A stretch of DNA of 64,000 bases from Parahoeflea halophila (GTDB taxonomy: Bacteria > Pseudomonadota > Alphaproteobacteria > Rhizobiales > Rhizobiaceae): contig NZ_OCPC01000001.1 of NCBI RefSeq assembly GCF_900220985.1, forward strand, positions 908,836-972,835, given 5' to 3'. Positions 1-64,000 of this stretch are shown here, in pieces (the stretch's first letter is position 1; each line of letters starts with the position of its first letter). Both the position numbers and the translations under genes were made by a program. Under the pieces are notes generated by a model. That model saw only the letters and a list, made by a program, of their open reading frames with translations, was not told where the DNA came from and searched no databases.

Positions 1-351
1 AAGCACGGAGGTGGCCACCACGAGAATGGCCACTGTGCGCCAGCTGCTTTCGAGCCGGAACACCCGGGCGAGCATCGGACTCGCACGGCCTGGACCGACC
101 GTGATCTCGGCATCGGCTGGCGCCTCGAACAGCGCCCCGCCCTCAAGTTCGATCCGGCGCGGCACCGAGCCGAGACGTGCTCCGACGCCCCGAATCTCGC
201 GAACCGAGCATTTTGCGACGCCATCACGCTCGAAGCGGATCGTGGCGAAGTCTTTCGAGATGGTCATGGTCGCGGGAAAGGCGCGGGCCGAGCCCGGCTC
301 AAAATACCGACCGCTGACCGGTTCGCCCTCTTCCACCACGCCTTCCGTCAT
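1..351 (-). CDS. N-terminus of a probable M48-family membrane metallopeptidase (partial, cut by left edge)
   Basis: The first 117 codons of a minus-strand gene are present and the rest lies outside the window. It starts at the ATG at 351-349, 7 bp after the DUF898 stop, so the two genes look co-transcribed. The visible part reads as a soluble beta-rich N-terminal domain (residues ~10-95, with S-G-R-Y-F-E-P-G near the start). A hydrophobic segment begins around residue 107. A domain of this kind in front of a peptidase M48 body, next to a DUF898 gene, is common in proteobacteria. The peptidase assignment is therefore from context, because the HExxH zinc site is not in the window. It could be another membrane protein with the same N-terminal domain. 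Confidence 0.55.
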   Translation of the reverse strand, partial: MTEGVVEEGEPVSGRYFEPGSARAFPATMTISKDFATIRFERDGVAKCSVREIRGVGARLGSVPRRIELEGGALFEAPADAEITVGPGRASPMLARVFRLESSWRTVAILVVATSVL

Positions 352-358
352 CGCGTCC

Positions 359-1414
359 TCACAAGCCGAAATCGATGCCCTCGATGTCGAAATACTCCGC
401 CGCGGCGACATTGCCCTCGGCCTGCTGCGCATCGACGATCAAATCCAGATCGCCGTCGATCTCGAGCGCGGTGTTGTCGGCAAGATAGCGCCAGGTGCGG
501 GTCGCAGCCCAGGGACGCAGAAGACCCAGGGACAGGACGGTGGCAATGAAATTGGTGATCATGATCCAGAAGTAACGCCCGCGGATCAGCCGGGACTTCA
601 GTTTGTGCCGGCCATCGAGCACCGTCGAGTTGAAAGCAATGTTTCTGACCCCTGCGGAATGGTAGAAAATCAGGCCGAATATCAGCGGGTACATCAGTGC
701 ACTCGCCACGATCGACCAAACCATGCCAGGGTTTCCTAACAACAGGGCGACAAGGGCGATGGTCAACAACAAACCGAAAAGCAGGGTCCGACCAAAATTG
801 CCGTAGTAGGGGCCGACACCGGCCACCGTGCTGAAGCCGGCCGCGCCCCAGCGCGTATTGGATCCGATATAGCGGTTCCATGCACGGAACATGAAGGGAG
901 ACAGCAGGAGAGCCGTCAGATAGGCCGCAATCGGCCAAAGTACAAAGCTCTTGAGGGCTCCACCATAGCTGCCGCCGAAGCCGAAGCGGACATTCCGGTA
1001 TACGGTCATGCGCGCATTGAAGGCCATCGATTTGTTGAAGATCCACGGGAAGGCGATGAGATAGGGAATGACGAGGATCGCGAAGACCGGGCTGATGTTG
1101 ACGAGCACGTTGACGAGTATGATCGCTCCTACCACGATCAGGCGACCGACGAGTATCTTCTTGGGGTTGGCGACGTAATCGAAATTATGCCCGTCGAGCC
1201 ACGTGTTGCCGTAGAAATACTTGAGCCGCCGAACCTTCGCCCAGGGCGAATAAATGCCGATCGTAATGATGGTCAGGAACAGGTTGACGATCCAGATCCG
1301 GAAATATTCGCTGGCGGTCCCGGTAAAAATGAACGGTGCGATGCGAAGCGTCTCCGCCGGAACTCCGGCAGCATCCTCCTGCGCGCGTTCCCGCGCGATT
1401 TCCTGACCTGTCAT
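359..1414 (-). CDS. DUF898 (YjgN-like) polytopic inner-membrane protein
   Basis: This 351-residue protein has a short hydrophilic N-terminus (residues 1-40) followed by repeated hydrophobic segments. Two similar blocks each contain an F-x-G-T-x-x-E-Y-F-R-I-W-like or R-Y-F-W-I-M-like start and a P-W-A motif (S-P-W-A-K-V-R-R-L-K-Y-F-Y near residue 56, R-P-W-A-A-T-R-T-W-R-Y-L near 305). This repeated architecture is typical of DUF898/YjgN proteins, whose function is unknown. The ATG at 1414 is the only good start. The gene is 7 bp upstream of the partial peptidase-like gene and probably in one operon with it. The family assignment is fairly secure, the role is not known. Confidence 0.8.
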   Translation of the reverse strand: MTGQEIARERAQEDAAGVPAETLRIAPFIFTGTASEYFRIWIVNLFLTIITIGIYSPWAKVRRLKYFYGNTWLDGHNFDYVANPKKILVGRLIVVGAIILVNVLVNISPVFAILVIPYLIAFPWIFNKSMAFNARMTVYRNVRFGFGGSYGGALKSFVLWPIAAYLTALLLSPFMFRAWNRYIGSNTRWGAAGFSTVAGVGPYYGNFGRTLLFGLLLTIALVALLLGNPGMVWSIVASALMYPLIFGLIFYHSAGVRNIAFNSTVLDGRHKLKSRLIRGRYFWIMITNFIATVLSLGLLRPWAATRTWRYLADNTALEIDGDLDLIVDAQQAEGNVAAAEYFDIEGIDFGL

Positions 1415-1501
1415 CGCGATCGTCCCCTGTTTCGGCAGTCAGCCCCCCAACCGCGCTCCGAAAATTCGATACAACCCCTGTCTGAAGTGCGCAACCCTGA
1501 G

Positions 1502-1933
1502 ATGGACAGGAAGCCGCTGACTGCTTTGACGTGCCTCACAGGTGCAAAATGGTGCTGTCCCGATTGCAGCATTGTCCGGCCCGTCAGGCCCGGCTGTTTC
1601 TGCAATCGTCTGCTCGTGAGCGGACAGACCATGATCTCCTCCGGCTTTGAGCCCAACTGGGCACTGGAACTGAAGTGCGATGGTGACATGAGCGCCGGGT
1701 TCATCGATGCCTTTTCCGGCGACGGCATAAAGACCACGCCGGGCACCGTCATGTTCATTACCGAAAACCCCTGGCTGCTCGAAACCAGCCACCCGGTCAC
1801 CGGCACCATTGCCTATACACCCGGCGGCTGCACCGACGAACGCGGCGCCGTGGGCGATTTCACCTTCACCCCCACCGGCGCACCGGGCCTGTCCGCGCCC
1901 TTCTACCCGTTTTGCTGCCGCATGAAGCAGTAA
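1502..1933 (+). CDS. hypothetical small cysteine-containing protein
   Basis: This reading frame of about 143 residues is on the plus strand. Its C-terminal half (from about residue 44) looks like a folded domain, with G-F-E-P-N-W-A-L-E near its start and a cysteine-rich tail (C-C-R-M-K-Q end). The G-x-E-P-x-W-x-L-E pattern recalls small periplasmic domains of the COG3650/META-like kind, but I cannot assign it. The N-terminal 40 residues are Cys/Arg-rich and do not form a convincing signal peptide. The true start may be the ATG at 1631, or the 5' end may be damaged. The reverse-strand frames over the same DNA have no recognisable domain. Low confidence in the start, moderate in the strand. Confidence 0.4.
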   Translation: MDRKPLTALTCLTGAKWCCPDCSIVRPVRPGCFCNRLLVSGQTMISSGFEPNWALELKCDGDMSAGFIDAFSGDGIKTTPGTVMFITENPWLLETSHPVTGTIAYTPGGCTDERGAVGDFTFTPTGAPGLSAPFYPFCCRMKQ

Positions 1934-1990
1934 ACAGTCGACCCGGCAGGACAAGAACCGGGCCTGCCGGGCGCTATGAGGTATTTTCCC

Positions 1991-2434
1991 CTACTCGACT
2001 GTGATCGTGATCCGTTCCGAAACGACCGGAGGATGGTGCGGAATGTGATCCTTGTCGCCCAGAACGAGCTGCAGCGTATGCTCTCCCGGCGCCAGTTCGA
2101 GCGACGTTTCTGTCTGCCCCTTGCCGAAATGGAGATGCTGTTCATCGGAGAGGATGTTGGCGTCCAGCTCATCAGCCCCGTCCGGTCCCTCCCCCAGCAC
2201 GGGCCGGTCGACAAACAGATGGTGATGCCCGGAATTCTCCATGTCGGTGCCCGCCGGAACGATGTCCATGCCCTCGACTCCGAACTTCACCGCCACCGGG
2301 CTGGTAACGCGGTCGCCGTCTGACAGGCCGTCGAAATACACCTTGGCGCCCGGCGGCGACGCGGTTTCCCCTGCCCCCGCAGTTCCGGCAGCCAGCACCA
2401 GTGAAAGGCCCAAAGCCACAATCAACTGTTTCAT
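1991..2434 (-). CDS. DUF4399 domain protein, exported
   Basis: A 147-residue protein with a clear signal peptide: M-K-Q, a hydrophobic stretch to residue ~18 and an A-G-A cleavage region. The mature part carries the DUF4399 hallmarks: V-Y-F-D-G-L-S-D-G near residue 33, then G-H-H-H-L-F-V-D around residue 70 and L-x-P-G-E-H-T-L-Q-L near the C-terminus. The histidine cluster H-H-H suggests metal binding, which is inference. The start at 2434 is supported by a GGAGG ribosome binding site 5 bases upstream; a longer in-frame extension to 2602 lacks one. It stands alone between divergent or unrelated genes. The family function is unknown and the predicted location is the periplasm. Confidence 0.8.
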   Translation of the reverse strand: MKQLIVALGLSLVLAAGTAGAGETASPPGAKVYFDGLSDGDRVTSPVAVKFGVEGMDIVPAGTDMENSGHHHLFVDRPVLGEGPDGADELDANILSDEQHLHFGKGQTETSLELAPGEHTLQLVLGDKDHIPHHPPVVSERITITVE

Positions 2435-2549
2435 GACATTCCTCCAGTTTTCGTGTCGGCGCGCACGATAGCGTCCCGACCGGGCTAAAATACCACCAAA
2501 CCGGTCACAGCAAAAACGGTTCACCGATAGCTTGCACGCCGCCGGCCGC

Positions 2550-3230
2550 TCACCACGCGAGCAGGGAGCCATCCCAGTTGTAAAACTGCCCGGTGCCTTC
2601 AAGCGTCAGGTTCTCTGCGAGCTTGAGGATGCCGGCTGCACTTTCAACCGGGGCGATATCGGCCCCTGCCCCGCCCATGTCGGTCCGGACCCAGCCCGGA
2701 TGCAGGCTGGCCACTGCGATCCCCATCGGCGCGAGGTCGGTAGCAAGACCCTGCATCACCTTGTTCACCGCCGCCTTCGACGCCCTGTAGGCAATCCGGT
2801 CGGACTTGGCATGGGACAGGCTGCCCATCCACGACGAGACGGTAAGAATGCGCGGATTGGCGCTGCGCCTGAGATGCGGCAGGAAGGCCTGACTCACTGC
2901 CAGCGGCGCCAGCGTGTTGACGCCAAGCGTCTTGGCGAATCCGTCAAAATCCATTTCCAGCACCGATTGCCGGTCCGGCCCGATGATGCCGGCATTGTTG
3001 ATCAGGACATCGATCGGCGCGTCGATCCCGGCCGCGGCCTGGCGCAGCGCCGCATGACCGGTGACATCAAACCGCAGGTCATGAAACCGCGGATGTTCGC
3101 AGATATGAGCATCCGGACCGGTAGCCTCTTCCCGTGCCGAGCCGTAGACCGTCCAGCCCTTGGCCAGTGCCTGCTTAGCCATCTCCAGCCCGATGCCGCG
3201 ATTGGTCCCGGTGATGAGAATGTTGGTCAT
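2550..3230 (-). CDS. short-chain dehydrogenase/reductase (SDR)
   Basis: This 226-residue enzyme has the classical SDR layout. The N-terminal nucleotide motif is T-G-x-N-R-G-I-G-L (residues 7-15). It is followed by N-N-A-G near residue 85, the catalytic serine in T-V-S-S-W-M-G around 130, and Y-R-A-S-K (Tyr/Lys pair) near 147. It is short, with the C-terminal P-G-W-V-R-T-D-M-G motif of the C-factor-like single-domain SDRs. It should catalyse NAD(P)-dependent reduction or oxidation of an unknown carbonyl or alcohol substrate in the cytoplasm. It is unrelated in sequence detail to the second SDR at 42189. The start at 3230 is a standard ATG. No operon partner is evident. Confidence 0.85.
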   Translation of the reverse strand: MTNILITGTNRGIGLEMAKQALAKGWTVYGSAREEATGPDAHICEHPRFHDLRFDVTGHAALRQAAAGIDAPIDVLINNAGIIGPDRQSVLEMDFDGFAKTLGVNTLAPLAVSQAFLPHLRRSANPRILTVSSWMGSLSHAKSDRIAYRASKAAVNKVMQGLATDLAPMGIAVASLHPGWVRTDMGGAGADIAPVESAAGILKLAENLTLEGTGQFYNWDGSLLAW

Positions 3231-3334
3231 GGGACTGATCCGGTTTCAAGAATGACGTCGCCGTTGAACCTGCCCCGCAGTCTCAAGTCAACCTGCAGCG
3301 GTCTTGTCGGCAAACCGGACCGGCGTTTGCAGGC

Positions 3335-3709
3335 TCAGGCGGGGAAGATCCTGTCGAGCATCCGGGCGATATCAAGCTCCGTGTAGGGCTTCGGGACCAC
3401 TGGATAATGGGCCAGATCGTCGCGAATGCCGCTCGCACCATATCCGCTCGCAAAAATCAGCGGAACGCCGAGATCCGCCAGGCGGCGAGCATAGGGAAAG
3501 ATTGGCTCGCCGGCAATGTTGACATCGAGGATCGCCGCATCGGCGTGGAAGTCACCGTCCAGAAGCTTTTCCAGGTTCCTCAATGTCATGACCGGGCCGA
3601 TCACGGAATGGCCGAGGTCTTCCAGTATCATTTCGAGGTTCATGGCAATCAGGCTCTCATCCTCGACGACGAGAACAGACATGGATTTGCGCGTCATGTC
3701 AGCATTCAT
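3335..3709 (-). CDS. single-domain response regulator (REC)
   Basis: This 124-residue protein consists only of a receiver domain. It has the acidic pocket E-D-E after V-V, the phospho-acceptor Asp in A-I-L-D-V-N-I near residue 66, and the conserved Lys in V-V-P-K-P-Y-T near residue 107. It has no output domain, so it acts through protein-protein contacts or as a phosphate sink. Its ATG overlaps the stop of the HWE kinase at 3706 by 4 bases (ATGA), which shows tight co-translation and makes that kinase its obvious partner. Orphan REC proteins paired with HWE kinases are common in Hyphomicrobiales. The signal and target are not shown by the sequence. Confidence 0.9.
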   Translation of the reverse strand: MNADMTRKSMSVLVVEDESLIAMNLEMILEDLGHSVIGPVMTLRNLEKLLDGDFHADAAILDVNIAGEPIFPYARRLADLGVPLIFASGYGASGIRDDLAHYPVVPKPYTELDIARMLDRIFPA

Positions 3710-5160
3710 GTCCCGGAATCCGCACCGCGCAACACGGCGGTTTCAACGGTTACGATACAGGAAAAACCCTGGTCTGAAAATGAAGGCTCGTATGACCCGC
3801 CGAACTCGCCCGATACGATGCTTTCGATCAGGCGGGTGCCGAAACCCTTTCGTTCGGGCTGAACCGCGGGTGGGCCGCCCGACTCCCGCCAACTGAGTTT
3901 GAGGGTCCCGTCCGGCTGTTCGCGCCAGTCAATGGCCACGGTTCCGGTTTCGCTGCTCAGGGCACCGTATTTGACTGCATTGGTCGAGAGCTCGTGAACC
4001 AGCATGGCGAGCGAGATCGAAGATCTTGGCGACAAGGTACACCGTGGCCCGTCGAGGCTGATGCGCTCGGGGTCGAATACGGCGACTTCCTGCCCGATGA
4101 TTTCTCCGAGGTCGGCGCTCGTCCATTCCTGTGCACTCAGCAGATCATGAGCTTTCGAGAGTGCCGCGAGCCGGGCCCCTATGTCCCGCTTTGCCGCCGC
4201 CGGATCGGGTGTGGAACGCAAGGTCTGGGACACGATCGACTGAACCGATGCGAGCGTGTTCTTGACGCGGTGATTGAGTTCCGCAAGCAGCAGCCGCTGC
4301 CGGTGCTGCCTCCTCACATCTTCGCTACGGTCGCTGCCCTGGACGAAGATGCCGGTGATGTTGCCATCTCCGTCACGGATCGCGTCGTAGGAGAAATCCA
4401 GGAAGGTCTCCTGCAACTCACCGGAATCGAGATCCCGGATCATCACGCTTCTTTCTTCCGTCTGGTAACGCGCGCCGGTCTGGTAGACCTGGTCCAGAAG
4501 GTCAAGTATGCCCTGGTCCTCGGCCTCTGGAAAGGCTTCGCGGACGCTCTTGCCGATCAACTGCCGCCCGCCTACGAGGCGGGTACAGGCGTCATTGGCA
4601 AATGTGAAAACGTGATCCGGCCCGGAAAGCACGGCAAAGAAACCCGGTGCCATCTGGAAGAGCCGGCGGAACTCGGCACTCTCCGTCAGCAGCGCCCGGT
4701 GTTGCTCTTCGGCCTCGCGGGCGCGCTCCAGCAACTGCGTCTCACCCCTGCGAAACGGCAGGCTGGCCGCCTGGCGCAGCCTGACGATGTCTGTGACGTC
4801 GACCGTGTTCTGCATGACGTAGCGTTCGGAGCCGCCGCTACCGGATACAGGGGTATGAACCGCTGTCCAGTAACGCTGCTCCATGCCGCCCCCCAGCTCG
4901 GGCGGCCGCGGAATGTCATAGGGAATATAGGCAAGAGTATCTGTTTCGCCCGTGGCGAACACTCGATCGAGGGAGGCACGCAGCCGCCGTCCGCTCTCGC
5001 CATCATTGGGAAACAGGTCGAAGAGGTGGCGGCCGATCATCTCGTCACGGCTGCGCATGACGACCTGTTCATAAGCCCGATTGACGGCGACGTAGCAAAG
5101 TTCCCGGTCAAGCACCATGTGCGGACTCGGCAAGGCATCAAACAGCTCGCCAAAGTCCAT
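3706..5160 (-). CDS. PAS-domain HWE-family sensor histidine kinase
   Basis: About 484 residues, with no obvious membrane segment, so the protein is cytoplasmic. Two PAS domains occupy roughly residues 5-120 and 160-285. The kinase core follows, with the phospho-acceptor His in A-E-L-N-H-R-V-K-N-T-L, the N box in H-E-L-S-T-N-A-V-K-Y-G-A-L, and W-R-E and G-F-G-T-R-L-I near the C-terminus. These define the HWE class, which is strongly represented in rhizobia and often senses light or stress. I see no certain LOV cysteine motif (N-C-R-F-L-Q) in either PAS domain, so the ligand is open. The ATG at 5160 is preferred to an in-frame TTG at 5193. The gene overlaps its response regulator by 4 bases. 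Confidence 0.88.
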   Translation of the reverse strand: MDFGELFDALPSPHMVLDRELCYVAVNRAYEQVVMRSRDEMIGRHLFDLFPNDGESGRRLRASLDRVFATGETDTLAYIPYDIPRPPELGGGMEQRYWTAVHTPVSGSGGSERYVMQNTVDVTDIVRLRQAASLPFRRGETQLLERAREAEEQHRALLTESAEFRRLFQMAPGFFAVLSGPDHVFTFANDACTRLVGGRQLIGKSVREAFPEAEDQGILDLLDQVYQTGARYQTEERSVMIRDLDSGELQETFLDFSYDAIRDGDGNITGIFVQGSDRSEDVRRQHRQRLLLAELNHRVKNTLASVQSIVSQTLRSTPDPAAAKRDIGARLAALSKAHDLLSAQEWTSADLGEIIGQEVAVFDPERISLDGPRCTLSPRSSISLAMLVHELSTNAVKYGALSSETGTVAIDWREQPDGTLKLSWRESGGPPAVQPERKGFGTRLIESIVSGEFGGSYEPSFSDQGFSCIVTVETAVLRGADSGT

Positions 5161-5274
5161 CGCGGCACCGCGCCCGTCATTTTTTGATAGCAAGGCTTAT
5201 ACCCCAGAACATTGCCCCAGCTGCTTCAACGCAGCCGGGGCAAAAAGGTTCCATGTCTCGGGAATTTTTTTTGC

Positions 5275-6924
<1,650 letters not shown>

Positions 6925-7131
6925 GATGCGCTCCAGACATGATTTGGATAATTGCCCGCTGTCTATTCGAAATGCAGCCCGAGGGCAATGACGCCGGCGG
7001 CTCCTCCCCAGATCACAGCCCGGCACCTCCGCCAGAAATTAAAATGAGACTAAATTGCCGAGAACTCCGTAAGCCGGATCGCAACGGGTCCTGTGTGATA
7101 AGCGCCTCGCATCAGCAGGAGACATGACGCA

Positions 7132-7665
7132 ATGATTATCAACTCGGTAGGCTCTTCAGTTGCCGGCAATTCAGGTTCCGGCCAGAACACGGGCGGCACC
7201 TCAAACCAGACCGATCCGGCATCGGACGACAGCAGCGCTTCCGGCAGCGGCCAGACTGGCGGCACCGAAGCCTCCGGCTCGACCGGCACATCCTCCGGCT
7301 CCCAGGGCTCCTCCGGCCAGGCTGGTGGCCAGACGAGCGGCCAGAGCGGAAGCCAGGCAGCGTCATCAAGTGTGAGCAGCCAGTCGTCGTTACGGACCGA
7401 TGCGAGCGCGCCGGCCACGACCCTGAGCATCGAGGCGGAAAGGCCGGCGGTCGATCAGGAAACGCTGCGTAGCCAGGCTCTCGAGGCGCAAAAACGGCTG
7501 AACACGGAAATGCTGATCAAGTCTCTCGGCGCCGCACCAGCGACCGACCTCGGCCTGCTGAGCGAGACCGAGACGGAGACGGAGACACCGGTTCCGCTCG
7601 CCGTTGCAGCCTATGCGGAAAACTTCAAGCCATCTGCAGCCGACCCTGCCAAGGCCGCAGCCTGA
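7132..7665 (+). CDS. Gly/Ser-rich low-complexity hypothetical protein
   Basis: This 177-residue protein lacks a signal peptide and membrane segments. Residues 5-85 are almost entirely Gly, Ser, Gln, Thr and Ala, a disordered region. Residues 100-175 are more ordered and contain a short amphipathic stretch (L-R-S-Q-A-L-E-A-Q-K-R-L-N-T-E-M-L-I-K-S-L) and a T-E repeat. An AGGAG ribosome binding site lies about 10 bases before the ATG. Proteins of this plan (I-I-N-S-V start, disordered middle, short helical tail) occur as uncharacterised rhizobial genes. The antisense frame is Pro/Trp-rich and is a mirror of the low complexity. No function is assigned. Confidence 0.6.
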   Translation: MIINSVGSSVAGNSGSGQNTGGTSNQTDPASDDSSASGSGQTGGTEASGSTGTSSGSQGSSGQAGGQTSGQSGSQAASSSVSSQSSLRTDASAPATTLSIEAERPAVDQETLRSQALEAQKRLNTEMLIKSLGAAPATDLGLLSETETETETPVPLAVAAYAENFKPSAADPAKAAA

Positions 7666-7830
7666 AACGGCCTCCCGGCGCACCCGGTCTTGTCCAAGGA
7701 TGAGGCCGGGTAACGGATTCCATGGGCAATAGACACAACCCGCATCGCAGTCCCACACTCAACCGCGGGCACATGGCCGATGCGGGTTTGCGCTGGTGTC
7801 CGCCGCGTCAGGGCCTCCCCGCCAGGCGGC

Positions 7831-8061
7831 TCAGACGGAGAAGCTGACCTTTACGCCCTTTTGCCGGAAATAGGACTGCATGATCTTGCGGCCCTGACGG
7901 TTTGACTGGGCCAGCTTGCCCGGTTCGAACACCGCTTCCCTTACCCCTTCGCGCGCCATCGCCGCCTTCAGCGCAGCAATGTGGCTGTCGAGATCTTCAT
8001 TGTCGTTCCTGATCGACTGGTAGATGTTGTCGATGGCTTGATCGAGGCTCAGATCGCTCAC
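7831..8061 (-). CDS. conserved small hypothetical protein
   Basis: A 76-residue basic protein, largely alpha-helical by composition. It has D-L-S-L-D-Q-A-I-D-N-I-Y-Q-S-I-R at the N-terminus and an R-Q-G-R-K-I-M-Q-S-Y-F-R-Q-K-G motif at the C-terminus. A GTG start at 8061 is preferred because GGAG lies 8 bases upstream. A GTG at 8088 would add nine residues. No cysteine pairs, membrane segments or nucleotide motifs are present. Its helical, charged make-up could suit a regulator or nucleic-acid-associated protein, but I do not recognise it and assign no function. Confidence 0.6.
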   Translation of the reverse strand: MSDLSLDQAIDNIYQSIRNDNEDLDSHIAALKAAMAREGVREAVFEPGKLAQSNRQGRKIMQSYFRQKGVKVSFSV

Positions 8062-8267
8062 GTTTGGCACTCCATGGCTTGTTGCCACTCACCTAGAGTG
8101 GTTCAAACCAAATTGGAAGCCATTTGATGCAAAGGCGCTTGTTCAGAGCGCCGCAAGGGCCGCCTGGGCAAGATCCGTGCACCAGGCCTCGCCCTGAGGG
8201 CAATCAGCAACACCAGCCTGACGAGCCACACCCCGCGCGACAGTTCCGCTTTGTGACTAAACCCGGC

Positions 8268-10079
8268 TTAGCGCAAATCTGCATGGTCGATGCTGAAAAG
8301 CTGGAAGTCGCTTCTCCGGGGCGGGTCAATGCGGATCAGCCCGGGCCAGTCCTTGCCGGCCGCGAGCGCCGAATAAAGCCCTGTGTAGCCGTCATCGGAT
8401 TCGAGCCTGAACCGGCATACCGCCACGTAGTCAAACGGCGCGAGCGCCGCCCGGCGCAGCTCGGAATCCTGAGCCGCAAAAGCCTCGAACATGCGCTTCA
8501 TGCCGGGTGCAGCACGGTGAAACGGCACATTGGCGACAGAAAACCCCTCCGGCAGCACTTGCACCAGCGGCATCGAAAGGCCGAGCGGAACCGCGATGCG
8601 GCCCGGGGTCACGTCTGCCAGCACTGAAAAATCCTGATCGCCACACTCGACGAAACTCATGAAATCGATATTGTCGAGACGCTGTTCGACGGGCGGGACC
8701 AGGATCAGCAATGAAGCTCCGGCGAGAACGGCGGCGCCGGCCAGCAACCCGGCCATGCGCCGCTGCATCCCGGCTTTTCCTGTCAGAACGGCGGCGGTGA
8801 CAGCCGGCAGGAACAACGGCACCAGGGCTGCGGGAAACCGGATATAGCGCGTCACCACGAGGGTCATCACTAACGTCGCGGCCGCCAGCAGCCAGCTGAT
8901 GACGAGGCCCGGATCCCGCCTTGCCCTGCCCCACAGAACAGGCACAGCGGCCAGGATGATCATTGCCTGAAGGACCAGATTGATCACCGTTTCATACTGG
9001 CCGTTGCGGAAGAGCAGAAGAACGCTCTTCTCCTGCCAGATCCGGTCGAACCACAGCGTCCGCGAGAGCGGATCCATCATATGATACGGACCTCGCAGGC
9101 ATTCCGGAAAGATCCAGCCAGTCGCGGCCAGAAGCAGGGCCGCCGGTCCGGCGACGAGCAGCAGCCGGACAGGCAGCGCCCGCGCAGCTCCCGCTTTCGC
9201 CCACATCAGCAGGATCACCGATCCGCCGGCCATCAGCATGAGGTAGGGCGCGGAAAACGCATCGCACTGGGTGAGCCCCACATTCGGACCGAGAAATGCC
9301 GCCGCACTCACCAGACTGGTCGCCAGCATCGCGATGGCGGCGCCTGCGAGAACTTGTGCCGCCCCGCGTGCATTGAAGACATGGCAAGCGACAAGTCCTG
9401 CAAACATAATCACAACGAAGGGCAGACATTCCAGCCCGATGACGATCGAAAGTGCGCCGCCGGTGCCAACCAGCCACCCGCCGGCCTGGTCCCAGCGCAA
9501 GAGCCCCAGCATGATGGCCGCCATCGCAATGATCTGCAGATTGTGATGGTCGATGCGGCCGGGCGAGAATTCCAGCACCGCGATCGCCATCAGCACTGTA
9601 GTCAGCGCAAGCAGAAGCAGATGGCGCAGGCGCGAAAGCTCGACCTCGCCCAGCAGCCGCTCGATGATCAGCACACAGAGCCAGCTGAACAGCGCAAGCA
9701 GCAACGGCGGCCAGATCAGGAACGCCCAATCGAGCGCCACCCCGGCTGGCATGAACAGCTCAAGCACCCGCGCCAGCAGCATGTAGGGCAGATCAACGAG
9801 GCGCGACCACGGCGAGACATAGGCATCGGGCGTGGCGATCATCGGCAGCGTCAGATCGAACCAGCGGCCATCCTCCGACAGCAACGTTTTGATCTGCAGT
9901 GCCCGCATGCCATTGTCGACGTCACCATGAAAGAGCTTGCCGTCGGCAAAATCCGCCAGAGCCACGATCAGGCCGGTCAGATACACAGTAAGGAAGGCTG
10001 CCCCACGGCCAGGTTTGGCGGGCCGCGAGCGCACGGGGCGATCGGCTTCGCCAGCGGACATGCTCTTGTTTGCAGACAT
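8268..10079 (-). CDS. GT-C-type polytopic membrane glycosyltransferase-like protein
   Basis: About 603 residues with roughly a dozen hydrophobic helices in the first 450 residues and a soluble C-terminal domain. An acidic motif H-G-D-V-D-N-G-M-R (residues 51-59) follows the first helix, and P-G-R-I-D-H-H-N-L-Q (173-182) sits in a later loop. A D-x-D-like first loop and a D-H-H motif are features of GT-C enzymes such as STT3/AglB/PglB oligosaccharyltransferases. Family membership is thus inference from two motifs and topology. The likely substrate would be a polyprenyl-linked sugar at the inner membrane. The start at 10079 is chosen because upstream sequence to 10277 is not membrane-protein-like. 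No glycan genes lie nearby. Confidence 0.65.
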   Translation of the reverse strand: MSANKSMSAGEADRPVRSRPAKPGRGAAFLTVYLTGLIVALADFADGKLFHGDVDNGMRALQIKTLLSEDGRWFDLTLPMIATPDAYVSPWSRLVDLPYMLLARVLELFMPAGVALDWAFLIWPPLLLALFSWLCVLIIERLLGEVELSRLRHLLLLALTTVLMAIAVLEFSPGRIDHHNLQIIAMAAIMLGLLRWDQAGGWLVGTGGALSIVIGLECLPFVVIMFAGLVACHVFNARGAAQVLAGAAIAMLATSLVSAAAFLGPNVGLTQCDAFSAPYLMLMAGGSVILLMWAKAGAARALPVRLLLVAGPAALLLAATGWIFPECLRGPYHMMDPLSRTLWFDRIWQEKSVLLLFRNGQYETVINLVLQAMIILAAVPVLWGRARRDPGLVISWLLAAATLVMTLVVTRYIRFPAALVPLFLPAVTAAVLTGKAGMQRRMAGLLAGAAVLAGASLLILVPPVEQRLDNIDFMSFVECGDQDFSVLADVTPGRIAVPLGLSMPLVQVLPEGFSVANVPFHRAAPGMKRMFEAFAAQDSELRRAALAPFDYVAVCRFRLESDDGYTGLYSALAAGKDWPGLIRIDPPRRSDFQLFSIDHADLR

Positions 10080-10286
10080 GGCGGGATCATGTTCGCGCCG
10101 CCTTGAAATTCGATTAACCGGCTGGAATTGCATCGGTCCGCTCCGGCTCCTCTCCCGCCCCTGCCGGTGCTGGTGCCGCCACGAGACTGCACAGGTGCAG
10201 AGCCGCCAGACCGTGACCTTGGCCCGGCTGGGGATTCTTCGGCCTGCCGCTTGACGGCAGCGCCCGCAGCCGATCATCTGGCCGGC

Positions 10287-11231
10287 ATGACCAATCAGAG
10301 CTTCTCACCCTTCCCCCTCAACAGCCCGACCGGCGCGGAGCTGGCTGTCCGGCACATGCCGGCCGGCGGCGACGCCCGCGGTGTGGTGCAGATCAATCAT
10401 GGGCTGGCCGAACATGCGGCCCGCTACCAGCGCTACGCCCGCCTGCTCTCGGCTCACGGCTATCATGTCTACGCTCATGATCACCGTGGCCATGGCGCCA
10501 CCAGGGCGCCCGATTCCATCCCCGGCGCATTTGCCAGCAAGGATGGCGCCGCCAAGGTGATCGACGACGTCGCCGCCATCCATGCGCTGATCGGCAAGAC
10601 GCATCCGGGCCTGCCAGTCGTAACATTTGGCCACTCCATGGGTGGCGTGATTGCACTCAATTTCGCTGAGGCTCACCCGCAGGCCAGCGCCGCCCTGGCG
10701 GTATGGAATGCGAATTTCAATGCCGGTCTCGCCGGCCGCGCCGGACAACTGGCCCTCCGGCTCGAAGCCTTCTTCAAGGGCTCTGACACCCCGAGCGCGA
10801 TTTTGCCCCGACTCACATTCCAGGCCTGGGCCAAGGCGATGCCGGACCGCCGCACCGATTTCGACTGGCTGTCGCGCGATCCCGTCGAGGTCGATCTCTA
10901 TGTCGTTGATCCGCTGAGCGGTTGGGATGCGACGGTGAGCATGTGGCAGGATGTGTTCAGATTGATCTACGCCGGCGGCGACGAAGCCAATCTGGCGAAA
11001 CTGCCCAAAACCCTCCCCGTCAACCTGCTCGGCGGCGCCGATGATCCGGCCACCGACAAGGGCGAAGCCTTGCGCTGGCTTGCCGGCGAAATGCAGAAGA
11101 TCGGGATGACGGAAGTTTCATTGCAAGTCCTGGCCGAAACAAGGCACGAAACCCTCAACGAGATCAACCGCGACCGGTCGATGGCGGACTTCGTCAACTG
11201 GCTCGACAAGGTCCTCCCCGGCGCTGCCTGA
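10287..11231 (+). CDS. alpha/beta hydrolase, lysophospholipase/monoglyceride lipase type
   Basis: A 314-residue serine hydrolase without a signal peptide. It has an oxyanion motif near Q-I-N-H-G-L-A-E-H (residues ~38-46) and the conserved Y-A-H-D-H-R-G-H-G box around 67. The nucleophile elbow is G-H-S-M-G-G (residue ~118). A C-terminal E-T-R-H-E-T-L-N-E supplies the likely catalytic His, preceded by an Asp in L-G-G-A-D-D. This pattern is that of the Hydrolase_4 (lysophospholipase, PldB-like) family, which releases fatty acids from mono-acyl lipids. The ATG at 10287 begins 207 bp from the divergent glycosyltransferase gene. No dedicated partner gene is visible. Confidence 0.87.
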   Translation: MTNQSFSPFPLNSPTGAELAVRHMPAGGDARGVVQINHGLAEHAARYQRYARLLSAHGYHVYAHDHRGHGATRAPDSIPGAFASKDGAAKVIDDVAAIHALIGKTHPGLPVVTFGHSMGGVIALNFAEAHPQASAALAVWNANFNAGLAGRAGQLALRLEAFFKGSDTPSAILPRLTFQAWAKAMPDRRTDFDWLSRDPVEVDLYVVDPLSGWDATVSMWQDVFRLIYAGGDEANLAKLPKTLPVNLLGGADDPATDKGEALRWLAGEMQKIGMTEVSLQVLAETRHETLNEINRDRSMADFVNWLDKVLPGAA

Positions 11232-11411
11232 TGCTGTGAGATAGCAGCTCGCCCTACCGCATCACGACCCCGCCCGACGGTTCTGCGAAGGTGACAGGCT
11301 CAGCAAATTTCTGCTAACAGGCAGTTCGGAATGGCAGGTGATCATCAAGGCTTCGTGCCAATGCAATCCACGATCCCGAACCGCCCGAACGCTCTTCAAA
11401 CAGGAATCCCC

Positions 11412-12635
11412 ATGCCTGACCTCGACACCGAAACCGCCGCAGACACCGCCGCCGCACCGCTTGCAGGCATCAGGGTCATCGAGCTGGCGCGCATTCTCGC
11501 CGGGCCCTGGGCAGGTCAGCTGCTGGCGGACCTGGGCGCCGACGTGATCAAGATCGAGCATCCTGAAGGCGGCGATGATACCCGCCGCTGGGGCCCGCCC
11601 TTTGTCGAGGGCGCCGATGGCGAAAACCTGTCGGCGGCCTATTACCACTCCACAAACCGCGGCAAGCGCTCGGTCACGATCGACATTGCCACCGTCGAAG
11701 GCGCCAAGGCCGCGCGCGACCTGATCTCGAGCGCCGATGTGGTGCTGGAAAACTTCAAGGTCGGTGGATTGAAGAAATACGGTCTCGATTACGGCAGTCT
11801 CAAACCCGACAATCCTGCCCTGGTCTATTGCTCTATCACCGGCTTCGGCCAGACCGGGCCCTACGCTCCGCGCGCCGGCTATGACTTCATCATCCAGGCC
11901 ATGACCGGCATGATGTCGATCACCGGCGAACCGGGACGCGAACCGCAAAAGGCCGGGGTCGCCATTTCCGATATCTTCACCGGGCTTTACTCGGTCATCG
12001 CCATTCAGGCTGCGCTGCGGCACGCTGAACGAACAGGCGAAGGCCAGATGATCGACATGGCGCTGTTCGACACCCAGGCCGGGATTCTCGGCAACCAGAA
12101 CCTCAACTACCTGGTTTCGGGCTCGGCACCGGTGCAGATGGGCAATGCTCACATGAACATCGCGCCATATGAGGTGTTTCCGGTGTCCGATGGCCATGTC
12201 ATCATCGCTGTCGGCAATGACGGCCAGTTCCAGCGCTTCTGCAAGTTGCTCGGAGCCACCGGCATGGCGGCCGATCCCGAGTTCCAGACCAATCCGTTGC
12301 GCGTCGCCCACCGCGAACGCCTGCGCGCCGAACTCATCGCCGAGATGTCGTCCTGGAACAAGGCTGATATTCTCGCCGCCTGTGAAGCCAATGCCGTTCC
12401 TGCCGGACCGATCAACAACATCGCCGAGATGTTTGCCGATCCGCAGATCATCGCCCGCGGCCTGCGCATGGACCTGACCGACGGGGCCGGAACCGAAATT
12501 CCTTCGGTACGCGCGCCGATCATCCTGCCCGCCTCACCGCTGCATTACGACCGGCCAAGCCCGCGCCTGGGCGAACACACCCAAGAAGTCATGGCGGAAC
12601 TCGAGGCCATCAAATCCAAAGGAAAACGCACATGA
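11412..12635 (+). CDS. CaiB/BaiF family CoA-transferase
   Basis: A 407-residue class III CoA-transferase. The N-terminal signature is L-A-G-I-R-V-I-E-L-A-R-I-L-A-G-P-W, followed by L-A-D-L-G-A-D-V-I-K-I-E-H-P. The catalytic aspartate is expected in R-A-G-Y-D-F-I-I-Q-A (residue ~159). G-x-G-Q-T-G-P-Y and Y-H-S-T-N-R-G-K-R-S are also conserved. These enzymes move CoA between carboxylic acids, for example formyl-CoA/oxalate or succinyl-CoA/various acids. The stop overlaps the ATG of the following ThDP enzyme by 4 bases, so both act together. The start at 11412 (after GGAATCCCC) is preferred to one at 11331. The substrate is unknown. Confidence 0.88.
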   Translation: MPDLDTETAADTAAAPLAGIRVIELARILAGPWAGQLLADLGADVIKIEHPEGGDDTRRWGPPFVEGADGENLSAAYYHSTNRGKRSVTIDIATVEGAKAARDLISSADVVLENFKVGGLKKYGLDYGSLKPDNPALVYCSITGFGQTGPYAPRAGYDFIIQAMTGMMSITGEPGREPQKAGVAISDIFTGLYSVIAIQAALRHAERTGEGQMIDMALFDTQAGILGNQNLNYLVSGSAPVQMGNAHMNIAPYEVFPVSDGHVIIAVGNDGQFQRFCKLLGATGMAADPEFQTNPLRVAHRERLRAELIAEMSSWNKADILAACEANAVPAGPINNIAEMFADPQIIARGLRMDLTDGAGTEIPSVRAPIILPASPLHYDRPSPRLGEHTQEVMAELEAIKSKGKRT

Positions 12636-14296
12636 AAACCGGCGGTCAGCTGATAGTCGACACTCTCAAGGCCAATGGCGTCGAGCGCCTGTTCTGCGTG
12701 CCGGGCGAAAGCTATCTCGCCGTCCTCGATGCGCTGGTGGATTCCGGCGTCGGCGTCACGGTCTGCCGCCAGGAAGGCGGTGCTGCGATGATGGCCGATT
12801 GCTGGGGGCGTTTGACCGGCAAGCCCGGCATCTGCTTTGTCACCCGCGGCCCCGGTGCCACCAACGCCACCGCCGGCCTGCACATCGCCCGGCAGGATTC
12901 GATCCCGATGATCCTGTTCATCGGCCAGGTCCAGCGCGACGCCCGCGAACGCGAGGCCTTTCAGGAGGTCGAGTATCGCCGCGCCTTTACCGAATTCGCC
13001 AAATGGGTCGGCGAGATCGACGATCCGGCACGCATCCCGGAATTCGTCAACCGCGCCTTCTCTGTCGCCATGTCCGGCCGCCCCGGCCCGGTGGTGCTGG
13101 CGCTGCCCGAGGATGTGCTGCGCGAGGGTGTCGCCAACCCGCCCGCCGAGATCCATCCCAATCCGGTGCCCGCCATTCATCCCGGCGCTGCCGAGATGAA
13201 GGACCTTGCCAACCGGCTGTCAAACGCCGAGCGCCCGGTGATGATCCTCGGCGGCACTCGCTGGACCGGTCAGGCGGTGCGCCAGCTCGAACGCTTTGCC
13301 GAGCGGGCGCAGATCCCGGTCGGCTGCTCCTTCCGCCGCCAGATGCTGTTTGATCACCTGCACCCATGCTACGCCGGCGATGTCGGCATCGGCATCAACC
13401 CCGCCCTTGCGGACGAGATCAGGAATTCCGATCTGGTAATCCTTGCCGGCGGGCGCTTCTCGGAAATGCCGTCATCGGGCTACACCCTGCTCGATGTGCC
13501 GTTTCCGGCGCAGCAACTGGTCCACATCCACGCCGATGCCTCAGAGCTCGGCCGTGTCTACCGGCCCTCGCTCGCCATCAACGCCGACCCCGCCTCCTTC
13601 GCGGAGGCCCTGTCCGGTCTCGACGTAGAGACAACGCCGGAGCGCGCCGAACGGACCGCCCGAATGCACGGACAGTATCTCGACTGGTCGACGCCGCCCG
13701 AGAGTGGTCCCGGCGATGTCCACATGGGGCCGATCATCGACTGGCTGCGCGACCACCTGCCCGAGGATGCCATCCTGACCAACGGCGCCGGCAACTACGC
13801 CACCTGGGTGCACCGTTATGTCCGCTTCCGCAAATTCGCAACACAGGCAGCTCCCACATCGGGAACGATGGGCTACGGCGTGCCCGCCGCCGTCGCCGCC
13901 AAACAGGCCTTTCCGGAGCGGACCGTCGTGGCCTTTGCCGGCGACGGCTGTTTCATGATGCACGGCCAGGAATTCGCCACCGCCGTTCAGCACAAGCTGC
14001 CGATCATCGTCATCGTCGTCAACAATTCGATGTACGGCACCATCCGCATGCACCAGGAGCGCGATTACCCCGGCCGCGTCAGCGCCACCGAGTTGACCAA
14101 TCCCGATTTTGCAGCTCTTGCCCGGGCCTATGGCGGCCATGGCGAGACGGTGGAAACCACGGCTGACTTCAAAGCCGCCTTCGAGCGCGCCGAGGCCAGC
14201 GGCATCCCCGCAATCATCGAGATCAAGCTCGACCAGCAGGCCATCACCCCGACAAGGACGCTTGCCCAGATCTCGGGCACCGGCGTAAAACAATAG
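12632..14296 (+). CDS. thiamine-diphosphate-dependent enzyme (acetolactate synthase-like)
   Basis: A 554-residue three-domain ThDP enzyme. The catalytic Glu is in C-R-Q-E-G-G-A-A-M-M-A (residue ~50). A V-T-R-G-P-G-A-T-N segment follows. The central domain has an altered nucleotide site. The C-terminal ThDP motif G-D-G-C-F-M-M-x(15-20)-V-V-N-N-S is complete. It resembles acetolactate synthase large subunits, but no small regulatory subunit is adjacent. Its ATG lies inside the CoA-transferase stop, a pairing that mirrors frc/oxc (formyl-CoA transferase/oxalyl-CoA decarboxylase). Family features point to a broader decarboxylase or ligase, so the oxalate role is only one hypothesis. Cytoplasmic. 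Confidence 0.85.
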   Translation: MKTGGQLIVDTLKANGVERLFCVPGESYLAVLDALVDSGVGVTVCRQEGGAAMMADCWGRLTGKPGICFVTRGPGATNATAGLHIARQDSIPMILFIGQVQRDAREREAFQEVEYRRAFTEFAKWVGEIDDPARIPEFVNRAFSVAMSGRPGPVVLALPEDVLREGVANPPAEIHPNPVPAIHPGAAEMKDLANRLSNAERPVMILGGTRWTGQAVRQLERFAERAQIPVGCSFRRQMLFDHLHPCYAGDVGIGINPALADEIRNSDLVILAGGRFSEMPSSGYTLLDVPFPAQQLVHIHADASELGRVYRPSLAINADPASFAEALSGLDVETTPERAERTARMHGQYLDWSTPPESGPGDVHMGPIIDWLRDHLPEDAILTNGAGNYATWVHRYVRFRKFATQAAPTSGTMGYGVPAAVAAKQAFPERTVVAFAGDGCFMMHGQEFATAVQHKLPIIVIVVNNSMYGTIRMHQERDYPGRVSATELTNPDFAALARAYGGHGETVETTADFKAAFERAEASGIPAIIEIKLDQQAITPTRTLAQISGTGVKQ

Positions 14297-14396
14297 GGCT
14301 GGATACTCCCCACCAGCCTCGTAGATGCCCACTTGGCAGGCATCCCTGCCCGTTGACAAATCCGGCTCTGACAACGCACGATGTCTTCTGTGCGCA

Positions 14397-14729
14397 TTAA
14401 TGCGGCTCCTGATCGCAATATTTCATGCACTGATCGTAACCGGCCGCGGCCGCTTCCAGGCAAGCCGGAGCAAGATGCGGGGCCATGAGCGAGCAAGCTG
14501 CAGCCGCACCTACAGCGGCCGTACCGCAAGCAACCTGACACGCAGTCGAAGCCCGCTTGCTGACACTCTCAAAGATCATCTGACTGTCGAGCTTCTCGGC
14601 ATCCGCACTGGCCTTGATCGTATCATGGGGACCTATTCCGCCGGACTCCCTCAAGGTCTTCGTTACCAGGCTTTTCTCCTGAGCAGTAAGAGGTTCCCAC
14701 ACCTCATTATTCACCAGTATTTCAGCCAT
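14397..14729 (-). CDS. six-cysteine small protein, bacteriocin- or peptide-like, unknown function
   Basis: A 110-residue protein preceded by a strong GGGGGG ribosome binding site 4 bases before the ATG. Residues 1-60 are polar and leader-like (V-N-N-E-V-W-E-P-L-T-A-Q-E-K). Residues 61-110 form an Ala-rich segment with six cysteines in the pattern C-x3-C-x10-C-x10-C-x10-C-x3-C and a final polar tail. That plan (polar leader, Ala/Cys-rich hydrophobic core) recalls halocin C8-like peptides or other disulfide-stabilised helical hairpins, but I cannot name the family. No signal peptide, maturation enzyme or immunity gene is recognised nearby. An FNR/FixK box upstream indicates oxygen-responsive control. 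Confidence 0.6.
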   Translation of the reverse strand: MAEILVNNEVWEPLTAQEKSLVTKTLRESGGIGPHDTIKASADAEKLDSQMIFESVSKRASTACQVACGTAAVGAAAACSLMAPHLAPACLEAAAAGYDQCMKYCDQEPH

Positions 14730-14759
14730 ATTACCCCCCTTTTTTCGCGAAACAACTGC

Positions 14760-14800
14760 ATCATATTACATTCCGGAGCGCATACATTGATGTAAATCAA
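14760..14800 (-). promoter_or_regulatory. FNR/FixK-type promoter for the six-cysteine gene
   Basis: TTGAT-GTAA-ATCAA at 14787-14800 is an exact match to the FNR/FixK consensus TTGAT-N4-ATCAA. Reading leftwards, a TATGAT hexamer (14765-14760) would place the start of transcription near 14753. The box centre would then lie about 41 bases upstream, the class II activator position. The gene starts at 14729. The alternative rightward reading gives only a 61-codon frame at 14819 with the box too close. The whole 14730-15152 interval is otherwise without a convincing gene and is richer in A+T than its surroundings. Confidence 0.65.
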
Positions 14801-15152
14801 ACAAAGTTCTGCCTGGCCATGTCGCAGTTCGTGACAATTAAAGGTCATCAATCGGACACATCGCCTGAATCTGCAATTGCATCAGCCTTGTCTTGGAAGG
14901 ATGGCATCATGGAAAAGAGTAACAGCTTGATGGATTCTGCGTTCCGTGAAGAGGTACTGGCATCCATACGTTTTCGGCACCGGGGCCCGAAGAGCGAAAA
15001 ATGAAGTCAGGGGTCGCCATCGGTACGCCGGCAATCCTCGATCAGGCGACCACTCCGCCGCTCAGATTATGGCAGGCGGCATTGGGGCTAAGAAACGGGC
15101 ATGTCGGACTTGCCGCACTTGTTCTGGCGACTGTGCGCGCCAGATATCAAGC

Positions 15153-15566
15153 ATGATGTCACCCGCCGAACCATCCGCCCTGTCTGTCTGGTACGACGGC
15201 GACTGCCCGGTTTGCCGGCAGGAAGTCGCGCTCTACAACCGCATCGACCGCAATAAGCTGATCAGCTGGATCGACATCGTTGCCCTCGCCGACAACGAGT
15301 TGCCGGCGGGCAAGACCCGTGAGGATCTGCTCGGCAAGTTCCATGCCCGCGCCACGGGCGGTCGCTGGCAGATCGGCGTCGACGCCTTCGCCGCCATCTG
15401 GCAGCGGCTGCCGGTGCTGAAATGGTTCGCCTTTGTCTTCCGCCTGCCCGTCATCCGGCAAGTCGCCCAGATCGCCTATCTTGGATTTCTCAAGTGGCAG
15501 CGCCATCACCGCGCCCGGCGAACTGGCGCCACGGCTGCAGTCGAAACGCCCGAACTACGGACCTGA
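15153..15566 (+). CDS. DCC-family thiol-disulfide oxidoreductase-like protein (DUF393)
   Basis: A 137-residue protein with the N-terminal W-Y-D-G-D-C-P-V-C signature of the DCC family (D-x-x-C-x-x-C; here Cys-Pro-Val-Cys at residues ~17-20). It also has the downstream I-G-V-D-A-F-A-A-I-W segment and a short hydrophobic C-terminal region (W-F-A-F-V-F-R-L-P). The family is thioredoxin-like by fold prediction, but no substrate is established. A double ATG occurs at 15153/15156. This copy is not next to an HTTM gene, unlike the second DCC gene at 21074. Its location is probably cytoplasmic or membrane-associated. Confidence 0.82.
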   Translation: MMSPAEPSALSVWYDGDCPVCRQEVALYNRIDRNKLISWIDIVALADNELPAGKTREDLLGKFHARATGGRWQIGVDAFAAIWQRLPVLKWFAFVFRLPVIRQVAQIAYLGFLKWQRHHRARRTGATAAVETPELRT

Positions 15567-15655
15567 GGACATTATCCGCAACCTCGGCCCCGCAAAACGA
15601 ACCGGCATGGCTGCGTTGCTTCCATCCTATCTTGCCGGTAGCGGCCCAGGCACCG

Positions 15656-16072
15656 CTACCCATCTCGTCCGGGTTCGTTCGGATCGCTGGAGAACAAGGC
15701 GATCTTGTTGCCTTGCGGATCACGAAGATAGCCGACATAAAAATGCGGCCCGTAAGGCGCGCGGAAGCCGGGCTGGCCTTCGTCAAATCCGCCGGCAGCA
15801 AGTGCTGCCATGTGCAGCTCACGAACCTGCTTCTGACTTTGTGCCTCGAAAGCGACCATAGTACAGTTGCCTGCCGATGCCGGCTTCCCGTCAAAGGTCG
15901 GCTTGACGTAGAAATCCGGCGGAATGAGCGACTGCCCCGGCTTCACCGGCAGCGCGTAGCTCAACCCGTCTTGGCCCTCTTTCAGTCCGTAACCGAGAGC
16001 CGGCAGCACCGCAGAGTAGAAACGTTTTGCAGCAGCCAAGTCATCGGCACCGACGGTGACATAGGCAATCAT
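15656..16072 (-). CDS. VOC (glyoxalase/bleomycin resistance) superfamily protein
   Basis: A 138-residue single vicinal-oxygen-chelate domain. It begins M-I-A-Y-V-T-V-G-A-D-D-L-A-A-A-K-R-F-Y, the typical first beta-alpha unit, and ends Y-V-G-Y-L-R-D-P-Q-G-N-K-I-A-L-F, the typical last strand with a metal-ligand-like position. It probably dimerises and binds a small ligand or metal; the substrate is unknown. The ATG at 16072 is chosen because the family begins there; an upstream in-frame start at 16090 adds six residues. It converges with the DCC gene upstream of it on the opposite strand. Confidence 0.82.
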   Translation of the reverse strand: MIAYVTVGADDLAAAKRFYSAVLPALGYGLKEGQDGLSYALPVKPGQSLIPPDFYVKPTFDGKPASAGNCTMVAFEAQSQKQVRELHMAALAAGGFDEGQPGFRAPYGPHFYVGYLRDPQGNKIALFSSDPNEPGRDG

Positions 16073-16189
16073 GCTGCGTGTTCCTTCCATAAAGCCTGAT
16101 TTCAGAAAATCTGCATGCGCTAAAGTTCGACGCCCGCGGTGGGTGTTGAAACATAAGTCCGGGGTCAGCGTCGCAGCAGGCCCGCCCGG

Positions 16190-16528
16190 TCAGTTGCGCA
16201 TGTGTTCGGTATGCTTGTAGATCGCGGTCGAGCGCGCGCCCGAGCGGCAATAGCCGAGCATCGGCTGCGGCATTTCCTCGATCGCGTCCACCATCTCCCG
16301 CACCGCCTCGGCGGTCACGCCCGTCGGGCCGACTGGGATGTGACGGGCTTCGATGCCGAGCGCTTCGGCCGCCTGCCTGATGCTTTCGAACGTAGGCTGG
16401 TCATCGGTTTCACCGTCAGGACGGTGGCAGACGATCGACTGAAAACCTGCAGCCTTGATGGCGGCCAGATCCTCGACCGAAATCTGGCCGGCGACGGAAT
16501 AGGTGTGGGTGACGGGGCGAAGATCCAT
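16190..16528 (-). CDS. TIGR01244/DUF442-type phosphatase or sulfurtransferase-like domain protein
   Basis: A 112-residue protein matching the small domain of beta-lactamase-hydrolase-like (Blh) proteins. It has Y-S-V-A-G-Q-I-S-V-E-D-L-A near residue 10 and C-H-R-P-D-G-E near 34. The phosphatase-like loop is G-Y-C-R-S-G-A-R-S near residue 95, giving the C-x4-R P-loop of tyrosine-phosphatase folds. In related bacteria this domain is often fused to a metallo-beta-lactamase/ETHE1-like domain that handles sulfide. Here it stands alone. The catalytic Cys and Arg are intact. Its actual reaction (phosphatase or persulfide transfer) is not settled by the sequence. Confidence 0.78.
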   Translation of the reverse strand: MDLRPVTHTYSVAGQISVEDLAAIKAAGFQSIVCHRPDGETDDQPTFESIRQAAEALGIEARHIPVGPTGVTAEAVREMVDAIEEMPQPMLGYCRSGARSTAIYKHTEHMRN

Positions 16529-16618
16529 GACGTCATCTGCCTTTGAGTAGGGCGCAGCTTTTGCGGTGGCGCCAAAATTCGATCTGTCCCACTGACTTAA
16601 GCAATGGCCGTGAGCACG

Positions 16619-16864
16619 TCAATGCGCGCGACGCTGCAGCGCCATCTCCGTCTGGTCTTGGGTTATGCCGGCCCTCACCCGTTCGCTGACCCGACCGATG
16701 ATCTCCACCACATCGGGAAAGCAGCCGCAACAGCGGCCGCGGATCCGCAATGAATGGTAAACCTTGGACGGCACGATCAACTGCCAGGGGTCTTCGGCGA
16801 GCAGTTTTTCGACGGCAGCCTCGATCTCGCCCTGCGACAGAAGGTTGCACAGGCAGACAATCAT
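16619..16864 (-). CDS. bacterioferritin-associated ferredoxin-like [2Fe-2S] protein
   Basis: An 81-residue protein with the Bfd iron-sulfur ligand plan: C4-x-C6 at the very N-terminus and C45-x-x-C48 after a helical stretch (one extra Cys at 46). In the Bfd family this protein donates electrons to release iron from bacterioferritin. The start at 16864 (M-I-V-C-L-C) matches the family exactly; a start at 16888 adds eight residues. It is divergent from the iron permease gene beginning at 16994, so the 129-bp interval between them may hold shared iron-responsive control. I could not find a clear TGA-N9-TCA iron box there. No bacterioferritin gene lies in the window. Confidence 0.8.
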   Translation of the reverse strand: MIVCLCNLLSQGEIEAAVEKLLAEDPWQLIVPSKVYHSLRIRGRCCGCFPDVVEIIGRVSERVRAGITQDQTEMALQRRAH

Positions 16865-16993
16865 GGAAGTTCTCTGTGAGATGCACACCTGCCGGCCCGA
16901 CCAGCCGGTTGACGCTAAAACCTGTATGAATTACTCCACAATCTTTGACCCCGCCGCCTTCCTCTGTCAAACACCAGATGGCTTCCTCCGGGA

Positions 16994-18721
16994 ATGATGG
17001 CCGGTTCTGCTCACAACGAGCTGGCCAGACGCACAAGGATAAACCCGCCCGTGGGCGAACGCGCACTCAAGATTGCTGCCTGGATTGTCTCGCTGCTGTG
17101 CCTCGCACCGATCGTCGCGGTGGCCCTGGCTGCCGTGTCGGGCACGCTCGACACCTGGAACAGCCTGATGGCGACGGTCTTGCCGGGCTACGCCTGGACC
17201 ACGGTGCAGCTGGTGGTTCTGGTCGGCGTTGGCACGGCGGTGGTCGGCACCAGCACCGCCTGGCTGGTCACCACCTGCGCGTTTCCATTCCGCCGCACCT
17301 TCGAGATTGTGCTGGCGCTGCCGTTGGCCTTCCCCGCCTATGTGCTCGCCTATGCCTATACCGACCTGCTCGACCATCCCGGTGCCGTGCAGACGGCGCT
17401 GAGGAACATCACCGGCTGGGGGCCGCAGGACTACTGGTTCCCCGAAGTCCGCTCGCTCGGCGGCGCCAGCGCGATGCTGATCTTCGTGCTCTATCCTTAT
17501 GTTTATCTGCTTGCCCGCGCAGCTTTCATCAAGCAGTCGCCGACGGCCTATTTCGCCGCCCGCACGCTTGGCCACACGCCCTGGTCCTCGTTCTGGCGCG
17601 TCAGCCTGCCGATGGCGCGGCCTGCCATTGCCGGCGGTGTCATCCTGGCGCTGATGGAAACCATCGCCGATTTCGGCACCGTGGCGCATTTCGGCGTGCA
17701 GACCTTCGCCACCGGTATCTACTCGGCCTGGTTCTCGATGGGCGACCGCATGGCCGCCTCGCAGCTCGCACTTTGCCTGCTCGTCGTGGCGCTGGCCTTC
17801 GCCCTGCTCGAACGCGCCCAGCGCGGCGCCGCCAAGCGCTTCCCCGCAGGCTCCCGGCTGGAAACCATGGAGCGGCATCACTTGCACGGCTGGCATGCCG
17901 CAGGCGCCTTTGCCGCCTGCCTGTTGCCCGTCGCCATCGGCTTTGCCATTCCGCTTGCGGTGCTCGCCGACATGGCGATCGGCGCTGGAAAGTCGCCATT
18001 CTCGCCGCGTTATCTCGGCTATGTCCAGAACTCGCTGACCCTTGCCTCGATCACCGCCGTGGTCACCGTCACCGGCGCGGTCATCATCGGCTTTTGCGCC
18101 CGTATCGCGCCAAGCCTGGCCGCGCGCTTTTCCGCCGCCGCCGCGGGCATCGGCTATGCCGTGCCGGGCGGTGTCATCGCCGTCGGCCTGCTGGTTCCCT
18201 TTGCGGCCCTCGACAACATGATCGACGCCTGGGCACGGGCCAATTTCGATGTCTCCACCGGCCTATTCTTTACCGGCTCGATCGGGCTTCTGGTGGTGGC
18301 CTACATGGTCCGCTTCATCGCCGCCGCCCTCGGTGCATTTGACACCGGCATCTCGGCGATCAAGCCCAATATCGATGCCGCCGCCCGCACCCTGGGCCGC
18401 ACTTCCGGCCGCATGCTGTTCGAGATCCACCTGCCGCTGTTGCGCCCCAGCCTGCTCACCGCGCTGCTGATCGTCTTTGTCGACGTGATGAAGGAACTGC
18501 CGGCAACCCTGATCATGCGGCCCTTCAACTTCGACACGCTCGCCGTCCAGGCCTACCGGCTGGCCTCGGACGAACGGCTGCAGCAAGCTGCCCTGCCCTC
18601 GCTGATGATCGTCGGCTTCGGCCTGCTGCCGGTCGTCCTGCTCTGCCACACCATCGGCAGATCCGGCCGCCCCACCCACACCATCCGCCCCCGGGCAGAC
18701 GCGCTGGTACCATCGGCCTGA
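16994..18721 (+). CDS. iron(III) ABC transporter permease (duplicated FbpB/AfuB type)
   Basis: A 575-residue inner-membrane protein with about twelve hydrophobic helices arranged as two binding-protein-dependent permease domains (roughly residues 55-270 and 330-560). Each has the cytoplasmic loop that docks the ATPase: A-A-R-T-L-G-H-T-P in the first and A-A-R-T-L-G-R-T-S in the second. Fused double permeases of this length serve Fe(3+) uptake (Fbp/Afu/Sfu). No ATPase gene follows; the next gene is yaeQ. The best candidate binding protein is at 28709, some 10 kb away on the other strand. The start is the first of two ATG codons after CCTCCGGGA. Confidence 0.88.
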   Translation: MMAGSAHNELARRTRINPPVGERALKIAAWIVSLLCLAPIVAVALAAVSGTLDTWNSLMATVLPGYAWTTVQLVVLVGVGTAVVGTSTAWLVTTCAFPFRRTFEIVLALPLAFPAYVLAYAYTDLLDHPGAVQTALRNITGWGPQDYWFPEVRSLGGASAMLIFVLYPYVYLLARAAFIKQSPTAYFAARTLGHTPWSSFWRVSLPMARPAIAGGVILALMETIADFGTVAHFGVQTFATGIYSAWFSMGDRMAASQLALCLLVVALAFALLERAQRGAAKRFPAGSRLETMERHHLHGWHAAGAFAACLLPVAIGFAIPLAVLADMAIGAGKSPFSPRYLGYVQNSLTLASITAVVTVTGAVIIGFCARIAPSLAARFSAAAAGIGYAVPGGVIAVGLLVPFAALDNMIDAWARANFDVSTGLFFTGSIGLLVVAYMVRFIAAALGAFDTGISAIKPNIDAAARTLGRTSGRMLFEIHLPLLRPSLLTALLIVFVDVMKELPATLIMRPFNFDTLAVQAYRLASDERLQQAALPSLMIVGFGLLPVVLLCHTIGRSGRPTHTIRPRADALVPSA

Positions 18722-18845
18722 ACCGGCCAACACCGGCCATCACCCGGGCCTGACACGCCGCCATTAAGCCTGGCAGTCTAATCGGGTTTTACAATCGCAG
18801 CAGACGCAGTAAGCATCCGCATCCTTCAGTCCCCGGGAACACGCC

Positions 18846-19391
18846 ATGGCGCAGAATGCCACCATTCACAAGGTCGAACTCACCGTCTCCGACATGGACC
18901 GGCACTATTACGAGACTCACAAGCTGACAGTGGCCAAGCACCCCTCGGAGACCGATGAACGGCTGATGCTGCGCATCCTCGCCTTTGCGCTCAACGCCCA
19001 TGAACAGCTCGAGATGACCAGGGGCCTCTCGACTGAGGACGAGCCCGACATCTGGCAGAAAAGCCTGAGCGGCGAACTGGACGTCTGGATCACCCTCGGC
19101 CTGCCGAGCGAAAAGCTCATCCGCCAATCCTGCGGCAAGTCAGCCAAGGTCGTGATCTACGCGTACGGCGGCAGGACCGCCGAAATGTGGTGGGACAAGA
19201 TCAAGACCACCACCACCCGCTTCGACAACCTCCAGGTCACCAGCTTTTCCGAAAAAGACACCAAAGAACTCGCCAAGCTCGCAACCCGCGCCATGACCCT
19301 CCAGGTCAACATCCAGGACGGCGAAGTGATGGTCAGCACCGGCGACAGCATCGTTTACGTGACGCCGGTGGAGTGGAAGAGTGCGGGTTGA
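18846..19391 (+). CDS. yaeQ: YaeQ family protein
   Basis: A 181-residue protein matching YaeQ across its length. It starts A-Q-N-A-T-I-H-K-V-E-L-T-V-S-D-M-D-R and carries Y-E-T-H-K-L-T-V-A-K-H-P-S-E-T near residue 22. It also has G-L-S-T-E-D-E-P-D-I-W near 60 and an S-G-E-L-D-V-W-I central motif. YaeQ has a PD-(D/E)xK nuclease-like fold. E. coli YaeQ was first linked to RfaH suppression, but its biochemical role remains unclear. The conserved acidic/Lys cluster (E-D-E-P-D, then K-S-A-K) is present. The gene stands alone downstream of the iron permease and is cytoplasmic. Confidence 0.92.
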   Translation: MAQNATIHKVELTVSDMDRHYYETHKLTVAKHPSETDERLMLRILAFALNAHEQLEMTRGLSTEDEPDIWQKSLSGELDVWITLGLPSEKLIRQSCGKSAKVVIYAYGGRTAEMWWDKIKTTTTRFDNLQVTSFSEKDTKELAKLATRAMTLQVNIQDGEVMVSTGDSIVYVTPVEWKSAG

Positions 19392-19566
19392 GGCGTGGGG
19401 TTCTGGCGCGAGATCGAGCTCAAGCTGATCGGTTGCATGCATTGCTGTGAGATGAGGCTCACAATGCCCCTTCACCTGCCAAGGCATCTGGTCGGAAATA
19501 GCGGAGTGGACAGACGTTCGGCTTCAACAAACGCGTTCACTTCGGCTCCCATCCGCCGGCTGGTTG

Positions 19567-20997
19567 TTACCAGGTCAACGAGGATATCGTGGCGGGCGCC
19601 AAAGGCGACTCATGGCTGCGCCAGCTGGACCGGTTTGGTCGAAGCACGCCCCACACCGGAATGTCGAGCGGCAACACCCAGGAATTCGAACCAATCGGCG
19701 AGAAAGGGGCAGTGATCAGGTCGACGTCAGGGTCGATATATCTCTGCATTGGACGTCCATTGAGTGACTTCCAGATGTCGGCCTGTACAGCAATGCTGGT
19801 ATAACCGGCTTTTTCCCGGTCAGCCTTCAAATAGTGGGCGAACTGGTAAATCATATCCGGCCGAACAAGCATCATGCGTGCTTGCCGGTGGCTAAGATGA
19901 TCGGCCGGATCAACAATCCACCTCTGCCCATCCGCAGTGACGATGAACCTTCCCACGGCAACGCGGTCATAAATGCGCATACGCCAGGAATAGCGGTGGC
20001 CATCGCCCGTCCAACGCACTTCGGTGGGTATGAACCAGGCGCGTGCAGGCAGTGCGATTTGCAGTATCAGCCAGACACCCATGCCTACAAGGGCAAATGC
20101 GGACACCGGTTTCACGGGAGCCCTGTGAGACGGCTCACCCGCACCGGGCAAAATCTTAAGTCCGCCGGACACAAAGCGGGCAACCCGATGCGGCCAGTCC
20201 GGTGCGAAGAATATGGTCGTCGCCGCAATTGCCAGCCACGGGAAGATACCGATGTTGAAGAACATCGAATTCGCCGTGTGGAACCCGCAATAGACGATGA
20301 AGGTGTAAAGACGGGTCTTCTTCCACAGCAGCAGCGGCGCTCCAATCACATGGATGAAAATGGTGCCCCAGGCACCAGCAAGGATCACCCAGTCGTAGTG
20401 GAACAGGAAGCCGAATGGAAAGTCATCCGCCTGCCGCCGCAGCCATTGCCCCAGTGGTTCGCCCGCAAGCCGGTCCGGTGTCAGTTTCACCAGTCCGGCA
20501 TAAACCAGCATGATCTCCATTTGGGCACGCAGAATGAAAACGGCAGCATAGGGAACAGTGGTGTCTGCTTCCCTGCCCCACAGTTTTGCGTCAAGCGAAA
20601 GCCTCCGGTTCGCCGGCAGAAAACACATCAGCATCAGGAACAGGATGACGAGATAGAAGTGGTTCAGATACTGCGCCTGATCCAGCAGGAAGAAATAGGA
20701 AAACACCAGTGTCAACGCTACAATGGCGACGCGATAGAACAGGCCCAGCATCACCAACAGCGCAAACAAGCCGACCGACAACCATGCGATATGTATCCAG
20801 GGTTCCGGCATGGGTTTGACCCAACCGAACCCTTCGAAAGTGAAGAAAAACTCAGGCTAGACGTAATAGCGGCGAATGCGGTCGTGGACGATGAAGCGCC
20901 AACAATCGATGACAAGCAGCGCGCCCAAGGCTATTCGAAATACGGCAAGCGAAAGCCCCGACACTTCGGCGGACAGTTAGCGCAAGACTTTGTTCAT
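19567..20997 (-). pseudogene. HTTM (vitamin K carboxylase-like) membrane protein gene with two in-frame stops
   Basis: Read leftwards from the ATG at 20997, the frame is open for 477 codons except for TAA at codon 7 (20979-20977) and TAG at codon 47 (20859-20857). The sequence between and around the stops is clearly HTTM: L-A-V-F-R-I-A-L-G at residues 17-25, then R-R-Y-Y-V-(stop)-P-E-F-F-F-T at 42-52. The uninterrupted remainder from the Met at 20811 keeps several transmembrane helices with L-D-Q-A-Q-Y-L-N-H-F-Y, and the H-x3-N region H-T-A-N-S-M-F-F-N. The broken gene lacks its first helix unless stops are read through. It diverges from a DCC gene, the usual HTTM partner, across 76 bp. Confidence 0.75.
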
Positions 20998-21073
20998 GGA
21001 GGGTGTTTTCGCTTGACTTGGATGGCATCAACTGACTCAAGGATCATGCTGGGTGATCGTCAAGGAAACGCTA

Positions 21074-21478
21074 ATGAATGATGCGAGACTTACCATCATC
21101 TACGATGGAGAGTGCCCATTCTGCTCATCATACGTATCACTTTTGCGTTTGCGGGATACGGTCAAAACCGTGGAACTGGTGGACGCGCGGTCTGGCGATG
21201 CGCGCACAAGAAGTGCCATCAACGCAGGACATGACTTGAACCGGGGCATGGTTGTGCTGTGGGACGAACGGCAGTTTTTCGGACAGGATGCGGTTCATCT
21301 GCTGGCGACGCTTTCGGGCGACGGCGGGGGCTTGAACACTGTTCAACGCTGGCTTTTCGCCTCGCCCAGGAGAGCCGCGTGGATTTACCCGCTATTGGCA
21401 GTCGGACGCCGCTTCTATCTGCGGCTGACGGGCAAGACACTGATCAGCCTTGCAAGGGATACTCCCTCCGAACGATGA
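21074..21478 (+). CDS. DCC-family thiol-disulfide oxidoreductase-like protein (HTTM-linked)
   Basis: A 134-residue protein with I-I-Y-D-G-E-C-P-F-C-S-S-Y at residues 8-20, giving the D-x-x-C-x-x-C signature of the DCC family. It has a second conserved block G-M-V-V-L-W-D-E-R-Q-F-F-G-Q-D-A-V and ends in a basic, partly hydrophobic region. DCC proteins are often fused or adjacent to HTTM proteins, which fits the divergent HTTM gene at 20997. Together they may modify protein thiols or lipids at the membrane, but no substrate is known. The start at 21074 precedes the family's first strand. The gene is intact even though its partner is interrupted. Confidence 0.82.
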   Translation: MNDARLTIIYDGECPFCSSYVSLLRLRDTVKTVELVDARSGDARTRSAINAGHDLNRGMVVLWDERQFFGQDAVHLLATLSGDGGGLNTVQRWLFASPRRAAWIYPLLAVGRRFYLRLTGKTLISLARDTPSER

Positions 21479-21558
21479 CCAATTGTGCGGTCGGGTACCA
21501 TGCCGGTCCACTTCTGCGCTTACATGTTCGGCGCTGGGTCCGCACGCGGTCCGATCAA

Positions 21559-22866
21559 TTACACAGCATTTTCTTCTGCGAGATCATCCAGACTCGATGT
21601 CTGCGGTCGATGTATCACCACGCGATTTCGCCCGGATTGTTTCGCCCGGTAGAGTGCGGCGTCTGCATGTTGCTGCAGTTGCTCTGATGACAGGTTCTCG
21701 CTGCCTGCTCCCTGGACTGCTATCCCGATACTCAATGTGACGTAACGGGAGACACTGGACGTCGGATTGGGCATGGATGCAGCTTCGACGCTTTCTCGGA
21801 CCCGTTCAGCCACAAGCAGGGCTTCGGCCTCGCTCAACTGTGGAAGGATGACGAGAAACTCTTCGCCGCCATAGCGCGCTACCACATCAAGATTGCGCCT
21901 TACATGTTTCTCGATGATGTTGGCGACCTGAACCAGGCAGCGATCACCTTCGGCATGGCCCAGATGATCGTTAAGCTTCTTGAATTCATCGATGTCGCAC
22001 ATCAGCATGGCGACCTGGCCGGGGCTCTTTTTTTCTTTGTCCCAAAGGCGGACCAGCATTTCCTCCATCCAGCGGCGGTTGGCGACGCCCGTGAGCGGAT
22101 CGGTCCTTGCCAGAGACTCCAGCCGATCGTTGACTTCTCCCAGTTCGAAAACCCTGTGCCGATCGCGCAATTCCAAGAGAAATGATTTCTGGGCGAGAAG
22201 CGTCATGTTGCGCCGCGCCGCCACAGTGGCGAAGACACCCGCTGTGAAGAACAGCGTGGAAGCCAGGGCGCTTCCGAGTTCGAGCGACGGGTTCGTCAGC
22301 TGAAACACGTAATAGAGGCTGAGCGCCAAGGCGGCGATAGTAACCGTCCAGGCCAATGGAATACCAAATATGATGATCGCGGTGATCGCCACGAACAGCA
22401 TGATGTTCAAGTGCCTTTCGTAGAATTCTCCGCCGGCATTGAGGCCGACCAGTGCGATCGACAGAAGAATGCCGAACACGCCGGCAATCAGCAGGCTCCC
22501 TTGCAGCCAAGGCGCTCGTGGTCTTCGCCACACCAGAGCCAAGGCAAGCGCAATTGGCGGCAGAACCGCGCTTGGCAATATGATGGATTTCAAAATATCG
22601 AGTGGAAGCAACAGCATATTGAGGGCCAGGGTCAATACACCCAGAATCGCCACCCAGATCATCCAGGCACGAATGATCTTGGCTGTCTGCGGCCAAATCC
22701 GCTCCCTGAACAGCCGGTTGAGTTCGTCGTTTAGACGTATGTCGCGTGTCCGGTGCGAAAGAAGCCGCTCCACTTCAGCTGAGACGACCGGGTCGTTATG
22801 CACGCCGAGGTAGGCCCGGTCCGCCGCTATCGCTGGACTGAAAATCACTTTTTTGCGTTTGACCAT
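21559..22866 (-). CDS. membrane-bound diguanylate cyclase (GGDEF)
   Basis: About 435 residues. An N-terminal cytoplasmic segment is followed by six or so hydrophobic helices (residues ~65-235). Then come a short coiled linker and a GGDEF domain from L-A-R-T-D-P-L-T-G-V-A-N-R-R onward. The active-site motif is R-Y-G-G-E-E-F. A product-inhibition site R-N-L-D sits exactly five residues before it, so feedback by c-di-GMP should be intact. It makes c-di-GMP from two GTP. No EAL domain is present. The start at 22866 (M-V-K-R-K-K) is preferred because upstream codons to 22905 are not conserved-looking. It lies alone. Confidence 0.9.
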   Translation of the reverse strand: MVKRKKVIFSPAIAADRAYLGVHNDPVVSAEVERLLSHRTRDIRLNDELNRLFRERIWPQTAKIIRAWMIWVAILGVLTLALNMLLLPLDILKSIILPSAVLPPIALALALVWRRPRAPWLQGSLLIAGVFGILLSIALVGLNAGGEFYERHLNIMLFVAITAIIIFGIPLAWTVTIAALALSLYYVFQLTNPSLELGSALASTLFFTAGVFATVAARRNMTLLAQKSFLLELRDRHRVFELGEVNDRLESLARTDPLTGVANRRWMEEMLVRLWDKEKKSPGQVAMLMCDIDEFKKLNDHLGHAEGDRCLVQVANIIEKHVRRNLDVVARYGGEEFLVILPQLSEAEALLVAERVRESVEAASMPNPTSSVSRYVTLSIGIAVQGAGSENLSSEQLQQHADAALYRAKQSGRNRVVIHRPQTSSLDDLAEENAV

Positions 22867-23062
22867 TCGAGCTATCCAGTTCGAGATAACGGTACAGCAT
22901 CGCACGATGGTATGAAGACTTGCTTACGGTAATGACTTGTTTTTACTCATAATGTCTTAATCTTTTGACACCGGTTCCCGAGCGCCGCGGTCTACCACTT
23001 GTCTCGATCCACGGGCTGTGAATGACCTGATCAAACGGCGGCTTCGGGCCCGAACACACCCG

Positions 23063-23812
23063 CTACCCCCTCACCATCTTCATCACCTGTCCCGGAGCAT
23101 CTCCGGCCAGCGGCGCGCCGGCGGTCTTGGCCAGGTGCCAGGCCAGAACCTGGTTGCTGCTGAGCACCGGAATGCCGAGCGCGGCCTCCAGCGAATCGAT
23201 CACATCGAGCGTGCGCAGATTGGTGCAGGACAGGAACACCGCGTCCGCGCCTCTGGCCGCTTCCTGCGCTGCAGCCATGATCGAGTGAGGTGCAATCCGC
23301 GCCACCCGCGCCTCGATCTCTTCACCGAAGGTCAGCACCTCGCTGACCTCGAAACCTGCCGCGATGAAGACGTCGCGCACCGGAGCTGCGATGGTCTCGA
23401 CATAGGGCGTGACCAGGCCGAGCCGCTTGACGCTGAGCGCTTTGAGCGCGGCAAGCGATGCTGTCAGCGGGTCCGTGACCATCGGCGTCGTAACACCCTT
23501 CCGCAGCATCTCCGCCACCGCCGCGGCCCCGATCAGCGTGGTGCCCGAGGTGCAGCCATAGCCAACCGCGTCAAACCGCGCTGCCCGCGGCAGCAGCATG
23601 GCGGCGCGCGCAAGCTCCGCCTCCATCGCCGCAATCGAGGCTGCGGACAGCGCCTCGCCGGACGGGATCCGACTCACATAAATCGCCACCTCACGGTCCG
23701 GAAACAGCCGCCGGAAATCCTGCTCCAGCGTCTCGTCGGCCTGCAGCACCACCAGCCCCAGTGTCGCCTTGGCCCCGATCGGGCCGGTGAGCTCGAAGCC
23801 TGCCCGTTTCAT
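23063..23812 (-). CDS. Asp/Glu racemase superfamily protein, maleate isomerase/EutA-like
   Basis: A 249-residue enzyme with two cysteine-centred motifs typical of the superfamily: V-G-Y-G-C-T-S-G-T near residue 87 and V-F-L-S-C-T-N-L-R near 198. It begins T-G-P-I-G-A-K-A-T-L-G-L-V-V-L-Q-A-D-E-T, as maleate cis-trans isomerases, arylmalonate decarboxylases and EutA of ectoine degradation do. Its ATG shares one base with the stop of the M24 gene; a GTG at 23815 is an alternative. The gene is last in a three-gene overlapping operon. Which isomerase, racemase or decarboxylase reaction it performs is not determined by sequence alone. Confidence 0.78.
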   Translation of the reverse strand: MKRAGFELTGPIGAKATLGLVVLQADETLEQDFRRLFPDREVAIYVSRIPSGEALSAASIAAMEAELARAAMLLPRAARFDAVGYGCTSGTTLIGAAAVAEMLRKGVTTPMVTDPLTASLAALKALSVKRLGLVTPYVETIAAPVRDVFIAAGFEVSEVLTFGEEIEARVARIAPHSIMAAAQEAARGADAVFLSCTNLRTLDVIDSLEAALGIPVLSSNQVLAWHLAKTAGAPLAGDAPGQVMKMVRG

Positions 23813-24975
23813 CACATAATCTCCGGCATCTCGGCTGGTGCGCGGCGTGACAAAAGCTCCGGTCCGTCTGCGCGCAGCACGACATCTTCCTCATGCACCA
23901 GGATCCGCCCCGGCGCGATCTCGACGCCGGGCTCCAACGTCAGCACCATGCCTTCGCGCAGCTCGGTCGTATCCAGCGGCGTGACCGAGGGCCATTCCGT
24001 CAGCGCCAGCCCCAGCCCGTGCCCCAGCCTGCCACCGCCGACAACCGCGCCCTCTCGTTCCAGCGCTTCCGCGAGTATCCGGTGCAGATCCCGCGCCAGC
24101 ATGCCCGGATGCAATTCGGCCAGAGCGGCATCGGTGGCGGCATAGAGGCTTCCATGCGCCCGTCGCACATCGTCGGCCGCGCGCCCGATAGCAAAGTTGC
24201 GGTCGAAATCACAGAAATAGCCCTCACGCACCGCACCGGTGTCGAGCATCAGCACATCGCCGTTCTGTAAGGGCCGCTCATCGGCGGGCGAAATCACATC
24301 GCCATAGCCGCCCGGACCGGCCCCGCCCGCAACATAGCTGACCCAGTCCGCCCCCTCTTGCAGCAGCGCCACCTGAAAATCGCGAAACACCTGGGAGAGC
24401 GGCACACCCGCACGCGCAAACTCCGGCACCCGGACAAAGGCCGCGTCCGCCACCGCACATGTGGCGCGGATCTTCTCGATCTCGGCTTCGGACTTGATCT
24501 CGCGCACCCGGTAGACCGCGTCCGTACCATCGACGATCCGGCGCGGCGCGATCAGATCCTGCAGCCGCAGGAAATCCGCCACCGGCATCCGCAGATGGCT
24601 TTCGAGCCCCATCGGAATGCCGATCCGGCCCGCTCGAGGCACCAGCCCGGCAAGCGTGTCGGCCAGCAGGCTGACCCCGTCATCGATTGGGTCCGGCGCG
24701 TTCCACGTCCGAATGTCTGAAATCCAGCAGCGCCGCATCAGTTCCGCCCCGATCGCCGGGATCACCGCCACCGGATCGCCCGCGACCGGCACCACCACGA
24801 ACCAGGGCCGCGCCGGGCTTTCCCAGAACCTTGTCAGAAATCCGGTGGTGTAAAACACATCCGCCGGCGTGGTCAGCATGAGCGCATCAAGCCCGCCCCG
24901 CGCCATCTCGCGCTGCAAGGCCTCTGTTCGGCGGCGGTATTCGTCAGCCGGAAAGATCAGCGATGTCTCAGGCAT
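23812..24975 (-). CDS. M24 family peptidase/ectoine hydrolase-like enzyme
   Basis: A 387-residue creatinase/aminopeptidase-P fold protein. The N-terminal domain contains M-L-T-T-P-A-D-V-F-Y-T-T-G-F. The C-terminal pita-bread domain has all five dinuclear-metal ligand positions: Asp in L-M-L-D-T-G-A, Asp in F-C-D-F-D-R-N-F, His in R-L-G-H-G-L-G-L, Glu in T-L-E-P-G-V, and Glu in V-H-E-E-D. In ectoine catabolism the homologous DoeA/EutD opens the ectoine ring. Neighbours here (racemase-like, PLP lyase, AsnC regulator) make a related cyclic or N-substituted amino acid a plausible substrate. It overlaps the upstream PLP gene by 8 bases. Confidence 0.83.
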   Translation of the reverse strand: MPETSLIFPADEYRRRTEALQREMARGGLDALMLTTPADVFYTTGFLTRFWESPARPWFVVVPVAGDPVAVIPAIGAELMRRCWISDIRTWNAPDPIDDGVSLLADTLAGLVPRAGRIGIPMGLESHLRMPVADFLRLQDLIAPRRIVDGTDAVYRVREIKSEAEIEKIRATCAVADAAFVRVPEFARAGVPLSQVFRDFQVALLQEGADWVSYVAGGAGPGGYGDVISPADERPLQNGDVLMLDTGAVREGYFCDFDRNFAIGRAADDVRRAHGSLYAATDAALAELHPGMLARDLHRILAEALEREGAVVGGGRLGHGLGLALTEWPSVTPLDTTELREGMVLTLEPGVEIAPGRILVHEEDVVLRADGPELLSRRAPAEMPEIM

Positions 24976-26011
24976 CTTCCGGTCCTTCGCTCAAGATGCA
25001 CAGCACATGCGCGTGCGGTCCGACGCCTTCCAGCCCCGAAAGCAGTGCGGCCACGCCGGCAGCTCCGGAGGGCGTGGAGGCAAGCCCTGCACCGGCCACC
25101 GCCGCAGCGCCCGCTGCCGCCTCTTCTTCGCTGATGGTGACAAACAGGTCGGCGTCGCGCGCCAGAACGGCCAGCGCCAGCATCGAGGGCGTCTTGCAGT
25201 CAAGCCGCCCCATCGCCGAATCTGGCCCCTTCGTCTCGACCACCCGGCCCGCGCGAACACTCTCGATCAGCGCCGGGGCCGCTTCCGGTTCGACCACGAT
25301 CATCTGCGGTGCATCCCCCCAGGCGAGCCGCAATTCCGCGGCGATCGCCGCGGCTAGCCCGCCGACGCCCGCTTGCAGCAGCACATGGCTCGGCACCGCA
25401 TCCATCCCGGCGACAATCTCGGTCGCCATCTGCCGGTAGCCCTCCATCACCCTGAACGGCAGCTCGACATAGCCCGGCCAGGACGAGTCCGACAGCAGTG
25501 TCCAGCCATTGGCCTGTGAGGCCGCCAGCGCCGCCTGCATGCTGGCCTCGTAATCAGCCCCCGCCCGCACCACCTGCGCACCCTTTGCCGCAAGCCGCCG
25601 GGCAAAGCCTTCCGGCACGGCTTCCGACAAATAGACCACGGCTGCCGCGCCAAAGATCCGCGCCCCGGCCGCAACCGACATGCCGTGATTGCCGGCACTG
25701 GCGGTGGCGTAGGTGCGCCCCCTCAGCGCCCGGGACAGATCACCGCCAACCGCCGCCGCCTCGCGCGCAATCGCATAGGCCGCCCCCAGCGCCTTGAAAC
25801 TGCCAAGCCCCATCCGCCCGCGCTCATCCTTGATCGAGAGCCTCGCAACACCAGCCTCGGCCGCCAGATCCGGGCACTCGAGCAGCGGTGTCGGCGCATG
25901 CGCCGGGCACTGCGTGAGTAGTGCGGCAACGGCCTTGGCATCCGCGCCCGGCATTGGCTGAAGTTCGGGCAGCCCCCTGCCCCGGAACCGGTTTGCCAAT
26001 GATTTGATCAT
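24968..26011 (-). CDS. PLP-dependent ammonia-lyase (diaminopropionate ammonia-lyase/threonine dehydratase-like)
   Basis: A 347-residue fold-type II PLP enzyme. The PLP lysine lies in G-L-G-S-F-K-A-L-G-A-A-Y (residue ~69). The substrate loop is A-T-A-S-A-G-N-H-G-M-S-V, and a glycine-rich phosphate-binding loop follows at Q-A-G-V-G-G-L-A. The unusual D-E-R-x-R-x-G-L-G-S-F-K-A-L-G start of the PLP site is closer to DpaL (2,3-diaminopropionate ammonia-lyase) than to plain threonine dehydratases. It should eliminate an amino or hydroxyl group from a beta-substituted amino acid. It is the first gene of the operon, starting at ATG 26011, divergent from the Lrp/AsnC gene. Confidence 0.82.
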   Translation of the reverse strand: MIKSLANRFRGRGLPELQPMPGADAKAVAALLTQCPAHAPTPLLECPDLAAEAGVARLSIKDERGRMGLGSFKALGAAYAIAREAAAVGGDLSRALRGRTYATASAGNHGMSVAAGARIFGAAAVVYLSEAVPEGFARRLAAKGAQVVRAGADYEASMQAALAASQANGWTLLSDSSWPGYVELPFRVMEGYRQMATEIVAGMDAVPSHVLLQAGVGGLAAAIAAELRLAWGDAPQMIVVEPEAAPALIESVRAGRVVETKGPDSAMGRLDCKTPSMLALAVLARDADLFVTISEEEAAAGAAAVAGAGLASTPSGAAGVAALLSGLEGVGPHAHVLCILSEGPEDA

Positions 26012-26182
26012 GCCTCACTCCCCTCGTGCTTCAGTCAGGATAGCGGCAATGGGACGCGCGTTCCCGGATTTAACCACCCGGCACGGTCCGGTTTTCAGAC
26101 CAGATCCAGTCAATTATTCCGGATTGCGGACCTTCGTCTCGCAAACTCTTGGCGCCGACCCGGATTTCGGCAAGACTATCCC

Positions 26183-26659
26183 ATGGACAAATTCGACGCA
26201 GCCATTCTCGACGCCATCCAGAGCAACAACCGGCTCACCGCGGAGGCGCTGTCAAAGCTGGTGCACCTGTCGCCCGACAGCTGCCGCAAGCGGCTGGCGA
26301 AGCTGCGCACTGAGGGCTATGTCGATGCCGATATCGCGATCCTGAACCCGGCCAAGCTCGGCCGCGGCCTGATACTGATTGTCGAGGTGGCGCTGACCTC
26401 GGAGCGCCCTGCTGATCTCGACCGGTTTCGCGAAACCATGAAGACAGCACCCGAGGTGATGCAGTGCTACTATATCACCGGCGCCAGCGATTTCCTGCTT
26501 ATCCTGTCGGCCAGCGACATGGCCGATTACGAAGCCTTCACCCGCCGCTATTTCTTCGCCGAGGAGAACATCATGAGGTTTCGCACCAGCGTGGTGATGG
26601 ACCGTGTAAAGACCGGCTTCTCGATCCCGCTGCCCTTTGCCGGCGAGCCCGGCAAGTGA
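26183..26659 (+). CDS. Lrp/AsnC family transcriptional regulator
   Basis: A 158-residue regulator. The N-terminal winged helix-turn-helix starts D-K-F-D-A-A-I-L-D-A-I-Q-S-N-N-R-L-T, and the recognition helix region contains L-S-P-D-S-C-R-K-R-L. The C-terminal RAM ligand domain includes V-M-Q-C-Y-Y-I-T-G-A-S-D-F-L-L. It is divergent from the PLP-lyase operon across 171 bp. It most likely senses the operon's substrate or an amino-acid intermediate, as DoeX does beside ectoine-degradation genes. No clear dyad is obvious to me in the shared promoter interval. Confidence 0.9.
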   Translation: MDKFDAAILDAIQSNNRLTAEALSKLVHLSPDSCRKRLAKLRTEGYVDADIAILNPAKLGRGLILIVEVALTSERPADLDRFRETMKTAPEVMQCYYITGASDFLLILSASDMADYEAFTRRYFFAEENIMRFRTSVVMDRVKTGFSIPLPFAGEPGK

Positions 26660-26695
26660 GCCTGTTGGCCGGGCCAACCGGCGGGAAGGTCAATA

Positions 26696-27148
26696 TCAGT
26701 TGCGCCGCGCGTCGAGCCAGGCCCGCACCGCAGCCAGCACCGGCACGGTCCTGGCGATGTTCTTAATGTCGAGATCCTGCATCATCTCCTGCATCAAGGG
26801 GGCGACGGCAGCGATACAGGCCTCGCGCATCGCCCGGCCTTCGGGGCTGATGCTCACCCGCTTGACGCGGCCATCGCTCTCGTCGGGGACGATCACCACC
26901 AGCTCCTTGCCTTCGAGATGCTTCAGCGTGCCGGTCATGGCGCCCTTGGTCACCTGCATGGCCTGCGCAATGCGCTGCGGCGTCCAGCCCTCGCCCATCC
27001 GGCTGAGATGATTGAGCACCGAGAACTGCGCCAGCGTCATGCCCTCCGGCATCGCGTTTTCGAGCGCCATGCCGGAGAGCTGCGCGATGATGCCGATCTC
27101 GTTGAAGAAGCCGAACGCGGCTTCCATTTGGCTCCTGTCTGTGCTCAT
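26696..27148 (-). CDS. MarR family transcriptional regulator
   Basis: A 150-residue winged-helix regulator with the MarR dimer plan. The wHTH contains G-W-T-P-Q-R-I-A-Q-A-M-Q-V-T-K-G-A-M-T-G-T-L, and the wing carries D-E-S-D-G-R-V-K-R-V (the conserved D-x-R). Helices at both ends form the dimer interface. Its ATG overlaps the stop of the upstream oxidoreductase by 4 bases, so it is the second gene of that operon. The double palindrome in front of the operon (28321-28354) is its likely operator, giving autoregulation. A phenolic, quinone or oxidant ligand is plausible but not shown. Confidence 0.88.
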   Translation of the reverse strand: MSTDRSQMEAAFGFFNEIGIIAQLSGMALENAMPEGMTLAQFSVLNHLSRMGEGWTPQRIAQAMQVTKGAMTGTLKHLEGKELVVIVPDESDGRVKRVSISPEGRAMREACIAAVAPLMQEMMQDLDIKNIARTVPVLAAVRAWLDARRN

Positions 27149-28305
27149 GCAATCCTTATCCGGGTGTGCAGCGGCCAGCGCGGCGACGCCTTTACCCGGG
27201 GACCATAGCCCAGACGCACTAGCATTTGCAGTGTCTCGCTCTTGCCAATCCCCAGCCCCTTGCGCATTTCGGCATACATCCCGGCCATCTCTTCATACTC
27301 CTGCAGCGCCTGGCTGAAGGGCTGCAGCGCAAGCCCGGCCTGGGTCACGGCCAGATGCATACGCACATAATCACGGCCTGCAGCAATCTGGTCGGCCCTG
27401 GTATTGCTCGGTGTCGTCAGCCAGAGAAACCCCATCGCCGTGTCGAACTGGACCTTCTGCGCCTTCAGGACTTCACCGAACACCATCGAGTTCGTATCGA
27501 GCATGGCTTGTCTGTCCATGATGCCGAGCAGGTCCAGCCCCTCGTTCAGCGGACCGCCAAGGCTGATCCCGTCCGGATTGGCCTCGATCTCGGCCTTGCC
27601 GATGCGCATCAAGTCGACGCTTTCCTTCATCGCCCGGTAGGTGCGCAGCTCGATCTCCATCGCCTCCCGGGCAAGCGATCTCAGCGCAGCGACCTGTTCA
27701 ACCTCGGTTGCACGATCTACACGCACCGAGCGCACAGCCCTGGCAACATCATCCAGCGTGGCCGCATCCACCGGGCGGGCGATGTCATAGGCTTGCCGGT
27801 TGGTGTGACGATGAAAGATCTGCGCAAACAAGGGATCGGGCTGCACTGTCTCATCAGCCAGCAGACGGATATGCGCCACCGGACGCTGATCCAGCAAGGG
27901 CTGCCGCGCACCCTCCGGGAACAGCGTCACATCGGCACGGTGCCCTGTTTCAGCTGCCGCCATTGCCAGCAGTTCGACAAAGCAGCCGAGCCCGATCGTC
28001 AGCTGACGGTCAAACGGGTCGGTTTCGGGCAGCCGCCGTTTGGTGTCGAAATAGAGCATGACCTCGCCCGGGGTGGAGAGCTCGGCAATCCACGGCTGGC
28101 GGTTATGCGGATTGGGGGCCAGGATCGCGTGGGAGAGCGCAAAGATGCGCGGATCGCTATCTGCTTCATATTCCATTCCCCTGGCTGCTTCCCAGGGCTG
28201 GCGCGCACGAGCCGGGTCGCGGGTTCTCGCCCAGGTTCCCACTCCCGCTGCGGCGACAATCACACCGCCGCCAAGGATCATCATGAATTTGCGTCTGCTG
28301 GTCAT
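27145..28305 (-). CDS. Acg-like nitroreductase-family FMN protein with Tat-type leader
   Basis: A 386-residue protein. The start M-T-S-R-R-K-F-M-M and a following hydrophobic stretch (to residue ~28) look like a twin-arginine or membrane-anchoring leader. The body carries N-P-H-N-R-Q-P-W (residues ~64-71), the FMN-contact motif of the Acg/nitroreductase group, and a repeat of nitroreductase-like features such as R-D-Y-V-R-M-H-L-A-V-T-Q-A-G-L near 330. Such proteins bind or sequester flavin; enzyme activity is often uncertain. The ATG at 28305 is supported by GGAG 5-6 bases upstream. It leads the two-gene operon with the MarR gene. Confidence 0.8.
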   Translation of the reverse strand: MTSRRKFMMILGGGVIVAAAGVGTWARTRDPARARQPWEAARGMEYEADSDPRIFALSHAILAPNPHNRQPWIAELSTPGEVMLYFDTKRRLPETDPFDRQLTIGLGCFVELLAMAAAETGHRADVTLFPEGARQPLLDQRPVAHIRLLADETVQPDPLFAQIFHRHTNRQAYDIARPVDAATLDDVARAVRSVRVDRATEVEQVAALRSLAREAMEIELRTYRAMKESVDLMRIGKAEIEANPDGISLGGPLNEGLDLLGIMDRQAMLDTNSMVFGEVLKAQKVQFDTAMGFLWLTTPSNTRADQIAAGRDYVRMHLAVTQAGLALQPFSQALQEYEEMAGMYAEMRKGLGIGKSETLQMLVRLGYGPRVKASPRWPLHTRIRIA

Positions 28306-28320
28306 GGTCAACTCCATTTG

Positions 28321-28375
28321 GTTTAGCGCTAAACTATATAGTTTACCGATAAACCAAATATCAAGCCCGCCGGAC
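28321..28375 (-). promoter_or_regulatory. Promoter with two palindromic operator sites for the MarR/Acg operon
   Basis: Two matching 14-bp dyads flank TATATA. 28321-28334 is a perfect palindrome (GTTTAGCGCTAAAC). 28341-28354 (GTTTACCGATAAAC) has the same arms with one mismatched pair. Their centres are 20 bp apart, about two helical turns. Reading leftwards, TTGATA (28364-28359) with 18 bases to TATATA gives a promoter whose -10 is enclosed by the two sites. A dimeric regulator bound here would block the promoter. The adjacent MarR protein is the natural candidate. Confidence 0.7.
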
Positions 28376-28627
28376 TTCATGTCGATGCCGTTCGTCCTCG
28401 GCTAATCAGGAGATCAGGCTTTCACGCGGCTGTTTCCCGGGTCGTAGGGTCCGTTTTCGATCACGCATACGGAGCTAGGCCAAAGCGCTTGCAGGCCCGG
28501 TTTGGAAAACGATGTGGTGGCCATCCAGCCTATTATCCGCTTACGGCAACATGCTTTGGCATCTGATGTTCCCCGGAGCCGCGGCCTATGGGAAACCGGC
28601 CGAGAACCACACCACCAGCGAAAACGA

Positions 28628-28660
28628 AAAAGGCCCGGACGCCAAATGTCCGGGCCTTTT
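28628..28660 (-). terminator. Rho-independent terminator after the iron-binding protein gene
   Basis: A 13-bp perfect stem, AAAAGGCCCGGAC pairing with GTCCGGGCCTTTT, closes a 7-base loop. On the minus strand it ends in a T tract and lies 49 bp beyond the stop of the gene at 28709. The interval from 28355 to 28627 holds no convincing gene. Confidence 0.85.
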
Positions 28661-28708
28661 CATAGGCCGGGGACAGGTCATAGATCCCCCGGCTGTATGG
28701 CTGTCGGC

Positions 28709-29740
28709 TTACTTGTAACCGATCTCGTTGTAGATTTCCTGGGCGCGGGCTTGGTTCTTGCCAAGCTCGTTCAGGTTGAGCGTGTCGGCGGTGAACTCGC
28801 CCAGACCCTCGACCACCGAGGATGCTGCAACCGATGGCACCACCGGGTACTCGTTGTTGCCGTTGGCGAAATAGGACTGAGCCGAATCGGAGGTGAAGTA
28901 TTCCAGCAGCTTGACCGCATTGTCGCGGTTGGGCGCATGTGCGGTCACACCGGCACCGGAAATGTTGACATGGGTGCCGTTTCCATCCTGATCCGGGAAG
29001 ACGATGCCGATCTTGTCGATGCCTGAGGTGAGGCCTTCGACATCACCTGCGACGCCGCGGGCGAAGTAGTAGGTGTTGGCAATCGCAATGCCGCATTCAC
29101 CCGAAACAATGCCGCGAAGCTGGTCGGTATCGCCTCCCTGCGGCTCGCGCGCCAGATTGTCCTTCAGACCCTGCGCCCATTCCTTTGCCGCCACTTCGCC
29201 ATTATGGGCAATATAGGCGCCAAGCAGCGACAGCATGTAGATGTTGGAGCTTGAGCGGGCGCACAGCAGGCCCTTGTACTTCGGATCAGCCAGCGCGGCA
29301 TAGGTCTGCGGCGGCTCGCTCACCTTTTCCTTGTCGTAGAAGATCACGCGAGCACGCTGGGAGATGCCGAACCAGTGGCCGTCCGGATGACGCAGGCTTT
29401 CGGGGATCCGTTCGCTGAGCACTTCCGAGTCGACCGCCTGGAACAGGCCAGCCTCGTCGGCGCGCCATAGACGACCCGCATCGGCGGTGATGAAGACGTC
29501 GGCCGGGCTGTTGACGCCTTCAGCCTTCATGCGCTCGATCAGCTCGTCTTCCTTGCCCTCGATCAGGTTGATCTCAATGCCGGTGGCTTCGGTGAAGTCA
29601 TTGTAGAGCCGCTCATCAGTCTCATAGTGCCGCGAAGAATAGATGTTGACGACATCGTCGGCCTGGGCCGGTGCAGCAACGGCGGCAAGAGCCGCGACTG
29701 AGGCGAAAAGCGCGAGCATGCGCGGTGCCGAAATGGCCAT
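28709..29740 (-). CDS. periplasmic Fe(3+) ABC transporter substrate-binding protein (FbpA/FutA type)
   Basis: A 343-residue protein with a signal peptide (residues 1-28, cleavage after A-Q-A). The mature protein starts D-D-V-V-N-I-Y-S-S-R-H-Y-E-T-D, the typical first strand of iron-binding FutA/FbpA proteins. The adjacent Tyr pair that coordinates iron appears as N-T-Y-Y-F-A-R-G near residue 220. It should deliver ferric iron to a permease/ATPase pair. The only iron permease in the window is at 16994. Its promoter contains a RirA-type IRO box, consistent with iron repression. A strong terminator follows the gene, so it is monocistronic. Confidence 0.9.
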   Translation of the reverse strand: MAISAPRMLALFASVAALAAVAAPAQADDVVNIYSSRHYETDERLYNDFTEATGIEINLIEGKEDELIERMKAEGVNSPADVFITADAGRLWRADEAGLFQAVDSEVLSERIPESLRHPDGHWFGISQRARVIFYDKEKVSEPPQTYAALADPKYKGLLCARSSSNIYMLSLLGAYIAHNGEVAAKEWAQGLKDNLAREPQGGDTDQLRGIVSGECGIAIANTYYFARGVAGDVEGLTSGIDKIGIVFPDQDGNGTHVNISGAGVTAHAPNRDNAVKLLEYFTSDSAQSYFANGNNEYPVVPSVAASSVVEGLGEFTADTLNLNELGKNQARAQEIYNEIGYK

Positions 29741-29762
29741 TTGGAACCCCCTGGGTTTGGTA

Positions 29763-29811
29763 AAACATGACTGTCGCGATCATGTTTATTCAGGCCCCGA
29801 TTTGCTGTCAA
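29763..29811 (-). promoter_or_regulatory. Iron-responsive promoter with IRO box upstream of the iron-binding protein gene
   Basis: Reading leftwards, TTGACA (29811-29806) is followed after exactly 17 bases by TAAACA (29788-29783), a good sigma-70-type promoter. Directly over and after the -10 is an inverted repeat AAACATGA/TCATGTTT with a 9-base spacer (29763-29787). Its core TGA-N9-TCA (29768-29782) is the published rhizobial RirA IRO-box pattern. The remaining interval to 30077 contains no gene I can support. Confidence 0.7.
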
Positions 29812-30077
29812 CCGGTCTGCAGCGAATAAGTTGAGTGTTTGCTGAAGGATTTTCCGGGCACACTTGGCCGCTGCCGCGAGGTCTTGCGATGGTCACGTCC
29901 GGACGTCCCGCTTGCAGGCGTACCAGTCTTCACATCCGCCAATCTTCCTCATCGCATGCCGCCAGCGGGAGCCGATCCGCTGAGGAATGCGCGGATTGGT
30001 GCTACGCCACCAATGGGAATGCCGATTTCAATGGAGGCCGGTTGCGAAGCCGCTCTGGCAGCTCACATAGTCGTTAC

Positions 30078-30092
30078 TAGACGACCGGTCTA
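30078..30092. promoter_or_regulatory. Putative TetR operator
   Basis: TAGAC-N5-GTCTA forms a short dyad 20 bp before the TetR start codon. The arms match TAGAC/GTCTA half-sites often seen for TetR repressors of reductase genes. A TATTAT hexamer at 30091-30096 overlaps its right edge and may be the -10. Autoregulation is inferred. Confidence 0.5.
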
Positions 30093-30112
30093 TTATGAAC
30101 TAGAGCAGCGCC

Positions 30113-30700
30113 ATGACTTCGCCGAAAAAATCAGAGCTGACCCGTTCCCGCATCCTCTCCGAAGGCCGTGCCCTTGTGCTCGCCAGCGGTTTTGGCGGCC
30201 TTGGACTGACGGACCTGCTTTCCGCCTCAGGCGTGCCGAAAGGCTCGTTCTATTACTATTTCGCCTCCAAGGAGGCGTTTGGCTGCGAAATGCTCGATGA
30301 TTACGTCGCCGATTATCTGGCAGCGCTCGACACCATCATCGCCCGCCCGGTTTCGGCAGCCGAGCGGATGGACAGCTTTTTCAGTGCAGCCCTTGACGGC
30401 GAGGCCGGCTCGATGGCCGACCGCTGCCTGGTGGTCAAGCTCGCCGCCGAGATCGCCGACCTGTCGGAAGACATGCGCCGGATCCTCGATCAAGGCGTCT
30501 CCGCGGTCTGCGAACGCCTTGCCGCGCTCCTCCGCGCAGGCGCCGGGGACGGATCGATTGTCCCGCAAGCCGACCCCGGAGCCACCGCCGCCCTGCTCTA
30601 CAGCCAGTGGCTCGGGGCTGCGATCATCGCCAAGCTGTCGCACAGCGCCGGGCCGCTGGAACAGGCGCATGCCGACACGCGGGCCCGGTTTTTCACCTGA
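30113..30700 (+). CDS. TetR/AcrR family transcriptional regulator
   Basis: A 195-residue repressor. The N-terminal helix-turn-helix reads T-R-S-R-I-L-S-E-G-R through L-T-D-L-L-S-A-S-G-V-P-K-G-S-F-Y-Y-Y-F-A-S-K, the canonical TetR recognition region (residues ~10-50). The rest is the helical ligand and dimer domain with a conserved C-L-V-V-K-L-A-A-E-I segment like AcuR/NemR-type regulators. It precedes a quinone-reductase-like gene by 70 bp in the same direction. The dyad at 30078-30092 suggests autoregulation and control of that enzyme, probably in response to a reactive carbonyl or quinone. Confidence 0.9.
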   Translation: MTSPKKSELTRSRILSEGRALVLASGFGGLGLTDLLSASGVPKGSFYYYFASKEAFGCEMLDDYVADYLAALDTIIARPVSAAERMDSFFSAALDGEAGSMADRCLVVKLAAEIADLSEDMRRILDQGVSAVCERLAALLRAGAGDGSIVPQADPGATAALLYSQWLGAAIIAKLSHSAGPLEQAHADTRARFFT

Positions 30701-30770
30701 TCCCGGCTTCACAGCTACATCCCCACCATCGCGGACATTGCGTCCGGAGAACACTGCAAAGGACATCATC

Positions 30771-31748
30771 ATGAAAGCCGCAACTTATACAAAATTCGGC
30801 GAACCCGCCGACGTGCTCACAGTCGAAGATATCGCCCGCCCCGAACCCAAGCCGGGTGAAGTGCTCATCCGCACCATCCTGTCGCCGATCCACAATCATG
30901 ACCTCTGGACCATTCGCGGCACCTATGGCTACAAGCCCGAACTCCCTGCGCTCGGCGGCTCGGAGGCAGTCGGCACAATTGAGGCCGTCGGCGAAGGCGT
31001 TGAGGCATCAATGATCGGCAAACGCGTTGTCAATGCCGGCAAGATCGGCACTTGGGCCGAGTATTTCACTGCCTCCGCAGCCGGCGTTCTGCCGCTCCCC
31101 GACGTGATCTCCGACGAGGCCGGCGCGCAGCTGCTCGCCATGCCGTTCAGCGCCATCGCGCTGCTCGAGTTCCTCGACGTCAAGGAAGGCGACACCGTCA
31201 TTCAGACCGCGGCAAACGGGGCCGTCGGCAAGATTTTCGCCGATCTCGCCCGCGCCCGCGGCATCACCACAATCAATCTTGTCCGCCGCACGGAAGCCGT
31301 TGCCGAGCTGGAAGCGCTGGGCATGGAAAACGTGCTCTCGACAGGAGAGGACGGCTGGCAGAAACGCGCCCGTGACATCGTCGGCAAGGACGGCGCCCGG
31401 GCGGCGATCGATTCCGACGGCGGACCGATCGTCGCCGATCTTGCCGATCTGCTCGGCCTCAACGGCCTGCTGGTGGTATTCGGTACCGCCACCGGGGTTC
31501 CGCTGGAACTGCGTGCCGGCTCGGTAATCTCCAACCATTTGACAGTCAAGGGCTTCTGGGGCTCGCGCATCATTTCGGAGATGGCCGCGGACGAGAAAAC
31601 CCGCCTGATCACCGAGCTGGTCACCCTCGCAGCCCACGGCAAGCTCAAGCTGTCGTCCGGCGGTGAGTTCAGCCTCGACGACGTCACCGGTGCCGTCAAG
31701 GCATCGCTGACGCCAGGCAAGTCAGGCAAGATCCTGATCCGCCCCTGA
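30771..31748 (+). CDS. zinc-binding-type alcohol dehydrogenase-like NAD(P)H:quinone/enoyl reductase
   Basis: A 325-residue medium-chain dehydrogenase/reductase. The N-terminal GroES-like domain starts M-K-A-A-T-Y-T-K-F-G-E-P and the nucleotide motif A-A-N-G-A-V-G-K-I lies near residue 147. The catalytic-zinc cysteine of true alcohol dehydrogenases is absent, so it is of the quinone oxidoreductase or trans-2-enoyl-CoA reductase (MECR-like) branch. H-N-H-D-L-W near residue 42 fits the MECR-like group. It follows the TetR gene and is followed by a strong terminator, so the two form one transcription unit. The physiological substrate is unknown. Confidence 0.85.
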   Translation: MKAATYTKFGEPADVLTVEDIARPEPKPGEVLIRTILSPIHNHDLWTIRGTYGYKPELPALGGSEAVGTIEAVGEGVEASMIGKRVVNAGKIGTWAEYFTASAAGVLPLPDVISDEAGAQLLAMPFSAIALLEFLDVKEGDTVIQTAANGAVGKIFADLARARGITTINLVRRTEAVAELEALGMENVLSTGEDGWQKRARDIVGKDGARAAIDSDGGPIVADLADLLGLNGLLVVFGTATGVPLELRAGSVISNHLTVKGFWGSRIISEMAADEKTRLITELVTLAAHGKLKLSSGGEFSLDDVTGAVKASLTPGKSGKILIRP

Positions 31749-31771
31749 TCCTGACTGACAGATCAATCAGG

Positions 31772-31806
31772 CCCGCGCCGGAACGGCTCCGGCGCGGGTT
31801 TTTTTT
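31772..31806 (+). terminator. Rho-independent terminator after the TetR/reductase operon
   Basis: An 11-bp perfect G+C-rich stem (CCCGCGCCGGA/TCCGGCGCGGG) closes a 5-base loop and is followed by eight T residues. It lies 23 bp past the reductase stop and before the convergent aldo/keto reductase gene. Confidence 0.9.
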
Positions 31807-31821
31807 GCATCTGCCCGGCTG

Positions 31822-32793
31822 TTACAGCTGCTCTTCCAGCCGGTCCGTTGCCGGTGGCGGGGTGCGCGACAGCGCCGCGATCCGGGCATGCAGTTCCGGT
31901 GTCATCTCGATCTTGACGGAATCCAGTGACGGCTGCAGCTGCCTAACATTGCGGGCGCCGATGATCGGGCAGGTCACCGCCGGATGCGCCGCCGCCCAGG
32001 CAACAGCCAGCGACACCGGATGCACCCCCATATCCCGGGCGAATTCGGTGAAGGCTTCCGCCACTTCGAACACCCAGTCCTCGCTGTAGCGCTTGATATA
32101 TTCCGGATTTGCCATGATCCGGCCTTGCTCGGGCCGCGTCTGCCTGCCGTATTTGCCGGAGAGCAACCCGCCGCCCACGGCCGAATAGGTGATCACTCCG
32201 AGGTTTTCCGCCAGCGCCAGCGGGAAGATCTCGCTCTCCGCCTGGCGTTTGACCAGCGAATACATCGGCTCGATCACATCGAACCGGGGCCAGTTGTTCT
32301 TCGTCGAAATCCCCAGCCCCTTGGCGATCTGCCAGGCCGCATAATTGCTGGCGCCGAGATAAAGCACCTTGCCGTCGGCCACCAGTTTTTCCAGCGCCCG
32401 AAGCGTTTCCTCGAGCGGCACCTGCTTGTCCCAGCGATGCATGAACAGAACGTCGATCCGGTCCGTGCCAAGCCGCTTCAGGCTGGCCTCCACCGCCCGC
32501 AGGATGTGGCGCCGGTTGCCGCCGCCGGCATTGACGTCATCCCCCATCGCACAAAAACATTTTGTCGTGACCACCAGTTCGTCGCGGTGTCCCTTGACCA
32601 GTTTCCCGAGGATCGCTTCCGCCGCTCCGTTGGAATAGACATCGGCGCAATCGAAAAAATTGATCCCCGCCTCCCGGCAACGCGCATACATCCGCCCCGA
32701 TTCCGCCTCGTCGGCATCGCCGCCAAACGACATGGTGCCGAAACACAATTGCGAAACCTGAACCCCGGTCCGGCCCAGTTGCCTGTATTCCAT
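31822..32793 (-). CDS. aldo/keto reductase
   Basis: A 323-residue (beta/alpha)8 oxidoreductase. It begins M-E-Y-R-Q-L-G-R-T-G-V-Q-V-S and holds the tetrad: Asp and Tyr in F-D-C-A-D-V-Y-S-N-G (residues ~45-54), Lys in V-T-T-K-C-F, and His in L-F-M-H-R-W-D. It should reduce an aldehyde or ketone with NADPH in the cytoplasm. The ATG at 32793 has GGAGG about 8 bases upstream, which excludes the longer in-frame start at 32904. It lies 23 bp downstream of the ureidoglycine aminohydrolase gene and may be co-transcribed, though no purine link is evident for it. Confidence 0.9.
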   Translation of the reverse strand: MEYRQLGRTGVQVSQLCFGTMSFGGDADEAESGRMYARCREAGINFFDCADVYSNGAAEAILGKLVKGHRDELVVTTKCFCAMGDDVNAGGGNRRHILRAVEASLKRLGTDRIDVLFMHRWDKQVPLEETLRALEKLVADGKVLYLGASNYAAWQIAKGLGISTKNNWPRFDVIEPMYSLVKRQAESEIFPLALAENLGVITYSAVGGGLLSGKYGRQTRPEQGRIMANPEYIKRYSEDWVFEVAEAFTEFARDMGVHPVSLAVAWAAAHPAVTCPIIGARNVRQLQPSLDSVKIEMTPELHARIAALSRTPPPATDRLEEQL

Positions 32794-32816
32794 CGCAGTT
32801 CCTCCCTCGTCTGCGC

Positions 32817-33563
32817 TCAGCCGGGCAGCGGATCCCGGTTCCAGTTCTTGTAGATCAGATAGCGTGACGGCGTCGCCCCCAGCGCGCCAAACCACTGCGG
32901 GCAATAGGGCCCCATCCAGATCGTGTCGCCTTCGGCCACCGGATACCAGGCATCCTCGAGCCGGTAGATCCCGCTGCCATCAAGCATCAGCAGGCCGTGC
33001 TCGACAAAATGCGTCTCCACATAGGGCAGGCTGCCGCCGGGCTGGAATTCCATCACATTAACCTCGCAGTCGAACCGCTCGTCGGCCGGAATGAGTTTGC
33101 GCACAGCCAGCAAGCCATCTTCCGACATCACCCGCTGCGGCTGCGCGTCGACCGTGCCGGTCACCAGTTCCGGATCAGCAGCACCCGCAAGCGGCACGAA
33201 CCGTTTTTCCAGCACCAGGAGCCGGGCTGCGGTTTCCGCCCTGATCTCATGTGCCATGCCGGCCGGGACCAGCGCATAGGCTTCCGGCTCCAGCCGCTCG
33301 GTTCGAGCACCGGTCTGCAGCGACACCACCCCCTCGAGCACGAAGACGAAGCGCTCCACCCCATCGGCCGGGGCACGGCCGATGGCGCCCTCGGGCATGC
33401 CGGCGAAGAACTGCGAAAACTGCGCCCCCATCTGCGGCGAGATCGCCACCACGATCCGCGATCCGGGCCATCCCGGCATCGGCGTGGCCTCGTGGCTGTC
33501 GGCTGAAATCAGCGCATGCCGCCGGGCCATCGCCGAGCGCGTTTCCCCAAATTGTCGTCTCAC
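32817..33563 (-). CDS. allE: (S)-ureidoglycine aminohydrolase (bicupin)
   Basis: About 248 residues forming two cupin barrels. The C-terminal barrel has the near-invariant V-E-T-H-F-V-E-H-G-L-L-M-L and G-P-Y-C-P-Q-W-F-G-A-L-G motifs, including the metal-binding His and Glu residues. The N-terminal barrel starts F-G-E-T-R-S. The enzyme removes ammonia from ureidoglycine to give ureidoglycolate in allantoin degradation. The GTG at 33563 follows GAGGGG and gives the family's usual R-R-x-F-G-E-T-R start; a TTG at 33578 is an alternative. No other purine-catabolism gene lies in the window, so the rest of the pathway must be elsewhere. Confidence 0.88.
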   Translation of the reverse strand: MRRQFGETRSAMARRHALISADSHEATPMPGWPGSRIVVAISPQMGAQFSQFFAGMPEGAIGRAPADGVERFVFVLEGVVSLQTGARTERLEPEAYALVPAGMAHEIRAETAARLLVLEKRFVPLAGAADPELVTGTVDAQPQRVMSEDGLLAVRKLIPADERFDCEVNVMEFQPGGSLPYVETHFVEHGLLMLDGSGIYRLEDAWYPVAEGDTIWMGPYCPQWFGALGATPSRYLIYKNWNRDPLPG

Positions 33564-33730
33564 GGCCGATCCCCTCAAGGCAAGATGATTGACCGGTACC
33601 GGCTAAGACGCCACAACGCAATGTCCACCCCTGCCCATCGCCCTGCCACGCAACCCGCAACCGGAGGGCCTTCAAGTTTCGCGTCAACATGTTTGGTGCT
33701 GCTCACGAGGCAAGGTTTCAATGCTGTTGG

Positions 33731-33913
33731 TGTGAGCTACCCCCGAAATTTGGACACTGACAGGAGCTACGATTTGCAGTCTGCTGGACTTCTAATAAAA
33801 GGAGATCAGAAATGTCCAAACGCAAACAGCACGCGCCTGAGCTCAAGGCGAAGGTTGCTCTTGAAGCCCTGAACGGCAAGGAACTGCTGCCGAGTGGGCG
33901 AGCCGGTTCGGGG
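33731..33913 (+). mobile_element. IS3-family insertion sequence remnant (left end and 5' part of orfA)
   Basis: TGTGAGCTACCCCCGAAATT at 33731 resembles the terminal inverted repeat of IS3-group elements. After a ribosome binding site (AAAGGAG) an ATG at 33812 starts S-K-R-K-Q-H-A-P-E-L-K-A-K-V-A-L-E-A-L-N-G, the N-terminus of an IS3 OrfA helix-turn-helix protein. After N-G-K the homology shifts to another frame (G-T-A-A-E-W-A-S-R-F-G), so a one-base change has broken it. The match then stops. No orfB, DDE domain or right inverted repeat follows. The remnant forms the left border of the low-GC island. Confidence 0.75.
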
Positions 33914-33941
33914 GCTCAGGTCATTTCGGCTGTTGCTGCAA

Positions 33942-35549
33942 TCAGTCGAAATAGAATACGCAGTCAGCATCGTTGAGAGAGTTACATTTTAGATGAGGAG
34001 CGTTCCTCGGATGGAGCGCTTTGCAAACAGCTTTTGAACTGGCTGATCCGGAATAAACGATCTTGTTGGTTTCGCGGATCGCGGCCATGTCCAAGCACTC
34101 GGTGATCTTCGACATTCGGATGGCAAAGTTGCCGATGAAATCTCTTCTTCCTCGATTGCGCTTTGGATAATACCCAGAGTGTATTCCAACGACAGTACCG
34201 TGTCGGCCTAACCCACTGCTCGGTCTAGGCTCTAACGAGATCAAAGGGGCCCCTGAACTTCCCTGGCAGGTCTCACATCGATGAAGCAGCCCTATCCTCG
34301 GGGCGGGGTCGGGTAGTAACCGACTGCAAAACGAGCCTTCTGGCTTATGATTCCTTCCTACTTGGGCCATTACGTCGAACTCGGGATCTCCACTTGATGG
34401 CAGCTTGTAAATCGGTTGATCGCTATTCTTCCCAGTCTGTACGACCCATGCGCGGCATTGAGCATTCGCTGAAGCATCAAACGCGCTAATCTTCTGCGAG
34501 GTTTGGTATTTTCTCCGGTTATATGCCGCCGTATCTCGACCCGGTAAAGAAGGGTTAGCGTCACGTGAATCGAAATCTTTACAGGTCGTCAGCGCTGGGA
34601 AATGGATCAACGCCAGTCGGTCACCTGTTCTCTGGGTTGCCGTTGTGGTTTGCGGATAAGACAAATCGCCAGGCAACACTCTTAACTTTGGCGTGTTCTT
34701 CCATTTTTCAATCTCCCGAGCTGAAACTCTAAACAGCGTAAAATCCAGCTGGTCGTTAGCATACTCCACCGTAGTGCAGGATTCTGTTGCAAAACCCCAT
34801 TCAGTGCTGTCCTTCTCCTGAAGCACCTTCCGCGGCGAGTAGCCAAATGTTATGGACGCATGATCGCAACTATCTTGCAACTCCGGCAAGCAATGCCAAG
34901 CTGTAGCAAACAGGTTATCTGCTACCCGCCAAGCAGTGCAGCCCTCACTATCAATACGGGAACCGCCGACGTAACTGCGACACTGGGCGGCGATAGGCGT
35001 ATGCAACCTGACCACGCCTCGCCTCAGTTTATTGATAGTTGTTTTTCGTTCCGCGCTTAAGAATGAGCTTGAGACTTGTTCAGGCCCAAACCATGTTGGA
35101 GGTCTTGTACTTGATACCGCCTCCATACCATGTTCAAGAGATTCTGAAAGAAACCCAATGGCCTCCACAGTCAACCTAAAATCATAATCTCTCGGGTCGG
35201 TGGAGCCGCCAGAGTCCACGCTGATGTAAAAGCCCTCGCCAAAGATCTCCCGCGCAACGCTTTGATTTCCACCTGTCACTGATCGAAGTAGAAGGACGCG
35301 TTCTTCCGCTAGGTTGTAAATACGAACATCAATCGGCGTATCGTTTTGATTTACCGCCTGAATGGAGAACCGACCGCCGCCAAACCCATGTAGAAGGGGC
35401 AGCACGCCGGAACCAGCGATATTCAGCCTTTGAATTCCCAAAGCGACTTTATCTGATCGGCTATCCAGGACGATTCTCGTGGTCGCTGCACTAGCCTGAG
35501 CGGTTAGTGCAAGGCCGACTAAGAAAAACACCCTGAGAAAAAAGATCAT
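33942..35549 (-). CDS. secreted trypsin-like serine protease, island gene
   Basis: A 535-residue protein with a signal peptide (residues 1-22, cleavage near A-S-A-A). A beta-rich N-terminal domain (~25-150) is followed by a trypsin-fold domain. The catalytic triad is visible: His219 in A-T-A-W-H-C, Asp269 in N-D-Q-L-D-F-T-L, and Ser432 in C-Q-G-S-S-G-A-P. About a dozen cysteines in the mature part suggest disulfides and a location outside the cytoplasm. Base composition is far more A+T-rich than the neighbours, pointing to acquisition. It starts 7 bp after the lipoprotein stop; a GTG at 35582 is an alternative start. The target is unknown. Confidence 0.8.
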   Translation of the reverse strand: MIFFLRVFFLVGLALTAQASAATTRIVLDSRSDKVALGIQRLNIAGSGVLPLLHGFGGGRFSIQAVNQNDTPIDVRIYNLAEERVLLLRSVTGGNQSVAREIFGEGFYISVDSGGSTDPRDYDFRLTVEAIGFLSESLEHGMEAVSSTRPPTWFGPEQVSSSFLSAERKTTINKLRRGVVRLHTPIAAQCRSYVGGSRIDSEGCTAWRVADNLFATAWHCLPELQDSCDHASITFGYSPRKVLQEKDSTEWGFATESCTTVEYANDQLDFTLFRVSAREIEKWKNTPKLRVLPGDLSYPQTTTATQRTGDRLALIHFPALTTCKDFDSRDANPSLPGRDTAAYNRRKYQTSQKISAFDASANAQCRAWVVQTGKNSDQPIYKLPSSGDPEFDVMAQVGRNHKPEGSFCSRLLPDPAPRIGLLHRCETCQGSSGAPLISLEPRPSSGLGRHGTVVGIHSGYYPKRNRGRRDFIGNFAIRMSKITECLDMAAIRETNKIVYSGSASSKAVCKALHPRNAPHLKCNSLNDADCVFYFD

Positions 35550-35556
35550 GTTGAAT

Positions 35557-36264
35557 CTACCCAGAAATGCCTTCAAGTGCACACTTCGTTACATCCACTC
35601 TTAGCTTGTTTATTATCTCTTCCGTCGAAGCTGTACTTTCGGTTCCCAAGCCGCCATTTGCGCGACTGGCATTTACTAGACTTGCAAGTACCGTGCTGTA
35701 GTCAGGTCGAGTTTTTGCAAGGGCTTTCCTCAGGTTCAGCCTGACCTGACGAACACCTGTATCCATTATTTCGATAGGCTCACTGAGCGTTTCCGAGTTG
35801 GCCAGTCCAAGTGCATTTAATTCGTTTCTAGCGGATCGACCTGCACCCGCCATACAAACAAGTTGCTCGGCTGCGTTGAGCAGCGCTAAGGACGTTTCTT
35901 GTGGTCGAAAATAGCTTCCCACGGCAGACGTCGTCCCAGCCGCAAGTCCAACTCCTTTAAGTAAATCAGTACTGCCGTCAAAGACAAGGGCGCCGGCGCC
36001 CGTAGCAGCGGCCCCAATCACTGTGAGAGCAATTGCATCTTGCGAAAGAGACGCCCGGTCAGCCTCAACAATATAGAGGTCTGCCAAATTGTTGGTATAA
36101 TTGACTCTTCCTGTCAGTGTATTGAATGCCTTCTCGTCTTTTGACGCATTGAGTAGTCTTTTGTAAGTTTCAATCTCTTTGATGCCGACAGATGCGCTAT
36201 TTACGCAGCCCGACAGCGTCAAAATCAAAACAAAAACCGATATTGACCGACACAACAGACGCAT
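35557..36264 (-). CDS. lipoprotein of unknown function, island gene paired with the protease
   Basis: A 235-residue lipoprotein. The signal sequence ends in a lipobox L-T-L-S-G-C (Cys20), and the following residues do not include the Asp+2 inner-membrane retention signal, so outer-membrane anchoring is likely. A helical stretch (residues ~25-75) is followed by a Gly/Ala-rich hydrophobic segment (A-L-T-V-I-G-A-A-A-T-G-A-G-A-L) and another hydrophobic Gly-rich stretch. The C-terminal half is helical with two Cys. I do not recognise a family. It shares the low G+C content of the adjacent protease gene and is directly upstream of it in the same operon, so it may be a partner, substrate or anchor of the protease. 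Confidence 0.65.
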   Translation of the reverse strand: MRLLCRSISVFVLILTLSGCVNSASVGIKEIETYKRLLNASKDEKAFNTLTGRVNYTNNLADLYIVEADRASLSQDAIALTVIGAAATGAGALVFDGSTDLLKGVGLAAGTTSAVGSYFRPQETSLALLNAAEQLVCMAGAGRSARNELNALGLANSETLSEPIEIMDTGVRQVRLNLRKALAKTRPDYSTVLASLVNASRANGGLGTESTASTEEIINKLRVDVTKCALEGISG

Positions 36265-36456
36265 TGCCACCCCGCCCAAATACTCAACAATGAGCGCCCC
36301 CTGTTCATACAATAAGTTAACATATACTTTCAGCAATGAAAGACCAGGAGTCAAGTACTTGAGATAGAATTTTGCGTTTCAGTACGAAACACTTCTTACC
36401 GCAAATTGGCACCTAGTGCTTTGAGATCTACAGTGCAAACAGGAATTACAAGAAAA

Positions 36457-36533
36457 TGGTGGGCCCGGAGGGACTTGAACCCCCAACCAATCCGTTATGA
36501 GCGGACGGCTCTAACCAGTTGAGCTACAGGCCC
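36457..36533 (-). tRNA. tRNA-Ile2 (anticodon CAT, lysidine type)
   Basis: A complete 77-nt cloverleaf with encoded CCA is on the minus strand. It has a GGGCCTG/CGGGCCC acceptor stem, D arm TAGCTCAACTGGTTAGAG, an anticodon loop with CAT at 36499-36497, and a TTCAAGT T-loop. The acceptor stem and first 14 bases match the usual alphaproteobacterial tRNA-Ile(GAT), which favours tRNA-Ile2 (C34 modified to lysidine, reading AUA) over elongator tRNA-Met. Automated tools may call it Met. Its 3' end faces the low-GC island. Confidence 0.9.
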
Positions 36534-36879
36534 GGAGGAACCCCGCGCGATCTCGTGCTGCGCGTTGCCTGCAAACCTGGCGCTTGCCGGCGTTGTCCCC
36601 GGCCGGACTGGGTGTCCGGACGTTGGCGGTTTAGCCCAAAACATCTGCCTTCACAAGCCGTTGCCGTGGCGTGTGTGCTGCGGAGGATTGGAGCCTGCCC
36701 GGGAGCCGTATCGCGCCCTCCGGGGACCGGGGAGATTGCGGTCGCTTGCCCGCCACGATGCGATCCGCCGGTCTGCACAAAATCGACCGAAGCGGTGCCC
36801 GCGCGCCGCCGCATTGCGCCCACAATCGACGGCCATTACATCCATGTCGGGACATTTGACACCAGATCGGAGACTTTTC

Positions 36880-37632
36880 ATGACCGCTTTTTTCCCCGCC
36901 CGCAGCGGCCTGGCCGCAGCCGGAGCACTTTCAGCCCTCGTCCTGTTTCTGGCCAACCCGGCGCGCGCCGATGAGGCCAAGACGAACGAACCCGGCGTGA
37001 TCACTGTCTCCGGCGAAGGCGTGGCGACGGCCGCCCCGGACATGGCGGTGATCTCGCTCACGGTGCTGCGCGAGGCCGAAACGGCGCGCGAGGCGCTTGA
37101 CGCCAACAACGCGGCGATGGCCGATGTGCTGGCTGCCATGAAAGCCGATGGCATTGCCGAGCGCGACCTGCAGACCGGCGGTTTTTCGGTGCAGCCGCGC
37201 TGGGTCTACCCCAGGAACGATGACGAGAACCGCAAACCCGAGATTGTCGGCTATACCGTCAACAACACGCTGACCGTGCGCATCCGTGACTTGAGCCGCC
37301 TCGGCGCCATTCTTGACAGCTCGGTCAGTCTTGGCGTCAACCAGGGCGGTGATGTGATGTTTACCAATGACGACAAAGAGGCGATCCGCGAAACGGCCCG
37401 GCTCGACGCGATGAAGCAGGCGAGAGCCAAGGCGGAAGCCATGACCAGTGCGCTCGGCGTCTCGCTCGGCCGCATCGCACAGATCTCGGAGAATTCCGGT
37501 TCCGCCCCGCCGATGCCGATGGTCCGCGCCGAAATGGCAATGATGTCGAAGGCCGCCGACGCCGTGCCGGTCGCCGCAGGCGAGAACGAGTACCGCGTCA
37601 CGGTCAACGTCACCTGGGAAATCGACCAGTAG
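36880..37632 (+). CDS. SIMPL domain (DUF541) periplasmic protein
   Basis: A 250-residue protein with a signal peptide (residues 1-31, cleavage after A-R-A). The SIMPL domain follows, with I-T-V-S-G-E-G-V-A-T-A-A-P-D-M-A near residue 41. R-I-R-D-L-S-R-L-G-A-I-L-D lies around 133 and a final Y-R-V-T-V-N-V-T-W-E strand near the end. These are typical of DUF541/BP26-like proteins; Brucella BP26 forms oligomeric channel-like particles in the periplasm. The ATG at 36880 is preceded by CGGAG. The interval 36534-36879 between the tRNA and this gene shows no gene. A terminator follows. Function is unknown. Confidence 0.87.
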   Translation: MTAFFPARSGLAAAGALSALVLFLANPARADEAKTNEPGVITVSGEGVATAAPDMAVISLTVLREAETAREALDANNAAMADVLAAMKADGIAERDLQTGGFSVQPRWVYPRNDDENRKPEIVGYTVNNTLTVRIRDLSRLGAILDSSVSLGVNQGGDVMFTNDDKEAIRETARLDAMKQARAKAEAMTSALGVSLGRIAQISENSGSAPPMPMVRAEMAMMSKAADAVPVAAGENEYRVTVNVTWEIDQ

Positions 37633-37675
37633 GATCGACTGCTGCCGCGCCGTGTGATGAATGCGGCCCAGAACA

Positions 37676-37713
37676 GCAAAAACCCCGGAAGGCCAGGCCT
37701 CCGGGGTTTTTGC
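37676..37713 (+). terminator. Rho-independent terminator after the SIMPL gene
   Basis: GCAAAAACCCCGGA pairs with TCCGGGGTTTTTGC around a short loop that can pair further (AGGCC/GGCCT). The T tract lies within the descending arm. It is 44 bp past the SIMPL stop and is symmetric enough to act in both directions. Confidence 0.8.
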
Positions 37714-37736
37714 TTCTGCGGTCTTGACCGGGACTA

Positions 37737-37841
37737 CAGCGCCGCGCATCCAAGCGGATGCGCAAAACTCGCTGTAACACCTTAAAATGGTGCATGTACG
37801 TTATCGTTCAAATGAATCCATTTGAACGCGACATGCACTAG
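37737..37841 (-). repeat. 105-bp intergenic repeat, copy 1
   Basis: One of three ungapped 105-bp copies (others at 38383 and 59356). Read on the minus strand it begins C-TAG-TGCATGT, where TAG is the stop of the gene at 37838. It contains a long hairpin (TGCATGT...ACATGCA outer arms, TTCAAATG/CATTTGAA inner arms). A second hairpin follows (GCGCATCC/GGATGCGC inside ACAGCG...CGCTGT). Confidence 0.9.
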
Positions 37842-38209
37842 CGGCGGATGCGGATCACCGGGCAGTGGCGCTGATTGGCGAAGACCACCCGGACACTGCG
37901 GTGGTGGCGGACGCCCTGCACCACGACACGGCGGTTGTTGAGGCGGACCACGTCAGGCCGGCGGACGCCCATGTGGCGTGCCTTCTTGATGGCGCGGTGC
38001 GGACGGCAGACATCGCGGTGGCGGCGATGCCCCTCGAACCGGTTCCAGCCACCGCGGCGACCATAGTCGTGAATCACGACACCTCCGCCGGGACCTCCGA
38101 ACGAAAACTCGAAACCAAAGCCTCCGGCATTGGCGGCAGGAGCGGAAGCGGTGACCCCGGCAGCTGCGACAACGAGGGCGGCGAGTGTATTGCGGATGAA
38201 GGTGTTCAT
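37838..38209 (-). CDS. small exported basic protein, hypothetical
   Basis: A 123-residue protein. A signal peptide (residues 1-28, cleavage after A-N-A) is followed by a Gly/Phe-rich segment (G-G-F-G-F-E-F-S-F-G-G-P-G-G-G). The C-terminal half is very rich in Arg and His (R-R-H-R-D-V-C-R-P-H-R) with two Cys. Small basic exported proteins of this plan are common and uncharacterised in rhizobia. The stop codon lies inside the first copy of the 105-bp repeat. The start is an ATG at 38209. No function is assigned; the His/Arg-rich tail could bind metal or nucleic acid, which is speculation. Confidence 0.65.
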   Translation of the reverse strand: MNTFIRNTLAALVVAAAGVTASAPAANAGGFGFEFSFGGPGGGVVIHDYGRRGGWNRFEGHRRHRDVCRPHRAIKKARHMGVRRPDVVRLNNRRVVVQGVRHHRSVRVVFANQRHCPVIRIRR

Positions 38210-38382
38210 GGCTGTTCTCCAGATTTGGCGGCGCTTACGCCTTTGCGTGGATGTTCCTTGTTTCGATCTCGTCTCGAGCGGTTGTTCCTCTCGATTGACC
38301 TCACACTAGTCCGGCCCGCCTGAACCGAAGCGGAACCTCGCGTTCATCCTGCATTCATGAAAATCCGGGCCCTGCCCGGCTT

Positions 38383-38487
38383 CAGCACCGCGCATCCAAT
38401 CGGATGCGCAAAACTCGCTGCGACACCTTAAAGTGATGCATGTAGGTTATCGTTCTAATGAATCCGTTTGAACGCCACATGCATTAG
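38383..38487 (-). repeat. 105-bp intergenic repeat, copy 2
   Basis: Same element and orientation as copy 1, with about 11 differences by eye and no gaps. On the minus strand it begins C-TAA-TGCATGT, with TAA as the stop of the GNAT gene at 38484. The two hairpins are kept despite changes in their arms. The remaining interval to 38210 holds nothing else recognisable. Confidence 0.9.
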
Positions 38488-39086
38488 AGATCGCGCCCCC
38501 AGATCTGCAGCGGCTTGACGCTTTCTTGCGTCTCGCCCTGGTCGCGCCAGGAAAACTCCACCTGCAGGCCGGGATAGGGCGCGTAGCCGAGACGCTGCCA
38601 GAAGCCATTCAGCGCAACATAGTCCGCCGGCCGGGCCGGATGGTCATCGGGCCTGATCACCGAGGCAAACACCGCCTTTTCAAAGCCCTGCGCCCGCCCG
38701 GCCGCCTCGCGCAGGGCGAAGAACGCACGCCCCGCCCCCTGGCCCCGGTATGCGGGCAGGAGCACCGATTCCGCCAGATAGAAGAAATCGCCGGGGTCCA
38801 GCCCGTTTTGTGCAAAGGGGGCTGCGAACTCGGCGGCGTGGTCTGACAGCGGAGCCGCCGTGGCCGCTCCCACCATGCCGCCATTGCCATCGCGTGCCGC
38901 CACCACCACGGCGCCCGGCGACGCGGCGAATTTCCGCAGATAGCGCGCTTCGTAGTCCGCGTCGCCGTCGTAGAGATAGGGCCAGTCGGCAAACACCGCG
39001 ATCCGGAGCCGGGCCAGATCGGCAAGCGCCTGCTCGATCTCGTCAGCGGTGAGGACAGAGAAGCTCAGATCCGGTCGCGAGGACAC
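38484..39086 (-). CDS. GNAT family N-acetyltransferase
   Basis: A 200-residue protein with a GNAT fold. Motif A, which contacts the acetyl-CoA pyrophosphate, is seen as A-Y-R-G-Q-G-A-G-R-A-F-F (residues ~110-121) after E-S-V-L-L-P. The C-terminal part (Y-V-A-L-N-G-F-W-Q-R-L-G-Y) matches motif B. It should acetylate an unknown amine using acetyl-CoA. The start is a GTG at 39086, 11 bp beyond the SnoaL-like gene stop, so both are likely one operon. The stop lies in repeat copy 2. Confidence 0.84.
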   Translation of the reverse strand: MSSRPDLSFSVLTADEIEQALADLARLRIAVFADWPYLYDGDADYEARYLRKFAASPGAVVVAARDGNGGMVGAATAAPLSDHAAEFAAPFAQNGLDPGDFFYLAESVLLPAYRGQGAGRAFFALREAAGRAQGFEKAVFASVIRPDDHPARPADYVALNGFWQRLGYAPYPGLQVEFSWRDQGETQESVKPLQIWGRDL

Positions 39087-39097
39087 CGTGCCGCCCC

Positions 39098-39511
39098 TCA
39101 GCCGGCTTTGACCTGCGCGATCCAGTCGTTGAGATTGTAGCTCGTCGTCACCCGGCTGATCAGACCGTCGTCGATCTCGAAGAAGATGCCGGCCTGGAGC
39201 GAATAGCGCTGGCCATTGGCCTCGGGCAGGCCCTCATCGGTGGCGAGATAGGTGCCGCGGACGGTGAACTCGGCCGCGGCACGGGTGCCGCTCTCGTCGG
39301 TCATGATGACGATATCGCCCAGTTCCTCATCGTAATGCCGGCTCATCCTGGCGTTGAACCAGCGGAATTTTTCCTTGCCGATCTCGCGCTCGCCCTGGTT
39401 GATGTCATGTGCCACGTCCTCGGTGAGACAGGCCAGCATGTCCTCGGAAGACTTGGCATTGAAGGCGTCGAGATAGCGGCGGATCAGGGCAATTGTCGTG
39501 TCTCGGCTCAT
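39098..39511 (-). CDS. SnoaL-like/ketosteroid isomerase-related protein (NTF2 fold)
   Basis: A 137-residue single-domain protein. It begins R-D-T-T-I-A-L-I-R-R-Y-L-D-A-F-N-A-K-S, the first helix of the NTF2-like fold. It continues with L-T-E-D-V-A-H-D-I-N-Q-G and ends in a strand around S-R-V-T-T-S-Y-N-L-N-D-W. This is the pattern of TIGR02096-type ketosteroid-isomerase-related proteins. The ATG at 39511 follows GGGAG. It leads a two-gene operon with the acetyltransferase. The ligand or reaction is not known; several members of the fold are non-enzymatic. Confidence 0.85.
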   Translation of the reverse strand: MSRDTTIALIRRYLDAFNAKSSEDMLACLTEDVAHDINQGEREIGKEKFRWFNARMSRHYDEELGDIVIMTDESGTRAAAEFTVRGTYLATDEGLPEANGQRYSLQAGIFFEIDDGLISRVTTSYNLNDWIAQVKAG

Positions 39512-40707
39512 GGCGGCGCTCCCTATGAAAATCGATCGCCCACAGGTGCCACAGGCAGCCAGCGGCGGGCAAGAAAAACCGGGACGCGATTGCGGCGCAG
39601 TCCCTTTCATCCCCAACACTTCGCCGCAGGTTCGGTTCCACCCTGCAGAGGCCTTTGACTTGCATCAGGCATGGCAAATCCCCCGCCGGCAGACTGAACC
39701 GGCAGGCTGGTGAGGAAATCGGGCTCCGGAGGGCCGCGCGCGGGCGTCGCCTCTGAATATGGGTATGTGCAATGGCTGGCGCGGTCCGCGCGCGGGCCCG
39801 AACTTCGCCGGATGATGTCCGCATCCGACAGGCAGCAGCGGTTTCAGCTTCCCCCGCTTGAGGGTTTTTACCCGACGCGGGGACTCCGGGGTTCCCCGGG
39901 CCGCAAGCCCGGACAGGGGCTGCGGCGTGAGACCTGTCCACGTGGGTTCCGGCACGCGCCGCGCCCCCTTCTTGAGGGGCCGCGACCCGCCACAGGCCCG
40001 GAGCGTTTTCGGATTGCAAGTCCCGTCATTGTGACAGGCCGAAATCCGAAATACCGTCCCGGTGGCCGGCTGAACCCGCTTGCCCTGAAGGGGAACCGGG
40101 AACGCCGGCGGAGCCACGCTGGCCACCGCCTCCCTTCCTTCCCTGCCGCACGTCACGGCAAGGCCAAAAGGGCACCCCTTCCGCCTGAACCGAAGCGTTC
40201 GCGATCCATCCGGCAGCGGAAGCGCGATGATGATGACATGCGGTTGGCGGGGTGTGGAAAAGATTGCGGGGAGTTTTTTGCGCTAGGGCGGGGCGGTTTT
40301 TCCTCGCCCTTGCGGGAGAGGAAGAAAAATCATGATCTTGGTGCGTGAGCGCCAAGTCATGGATGTTTCAGGGAGGGGAAATCCTGTGCCCAAAGCCTAC
40401 CCCCTCTCTAGGAATTTCCAGCGCTTGGCTGAACCAAGCAGCTTCAACAGCCTTCGCGCGACCCCGCTCTCCGGTCCTCCGGTCTCTGGCTGATCCCGTC
40501 TTTCGTCATGCCTGCCCATGCGGCGAGGATCCACACCGTGATCTGTCCCGGCCACGGCTGGACCGGAGCATCGCGGATTGGATCCTCGGAGGCAACGACG
40601 TCGCCAGGCTTGTCTTGATCAGGCCCGAGGATGACGACGGAGGCTGCTGTGTCCGCATTCTCACCCACTAAGCTGGAGAGTGTGTGCCGAGCCTGAGACC
40701 ACTCAAC
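39512..40707. other. 1.2-kb interval without a supported gene, repeat-like
   Basis: Long open frames exist here but have proline/arginine-rich compositions and no domains, as expected of G+C-rich non-coding DNA. A hairpin-like block CCTCGCCCTTGCGGGAGAGG lies at about 40306-40325. Around 40537-40640 there are stretches such as GATCCTCGGAGGCAACG and GGCCCGAGGATGACGACGG that resemble dispersed rhizobial repeats. I see no tRNA or rRNA. A small RNA cannot be excluded. Confidence 0.5.
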
Positions 40708-41937
40708 TCAATATTCCGGGAAGCCGCGGGCTTGCCATTCGCTGCGGGGGATCGGGGCGCCGACCTTGAAGCTGAAGTCCATGACCTTCAGCGCGTCGTC
40801 GTCGACGGTGCAGCGGAAATCGAGTTGGTACCAGGCGCCGCCGGATCGGAAGGCGGCGTTGGGGACGGCGAGCACGGTGCCCCCGGGCAGCGAGTAGGAC
40901 GGCAGCAATTCGGGCTGATAGGGTCCGGGCGCGCGGCGCAGCTGCTCGCGCAGCTCGGTGGTGCACAGCATGCTGCCGCGGACATTGCGGGGCATGTCGC
41001 GCATGGCGGTCGTTGCCACCGCGTGACCGGTGTTGACGCTGGAGGCCAGCTGCCGCACCCCAGGCAAGCCATTGTCGGGCGCAGGCGCTGTCACCGCCGG
41101 CAGTGCGCCTCCGGTGGTGGCGGGCGTGCCGGGATTTGGCACTGTGTCGGGGCTTGCCGGAGGGGCAGGCCTTGGCTGTGGCACGGGCACTGCCGCCGGA
41201 TCGAGGCCCTCGGGCAACGATACCAGCTCGGTCTCGGAGGCCGCCTCCGGCAGGGCGCCGGGGATATCCCCGCTGATCTCGGCATCCGGCAGGGTGATGT
41301 CGTCCGGCATGGCAAGCGTCGGGGCGGAAGCGGCGGGCGGCTGCTCTCCTGGCATCTCGTTCGGCTGCTGATCCTGCTCTGCGGCTTCGGCAGGTTCCTT
41401 CTCCGGCTCCGCTGCGGGCTCCGGCAGCGTCCCGGCCACGTCATCGAGAGCCGGTTCCTCGGGCGCCGGTTCTTCGAGGGTCGGATCATCGGCGGGCGGC
41501 TCCTGCTCTTCTTCACGTTCCTGTGCGGATGCCTCATCGGAAGGCTCCTCGCTAGCGCCGCCATCAGGCGAAATCTCCGGCCCGGACTCTTCCTCGCCAA
41601 ACTGGAACACGGGCGTGAGCACCGGGATCGGCGCGCGGTCGCCCCCCGCGGTATCGGCCTCGTCCTGTGCCGCCTCGGGTTCCGGCGCGGCGTCGGGCTC
41701 TTCCTCTTCCGGCTCCGGAGTGGCCGGTGGTTCGGGTGCAGGCTCGGGTTCGGGAGCCGGTTCCGGTTCGGGCGGCGGCACGAGTGTGACGGCGACGACT
41801 TCTGGCTCCGGCTCGGCCTCCATCACCGGCCGGGGCCAGTCAATCAGCAGTGCTGCGGCCAGCAGGGCATGCGCGAGCAGCGACACCAGCACGCCCGCGC
41901 CCAACCCGTTCAGCCTGAATTTGCCCATGTCGACCAT
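40708..41937 (-). CDS. DUF930 domain protein with TonB-like N-terminus and long acidic Pro-rich linker
   Basis: A 409-residue protein. An N-terminal membrane anchor (residues ~12-33, G-V-L-V-S-L-L-A-H-A-L-L-A-A-A-L-L-I) is followed by a ~230-residue Pro/Glu-rich linker (P-E-P-E-P-A-P-E-P repeats). A C-terminal DUF930 domain (~320-409) carries L-C-T-T-E-L-R-E-Q-L-R, W-Y-Q-L-D-F-R-C and F-S-F-K-V-G. The anchor-linker-domain plan resembles TonB, spanning the periplasm, but the C-terminal domain is different. Two Cys in the domain could form a disulfide. DUF930 is mostly found in Hyphomicrobiales. Function is unknown. The ATG at 41928 is an alternative start. Confidence 0.85.
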   Translation of the reverse strand: MVDMGKFRLNGLGAGVLVSLLAHALLAAALLIDWPRPVMEAEPEPEVVAVTLVPPPEPEPAPEPEPAPEPPATPEPEEEEPDAAPEPEAAQDEADTAGGDRAPIPVLTPVFQFGEEESGPEISPDGGASEEPSDEASAQEREEEQEPPADDPTLEEPAPEEPALDDVAGTLPEPAAEPEKEPAEAAEQDQQPNEMPGEQPPAASAPTLAMPDDITLPDAEISGDIPGALPEAASETELVSLPEGLDPAAVPVPQPRPAPPASPDTVPNPGTPATTGGALPAVTAPAPDNGLPGVRQLASSVNTGHAVATTAMRDMPRNVRGSMLCTTELREQLRRAPGPYQPELLPSYSLPGGTVLAVPNAAFRSGGAWYQLDFRCTVDDDALKVMDFSFKVGAPIPRSEWQARGFPEY

Positions 41938-42188
41938 GCGCGATGCTTAGCAGAAAATCAGGCCAAACGACGGTGAAGTCCGGCTTGGGCAACAATTTTG
42001 TCAGCCCTGCCGCACTGCCTGGAAATGCGCCGGGACAGGCGCCGCGGAAGCTCGGGGAACCGGCGCGGCGCGATGATGCGGCGCGGCCCGGTTCAGTTGC
42101 AACGCACCGGCAGGGCCATGCGGGATGGAACGGCTGCGACGTTCAGGCGTTGGCAAACCAACCAAGCGAAGACCAAGGAGCATTTTTC

Positions 42189-42863
42189 ATGACCGCAAAG
42201 ACCCTTTTTATCACCGGCGCCTCCAGCGGCATCGGTGCGGAAACCGCACGTGCAGCGCGCCGCGCCGGCTGGAATGTCGGGCTGTTTGCCCGCTCCGAGG
42301 ACAAGCTGCTGGCGCTGGTGGAGGAACTGGGCGACCGCGCGCTGGCGCTTCCGGGCGACGCCACCAGCCTGGATGACCAGAACCAGGCGCTGGCCAATCT
42401 GCGCCATACCTATGGCGGCGTCGATGCGGCCTTTGCCAATGCCGGGATGGGCGTTGAGGCAGCAGGCACCGAAAACGGCGATCCCGAGGAGTGGGACAAG
42501 CTCGTCGACGTCAACATCAAGGGCCTGCTCTATACCGCCAAGGCGGCGATGCCGCATCTGCGCCTGCGCAAGGGCCACATGCTGATGACCGGCTCGGCAG
42601 CCGGCCGGGCGCATATCCCGGGCTCCGTCTATGGCGCCTCGAAATGGTTCGTCCACGGCTATGCCGGCAATCTTGCCGAGGAGATGAAGGAATGGGGCGG
42701 CCGCTGCACGGTGATCGCGCCGGGCATGGTCAACACCGCGTTTTTTGACGAGGAAAAGCCCGACAAGTTGCAGCCCGAGGACGTGGCCGACGCCGTGGTC
42801 TTCGCGCTCGAGGCCAAGCCGCGCAACGCCGTGCGCGAAGTCTTCCTGATGCCTGCGGACTGA
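42189..42863 (+). CDS. short-chain dehydrogenase/reductase (SDR)
   Basis: A 224-residue classical SDR. The nucleotide motif is T-G-A-S-S-G-I-G-A (residues 9-17). A-N-A-G-M-G follows near residue 83, then S in L-M-T-G-S-A-A-G-R near 136, and the Y-G-A-S-K catalytic Tyr/Lys pair around 149. P-G-M-V-N-T-A-F-F follows. It should oxidise or reduce an unknown alcohol or ketone with NAD(P). AAGGAG lies 9 bases before the ATG. It is transcribed away from the DUF930 gene; the 251-bp interval between them shows no gene. Confidence 0.88.
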   Translation: MTAKTLFITGASSGIGAETARAARRAGWNVGLFARSEDKLLALVEELGDRALALPGDATSLDDQNQALANLRHTYGGVDAAFANAGMGVEAAGTENGDPEEWDKLVDVNIKGLLYTAKAAMPHLRLRKGHMLMTGSAAGRAHIPGSVYGASKWFVHGYAGNLAEEMKEWGGRCTVIAPGMVNTAFFDEEKPDKLQPEDVADAVVFALEAKPRNAVREVFLMPAD

Positions 42864-43071
42864 TTTTCAGACCAAGCTGATCAGCCGGGAGCCCTCTGCT
42901 TCCGGCTGGCGGATCCGCCTCTGGGAGGGCGGTGAGTCGCGCACTGCGAGCCCTGCCCGTTTGCCCTTTTCTGGCACTTCCGGATGAGCCTCGCCTCTCC
43001 GTCCGCTTGCCCCTCTGCCCTGATCCTGCCATGACAGGCATCACGGCAGGCAAGGCGGAAGGGGCTTCAAG

Positions 43072-43695
43072 ATGAGCGGATACACATTGTACTGGCGGCC
43101 GGGCACCGGTTCGATGGTGGTCGACGCGGCATTGCGCCTGATCGGCGTCGGTTTCGACCAGGTTCGTGTCGACGACACCTCCGAGCGCGCCAGGGCAGAA
43201 TTCCTGGCGCTCAACCCGGCAGGCAAAGTGCCGGTGCTCGCTTGCGCCGCCGGCTCGGTGATCGCCGAAAGTGCGGCGATCCTGCTGGCGCTCGACGATC
43301 TGTTCCCCGAGGCGCGGCTGTTGCCGCCGCGTGGTACGCCCGCCCATGCGACCGCGGTGCAATGGCTGATCTTCATGGCCACCAACATCTACCCCGCGGC
43401 CCTGCGCTACTATTATCCCGACCGCCACACAGCACAGCCGACACTAGAAGCCTGCGAGGCAATCCGAAATCAGGCTGGCCGCGACATGAGCCGCGATTTC
43501 GCCCAGCTTGCAGCCCGGATCAAGGGCCCGTTCCTGCTGGGCCAGACGATGACCATCACTGATGTCTATGCGGCGATGCTGGCCGACTGGCACGATCCGG
43601 CCAAGGATCTGCCCGAAATCTCACTTCTGGTGAATGCAGTGCTGCAGGAGCCCGCCGTCGCCGCGGCCTGGCAGCATCATGGGTTTGGGGCGTAA
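43072..43695 (+). CDS. glutathione S-transferase family protein
   Basis: A 207-residue protein with an N-terminal thioredoxin-like GST domain. S-G-Y-T-L-Y-W-R-P-G-T-G-S-M holds the likely Ser contact with glutathione, and the conserved cis-Pro is in N-P-A-G-K-V-P-V-L. E-S-A-A-I-L contacts the glutathione gamma-glutamyl group. The C-terminal helical domain includes L-L-G-Q-T-M-T-I-T-D-V-Y-A-A, the N-capping motif of GSTs. It is cytoplasmic and probably conjugates or isomerises an unknown electrophile. It lies 208 bp after the SDR and may or may not be in the same unit. Confidence 0.88.
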   Translation: MSGYTLYWRPGTGSMVVDAALRLIGVGFDQVRVDDTSERARAEFLALNPAGKVPVLACAAGSVIAESAAILLALDDLFPEARLLPPRGTPAHATAVQWLIFMATNIYPAALRYYYPDRHTAQPTLEACEAIRNQAGRDMSRDFAQLAARIKGPFLLGQTMTITDVYAAMLADWHDPAKDLPEISLLVNAVLQEPAVAAAWQHHGFGA

Positions 43696-43767
43696 GGCAG
43701 ACCAACCCGAAAGAATTGGAGAAACCCGCCGTGTTCCAAGTGACACGACAAAGGACACCAAAACGGA

Positions 43768-44667
43768 CTAAGCTTCCCCCTCTTTCGTCGCGGAGTCGCT
43801 TACGAGAGACAGCGGTTCGGCGAAGGTAAGCGTACGATAGGGGAACGGAATCTCGATGCCGGCGGAATCTAGAGCGGATTTGACGGCTTCGATGACTTCA
43901 TCCCGCGACCGGCGCACATCAAGCGGCTTACTTCCCGTCCACCAGGTCACTTCGAAGTCAATCGAACTGGCACCGAAAGCCTGAGCAAAGATCTGCACGG
44001 GGCGATCGGTACTCTCAATGACAGTTTCGCATGATTTGACGGCGTTCTCGATCACCGAGCGCCCGTGGGCGACATCTTCGCCATAGGCAATACCGCAGAT
44101 AATGGTAATGCGGCGCTGATCGAGATCGGTACGGATCGTGATCGGATTTTTGAACAGCATGGAGTTGGGCACAATCACCAGCTGACCATCGGTCTGCCTT
44201 ATATGGGTTTCGCGCACGGCAATGTTTTCAACCTTTCCCTCGAGGCCCTCGCATTCAACGAAATCGCCGATCCGCATCTCCTTGCGAAAAAGGATTATGA
44301 TGCCGGCGAGGAAGTTTTCGAACGTGTCCTTGAAGGCAAAACCGATTGCTACCGACCCGATCCCCAGACCGGCAAGAATGCTGGCCGGCGTGAGATTGGG
44401 AAAGATGATGACGGCGGCAATCATGATGCCAATGATCCAGACCGCCAGCCCGACAAGCATCTGAAAGAGACTTTTTAGGCTCGGACGTATCCGCGATCGC
44501 GACAACACCCGCCCTGAAATCGCCTTTGCCGCCCAGGATACCAGAAAGGTGACAAAAAGGACGGCGATGGCCACCGCGATCTGAGGCAAAACCGCGACGG
44601 TCCCGACAATCATCCCGTTGAGCTGGCTCAACAAAATCTCAACCGGATTGACAGTGATCTCATCCAC
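43768..44667 (-). CDS. small-conductance mechanosensitive channel (MscS family), short type
   Basis: A 299-residue membrane protein with three N-terminal helices. The third is the pore helix with L-A-G-L-G-I-G-S-V-A-I-G-F-A-F-K-D-T-F-E-N (residues ~98-118), the Gly/Ala-packed MscS signature. It is followed by the beta domain (F-R-K-E-M-R-I-G-D-F-V-E) and the mixed alpha/beta cytoplasmic domain, ending I-P-F-P-Y-R-T-L. It releases solutes on hypo-osmotic shock. The start is a GTG at 44667 with GGGGAAAG upstream. A longer MscS relative lies at 62228. The gene is transcribed alone. Confidence 0.92.
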   Translation of the reverse strand: MDEITVNPVEILLSQLNGMIVGTVAVLPQIAVAIAVLFVTFLVSWAAKAISGRVLSRSRIRPSLKSLFQMLVGLAVWIIGIMIAAVIIFPNLTPASILAGLGIGSVAIGFAFKDTFENFLAGIIILFRKEMRIGDFVECEGLEGKVENIAVRETHIRQTDGQLVIVPNSMLFKNPITIRTDLDQRRITIICGIAYGEDVAHGRSVIENAVKSCETVIESTDRPVQIFAQAFGASSIDFEVTWWTGSKPLDVRRSRDEVIEAVKSALDSAGIEIPFPYRTLTFAEPLSLVSDSATKEGEA

Positions 44668-44795
44668 CGGAAACTTTCCCCATTTGTGAAAACCCTACAC
44701 GCGTGGCCAAGTATCAACAAGCCGGAGCACGATGCAGTGCAGGACCTGACGCGAGAACTTCGCGCGGCTGCCTGACAAAGAGCACCCAGCGCATC

Positions 44796-44821
44796 AAAAA
44801 ACCCGGCGCGATGGCCGGGTT
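44796..44821 (-). terminator. Rho-independent terminator after rpoD
   Basis: A 10-bp stem AAAACCCGGC/GCCGGGTTTT with a 6-base loop lies 53 bp beyond the rpoD stop. On the minus strand it runs into a T tract. Confidence 0.85.
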
Positions 44822-44873
44822 TTGTAGTCTGGGGCTTGGCCCCTCACTTCCGCGCAAGGGAGAGAAGGACTGA

Positions 44874-46919
44874 TCAGCTGTCCAGGAACGACCGCAGCTT
44901 GCGGCTCCGGCTCGGGTGCTTGAGCTTGCGGAGCGCCTTGGCTTCGATCTGGCGGATGCGTTCGCGGGTGACCGAGAACTGCTGGCCGACCTCTTCAAGA
45001 GTGTGGTCGGTGTTCATGCCGATGCCGAAGCGCATGCGCAGCACGCGCTCCTCGCGTGGGGTCAGCGAGGCGAGCACGCGGGTGGTGGTTTCGCGCAGGT
45101 TCGCCTGGATTGCCGCGTCGATCGGCAGGATGGCGTTCTTGTCCTCGATGAAATCACCCAAGTGGGAATCTTCCTCGTCACCCACGGGAGTTTCGAGAGA
45201 GATCGGCTCTTTGGCGATTTTCAGCACCTTGCGCACTTTTTCGAGCGGCATGGCGAGTTTCTCGGCCAGTTCTTCCGGCGTCGGCTCGCGGCCGATCTCG
45301 TGCAGCATCTGGCGCGAGGTGCGGACGATCTTGTTGATCGTCTCGATCATGTGCACCGGAATACGGATGGTCCGCGCCTGGTCGGCGATCGAGCGGGTGA
45401 TCGCCTGCCGGATCCACCAGGTGGCGTAGGTCGAGAACTTGTAACCGCGGCGGTATTCGAACTTGTCGACCGCCTTCATCAACCCGATATTGCCTTCCTG
45501 GATCAGGTCGAGGAACTGCAGGCCGCGATTGGTGTATTTCTTGGCAATCGAGATCACCAGGCGGAGGTTGGCCTCGACCATTTCCTTCTTGGCGATGCGA
45601 GCCTCGCGCTCGCCCTTCTGCACCATCTGCACGATGCGGCGGAATTCGGAGATCGAGATGCCGGTCTCGGTTGCCAGGAACTGGATCTCGGCGCGGATCT
45701 CGCGGATGTTGTCCAGCTCGGACTTGGCAAATTCCTTCCAGCCCTTGGCCGACAGGTTGGCAATCGATTTCAGCCAGTTCGGATCAAGCTCGGCGCCGGA
45801 ATATTGCGTCAGGAAGTCGTCGCGCTTGACGCCATAGCTTTCAGCCAGCCTGAGCAGGCGGCCTTCGTTCTGCACAAGCCGCTTGTTGATGTCGTAAAGC
45901 TGCTCGACCAGGCTGTCGATGCGGTTCTGGTTCAAGGACAGCGATTTCACCGCAGTGATCAGCTGGTCCTTGAGTTCCTTGTAGCGGCGCTCCTGCGCCG
46001 GCGACAGCGTGCCGGTAGCGGCAAGGCGTGCCTCGACCTGCTGGTCCTGAAGCTTCCTGAGCTTCTTGTAGGTGTCGGCGATGGTGTCAAGCGTCTCCAT
46101 CACCTGCGGGCGAAGTTCGGCCTCCATGGCGGCGAGCGAGAGATTGTTCTCGTCGTCGTCGTCATCTTCCTCTTCTTCATACTGGCCTTCGCCGCCGACA
46201 TTGGTGACGTCGTCGGACTTGGCCTTCTCGGCGCGGACCTTTTCCTTTTCCTCGGCCACCTTGCGGTCGGCCTCGATCTTCTCCGGGCTCTGGAACTGCG
46301 GCGCTGCCTTGGCCTCGGGACCGGAATAGGTGGTCTCCAGATCAATGATCTCGCGCAGGAGCGTGGCACCCTCGTTGAGCTCCTCGCGCCAGATGATGAT
46401 CGCCTGGAAGGTCAGCGGGCTTTCGCACAGGCCCGCGATCATGGTTTCGCGGCCGGCCTCGATGCGCTTGGCAATCGCGATTTCGCCCTCGCGCGACAAC
46501 AGCTCCACCGAGCCCATCTCGCGCAGGTACATCCGCACCGGATCGTCGGTGCGGTCAGTCGGTTCCTTTTTCTTGGTCGTGGCGACCGCAGACCCCGACG
46601 CGGTGGTGATCTCGCCGCCTTCGCTTTCGGAATCCGAATCGTCGTCGGCTTCCTTGTCTTCGCCGGCCTCGTCTTCCTCGACCACATTGATGCCCATATC
46701 GGAGAGCATCGACAGGATGTCCTCGATCTGCTCCGAGGTCACCTCTTCCGAGGGCAGCACGGCATTGAGCTCGTCCATGGTCACATAACCCCGTTTCTTC
46801 GAGGTCTTGATCATCTTCTTGACGGCATCATCCGACAGATCGAGCAACGGGCCGTCAGGCGTGGTGCCTTCGCGCTCGGTCTCGGTGTCGTCTGCTGCTT
46901 CTTTTACCTTGCTTGCCAT
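44874..46919 (-). CDS. rpoD: RNA polymerase primary sigma factor (sigma-70)
   Basis: A 681-residue primary sigma factor. Region 1.1 is followed by an acidic stretch (residues ~95-112) and a large non-conserved region holding another acidic tract (E-E-E-D-D-D-D-D-E). Region 2 contains [17 protein letters not shown] for -10 recognition and melting. Region 4.2 ends with [27 protein letters not shown] for the -35. The length is typical of alphaproteobacterial RpoD. It lies downstream of dnaG in the same direction, the classical macromolecular-synthesis arrangement, but separated by 432 bp. Confidence 0.97.
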
Positions 46920-47351
46920 GGGCAGTCACTTTCCCCGGATTTCATTCGGTTGATATCAGCTGCGCCAGTTCCTTGGCGCCTGCCGTCCGCCGATCGGGCG
47001 GGCGGATTTAGCGAATCATCCGGATTGTTTTGGCGTACGCATGCTTAATTCCCGATTAACCATGCCGAACATTCAACTCTGCGCTCGTTTGCCATGCGGT
47101 CTGTTCGCCCCGGAAACTGCGATCTCGCCGCAATAAAGCCGAGCTGAATGGTCCCGCATGTTTTTCATCAGACAGGTGATTCCCACAAAAAACCTATCCG
47201 TCAAGGCTTTGAGGGCAAAAAGCGCTCTGATTCGGTGATTTGCGCGCAAATGTCTGCTTTGCTGGTTTCATCGCTAGATCACCCTATTTAGGTGGCGCTT
47301 TGGATTCCACAAGTGCGACACATTGGAATAGGTGGGCGCCCCGGCCTCGCC
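46920..47351. other. 432-bp dnaG-rpoD interval
   Basis: No gene is supported. It should contain the rpoD promoter. A perfect 14-bp palindrome ATTTGCGCGCAAAT lies at 47238-47251, 113 bp or less from the dnaG stop. It could be a hairpin or a protein-binding site. No rpsU gene is present, as usual in this group. Confidence 0.6.
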
Positions 47352-49343
47352 TCAGCCGCCGCGGACGCCCTTGATCCGGCCGGACAGAACGCCGAAGCCA
47401 TCAATGATGGCCTCCTGGTTTTCCAGCCGGGCAATTTCGAGCTGAACCTGCTGCAGCGTGGAGATGATGGCGTAGCTCTGTTCGGCGTCCTCGCACTCGA
47501 TGATGTCGCGCTCGAGCTCCGCCTTTTGCCATTTGAGATCGCGGGTTCGCTTGTGCAGCGCCAGCGCCTGGCTGTACCCCTCCCGCGCGTCCTCCGCAGC
47601 CGCCTCAGCCGTGGCCGTCCAGATCCGCGCATTGCGGATCTGGGTCTCAAGCCGGGCGATGAACTCCCCCTGCCCGTCCGCCTCCAGTGCCGCATAAAGC
47701 CGCTCGCGGTCGAACCGACCGCCCGCCGAGGCGGCATCGAGCATCACCTGCCACACCCGCATGAGCCCCTTGTCGTCGAATTCCAGCGCCGCCAGCTCGT
47801 CGAACTCGTCATGCAGCATCTGCGGATGGTTGGCGACCGTCATCACCAGAACGGTTTCGCGCAGCGACGGCATGGCGCCATGGCCGCGCACCAGTCCCGA
47901 CTGGGTCAGCCGCTCGGAGACTGCCACGCGTGCCGCGTGTGTGCCGCCGCCACGCGCCTCGCCCGGCCGACCGCCGCGCCCGCCACCACGCTCGAACCCG
48001 CCGCGGCCGTAACCGCCGCCGGCGAACTTGCCGGGCTCGCGGTTGCCATAACGCGGGGCCCCGCCGAAGAATGCGTTCATGCGGTCGCGCATGTCCTGCT
48101 GGTAGTGCCGGCGCAGGCTTTCATCGGCGATCAGCGAGGTCGCCTGCCGGAGCTTGACCTCGAGCTCGGCCCGGCTTTCCGGCGTCTCGAACACGCCGCT
48201 GCCCACCTCGCGCGACCACACCACATCGGCCAGCGGCCGCGCCGCAGCGATGACCTGATCGAACGGCGCCCGCCCGTCATGGCGTACCAGATCGTCGGGG
48301 TCCTTGCCCGCCGGCAGCACCGCAATCCTGAGCGAGCGGCCGGGTCCGATATGCGGCAGCGCCAGATCGACGGTGCGGTGCGCCGCACGCTGCCCGGCCT
48401 CATCGCCGTCGAAACACAAGACCGGCTGCGGCGTCACCCGCCAAAGCAGTTTCAGCTGGTTTTCACCAAGAGCCGTGCCAAGCGGTGCCACCACATTGTC
48501 GATGCCCGCCTGCGCCAGCGCGATCACGTCCATGTAGCCTTCAACCACAATCAGCGTGCCGTCCTGTCCGCAGGCGCGCCGGGCGCGGGCATAGTTGAAC
48601 AGCACATTGCCCTTGTGAAAGAGCTCGGTCTCGTTGGAATTGAGATACTTGGCCGGCGCGCCCGGTTGCAGCGCCCTGCCGCCAAAGGCGATCACCCGCT
48701 CGCGCGCCGACAGGATCGGAAACATGATGCGGTCGCGGAAGCGGTCGTAGGAGACGGCAATCTCGGGACCGTGAACCACCAGCCCGCAGGCCTCGATCTG
48801 GTCCTTGTCGACCCCGCGTGAAGCCAAATGTTCCTTCAGCGCACTGCGGTTGTCGTTGCTGTAGCCAAGCCGGAAGGCGGCGATTGTCCGGCCGGACAAC
48901 CCGCGGTCACGCAGATACGCCCGCGCTTTTGCACCCTGCGGCCCCTGAAGCTCGGCCTCGAAATAGGACGCCGCTATTTCCATGACCTCTTCAAGCGTGG
49001 CGCGCTGGCGTTCGCGCCGGGCGGCTTGCGGGTCTGGCGCCGGCAGCGCAACGCCGGCCATATCGGCGACACGTTCGACCGCCTCGGGAAAATTCAAGTT
49101 TTCAAGCTCGGTGAGAAACTTGAAATGATCTCCCGAAACCCCACAGCCGAAGCAATGATAGCGGCCCTTGCGGTCCTCGCAGTGAAAGCTCGGAGACTTT
49201 TCGCCATGGAACGGGCAGCACGCCCACCAGTCGCCGCGCGATGTGTTGGTTTTTTTCCGGTCCCACGTCACATGCCTTCCGATCACGTCGGAGATCGGCA
49301 CGCGCTCACGAATATCGTCGAGGAAGGACGGTGAAAACCGCAA
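47352..49343 (-). CDS. dnaG: DNA primase
   Basis: A 663-residue bacterial primase. The N-terminal CHC2 zinc finger is complete (C-C-P-F-H then C-F-G-C, residues ~41-70). The catalytic core has E-G-Y-M-D in the TOPRIM fold (near residue 265), D-G-D-E-A-G and the S-N-E basic region. The C-terminal helicase-binding part follows a Gly/Arg-rich linker (G-G-G-Y-G-R-G-G-F). It makes RNA primers for replication together with DnaB. The family's first residues R-F-S-P-S-F-L-D-D-I are reached only from a TTG start at 49343, with GGAGG 10-11 bases upstream. rpoD follows downstream. Confidence 0.95.
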   Translation of the reverse strand: MRFSPSFLDDIRERVPISDVIGRHVTWDRKKTNTSRGDWWACCPFHGEKSPSFHCEDRKGRYHCFGCGVSGDHFKFLTELENLNFPEAVERVADMAGVALPAPDPQAARRERQRATLEEVMEIAASYFEAELQGPQGAKARAYLRDRGLSGRTIAAFRLGYSNDNRSALKEHLASRGVDKDQIEACGLVVHGPEIAVSYDRFRDRIMFPILSARERVIAFGGRALQPGAPAKYLNSNETELFHKGNVLFNYARARRACGQDGTLIVVEGYMDVIALAQAGIDNVVAPLGTALGENQLKLLWRVTPQPVLCFDGDEAGQRAAHRTVDLALPHIGPGRSLRIAVLPAGKDPDDLVRHDGRAPFDQVIAAARPLADVVWSREVGSGVFETPESRAELEVKLRQATSLIADESLRRHYQQDMRDRMNAFFGGAPRYGNREPGKFAGGGYGRGGFERGGGRGGRPGEARGGGTHAARVAVSERLTQSGLVRGHGAMPSLRETVLVMTVANHPQMLHDEFDELAALEFDDKGLMRVWQVMLDAASAGGRFDRERLYAALEADGQGEFIARLETQIRNARIWTATAEAAAEDAREGYSQALALHKRTRDLKWQKAELERDIIECEDAEQSYAIISTLQQVQLEIARLENQEAIIDGFGVLSGRIKGVRGG

Positions 49344-49498
49344 TATCGGCGCGCCTCCGGCGCAAGCAATGGGTCTGGTTGAAGATCGTCCCTATATAGG
49401 CATGGCCAAAGGTGCTGGCAAAGGCCCTGGATCCGTCCTCCCCGTTATGCACAGCCGCGCGCAAGGCATTCAACCTCCGGCACGATTGCGAAGCCCCC

Positions 49499-50257
49499 TT
49501 ACCGGAACAGCCCCATGCGCATGACCTTCACCACGGCCTGGGTGCGGTTGGCGCATCCAAGCTTCTTGGTCGAGATCGTGGCGTAATGATTTACCGTGTG
49601 TTCGGATAGCCCGGTGAGCCGCGAGATTTCCGAACTGGTCTTGCCTTCAGCAGTCCACCGCAGGACTTCAATCTCGCGGGCATTGAGCACCGGTTTCTGC
49701 TCATTCCTGTCAGAAGAGATCTGCGAAATCCGGTCAATCAACATGGTCGATAACATGCCAAGCGTCGACAATTTCTCGTCGGACAAAGGTTCGCGGTCGC
49801 CCAGGAAGCAGACCGCATAACGCTTGCTCTCGGAATCCTGAACCGGGAATCCCACCCCTGTAGTCAACTCAAAGCGCGAGAACAGGTGAATTGCGGCGAT
49901 CAGTTTCTGAGTCGACAGCTCCTGCTTCAGCTTGCTCATGTCGAGCAGCACCGGCGAGATTCTGGTCTGCATCTCATTGAGCATCGGGCTGTCGCTGGCC
50001 AGTTCCAGCCGGTCAAATTCAGCCGTCAACTCGGCCGGCCAACTCGACACGACAGCCAATTGCGCCAGTGATCTTTGGGTTCGAGAGATAGTGCCGGGTA
50101 GCGAGATCACGACAAAGTGGCGAAAGCCGTACTGGGCGCAGGCTTCCCGCAATACCTGCTTGGCATCATGGATCGTTCGGATCCTGCCAACCGACTCCAG
50201 CAGTGGGTTCGAAAAGGCAGGGTTGCTCAGGTGTGGCATCATTTGAGAATCGGACAT
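49499..50257 (-). CDS. LuxR-type transcriptional regulator with autoinducer-binding-like domain (solo 1)
   Basis: A 252-residue regulator. An N-terminal Autoind_bind-like domain (residues ~20-170) contains S-S-W-P-A-E-L-T-A-E-F-D-R-L and D-S-P-M, at the positions of the LuxR Trp/Tyr/Asp-Pro ligand contacts. The C-terminal GerE/LuxR helix-turn-helix has L-N-A-R-E-I-E-V-L-R-W-T-A-E-G-K-T-S-S-E-I and H-T-V-N-H-Y-A-T-I. No acyl-homoserine-lactone synthase gene is in the window, so it is a LuxR solo by context. It is closely similar to the next gene at 50585, suggesting tandem duplication. The ATG at 50257 is the likely start. Confidence 0.87.
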   Translation of the reverse strand: MSDSQMMPHLSNPAFSNPLLESVGRIRTIHDAKQVLREACAQYGFRHFVVISLPGTISRTQRSLAQLAVVSSWPAELTAEFDRLELASDSPMLNEMQTRISPVLLDMSKLKQELSTQKLIAAIHLFSRFELTTGVGFPVQDSESKRYAVCFLGDREPLSDEKLSTLGMLSTMLIDRISQISSDRNEQKPVLNAREIEVLRWTAEGKTSSEISRLTGLSEHTVNHYATISTKKLGCANRTQAVVKVMRMGLFR

Positions 50258-50584
50258 GGGAGAGGGCCAATGCTTCTGGTTACCACAACTGAATGCTGCA
50301 ACTGTTCGATACACAGAAGCACTGAGATTGCAAGAACACGCAAGGTATCGCAGATAGCAACCCAAAGTTCACCGTCAAAAGAAAACGGCGCATCTGAAAT
50401 ACAGATTTGCGCGAAATTTTTCGGCTTACTTCAAGATCGCCTGCAACAACAATCGATCACAACAGACGGGTCGGCTATCACCACTGGCCGCCGCACTCAC
50501 TAACCTGTGTTAAGTTTAGGTCGTTTTGGACCATTGTTCGCCGGCCATCCGGTGCCGGGTTTCATCACAGCATCCCGAGGCACC

Positions 50585-51325
50585 CTATTTGAACAGCCCC
50601 AGGCGTATCGCGTAGACCACGGCCTGGGTGCGGTTGGAGCATCCCAGCTTCTTAGTGGCAATCGTGGCATAATGATTGACGGTATGCTCGGAAAGGCCTG
50701 TGAGCATGGCGATTTCCGGACTGGTCTTGCCCTCCGCAGTCCATTTAAGAATCTCGGTTTCGCGTGCATTGAGAACGGATTTCGCTGCGTCATCGGTGGA
50801 GTTGATGATCGAAATCTGTTCGATCAGCATGGTTGCGAACATTGACAGTGCCGACAGCTCATCCACTGACAAGGCCGCCCGGTCCCCGGTGAAAGACACC
50901 GCATGGCGCAGACCGTGGTTATCGTGAACCGGAAAATAGACACCGACCGTCAGCCCGAAGCGTCTGAACAGCTCTGCCGCCATTGCCTGTTCCTGATCGG
51001 GACGGGCATGGTTGACCGCATCAATCTCAAACACCACCGGGGTGATCTGCTTGCGCAAGCGGTCGAAAACAGGGCTGTTGCGCGCAAGGCCCAACCGATC
51101 ATATTCAGCAATCAGTTCCGGCGGCCAGCTCGAAATCATAGCCATACGGGCAATCGAGTTGTCCTCGCTTGCCTGTGCAATCGGCAAGGTGATGACCGAA
51201 AAATATAAAAAACCGTAGCTCAGACACGTCTTGCGCAGAACCTGCATGGCATCAAACATCGTGCGGACGTTGCCAATCAGCTCAAATGGCTCGGTCTGGA
51301 GGGCAGGGTTGGGAGTAAACGTCAC
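50585..51325 (-). CDS. LuxR-type transcriptional regulator with autoinducer-binding-like domain (solo 2)
   Basis: A 246-residue paralogue of the previous gene. It shares S-S-W-P-P-E-L-I-A-E-Y-D-R-L-G-L-A-R-N-S-P in the ligand domain (Asn where solo 1 has Asp). The DNA-binding helix region is nearly the same: L-N-A-R-E-T-E-I-L-K-W-T-A-E-G-K-T-S-P-E-I and L-S-E-H-T-V-N-H-Y-A-T-I. A GTG start at 51325 follows the PAS gene stop by 3 bp, so the PAS protein and this regulator are one unit. The very similar recognition helices suggest overlapping targets, which is inference. No AHL synthase is nearby. Confidence 0.87.
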   Translation of the reverse strand: MTFTPNPALQTEPFELIGNVRTMFDAMQVLRKTCLSYGFLYFSVITLPIAQASEDNSIARMAMISSWPPELIAEYDRLGLARNSPVFDRLRKQITPVVFEIDAVNHARPDQEQAMAAELFRRFGLTVGVYFPVHDNHGLRHAVSFTGDRAALSVDELSALSMFATMLIEQISIINSTDDAAKSVLNARETEILKWTAEGKTSPEIAMLTGLSEHTVNHYATIATKKLGCSNRTQAVVYAIRLGLFK

Positions 51326-51328
51326 CTG

Positions 51329-51793
51329 TCAATCACCTGTAAAAACGATGGAACGCACCGACTCGTTGAATTCGTGGCAATAGCCGATCAGCTCGCCACC
51401 CTTGTTGGCCCGGTACCGGCCGGCCACCGCAACCATCTTGTGGCCTCCCGTGCTGCTCTTGACCCGCAAGACAAAACGAAAATTCTTGCGTTCGGAGGTT
51501 GCAGCCGAAACCACTTGCTCTACCAGCTCAGCGTCTTCGGGGTGATACGTGGCCAGAATATGGCTCAGGCTCACCGGGCCTTCCGATTTCTCCATGCTGT
51601 GGATGCGCGAGGCGTCCTCGGACCAGAAAACCTGCCCGGTGTCGATCTCCAGCCTCCAGGTGCCGAAGAGGCCCACTGACCCCAGGAGCCCGAGTATTTC
51701 GTCACTGGACACGCCGACATGATCCTGTTTTTGCGACAGAAAATGCCGGTCAACGTGATCGAAATGGAGCTGCGAACCGGTCTTCAGCGTCAT
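51329..51793 (-). CDS. PAS-fold protein, single domain
   Basis: A 154-residue protein with a PAS-3-like domain. G-T-W-R-L-E-I-D-T-G-Q-V-F-W-S-E-D-A-S-R-I-H (residues ~44-65) is followed by Y-H-P-E-D and F-R-F-V-L-R-V-K-S-S, the pattern of PAS domains in sensory proteins. No kinase, cyclase or DNA-binding part is attached. It lies 3 bp upstream of a LuxR regulator and is probably co-translated with it, so it may pass a redox, ligand or light signal to that regulator. The start is an ATG at 51793. Confidence 0.8.
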   Translation of the reverse strand: MTLKTGSQLHFDHVDRHFLSQKQDHVGVSSDEILGLLGSVGLFGTWRLEIDTGQVFWSEDASRIHSMEKSEGPVSLSHILATYHPEDAELVEQVVSAATSERKNFRFVLRVKSSTGGHKMVAVAGRYRANKGGELIGYCHEFNESVRSIVFTGD

Positions 51794-51980
51794 TGCTTTT
51801 CCTCAGAGTGATGCCTACTGGCTGGTCGGGGCGAATCGTGACTGCACAATTCAGCACGGGCCTATATCGAGATGCTCCGGAGGAAACCGGATATCCATCA
51901 CGCAGGGATGAAGCGCGGCGAATTACAGCCGCGCGTCATGCTCGATGATTGTGCTGAGATCTGCTGCCTGTGCAGGTTGC

Positions 51981-52430
51981 CTACTGCAACATGCCCTTGA
52001 CCATGCCGCAGGCCTTGGAAAAATCCATCTGGCCCGGATAGCGCTCCTTGAGCACATTCATGCATTTGCCCATGTCGCGCAGACCCGAGGCACCGGTTTC
52101 CGACACCACTGATTTGCATAATTCGCGCACTTCTTCGTCCGGCAGCTGCTGCGGCAGGAACTGGCGGATAATGGCGATTTCGTCGCGTTCCTGCTGAGCC
52201 AGCTCAAGGCGCGCGTTCTCTTCATAGATCGCAGCGGATTCCTCGCGCTGCTTGATCATCTTGGTCAGGATCTGCAGGATTTCATCATCGCTGACGGGAT
52301 CCTTGCCGGCGCCGCGATTGGCGATATCGCGATCCTTTATCGCAGCCTGAATCAGCCGTAGAGTGGAAATACGGCGCGTATCCTTGGCGCGAATCGCGTC
52401 TTTGAGCGTTTCGGTAAAACGGTCACGCAT
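51981..52430 (-). CDS. GatB/YqeY domain protein
   Basis: A 149-residue protein with the YqeY fold. It begins R-D-R-F-T-E-T-L-K-D-A-I-R-A-K-D-T-R-R-I-S-T-L-R-L, and has I-L-T-K-M-I-K-Q-R-E-E-S and L-P-Q-Q-L-P-D-E-E-V in the middle. Its end is G-M-V-K-G-M-L-Q. The domain is shared with GatB, the tRNA-dependent amidotransferase subunit, where it helps bind tRNA. The role of the free form is unclear. The ATG at 52430 is chosen over a TTG two codons upstream. In Hyphomicrobiales it typically sits divergent from carA, as here. Confidence 0.92.
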   Translation of the reverse strand: MRDRFTETLKDAIRAKDTRRISTLRLIQAAIKDRDIANRGAGKDPVSDDEILQILTKMIKQREESAAIYEENARLELAQQERDEIAIIRQFLPQQLPDEEVRELCKSVVSETGASGLRDMGKCMNVLKERYPGQMDFSKACGMVKGMLQ

Positions 52431-52735
52431 AATCAAACTTTCTCCGGCAGTTCCATCATTACCCGTCTGGGTCCGCGCAGGCGGAAGCTCAAGGATTACC
52501 CCTTCGCCCGCATCATGTTCAAGCTATTTATTAGCTGATCCACGCCGCGGGACTGATTGACCGCAGCCTGCGCCTTCTCTATTTACCGGCTTTTGAAAGA
52601 CCGGAGAAGACCCATCCAGTGCGGGAACTGCTGACCGCAGCTGGCCTTCCGGCAGCTTAGATGGCGATGCCCTGACACAACATCAAGGGGCCAGCCCGGC
52701 GATGAACCGGCTGTTGAGCCGTGAACGGAGTTGAC

Positions 52736-53932
52736 ATGACCACACCCCCCTGGACCGAGACGAAACCGACGGCCGTGCTGGTGTTTGCCGATGGCACGGT
52801 GATCCACGGCCATGGTGTCGGCGCCACCGGCGAGGCGCGCGCGGAAGTCTGCTTCAACACCGCCTTGACCGGCTATCAGGAAATCCTCACAGACCCGTCC
52901 TATCTCGGTCAGATCGTCACCTTTACCTTCCCCCATATCGGCAATATCGGCGCCAATCAGGAAGACATCGAGGACCTGACCCCGGCCGGCCGCATCGGCG
53001 CGGTTGGAGCTGTGTTCAAGGCCAATATCACCGAGCCGTCCAACTATCGCTCCGCCGGTCATTTCGATGCCTGGCTCAAGGCGCGCGGCATCATCGGCCT
53101 GTCGGGTGTCGACACGCGCGCGCTGACCGCCTGGATCCGCGAGAACGGTGCACCCAATGCCGTCATCGCCCATGATCCTTCCGGCAATTTCGACATCCCC
53201 GCCCTCACGGCCAAGGCTGCCGAGTGGAGCGGGCTGGAAGGTCTGGACCTCGCCAGGGACGCCTCCTCCGGACAATCCTCGAACTGGACCGAGGCGCCCT
53301 GGGTCTGGGAAAAGGGCTTTTCTCAAAGCGGCGAGCCGGTGGCCCACATCGTCGCCATAGACTACGGCGTCAAGCGCAACATCCTGCGGCTGTTCTCGGG
53401 CCTGGGCTGCAAGGTGACCGTCGTTCCCGCCACCATGAGTGCCGACGAAATCCTTGCCATGTCCCCCGATGGCGTGTTCCTGTCCAACGGCCCCGGCGAT
53501 CCGGCGGCCACGGGTGAATACGCGGTCCCGGTGATCCGCAAGCTGATCGAAACAGGAATTCCGATATTCGGAATCTGCCTTGGCCACCAGATCCTGGCGC
53601 TGGCGCTTGGCGGCACCACGGTCAAGATGCATCAGGGCCATCATGGCGCCAACCACCCGGTCAAGGACTACACCACCGGCAAGGTTGAGATCGTGTCGAT
53701 GAATCATGGCTTTGCGGTCGACGCGAAGAGTTTCCCCGAAGGCGTCGAGGAAACCCATGTTTCGCTGTTCGATGGCTCCAATTGCGGCCTGCGGCTGGTC
53801 GGCAAGCCGGTGTTCTCGGTCCAGCACCACCCCGAGGCCTCGCCCGGCCCGCAGGACAGCCACTACCTGTTCCGCCGCTTCATGAACATGGTCGGCGAGC
53901 GCAAGGGGCTCCCTGCCCTCGCCGAACGCTGA
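52736..53932 (+). CDS. carA: carbamoyl-phosphate synthase small subunit
   Basis: A 398-residue glutaminase subunit. The N-terminal CPSase_sm domain has F-N-T-A-L-T-G-Y-Q-E-I-L-T-D-P-S-Y near residue 42. The C-terminal class I glutamine amidotransferase domain shows the nucleophile in I-F-G-I-C-L-G-H-Q-I-L and the His/Glu pair in Q-H-H-P-E-A-S-P-G-P. It supplies ammonia to CarB for arginine and pyrimidine synthesis. The ATG at 52736 follows GGAG by 5 bases; an upstream GTG at 52721 lies in front of that site. carB is not adjacent in the window. Confidence 0.96.
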   Translation: MTTPPWTETKPTAVLVFADGTVIHGHGVGATGEARAEVCFNTALTGYQEILTDPSYLGQIVTFTFPHIGNIGANQEDIEDLTPAGRIGAVGAVFKANITEPSNYRSAGHFDAWLKARGIIGLSGVDTRALTAWIRENGAPNAVIAHDPSGNFDIPALTAKAAEWSGLEGLDLARDASSGQSSNWTEAPWVWEKGFSQSGEPVAHIVAIDYGVKRNILRLFSGLGCKVTVVPATMSADEILAMSPDGVFLSNGPGDPAATGEYAVPVIRKLIETGIPIFGICLGHQILALALGGTTVKMHQGHHGANHPVKDYTTGKVEIVSMNHGFAVDAKSFPEGVEETHVSLFDGSNCGLRLVGKPVFSVQHHPEASPGPQDSHYLFRRFMNMVGERKGLPALAER

Positions 53933-54269
53933 GTATCAGAGCAGATCTGAGGCCGATCCGTTAGCAGTACCCCTTCGGGAGACAGTACCGGCCGCGAGAG
54001 GCACGCCGGAATGCTTGCTGCAAACGCTGACTTTTTGAGGCGCCCGGACCCCGCGGCCGGTGTGACCGGGCGGCACACCCCTCGCGCGCAAACAGCCTGC
54101 TTGAGAAAGCTGGTCGCCAAAAAACACTGTGCCGGCTCAATTCAAATTGGCGAACGGAAACCACAGAATCCCTCAAGTGCATGCTCGAGACGACGAAATC
54201 GTAACAGATGCTGCCGCGCATTAACCAGTTGTTAACATACTGATTGATGAAGAAGGCGAGGCAGCTACC
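53933..54269. other. 337-bp interval after carA
   Basis: No supported gene. An A+T-rich stretch from about 54197 to 54260 with GTTAAC is likely to contain the promoter of the following membrane-protein gene. No terminator with a T tract is obvious after carA. Confidence 0.4.
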
Positions 54270-55412
54270 ATGTGGCTTCGAACAGGAGTGTTCAGCATGA
54301 GACGGCTAACCAGGCCCGGAATCTACCATATAGTCATGGCTGCAAGTCTGATTTCTGCGGTCGCCCTCTGGCTCAGCCTGGATCGTCGTTTTCTGGAGAA
54401 ATACCATTTAAGATGGGCGATCGATGATTGGGAGCTGGTCGAATACCCGCTGCTTCTTGCCACCTGCCTGTTCGCCTACTTGTTTGCCCGAGGCCTGATT
54501 CAGGGATTTTCGGAGTTCAAACCGGCGCCTCCCGTAAAATTTTCTCCGCTGAGTTACCTGCTCCTGACAGGCAATATCGTCATTACGTGTTTGGCTGTCG
54601 TGCTCATCATGTTCTATCGCGAGTATTTCGGCTGGAACGTGAAGGAATTGGGCCATATCGCATTGGCGCAGGAATTCATGATACTGGCCGGCTTGATCTT
54701 GCTGATGGCTTCAGCCTGGAGCCTGCGCAAGAGCGATCTGCGGACGGTGTTCGGCCTGAAGGCCGCGTGGATATGCGGTCTCATGGGGATTTCTGTATTC
54801 CTGCTCTTGATGGAAGAAATATCCTGGGGCCAGCATTTGTTTGGATGGGAAGCACCGGAGGCATTCGAGAAAAACATCCAGAATGAAACCAACATTCACA
54901 ATTTCTACACGAACAGATTCGAGTTTGCATATTATTCAGCGGCATTCCTGTGCTTCGTAATCCTGCCGGTTGTTGCAAGAAGAATAGAAATACGGGAGTT
55001 TGAGAGATTGCGGTTTTTCATCCCCCCTGCTTCATTTGGACTTGCTGCAATCCCCGTAGCTGGATTGATGTATGAAAACTGGGGCATTTTTATCTATCAG
55101 CTGTATTTCTTCGTCGGCGTCTTCCTCGCCTTGGTTGCAGCCAAATCGGGCGAGGGGCTGAACCGGCTGTCGATGATTGCGCTTGGCACTGTGATGATCG
55201 GGTCACAAATCGCATTTCTCGTTCTCGGGCATAAGCTCATGTCCAGCTACGAGATCGGTGAAATGAGGGAGACCGTGATCGCCTTCACCCTGGCGGCGTA
55301 CAGCGCGTGGCTCTTGGCCAACACACACACCGTGACGGGTCGCACCGGCGCGGTCCGGGTCAGACCTGGTGAGAAGTTCGACATAATGGCCGACACCGGC
55401 AGAACAAGCTGA
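54270..55412 (+). CDS. polytopic membrane protein of unknown function (E-E-I-S-W-G-Q family)
   Basis: A 380-residue protein with about nine or ten hydrophobic helices. The most striking motif is L-M-E-E-I-S-W-G-Q-H-L-F-G-W near residue 175, followed by N-I-Q-N-E-T-N-I-H-N-F-Y about twelve residues later. This pair of acidic, Trp, His and Asn residues recurs in a family of uncharacterised bacterial membrane proteins and could form an active or metal site at a membrane face. There is no signal peptide apart from the first helix. Starts at 54270 and 54297 are both ATG; the first has GAGG upstream. The gene stands alone. Confidence 0.75.
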   Translation: MWLRTGVFSMRRLTRPGIYHIVMAASLISAVALWLSLDRRFLEKYHLRWAIDDWELVEYPLLLATCLFAYLFARGLIQGFSEFKPAPPVKFSPLSYLLLTGNIVITCLAVVLIMFYREYFGWNVKELGHIALAQEFMILAGLILLMASAWSLRKSDLRTVFGLKAAWICGLMGISVFLLLMEEISWGQHLFGWEAPEAFEKNIQNETNIHNFYTNRFEFAYYSAAFLCFVILPVVARRIEIREFERLRFFIPPASFGLAAIPVAGLMYENWGIFIYQLYFFVGVFLALVAAKSGEGLNRLSMIALGTVMIGSQIAFLVLGHKLMSSYEIGEMRETVIAFTLAAYSAWLLANTHTVTGRTGAVRVRPGEKFDIMADTGRTS

Positions 55413-55784
55413 ACCGGACGTTTGGCGGGAGTGCTAGACCACCCAATTCTCCCAGGCCGCTCGCCAAGAAAGACCTCGGAAGGAAACTTGCCGACACGCT
55501 CTGAACATGGAAGATGGGCGGTGTCCGGCGTGTCATGATTGTGCATCCATCAGAGGCACAGCAACTGACTTCAGGTGGCAATCCCAACCTAATGCATGTC
55601 CGCAAAGGCCGATAACGTCAGCCTGAAACCCTGTCAGGACAGCGGGACCACCCGCTCCACCCGCCTCAGGCCGTTGCCTCATCCATGGAGCAACCCGCCT
55701 GCCCCGTAATTGATTGCGACCTCACCGCAATAACGGCGCCGGTCCCGCTGCAGGACCGGCACCCTTGGGCTTGAGATCGGCACA
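55413..55784. other. 372-bp interval, no gene seen
   Basis: The only structure I note is GCCGGTCC/GGACCGGC (55738-55760), an 8-bp stem with a 7-base loop located 25 bp beyond the stop of the minus-strand gene at 55785. It lacks a T tract, so it is at best a weak terminator. Confidence 0.4.
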
Positions 55785-56210
55785 CTAGGCGTGGGCCGCG
55801 CGCCATTGGCCGAAGGCAACCAGGAACAGCACCAAGAAGCTGACATTGGCCGCCGCATTGACCGGAACGCCCGCCATGACCGAGGCCAGGGAATCGACGG
55901 CGAACCAGCAATAGAGCCCGGTCATGGTGATCGAGCGGACAGCAGCTGGATCCACCGGCATCAGATGCGCAGCCAGTTTCCACAGTGTCACGCCCCAGCC
56001 AACCATAAGCCCGCCGGAAATCGCAATGAAGACGCGCGTTTCAGGCGCGGCGAGCATTTGCTGCCCGTCGAGCGGCCAGATGAAAAGGTCGACGGCAAAA
56101 ACCACCGGGCCGGCCAGCGGCGGCCAGGCTGCAAGTGCGAACACCAGTCCGAATGCGGCCACAAGAGCCGCAGCAGTCTTTACCCATGCCTGTGTACGTT
56201 CGTTTTCCAT
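55785..56210 (-). CDS. small four-helix membrane protein, hypothetical
   Basis: A 141-residue protein with four hydrophobic segments (about residues 10-30, 33-48, 60-80 and 115-138), and I-W-P-L-D-G-Q after the second. It is divergent from the XRE/MmyB regulator gene. The regulator's probable operator lies in the shared 118-bp interval, so this gene is its likely target. Repression of a neighbouring small membrane protein by such regulators is common, but I cannot assign the protein's function. The ATG at 56210 precedes M-E-N-E-R-T. A longer in-frame start to 56330 would run through the operator and is unlikely. Confidence 0.7.
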   Translation of the reverse strand: MENERTQAWVKTAAALVAAFGLVFALAAWPPLAGPVVFAVDLFIWPLDGQQMLAAPETRVFIAISGGLMVGWGVTLWKLAAHLMPVDPAAVRSITMTGLYCWFAVDSLASVMAGVPVNAAANVSFLVLFLVAFGQWRAAHA

Positions 56211-56266
56211 GTTTGCTACTCCGTTGTTGATGTGCGGAGAAAAGCGCCTCGCCCGGCACCCATCAA

Positions 56267-56281
56267 TTACCTTTGAGGTAA
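56267..56281. promoter_or_regulatory. Operator dyad for the XRE/MmyB regulator
   Basis: TTACCT-TTG-AGGTAA is a perfect inverted repeat centred between the divergent genes, 48 bp before the regulator and 57 bp before the membrane protein gene. TTACCTC/GAGGTAA-type sites are, to my knowledge, typical of regulators with a MmyB-like ligand domain. Confidence 0.65.
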
Positions 56282-56328
56282 GTGACAGGAGTTTCATCCC
56301 GCCTATGATGCGGCTCACGGAGGCAGAC

Positions 56329-57102
56329 ATGACAACTCAATTCGGCGGATTGCTGAGAGAATGGCGCGAGACCAGAAAGCTCAGCCAGCTCGACCTTGGT
56401 CTCAGCGCCAATGTTTCGGCGCGGCACATTTCCTTTCTCGAGACCGGGCGCGCCCGCCCCAGCCGCGCCATGGTGCTCAATCTCGGTACAGTGCTCGATG
56501 TGCCGCGAGGTTCGCGCAACGCCCTGCTGCATGCGGCAGGCTTCGCGCCCAGCTATCGCGCACGCGGGCTCGACGACGCGGAAATGGCACCGGTCACGGC
56601 CGCACTCGACTGGATGCTCGAGCGCCACATGCCCTACCCGGCGTTTGCGCTGGACCGCCACTGGACGATCGTGCAGGCCAATGAGATGGCGCAGATGCTG
56701 CTTGCGCAGATGAGGCTTGGCGAGGGCGCGAACCTGATCGAGGCGCTGGTGGAGGGCTCTGCCCTGTCCGCCAACATCGAGAACTGGCCTGAGGTGGCAC
56801 AGCATCTGGCTCAACGGCTGCACTCCGAAGCCGCCCATCTCGGCGGCGATGCCTATCTCGAGAAAATGGCCGCAAAACTCACCGCGCAGGCGGGATGCGC
56901 GACACCGGATCTGATGAATGGCAGCCAGGCCATCGTGCCCACCCGATACAGGCTGGGAGAGACGACGCTTTCGCTGTTTTCCACCATGAGCCAGTTCTCC
57001 AACGCCGAAGACATCGCGCTGGCCGATTGGAGGATCGAACACCTGTTCCCGGCCGACGAGGCGACGCGGCAGGTGCTGGAAACACTTGCTGCTGGCAGCT
57101 GA
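56329..57102 (+). CDS. XRE-family regulator with MmyB-like ligand-binding domain
   Basis: A 257-residue regulator. The N-terminal helix-turn-helix reads L-L-R-E-W-R-E-T-R-K-L-S-Q-L-D-L-G-L-S-A-N-V-S-A-R-H-I-S-F-L-E-T (in separate parts), with the strong S-x-R-H-I-S-F-L-E-T-G-R-A-x-P-S signature at residues ~33-48. The C-terminal domain (residues ~95-255) has A-L-D-R-H-W-T-I-V-Q-A-N and ends F-P-A-D-E-A-T, matching MmyB-like ligand-binding domains. GGAGG lies 6 bases before the ATG at 56329. It is divergent from the membrane protein gene and the dyad at 56267. The ligand is unknown; fatty acids have been suggested for homologues. Confidence 0.88.
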   Translation: MTTQFGGLLREWRETRKLSQLDLGLSANVSARHISFLETGRARPSRAMVLNLGTVLDVPRGSRNALLHAAGFAPSYRARGLDDAEMAPVTAALDWMLERHMPYPAFALDRHWTIVQANEMAQMLLAQMRLGEGANLIEALVEGSALSANIENWPEVAQHLAQRLHSEAAHLGGDAYLEKMAAKLTAQAGCATPDLMNGSQAIVPTRYRLGETTLSLFSTMSQFSNAEDIALADWRIEHLFPADEATRQVLETLAAGS

Positions 57103-57367
57103 GCACTTCGCCCGGATGCACGGACTGCGGGTGGCAGCCACTGTTGCGCCGAATTGGCCGGTGACGAGGCATGACAGCCTCCCTGCACCGCGGCTTCTGT
57201 GTTTCACGTCAGAACGCCACATCCTGAGATGAACCTATCGCGCCACCGCATGCGCCCTGTTCCGTGAACCCGGCGAGGCGTACGGCGATCGCTTGATCTC
57301 CGTTGTTGGACGAGCAGCGGAAACAGGTTAGAAAGAACAGCGTTATCGCACAGGGGAGACCGTTACT

Positions 57368-57742
57368 ATGGTAAAACGCCACGTGCTGACCTCTTTGATG
57401 ATCCTGTTGGGTGTTCTGGCCTGGACAAACAGCTACGGATCGAACCTGGCCCGGGCCGACGAGACCGAAACCGCGATCGCGACGGACGACGTGGACCTGG
57501 AAGCGGCGGAGAAAATCTTCAAGAAATCCTGCCGCGCATGTCACGGAAACAAGGCGCAAGGTGCGGCAAGCTATCCTAAACTCTCGCACCTGGAGCCGGA
57601 CTACATAGCGGAAAAGCTCGAGATCTACAGGTCGGGCGAGAAGATCGGGCCCAACTCGATCCTCATGATCCAGCCCGCCAAGAAATTGTCGGATGAGGAT
57701 ATCGCCAACATTTCGGTCTATGTCGCCACGGCTTTCGACTGA
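57368..57742 (+). CDS. c-type cytochrome, periplasmic
   Basis: A 124-residue class I cytochrome c. A signal peptide (residues 1-30, cleavage after A-R-A) precedes a single haem motif C-R-A-C-H (residues ~56-60) with the sixth ligand Met in N-S-I-L-M-I-Q-P. It is followed 279 bp downstream by a PQQ-type sugar dehydrogenase, so it is a good candidate for that enzyme's electron acceptor. GGGGAG lies 11 bases before the ATG. The interval from 57103 to 57367 has no gene. Confidence 0.9.
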   Translation: MVKRHVLTSLMILLGVLAWTNSYGSNLARADETETAIATDDVDLEAAEKIFKKSCRACHGNKAQGAASYPKLSHLEPDYIAEKLEIYRSGEKIGPNSILMIQPAKKLSDEDIANISVYVATAFD

Positions 57743-58020
57743 AGACGACTGCATGGCAGGCAAGCTCGACGGGTTCTTATCGAGACACGACATTCATGTA
57801 TTTAATCAAATTGTTGGAGTAAATTTCGGGCGCCAAGATTGATTTCCGGCGCCTGGGTGGGCACGACCGACCAGAAACAGATTACCGTTGACCGTATTTC
57901 TGCGAGGGATATACTTCGCAGGTCTCGGTCTCCATGGCCTCGATGATGATGTCGTACCATCTTCAATTTCGCCAGTGTATCGTAGACCAGTTGGAGACCT
58001 CCATACCAGGGAGGATAATC

Positions 58021-59313
58021 ATGGCCTGCAATTCATCTTTTTTGACGCTGCCGGCAGCAACACTGCTGCTCGCCGGATCTGCGCTGGCGGCTTTACCGGC
58101 CTTTGCCCAGAGCGGAATGAACACCACCAGCCTCATGAGCGAGGTCGTTCTCGACGGATTGGACAATCCTTGGGACATGGCGTTTCTCGATGACGGCACG
58201 ATGCTGTTCACCGAAAAATGCAAGGGGCTTTCGGTTCGCATGCCGGACGGCACCGTCAACGCGCTTTACGGAGTCGGCGATACCGAGGGCTATAGCTCAA
58301 ACGGGTCCGATCTCTTCTGCGAAGGCCAGGCGGGCATGATGGGCGTGGCCTTCGACCCGGACTTCGGCAACAACCGCCGCATCTATGTCTATTCAACCTC
58401 GAACATGTCCGATCCCCACACCAACCGGTTGATGCGGTTCACCTTGAGCGATGACTTCACCAGCGTTTCGGACCGGACCGATATCGTCGACGACGTTCCC
58501 TACAAGATGGCGGCCTCAAACCATCCCTTCGGCGGCCCGGGCGCGCACAATGGCGGCCGTGTCCGCTTCGGCCCTGACGGGGCCCTGTACCTGACAACCG
58601 GCGACACCCACAACGGCGAGGTGCCCCAGAGCCCGACGATGATGGGCTCCAAGGTGATCCGGATCGACACCGACGGGAACGCCCATCCCGACAACAGCCC
58701 ACCGGAAGGATTTGACAAGCGGACTTATACCTACGGGCACCGCAATGTTCAGGGTATCGCGTTTCACCCCGAAACCGGCGCTGCGATCACCGCCGAGCAC
58801 GGACCGTGGCACTCCGACGAGATCACCATCCTTGCAAACGGCGGCAATGCCGGTTGGGACCCGCGGCCGAACATGGCCGGGCGTGACGACTGCCCGGATG
58901 ACTATTGCGGCTACAGCCCGAACCAGGAAGGCGGCATGAACCGCTACGAGCGTGCGGCATGGATGCCGATGACGGATTTCGACACCTATCCCGATGCCAT
59001 GCCGCCGATCTGGAACAACAACGGCTGGTCGCAGGGCACATCCTCGGCAGCGTTCCTCGACGGCGAGGCCTGGGGAGACTGGAATGGCGCCATGGTCGTC
59101 GGCATCATGGGCATCGGCTTTGGCGGGACCCCGATCGGTCAGCGGATCGACGTCATACAGTTCAACGACGACAACACCGACGTCGAAGACGTGACCGAGA
59201 TGACCTTGCCGATGGAACCGGGGCGTTTCCGCTCAGTCGTCATGGGGCCCGATGGAAGCCTCTATACGGCGATCGACGAAGGCACGATCTACAAGCTGAC
59301 ACCCGGCAGCTAA
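58021..59313 (+). CDS. soluble PQQ-dependent sugar (aldose) dehydrogenase-like, periplasmic
   Basis: A 430-residue protein with a signal peptide (residues 1-31, cleavage after A-F-A). A six-bladed beta-propeller of the GSDH/Asd type follows. L-D-N-P-W-D-M-A-F-L-D-D-G-T starts the first blade. G-M-M-G-V-A-F-D-P-D-F, G-G-R-V-R-F-G-P-D-G-A-L-Y-L-T-T-G-D (calcium/PQQ region) and Y-G-H-R-N-V-Q-G-I-A-F mark later blades. The catalytic His region and Arg of the family are present. It would oxidise sugars in the periplasm and pass electrons to a cytochrome, probably the one at 57368. The start at 58021 has GGGAGG upstream. Cofactor biosynthesis genes are not in the window. Confidence 0.88.
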   Translation: MACNSSFLTLPAATLLLAGSALAALPAFAQSGMNTTSLMSEVVLDGLDNPWDMAFLDDGTMLFTEKCKGLSVRMPDGTVNALYGVGDTEGYSSNGSDLFCEGQAGMMGVAFDPDFGNNRRIYVYSTSNMSDPHTNRLMRFTLSDDFTSVSDRTDIVDDVPYKMAASNHPFGGPGAHNGGRVRFGPDGALYLTTGDTHNGEVPQSPTMMGSKVIRIDTDGNAHPDNSPPEGFDKRTYTYGHRNVQGIAFHPETGAAITAEHGPWHSDEITILANGGNAGWDPRPNMAGRDDCPDDYCGYSPNQEGGMNRYERAAWMPMTDFDTYPDAMPPIWNNNGWSQGTSSAAFLDGEAWGDWNGAMVVGIMGIGFGGTPIGQRIDVIQFNDDNTDVEDVTEMTLPMEPGRFRSVVMGPDGSLYTAIDEGTIYKLTPGS

Positions 59314-59355
59314 GCTCGGGCGGTGCCGCGCGGCCGGTTCGCGCGGATTGCATAT

Positions 59356-59460
59356 CAGCGCCGCGCATCCAGTCGGATGCGCAAAACGCGCTGTATCGCT
59401 TAGGAATGGTGCATGTACGTTATCGGTCAAATGAATTCATCTGAACGCGACAAGCATCAG
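59356..59460 (-). repeat. 105-bp intergenic repeat, copy 3
   Basis: Third copy of the element at 37737 and 38383, ungapped and in the same orientation relative to its gene. On the minus strand it begins C-TGA-TGCTTGT, with TGA as the stop of the gene at 59457. It is more diverged, with one arm changed to TGCTTGT, but the second hairpin GCGCATCC/GGATGCGC is exact. Confidence 0.9.
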
Positions 59461-59843
59461 TCTCCGAAGACCAGCGTTTCGGGAATCTCGAAACGCTGGT
59501 CATCCACCCTTACGTGAAACATGCCGCCGGACAGGCGCCAATCCATGTCGGTGCCGGTGCCTGACATGGTGGCATTGCCGCGCAGAAAAGCTCGATCCGA
59601 AAACATCAGACTGCGGGCAAAGCCGTTCGGAAATCTGACAACCACCGCAGCCGCGTCCTCAGCACGCGCGACGTCCGCGCTGCAAGGCTCGAGCGGCTGC
59701 CCAACCTCCTGGGCGCAGCGTACCTCGCCGGTGGCATCGAACGTGCCGGATTTCGCGCGGTCATTTGCCGTCGCGATGTCACCCATGGCAACACCCGGCA
59801 GCAGTGCAGTGATCACCAGCACAATCAGAAAGTCCCTACGCAT
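59457..59843 (-). CDS. small exported hypothetical protein
   Basis: A 128-residue protein with a signal peptide (residues 1-21, cleavage near A-M-G). The mature part contains one Cys pair (C-A-Q-E-V-G-Q-P-L-E-P-C) and beta-strand-like segments (A-A-V-V-V-R-F-P-N-G-F, W-R-L-S-G-G-M-F-H-V-R-V-D-D). It resembles small periplasmic proteins of unknown function in rhizobia. The stop lies in repeat copy 3. The ATG at 59843 is a normal start. It is convergent with the sugar dehydrogenase gene. Confidence 0.75.
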   Translation of the reverse strand: MRRDFLIVLVITALLPGVAMGDIATANDRAKSGTFDATGEVRCAQEVGQPLEPCSADVARAEDAAAVVVRFPNGFARSLMFSDRAFLRGNATMSGTGTDMDWRLSGGMFHVRVDDQRFEIPETLVFGD

Positions 59844-59993
59844 TGCCTCACTCCGAAAGGGGGCGTTGCACCAGTGTTGCCAAAGTCCGGCCTGCTGGCA
59901 AGAAGCCGATCCGCACGCGGCCGCCCTTGCCCGGGACAGGGATACCGGAAAAGCAACGGCCTTCCCGGGGAAAAGCCTTACCGCGAAACCGCA

Positions 59994-60575
59994 TCAGATC
60001 GATCCGAGGTAGTAACCGATCGCCTCTGACAACTCGGTTTCTTCATAGCCGAAATGGGAGCGCACGACCGCTTCCAGTTTCCGGAATATGGCGCCGGCCT
60101 GAGAGAAATTTTCCTCCGAGGGCTCTTCCGCCAAGGCCTCTGCCGCATGGTTGAGGCGGATGATCAACTCGTGCACCACCTCATGCTCCGCCTTCAGCTT
60201 CGCCACGACCTCGCGGAACCTGCCGCCACCCGCTGCCTCGATCCTGGGGAACATGTCTGAGCTTTCAATGTCGTGGTGAAACTTGAGCACCTGGCATTCA
60301 CGGCCGCAGAGCGAGCCGAACACGCGAAAATTCTCGGCCATATCGAGGGAGAGCACAAGCTGCTTCAGATGCTCCGGAGGTGCATGCCGCGCTTCGATCC
60401 GCGTGAGGATCGCGCCGATTTGGCCCATTTCCCTCAGGTAATGGCGGTGGATGGCAGCCAGTTGACCACCTTGGCGACGATGGATTTCCGTTGCCTCGGG
60501 CACCGGTGGGGCCTTGGGCCGCGCAGCTTCATCGACGCTGAGTTCATCCAGCGTCTGGTTCGAAAGATCAGTCAT
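59994..60575 (-). CDS. hemerythrin-domain protein
   Basis: A 193-residue protein with a hemerythrin HHE four-helix domain. Metal ligands are expected from H-R-R-Q-G-G-Q and A-I-H-R-H-Y in helix A, F-H-H-D-I-E-S-S-D in helix B, E-H-E-V-V-H in helix C and H-F-G-Y-E-E in helix D. The first 35 residues are a polar extension. It likely binds a di-iron centre with oxygen or nitric oxide, as sensor or scavenger. The next gene upstream is the MATE transporter, 113 bp away in the same direction. The ATG at 60575 is chosen because in-frame sequence upstream is not conserved-looking. No FNR box is obvious here. Confidence 0.87.
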   Translation of the reverse strand: MTDLSNQTLDELSVDEAARPKAPPVPEATEIHRRQGGQLAAIHRHYLREMGQIGAILTRIEARHAPPEHLKQLVLSLDMAENFRVFGSLCGRECQVLKFHHDIESSDMFPRIEAAGGGRFREVVAKLKAEHEVVHELIIRLNHAAEALAEEPSEENFSQAGAIFRKLEAVVRSHFGYEETELSEAIGYYLGSI

Positions 60576-60688
60576 GCGGCATATATTGACCTGACATCGC
60601 CCACGTCGAGACGTTCTCCCCGGCCCCGAATGCCACCACCCTGCACCTTCCTTAGCGTCACCAACGCGCCTACCTTTCCTGCTTCGCC

Positions 60689-62077
60689 TCACGCCTTCGC
60701 AACGTCCAGATACAGATCCCGCCTGGTAAACCGGTAATTGAGCAGCACCGCGGCGACGCCCAGGCCGATGGCGAGGCCGGCCCAGATGCCCGGGCCGCCG
60801 AGGCCCAGGCCGAAACCGAGCCCGTAGGCTGCCGACAGGCCCACCGGCCAGTAGCTGATTACCGCCATGATCATCGGAATGCGGGTGTCCTTGATGCCGC
60901 GCAGCAGCCCGGCGCCGATCGCCTGGATGGCATCGACCAGCTGGAACGCGGCGGCCACCAGGAGCAGCGGCACGGCCACGGCCAGGAGTTCCGCCGCATC
61001 GGCATTGCTCTCGTCGAGAAACAGGCTGACGAGCGCTTCCGGAATCAGCCAGAACAAGGCACCGGAGGCGAGCGCTGCTACCACCGAAAGCCCCATCACC
61101 GTGTGCGCCGCCCGTGCAAGCTCCTCCATGTTGGCGCGGCCATAGGCCTGGCCGATCCGCACGGTGGCCGCATGTGACAAGCCCAGCGGCACCATGAAGC
61201 TGATAGAGGCAAGCTGGATGGCAATGCCGTGGGCGGCCAGCTGCACGGTGCCGAGCCAGCCCATCATCACCGAGGCGGCCATGAACAGCCCGACCTCGGC
61301 CAGGATGGTGAAACCGATCGGCACGCCGAGCCGGAAGACTTCGACGAAGGCCGGCCATTCCGGCCGCCAGAAGCGCTGGAACAGATTGTATTCGGAATGC
61401 CGTGGATGCAGCGCCGCCCATCCCGCCATGATCAGGAAGATCACGCTGGAACTGAAAACGGAAGCTACGGCGGCGCCGCGCACACCCATCTCCGGCCAGC
61501 CGAAATTGCCGAAGATCAGCCCGTAATTGAGGACCGCATTGACCACCGTGCCGACCAGCGCCGACCACAAAACGATCGCAGCCCGCGAACGCGCGGCGAA
61601 GAACGACCGCAAGGCCATCATCATTACCGCCGGGAACATGCCCCACTGGGCAATGCGGATGTAATCGCTGGCCAGCGCCGCCAGTTCCGGCTTCTGGCCG
61701 AGCGCGATCAGCGCCGGCTCCAGCTGCCACAGGAACGGCATTGCCAGCACCGAATAGATGAGCAGGATCCACATCCCCATCCGCACCGAGCGGCGCACAT
61801 GAGTGGGATCATTGCGGCCTTCGGCCTGGGCTGCCAGCGGCAGGATGGCGCTGGCAAAGCCCGTGCCGAAGATGAAGACGATGAAAAAGGCCTGCGACCC
61901 GAGCACGGTGGCCGCCAGTTCTTCCGTGCCGTACCAGCCGAGCATCACCACATCCGTGGTGGCAATCGCGATCTGGGCAATCTGGGTGCCCACCAGCGGC
62001 AGGCCGAGCGCCAGTGTTGCCCAGATATGCGCGCCCCAGCTCTGCCCGTCCCTGGCGGTTTTCAACTGCACGTTCAT
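60689..62077 (-). CDS. MATE family efflux transporter
   Basis: A 462-residue inner-membrane protein with twelve hydrophobic helices in two similar six-helix halves. A-L-A-L-G-L-P-L-V-G-T-Q-I-A-Q opens the first half and F-R-L-G-V-P-I-G-F-T-I-L-A-E the second. The pattern is that of NorM/DinF-like drug/sodium or proton antiporters. GGAG lies 6 bases upstream of the ATG at 62077. The longer frame to 62170 adds unrelated residues. It probably exports cationic or aromatic compounds; the substrate cannot be told from sequence. Confidence 0.92.
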   Translation of the reverse strand: MNVQLKTARDGQSWGAHIWATLALGLPLVGTQIAQIAIATTDVVMLGWYGTEELAATVLGSQAFFIVFIFGTGFASAILPLAAQAEGRNDPTHVRRSVRMGMWILLIYSVLAMPFLWQLEPALIALGQKPELAALASDYIRIAQWGMFPAVMMMALRSFFAARSRAAIVLWSALVGTVVNAVLNYGLIFGNFGWPEMGVRGAAVASVFSSSVIFLIMAGWAALHPRHSEYNLFQRFWRPEWPAFVEVFRLGVPIGFTILAEVGLFMAASVMMGWLGTVQLAAHGIAIQLASISFMVPLGLSHAATVRIGQAYGRANMEELARAAHTVMGLSVVAALASGALFWLIPEALVSLFLDESNADAAELLAVAVPLLLVAAAFQLVDAIQAIGAGLLRGIKDTRIPMIMAVISYWPVGLSAAYGLGFGLGLGGPGIWAGLAIGLGVAAVLLNYRFTRRDLYLDVAKA

Positions 62078-62227
62078 GAAATGCTCCCGTCCTCGAAAAA
62101 CGCTTATGCGCCCGCGAAAAATACTTGGCAACCCGCTCTGCAACGCGGCGCGCCTCTGTGCTGCATCCATCCCGGATTGCCGAGACGGGAGCTTCTCAAT
62201 TCACGCATAAGATCCCATACTAGCGGG

Positions 62228-63550
62228 ATGGACAGTATCGACATCCCCGCAACCGCGCAGACCCTTGTCACCTTCTGGGACAAGACCTCCGCCTATCTCG
62301 CCCAGCCCTGGACCTTCTATCAGATCCTGATTCTGGCGGGCTGCTATGCGGCCGGCTGGGTGATATCGCGCAGGGTCGAGCCCTGGCTTGAAGACCGCGC
62401 CCGCACGATCAAGGGAAAGCCCGGCCTGCTGCGCGTCATCATCGCGGTGATGCGCCGGACCCACTGGATCATCTTCCTGATCCTGCTGTGGCTCATCCGG
62501 CTGGTGACACTGGAACTGACCTGGCCGTCACGGACCTATCTGATGGCGCTGGCGCTGGCGCTCGGCTGGGCCTGGTTGGCGATCTCGGTCTCGAGCCGCA
62601 TCATTCACAACCGGACCATCTCGCGGCTGATCGCGCTTGCGGTGTTCGGCTATGTCGCGCTCGGGATACTCGAACTGCGCCCAGATGCCGCCGCGTTTCT
62701 CGAGCAGATGGCCATCCAGCTTGGCGACCTGCGCATCTCGGCGCTGTTCGTCCTGCGCACCGTGGTGATTACCGCGGGCTTTCTCTGGATCGCCAATCTG
62801 GCCGGAAATTTCTTCGACAGCCGCATCAACACGTTTGAGGACCTGTCTCCTTCGTTCAGGGTTCTGGCTGGCAAGGTGGTCAAGATCAGCCTGATCGTGA
62901 TTGCCGGGATGATGGCGCTGTCTTCCACCGGCATCGATCTCACCGCGCTGACCGTGTTTTCCGGTGCCGTCGGCGTCGGGCTCGGCTTCGGCCTGCAGAA
63001 AGTGGTGTCGAACTTCATCTCCGGCGTCATCATCCTGATGGACCGCTCGATCAAGCCCGGTGACACCATCGCGCTTGGCGACACCTTTGGCTGGATCCGC
63101 GAATTGCGCGCCCGCTTCGTTTCGGTGATCACCCGCGACGGCCGCGAATACCTGATCCCGAACGAGGACTTCATTACCCAGAAAGTGGTCAACTGGTCGT
63201 TTTCCGACAAGCTGGTGCGGCTCGATGTCGATTTCGGCGTGGCCTATGACAGCGACCCGCATGAAGTCACCAGACTGGCGATCGCCGCAGCCAGTACCAT
63301 CGACCGCGTTCTCGATGCGCCGTCTCCCGTGTGCTGGATGACGCAATTCGGCTCGTCGTCACTGGATTTCAAGCTGCGCTTCTGGATCGCCGACCCGCAG
63401 GCGGGCCTGACCAATGTCCGCGGCAAGGTGCTGCTTGCGATGTGGGATGAGTTCAAGGAAAACGGCGTCAACATCCCCTTCCCGCACCGGGAAATCATCA
63501 TGCGCACGCCGGTGGAGGTCGTCAGCCGCACCGCGCCGGAAGCCGAATAG
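62228..63550 (+). CDS. mechanosensitive ion channel (MscS family), six-helix type
   Basis: A 440-residue membrane protein with about six helices (residues ~30-250). The pore helix contains L-T-V-F-S-G-A-V-G-V-G-L-G-F-G-L-Q-K-V-V-S-N-F (residues ~239-261). The beta domain (I-K-P-G-D-T-I) and C-terminal alpha/beta domain end I-P-F-P-H-R-E-I. It is longer than the channel at 43768, with extra N-terminal helices. It should act as an osmotic safety valve. The ATG at 62228 lies 150 bp from the divergent MATE gene. A bidirectional hairpin follows its stop at 63628. Confidence 0.92.
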   Translation: MDSIDIPATAQTLVTFWDKTSAYLAQPWTFYQILILAGCYAAGWVISRRVEPWLEDRARTIKGKPGLLRVIIAVMRRTHWIIFLILLWLIRLVTLELTWPSRTYLMALALALGWAWLAISVSSRIIHNRTISRLIALAVFGYVALGILELRPDAAAFLEQMAIQLGDLRISALFVLRTVVITAGFLWIANLAGNFFDSRINTFEDLSPSFRVLAGKVVKISLIVIAGMMALSSTGIDLTALTVFSGAVGVGLGFGLQKVVSNFISGVIILMDRSIKPGDTIALGDTFGWIRELRARFVSVITRDGREYLIPNEDFITQKVVNWSFSDKLVRLDVDFGVAYDSDPHEVTRLAIAAASTIDRVLDAPSPVCWMTQFGSSSLDFKLRFWIADPQAGLTNVRGKVLLAMWDEFKENGVNIPFPHREIIMRTPVEVVSRTAPEAE

Positions 63551-63627
63551 CCCCGGAAAGTGGGGCGGCAAAGCCAATCCTCCGTTGCATATCCGCCTGC
63601 CGCCCGACCCTGAACCGGCCACAAAAA

Positions 63628-63653
63628 TGCCGGGAGCCCTGGAGCTCCCGGCA
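63628..63653 (-). terminator. Rho-independent terminator between the MscS and chemoreceptor genes
   Basis: A 10-bp perfect stem TGCCGGGAGC/GCTCCCGGCA with a 6-base loop, flanked by A runs to the left (T run on the minus strand). It lies 27 bp after the chemoreceptor stop and can serve both convergent genes. Confidence 0.85.
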
Positions 63654-63680
63654 AAATCGAGGTCGAAACCCGCTGTTGGA

Positions 63681-64000
63681 TCAGAACTCTGACCAGTCCT
63701 GTTCGACAGCGGCAGATCCGTTCGAGCTGAAGGCCTGCCGCACCTTGTTGACCATCGCCTTGGCCGGGGAAGGCCGTGCCGGGGCAGCAGCAGTGGCGGC
63801 GGCCGGCGATATCTGCACACGCGGCGCCGGGCGGCTCGTATGGCTTGGTTGGGCTGGCGAAAGGCTCGCGCCCGCCCCCGCAATCCGGAAGCGCTGGACC
63901 AGCGAGGAAAGCTCGGCCGTTTCACCCGACAGCCTGTGAGTGAGCGCCGTGGCTTCCTCGACCATCGCCGCATTCTGCTGGGTAACCTGGTCCATCTGGC
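63681..64000 (-). CDS. C-terminal end of a methyl-accepting chemotaxis protein (partial, cut by right edge)
   Basis: The last ~106 residues of a chemoreceptor are present; the rest lies beyond the window. The segment M-D-Q-V-T-Q-Q-N-A-A-M-V-E-E-A-T-A is the typical end of the methyl-accepting signalling hairpin. It is followed by a second-helix piece (L-S-S-L-V-Q-R-F) and a flexible Ala/Pro-rich tail. The protein ends D-W-S-E-F, a good match to the xWxxF tether bound by the CheR methyltransferase and CheB in other bacteria. This suggests a high-abundance receptor able to recruit adaptation enzymes. The ligand domain is not visible. Confidence 0.92.
   Translation of the reverse strand, partial: QMDQVTQQNAAMVEEATALTHRLSGETAELSSLVQRFRIAGAGASLSPAQPSHTSRPAPRVQISPAAATAAAPARPSPAKAMVNKVRQAFSSNGSAAVEQDWSEF

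Follow-up and report, generated by a model that had tools for sequence, protein, structure and literature searches.

We conclude that a short gene of Parahoeflea halophila encodes a member of a real protein family that has no match to any described one in the libraries searched, and whose function is unproven. The gene lies in the window, by which we mean the whole 64-kb stretch of DNA that was analyzed. The family is sporadic and mobile. In most of its aligned members, six cysteines with mirrored spacing fall on what is predicted to be an antiparallel helical hairpin, and in this host the gene is preceded by an exact FNR/FixK-type box. Our leading reading, which we hold tentatively, is that the product is an exported, mobile orphan protein whose six-Cys hairpin would be stapled by disulfides outside the cytoplasm and which might act as an antagonistic peptide.

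The ORF (14729 to 14397, minus strand) encodes 110 residues with exactly six cysteines, at positions 64, 68, 79, 90, 101 and 105, and has an Ala-rich C-terminal half. The intervals between the cysteines are 3-10-10-10-3. A sequence-only reading of this DNA had described such a protein behind a strong ribosome binding site, and the ORF confirms its length, cysteine spacing and composition; the gene exists as proposed, a Shine-Dalgarno-like run is present, and we add the strand, which had not been stated (Table 1). Mirror-symmetric spacing occurs in 0.4% of random placements when six cysteines are drawn in 44 positions. Because the spacing is rare at random and is also conserved in homologues, the ORF is a real gene and not a chance ORF. 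The gene is single-copy in the host genome.

Table 1. Features of the six-Cys gene and its surroundings (window positions)
Feature	Position	Strand	Basis
Six-cysteine protein gene, 110 aa, stop codon included	14397..14729	-	ORF; homologues in same frame
Codons 3-41, conserved N-terminal domain, predicted beta-alpha-beta	14607..14723	-	AlphaFold2 E3-7 H8-11 H16-29 E37-41; alignment
Codons 63-106, predicted six-Cys antiparallel helical hairpin, C64 C68 C79 / C90 C101 C105	14412..14543	-	AlphaFold2 H63-80 H87-106; conserved Cys
Shine-Dalgarno-like GGGGGG, 4 nt before ATG	14734..14739	-	sequence
-10 element TATGAT	14760..14765	-	sequence; 21 bp after box
FNR/FixK-type box TTGATGTAAATCAA, palindromic half-sites	14787..14800	.	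exact match; spacing to -10
Divergent 61-aa ORF, probably not a gene or species-specific	14819..15004	+	no Pfam/NCBIfam match; found in 1/151 genomes, its own
Islet of ~0.8 kb between TPP-enzyme gene and DCC1-like gene	14297..15152	.	missing from 5 congeners, in which the TPP and DCC1-like genes adjoin

The family is nearly invisible to single-sequence searches and was recovered by leader-based searching. The earlier statement that no described family fits holds for Pfam, NCBIfam, PHROGs, PADLOC and the PDB, none of which gave a significant match. With the window protein as query, Pfam (E up to 1), NCBIfam, PDB sequences and PADLOC returned nothing, and PHROGs a single weak match (E 0.22). Its five aligned relatives had no NCBIfam match either. 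At E up to 10, NCBIfam gave none for any of the six aligned members, halocin C8-like models included if present (the library presumably includes a halocin C8 model). Pfam returned three sub-threshold matches for the six, each to one member (best E 0.06), and PADLOC matched none of them. In a narrow search of open-licence papers we found no paper on six-cysteine hairpin bacteriocins or on halocin C8 in Proteobacteria, and no matching described family in the literature on CX3C helical hairpins.

Searches with the window protein itself found little. No credible copy beyond its own genome was seen in 101 genomes, including 17 others of the genus, and scans of genome contigs and viral contigs gave none. 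Three weak genome matches (L003-L005, E 0.005-0.01) have 4, 11 and 3 cysteines, lack a six-Cys core and look unrelated; one contains CXXCH. A profile (A1) scored over 385 genomes of the class gave 17 others (E 0.0019-0.044), and no six-Cys pattern is present in their loci on either strand.

When plasmids were searched by tblastn, three weak matches to the N-terminus came up (E 0.09-0.2). Each falls at the beginning of an annotated hypothetical protein that has six cysteines, arranged alike, in its C-terminal part. One of these proteins is encoded by a plasmid of Paracoccus sp. Arc7-R13 (L018, WP_127900028.1); the other (L019/L020, WP_262518475.1) is shared by two pAt1 plasmids of A. tumefaciens. 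An N-terminal DNA pattern without Cys codons picked out 15 stretches among genome contigs; one is a true member with six cysteines, from Marinobacter halodurans, and the other 14 were rejected on translation. The single viral match of a similar DNA pattern was unrelated, and a stricter DNA pattern had no match. A scan with the Marinobacter protein turned up one phage protein, present on two contigs (L060/L061); further scans of viral contigs gave nothing beyond these two, or none.

Profiles of four or six rows added one member in the host's family (G1192; 1 other of 394 genomes) and one in the host's order (G1339; 1 other of 299 genomes), figures that, like all family occurrence figures here, are a lower bound because genomes were sampled and limited candidates were scored in each. 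Profile A2, scored over 390 genomes of Marinobacter's order, returned Marinobacter halodurans itself only, and none of nine further genomes of G1192's genus has the gene. Four P. aeruginosa plasmid records carry a family copy. Decayed copies on large plasmids, at L040 ~6001-6144 and L041 ~3001-3144, are mostly unannotated; the one copy that was read is broken by frame changes and stops. In the G1339 copy (L065, match ~1498-1785), an in-frame TGA stands precisely where the codon for the first cysteine would be expected. Selenocysteine was considered there and rejected, as selA was not found in that genome (E. coli, one of the controls, did give a match), and the copy looks damaged and not like a selenoprotein gene.

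The cysteine pattern singled out in the sequence-only reading is kept in homologues. All six cysteines are present in five of the six alignment rows (the window protein included), as CX3C-X10-C-X9..11-C-X10-CX3C, and among these five rows only the loop between C3 and C4 varies in length (9-11). In the phage protein C2-C5 are kept, and just C1 and C6 are missing. In an antiparallel hairpin C1 and C6 would face each other at the open end, and their loss together, which is a single event, is as expected if the outermost cysteines are paired. Selection for cysteines played no part in finding four of the five six-Cys members: the window protein, the two plasmid proteins (leader matches) and the Marinobacter protein. 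The G1192 protein was found by a profile that includes the core, so its cysteines are not independent evidence. The N-terminal motif (V6, W11, E18, T23, L26, G30 and D36) is invariant in the first four members, the window protein included; the phage and G1192 members depart from it in part.

Alignment scores tie these proteins together in two ways. Full-length Smith-Waterman comparisons of the window protein with the Paracoccus, Marinobacter, Agrobacterium, phage and G1192 proteins gave z values of 20.1, 21.1, 17.4, 11.4 and 9.5, and in each case none of 500 shuffles reached the score. In the same order, z was 15.6, 12.0, 14.2, 13.3 and -1.2 for the leader alone and 4.9, 6.9, 6.9, 3.9 and 8.2 for the core alone. 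The phage core is weakly similar to the window core (2 of 500 shuffles reached its score). The G1192 relative joins the window protein via the core, because its leader and core z values are -1.2 and 8.2; against the Paracoccus and Marinobacter proteins it reaches z of about 20-22. Judged by eye, the G1192 protein begins with a Sec-like signal peptide that precedes the six-Cys core. The window protein and four of its five aligned relatives have no evident signal peptide. A double-glycine leader was considered and rejected: the second glycine of the pair in the window leader is not conserved in the six-row alignment.

The hairpin that had been suggested for the cysteines is also what AlphaFold2 predicts. 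The alignment input consisted of the window, Marinobacter and phage sequences, the same three for both queries. For the window protein (pLDDT 80.9, pTM 0.71) the model has a strand at 3-7, helices at 8-11 and 16-29, a strand at 37-41, a short helix at 49-56 and helices at 63-80 and 87-106. In the model the last two helices form an antiparallel hairpin with three cysteines on each. The Marinobacter query, ~30% identical to the window protein, gave the same topology (pLDDT 78.4, pTM 0.66). The N-terminal domain was modeled with at least the confidence of the core. When placed on an ideal helical wheel, the three cysteines of each helix lie within a 60-degree arc.

Neither Foldseek nor VIA-align 2 found a confident match to these models (no E <=0.001, no Z >=5). 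Tautomerase-type matches span both domains at Z below 4. We considered the match to 7vw1 (Z 3.7), a cuprous-ion-containing periplasmic protein, as a parallel for the cysteines and rejected it, since such copper binding goes via Met and His: according to a review, a dimeric periplasmic protein of that sort binds copper through these two residues (excerpt of PMC12292863), and we infer that 7vw1 is of the same kind.

The main rival to our reading is that the protein is a thiol-rich Cu(I)- or other soft-metal-binding protein. The facing cysteines of the hairpin would then hold Cu(I), which is favored at low oxygen, perhaps in a dimer that forms a four-helix bundle, and the FNR box could be a link to copper safety or to cuproenzyme supply. 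We think this unlikely. Copper storage (Csp) proteins were the most persistent weak structural match, and Csp1 and Csp3 resemble the window protein in being helical and CXXXC-bearing, with cysteines on facing helix surfaces; according to an excerpt of PMC5171941, Cu(I) in Csp3 is coordinated by helical CXXXC motifs. Members without a signal peptide are presumably cytosolic, and FixG is among the contexts of FNR boxes in the host. However, all of the Csp fold matches have E above 1 and Z below 5 (Z 2.5-3.4 for Csp1, Csp3 and Ccsp with the Marinobacter model, 2.2-2.8 with the window model), and unrelated chains score alike. For example, apo-Csp1 tops the Foldseek list for the Marinobacter model (E 1.7, prob 0.41, 26% identity over 43 columns) and is tied with two unrelated chains. 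No Csp sequence was found in the PDB at E up to 10 with profile A3 or with the Marinobacter protein. The same excerpt describes Csp3s as four-helix-bundle monomers with 18-19 cysteines, whereas the window protein has six mirror-spaced cysteines in two long C-terminal helices, plus a beta-alpha-beta domain. The mirror spacing and the loss of C1 with C6 suit pairwise cross-links at least as well, and no copper gene was recognized by eye among the ORFs of window positions 10-20 kb or by Pfam on the TPP and DCC1 neighbors.

The islet carries the six-Cys gene together with its promoter. Ten congener loci were compared. In five of them (L010, L011, L012, L014 and L017) the gap between the TPP and DCC1 matches is 7-89 bp, versus 814-892 bp in the window; the other five have no TPP-gene match in the stretch examined. 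Third-position GC is 58.6% in the six-Cys gene versus 81.6% in the neighboring TPP gene, a sign of foreign codon use. We regard the gene as mobile and horizontally acquired because of the plasmids, the phage contig, the islet and this codon use.

The surroundings of the relatives are varied. A tape-measure gene lies downstream of the family member on the phage contig, and the G1192 gene comes after a TldD-type gene. The Marinobacter member, on a 4.6-kb contig, is ~270 bp upstream of a PAAR-motif protein (L050 3649-4494) that has a sub-threshold Tle1-like match and lies at the contig end. On the Paracoccus plasmid a second small Cys protein (74 aa, CX3C-X10-CX3C; L018 1375-1599, plus strand) is encoded directly upstream of the six-Cys gene. 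It has sub-threshold Pfam matches only and no Cys-bearing relative among plasmids, and the Sinorhizobium match that was examined does not have the Cys pattern. Near the Agrobacterium copy, L019 601-3739 encodes an OLD-like AAA ATPase beside a UvrD-type helicase, a pair that we take to resemble Gabija-type defence.

No neighbor is shared among the 725 ORFs of seven loci (all-against-all, E up to 0.001). The links that were found are the family gene, stretches antisense to it, and a single short G1192-window pair in the TPP-gene region (41% over 39 residues, E 1.7e-4) that is, in our view, a shadow-frame match. The Agrobacterium and phage copies both have membrane proteins nearby, which were considered as a shared partner and set aside as not convincingly related (E 0.018). 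Since no neighbor recurs in the seven loci, we see no dedicated maturation, transport or immunity partner, and the gene travels as an orphan.

This bears on a second rival, which partly overlaps our own reading and which we also consider improbable: that the protein is a dedicated bacteriocin precursor, with the N-terminal domain as a leader removed on export and the hairpin as the active toxin. A conserved leader before a Cys-rich and Ala-rich core, the accessory-genome location, the small Cys protein beside the Paracoccus gene and the PAAR protein beside the Marinobacter gene would all be in keeping with a precursor. However, the seven loci share no transporter, protease or immunity gene, and there is no conserved GG site after the leader. 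The prediction for the leader is a folded beta-alpha-beta domain, at a confidence no lower than that of the core, and the second Paracoccus peptide is without a Cys-bearing relative among plasmids.

Alternatively, the protein, borne by phages or plasmids, could act in host takeover, exclusion or regulation from inside the cell, with structural cysteines kept reduced. The phage-contig and plasmid locations and the lack of a signal peptide in most members would fit such a protein. We think it quite improbable: a relative with a Sec-like signal peptide exists, the PHROGs match is single and weak, phage records gave one match to the window protein (E 9) and none to the phage-contig protein, and none of the six members matched PADLOC.

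On the minus strand, going upstream from the ATG, the GGGGGG run (14739-14734) is followed by TATGAT (14765-14760) and then, 21 bp further, by the box, which reads TTGATTTACATCAA on this strand and TTGATGTAAATCAA on the plus strand. The distance from the center of the box to the predicted transcription start is ~41 bp, which is class II FNR spacing. For FNR-type regulators, TTGAT-N4-ATCAA and a near-optimal position 41.5 bp upstream of the start are documented (excerpt of PMC5398030). A related FnrN/FixK consensus is TTGANCNNGATCAANG (excerpt of PMC4999443), which the window box fits less well. The earlier proposal of an exact box ~41 bp from the expected start, with a TATGAT -10, thus fits a class II FNR/FixK promoter with a predicted start.

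The box is the sole site with 0-1 mismatch in the window. Shuffled windows are expected to have 1.23 sites at <=1 mismatch, so the bare motif in 64 kb is unsurprising. Genome-wide (4,185,998 bases) there are nine exact TTGAT-N4-ATCAA sites, versus none for a reversed control pattern, and among the 18 orientations of the nine sites the TATGAT of the six-Cys gene is the best -10 at 19-24 bp. Four of the eight other exact boxes adjoin plausible oxygen or redox genes (FixG, an MFS transporter/Crp-type regulator pair, a YgaP-like membrane protein and FMN reductase); by eye, the other four have no obvious oxygen-related gene alongside. The exact boxes at L077 1501-1514 and L073 1501-1514 lie between the MFS transporter gene and the divergent Crp-type regulator gene, and upstream of FixG. 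A consensus scan found no sigma-70 promoter with a -35 in 14250-15200; a missing -35 would suit an activator-dependent promoter, but this says little and carries little weight, with just 0.5 expected by chance.

A box shared by homologues, which the sequence-only reading had raised, was not found: an exact box is absent within 400 bp upstream of all six homologues, and two have one-mismatch sites, at 240 and 314 bp. Because the box is not conserved, oxygen control would be a feature of this host's promoter and not a property of the family. We consider low-oxygen control of the gene in this host likely but unproven. The arrangement shares with FNR/FixK class II promoters the TTGAT-N4-ATCAA palindrome near -41.5 of a predicted start, with a -10, and differs in that the box precedes an orphan acquired gene and is not kept in its relatives.

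It is very improbable that we are dealing with a spurious gene and a chance FNR-like palindrome: although the 17 other genomes of the genus have no credible copy and about one motif with at most one mismatch is expected per window, homologues with a conserved frame, leader and cysteines refute chance for the gene, and the box, -10 and Shine-Dalgarno are correctly spaced.

We return to the exported, cross-linked protein as our preferred reading. The protein would consist of a ~40-aa N-terminal beta-alpha-beta domain, a linker and a six-Cys alpha-hairpin (CX3CX10C-loop-CX10CX3C). Once outside the cytoplasm, the mirrored cysteines would most likely form three nested disulfides (C64-C105, C68-C101 and C79-C90), giving a small, Ala-rich stapled hairpin. 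Three nested cross-links are the simplest account of the mirrored cysteines, the length changes confined to the loop and the paired loss of C1 and C6. Judging from the Sec-like G1192 relative, the core may be able to function extracytoplasmically, and cross-links there would be disulfides; in the cytoplasm disulfides rarely last.

We postulate that the gene was picked up as orphan cargo by plasmids, phage and genomic islets, and that in this host it came under a class II promoter of FNR/FixK type, from which low-oxygen production would be expected. The patchy, mobile and fast-diverging distribution suggests an accessory, possibly antagonistic role. The most likely role would be that of an exported accessory peptide, with antagonism of neighbors as our leading guess. 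Against the exported reading, most members have no evident signal peptide, and cytoplasmic residence is therefore possible. The absence of a recurring immunity, maturation or export neighbor in the seven loci also counts against it.

The architecture, as predicted, is a variant of disulfide-stapled helical hairpins, and the family itself is unnamed in the libraries searched. The twin CX9C and CX3C proteins of mitochondria are disulfide-stapled helix-loop-helix proteins; they are alike in that respect and differ in spacing and kingdom, the sequence comparison being that made through Pfam. In microhalocins of the halocin C8 type, a longer N-terminal part is followed by a C-terminal core rich in Cys and Ala/Gly. 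The family here has a similar order of parts, with its Cys- and Ala-rich core at the C-terminus, and we take microhalocins to differ from it in the number and spacing of cysteines. Closest in design are the alpha-hairpinins, plant antimicrobial peptides with the motif CX3CX4-20CX3C, of which a six-Cys version, CX3CX3CX4-20CX3CX3C, exists (excerpt of PMC11591084). They share with the window protein two antiparallel helices (predicted here), mirror-placed cysteines and an outer CX3C. In contrast to the motif as given in that excerpt, the intervals here are 3-10-10-10-3, with X10 and not X3 in the middle. The family here also has a longer hairpin, a preceding beta-alpha-beta domain and bacterial hosts; its sequence was compared through Pfam and the PDB.

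We speculate that the family could be a bacterial disulfide-ladder alpha-hairpin family, unrelated in sequence to plant hairpinins, with a beta-alpha-beta delivery domain whose start is replaceable by a Sec signal. Such a family would be traded among plasmids, phages and secretion-effector loci and would serve as a low-oxygen weapon or signal in this host. This larger proposal is possible and rather doubtful. If it is true, the family would be a bacterial, mobile addition to the small set of disulfide-stapled helical-hairpin scaffolds, and a hairpin scaffold known from plant antimicrobial peptides would here be joined to a natural N-terminal domain and driven from an oxygen-responsive promoter.
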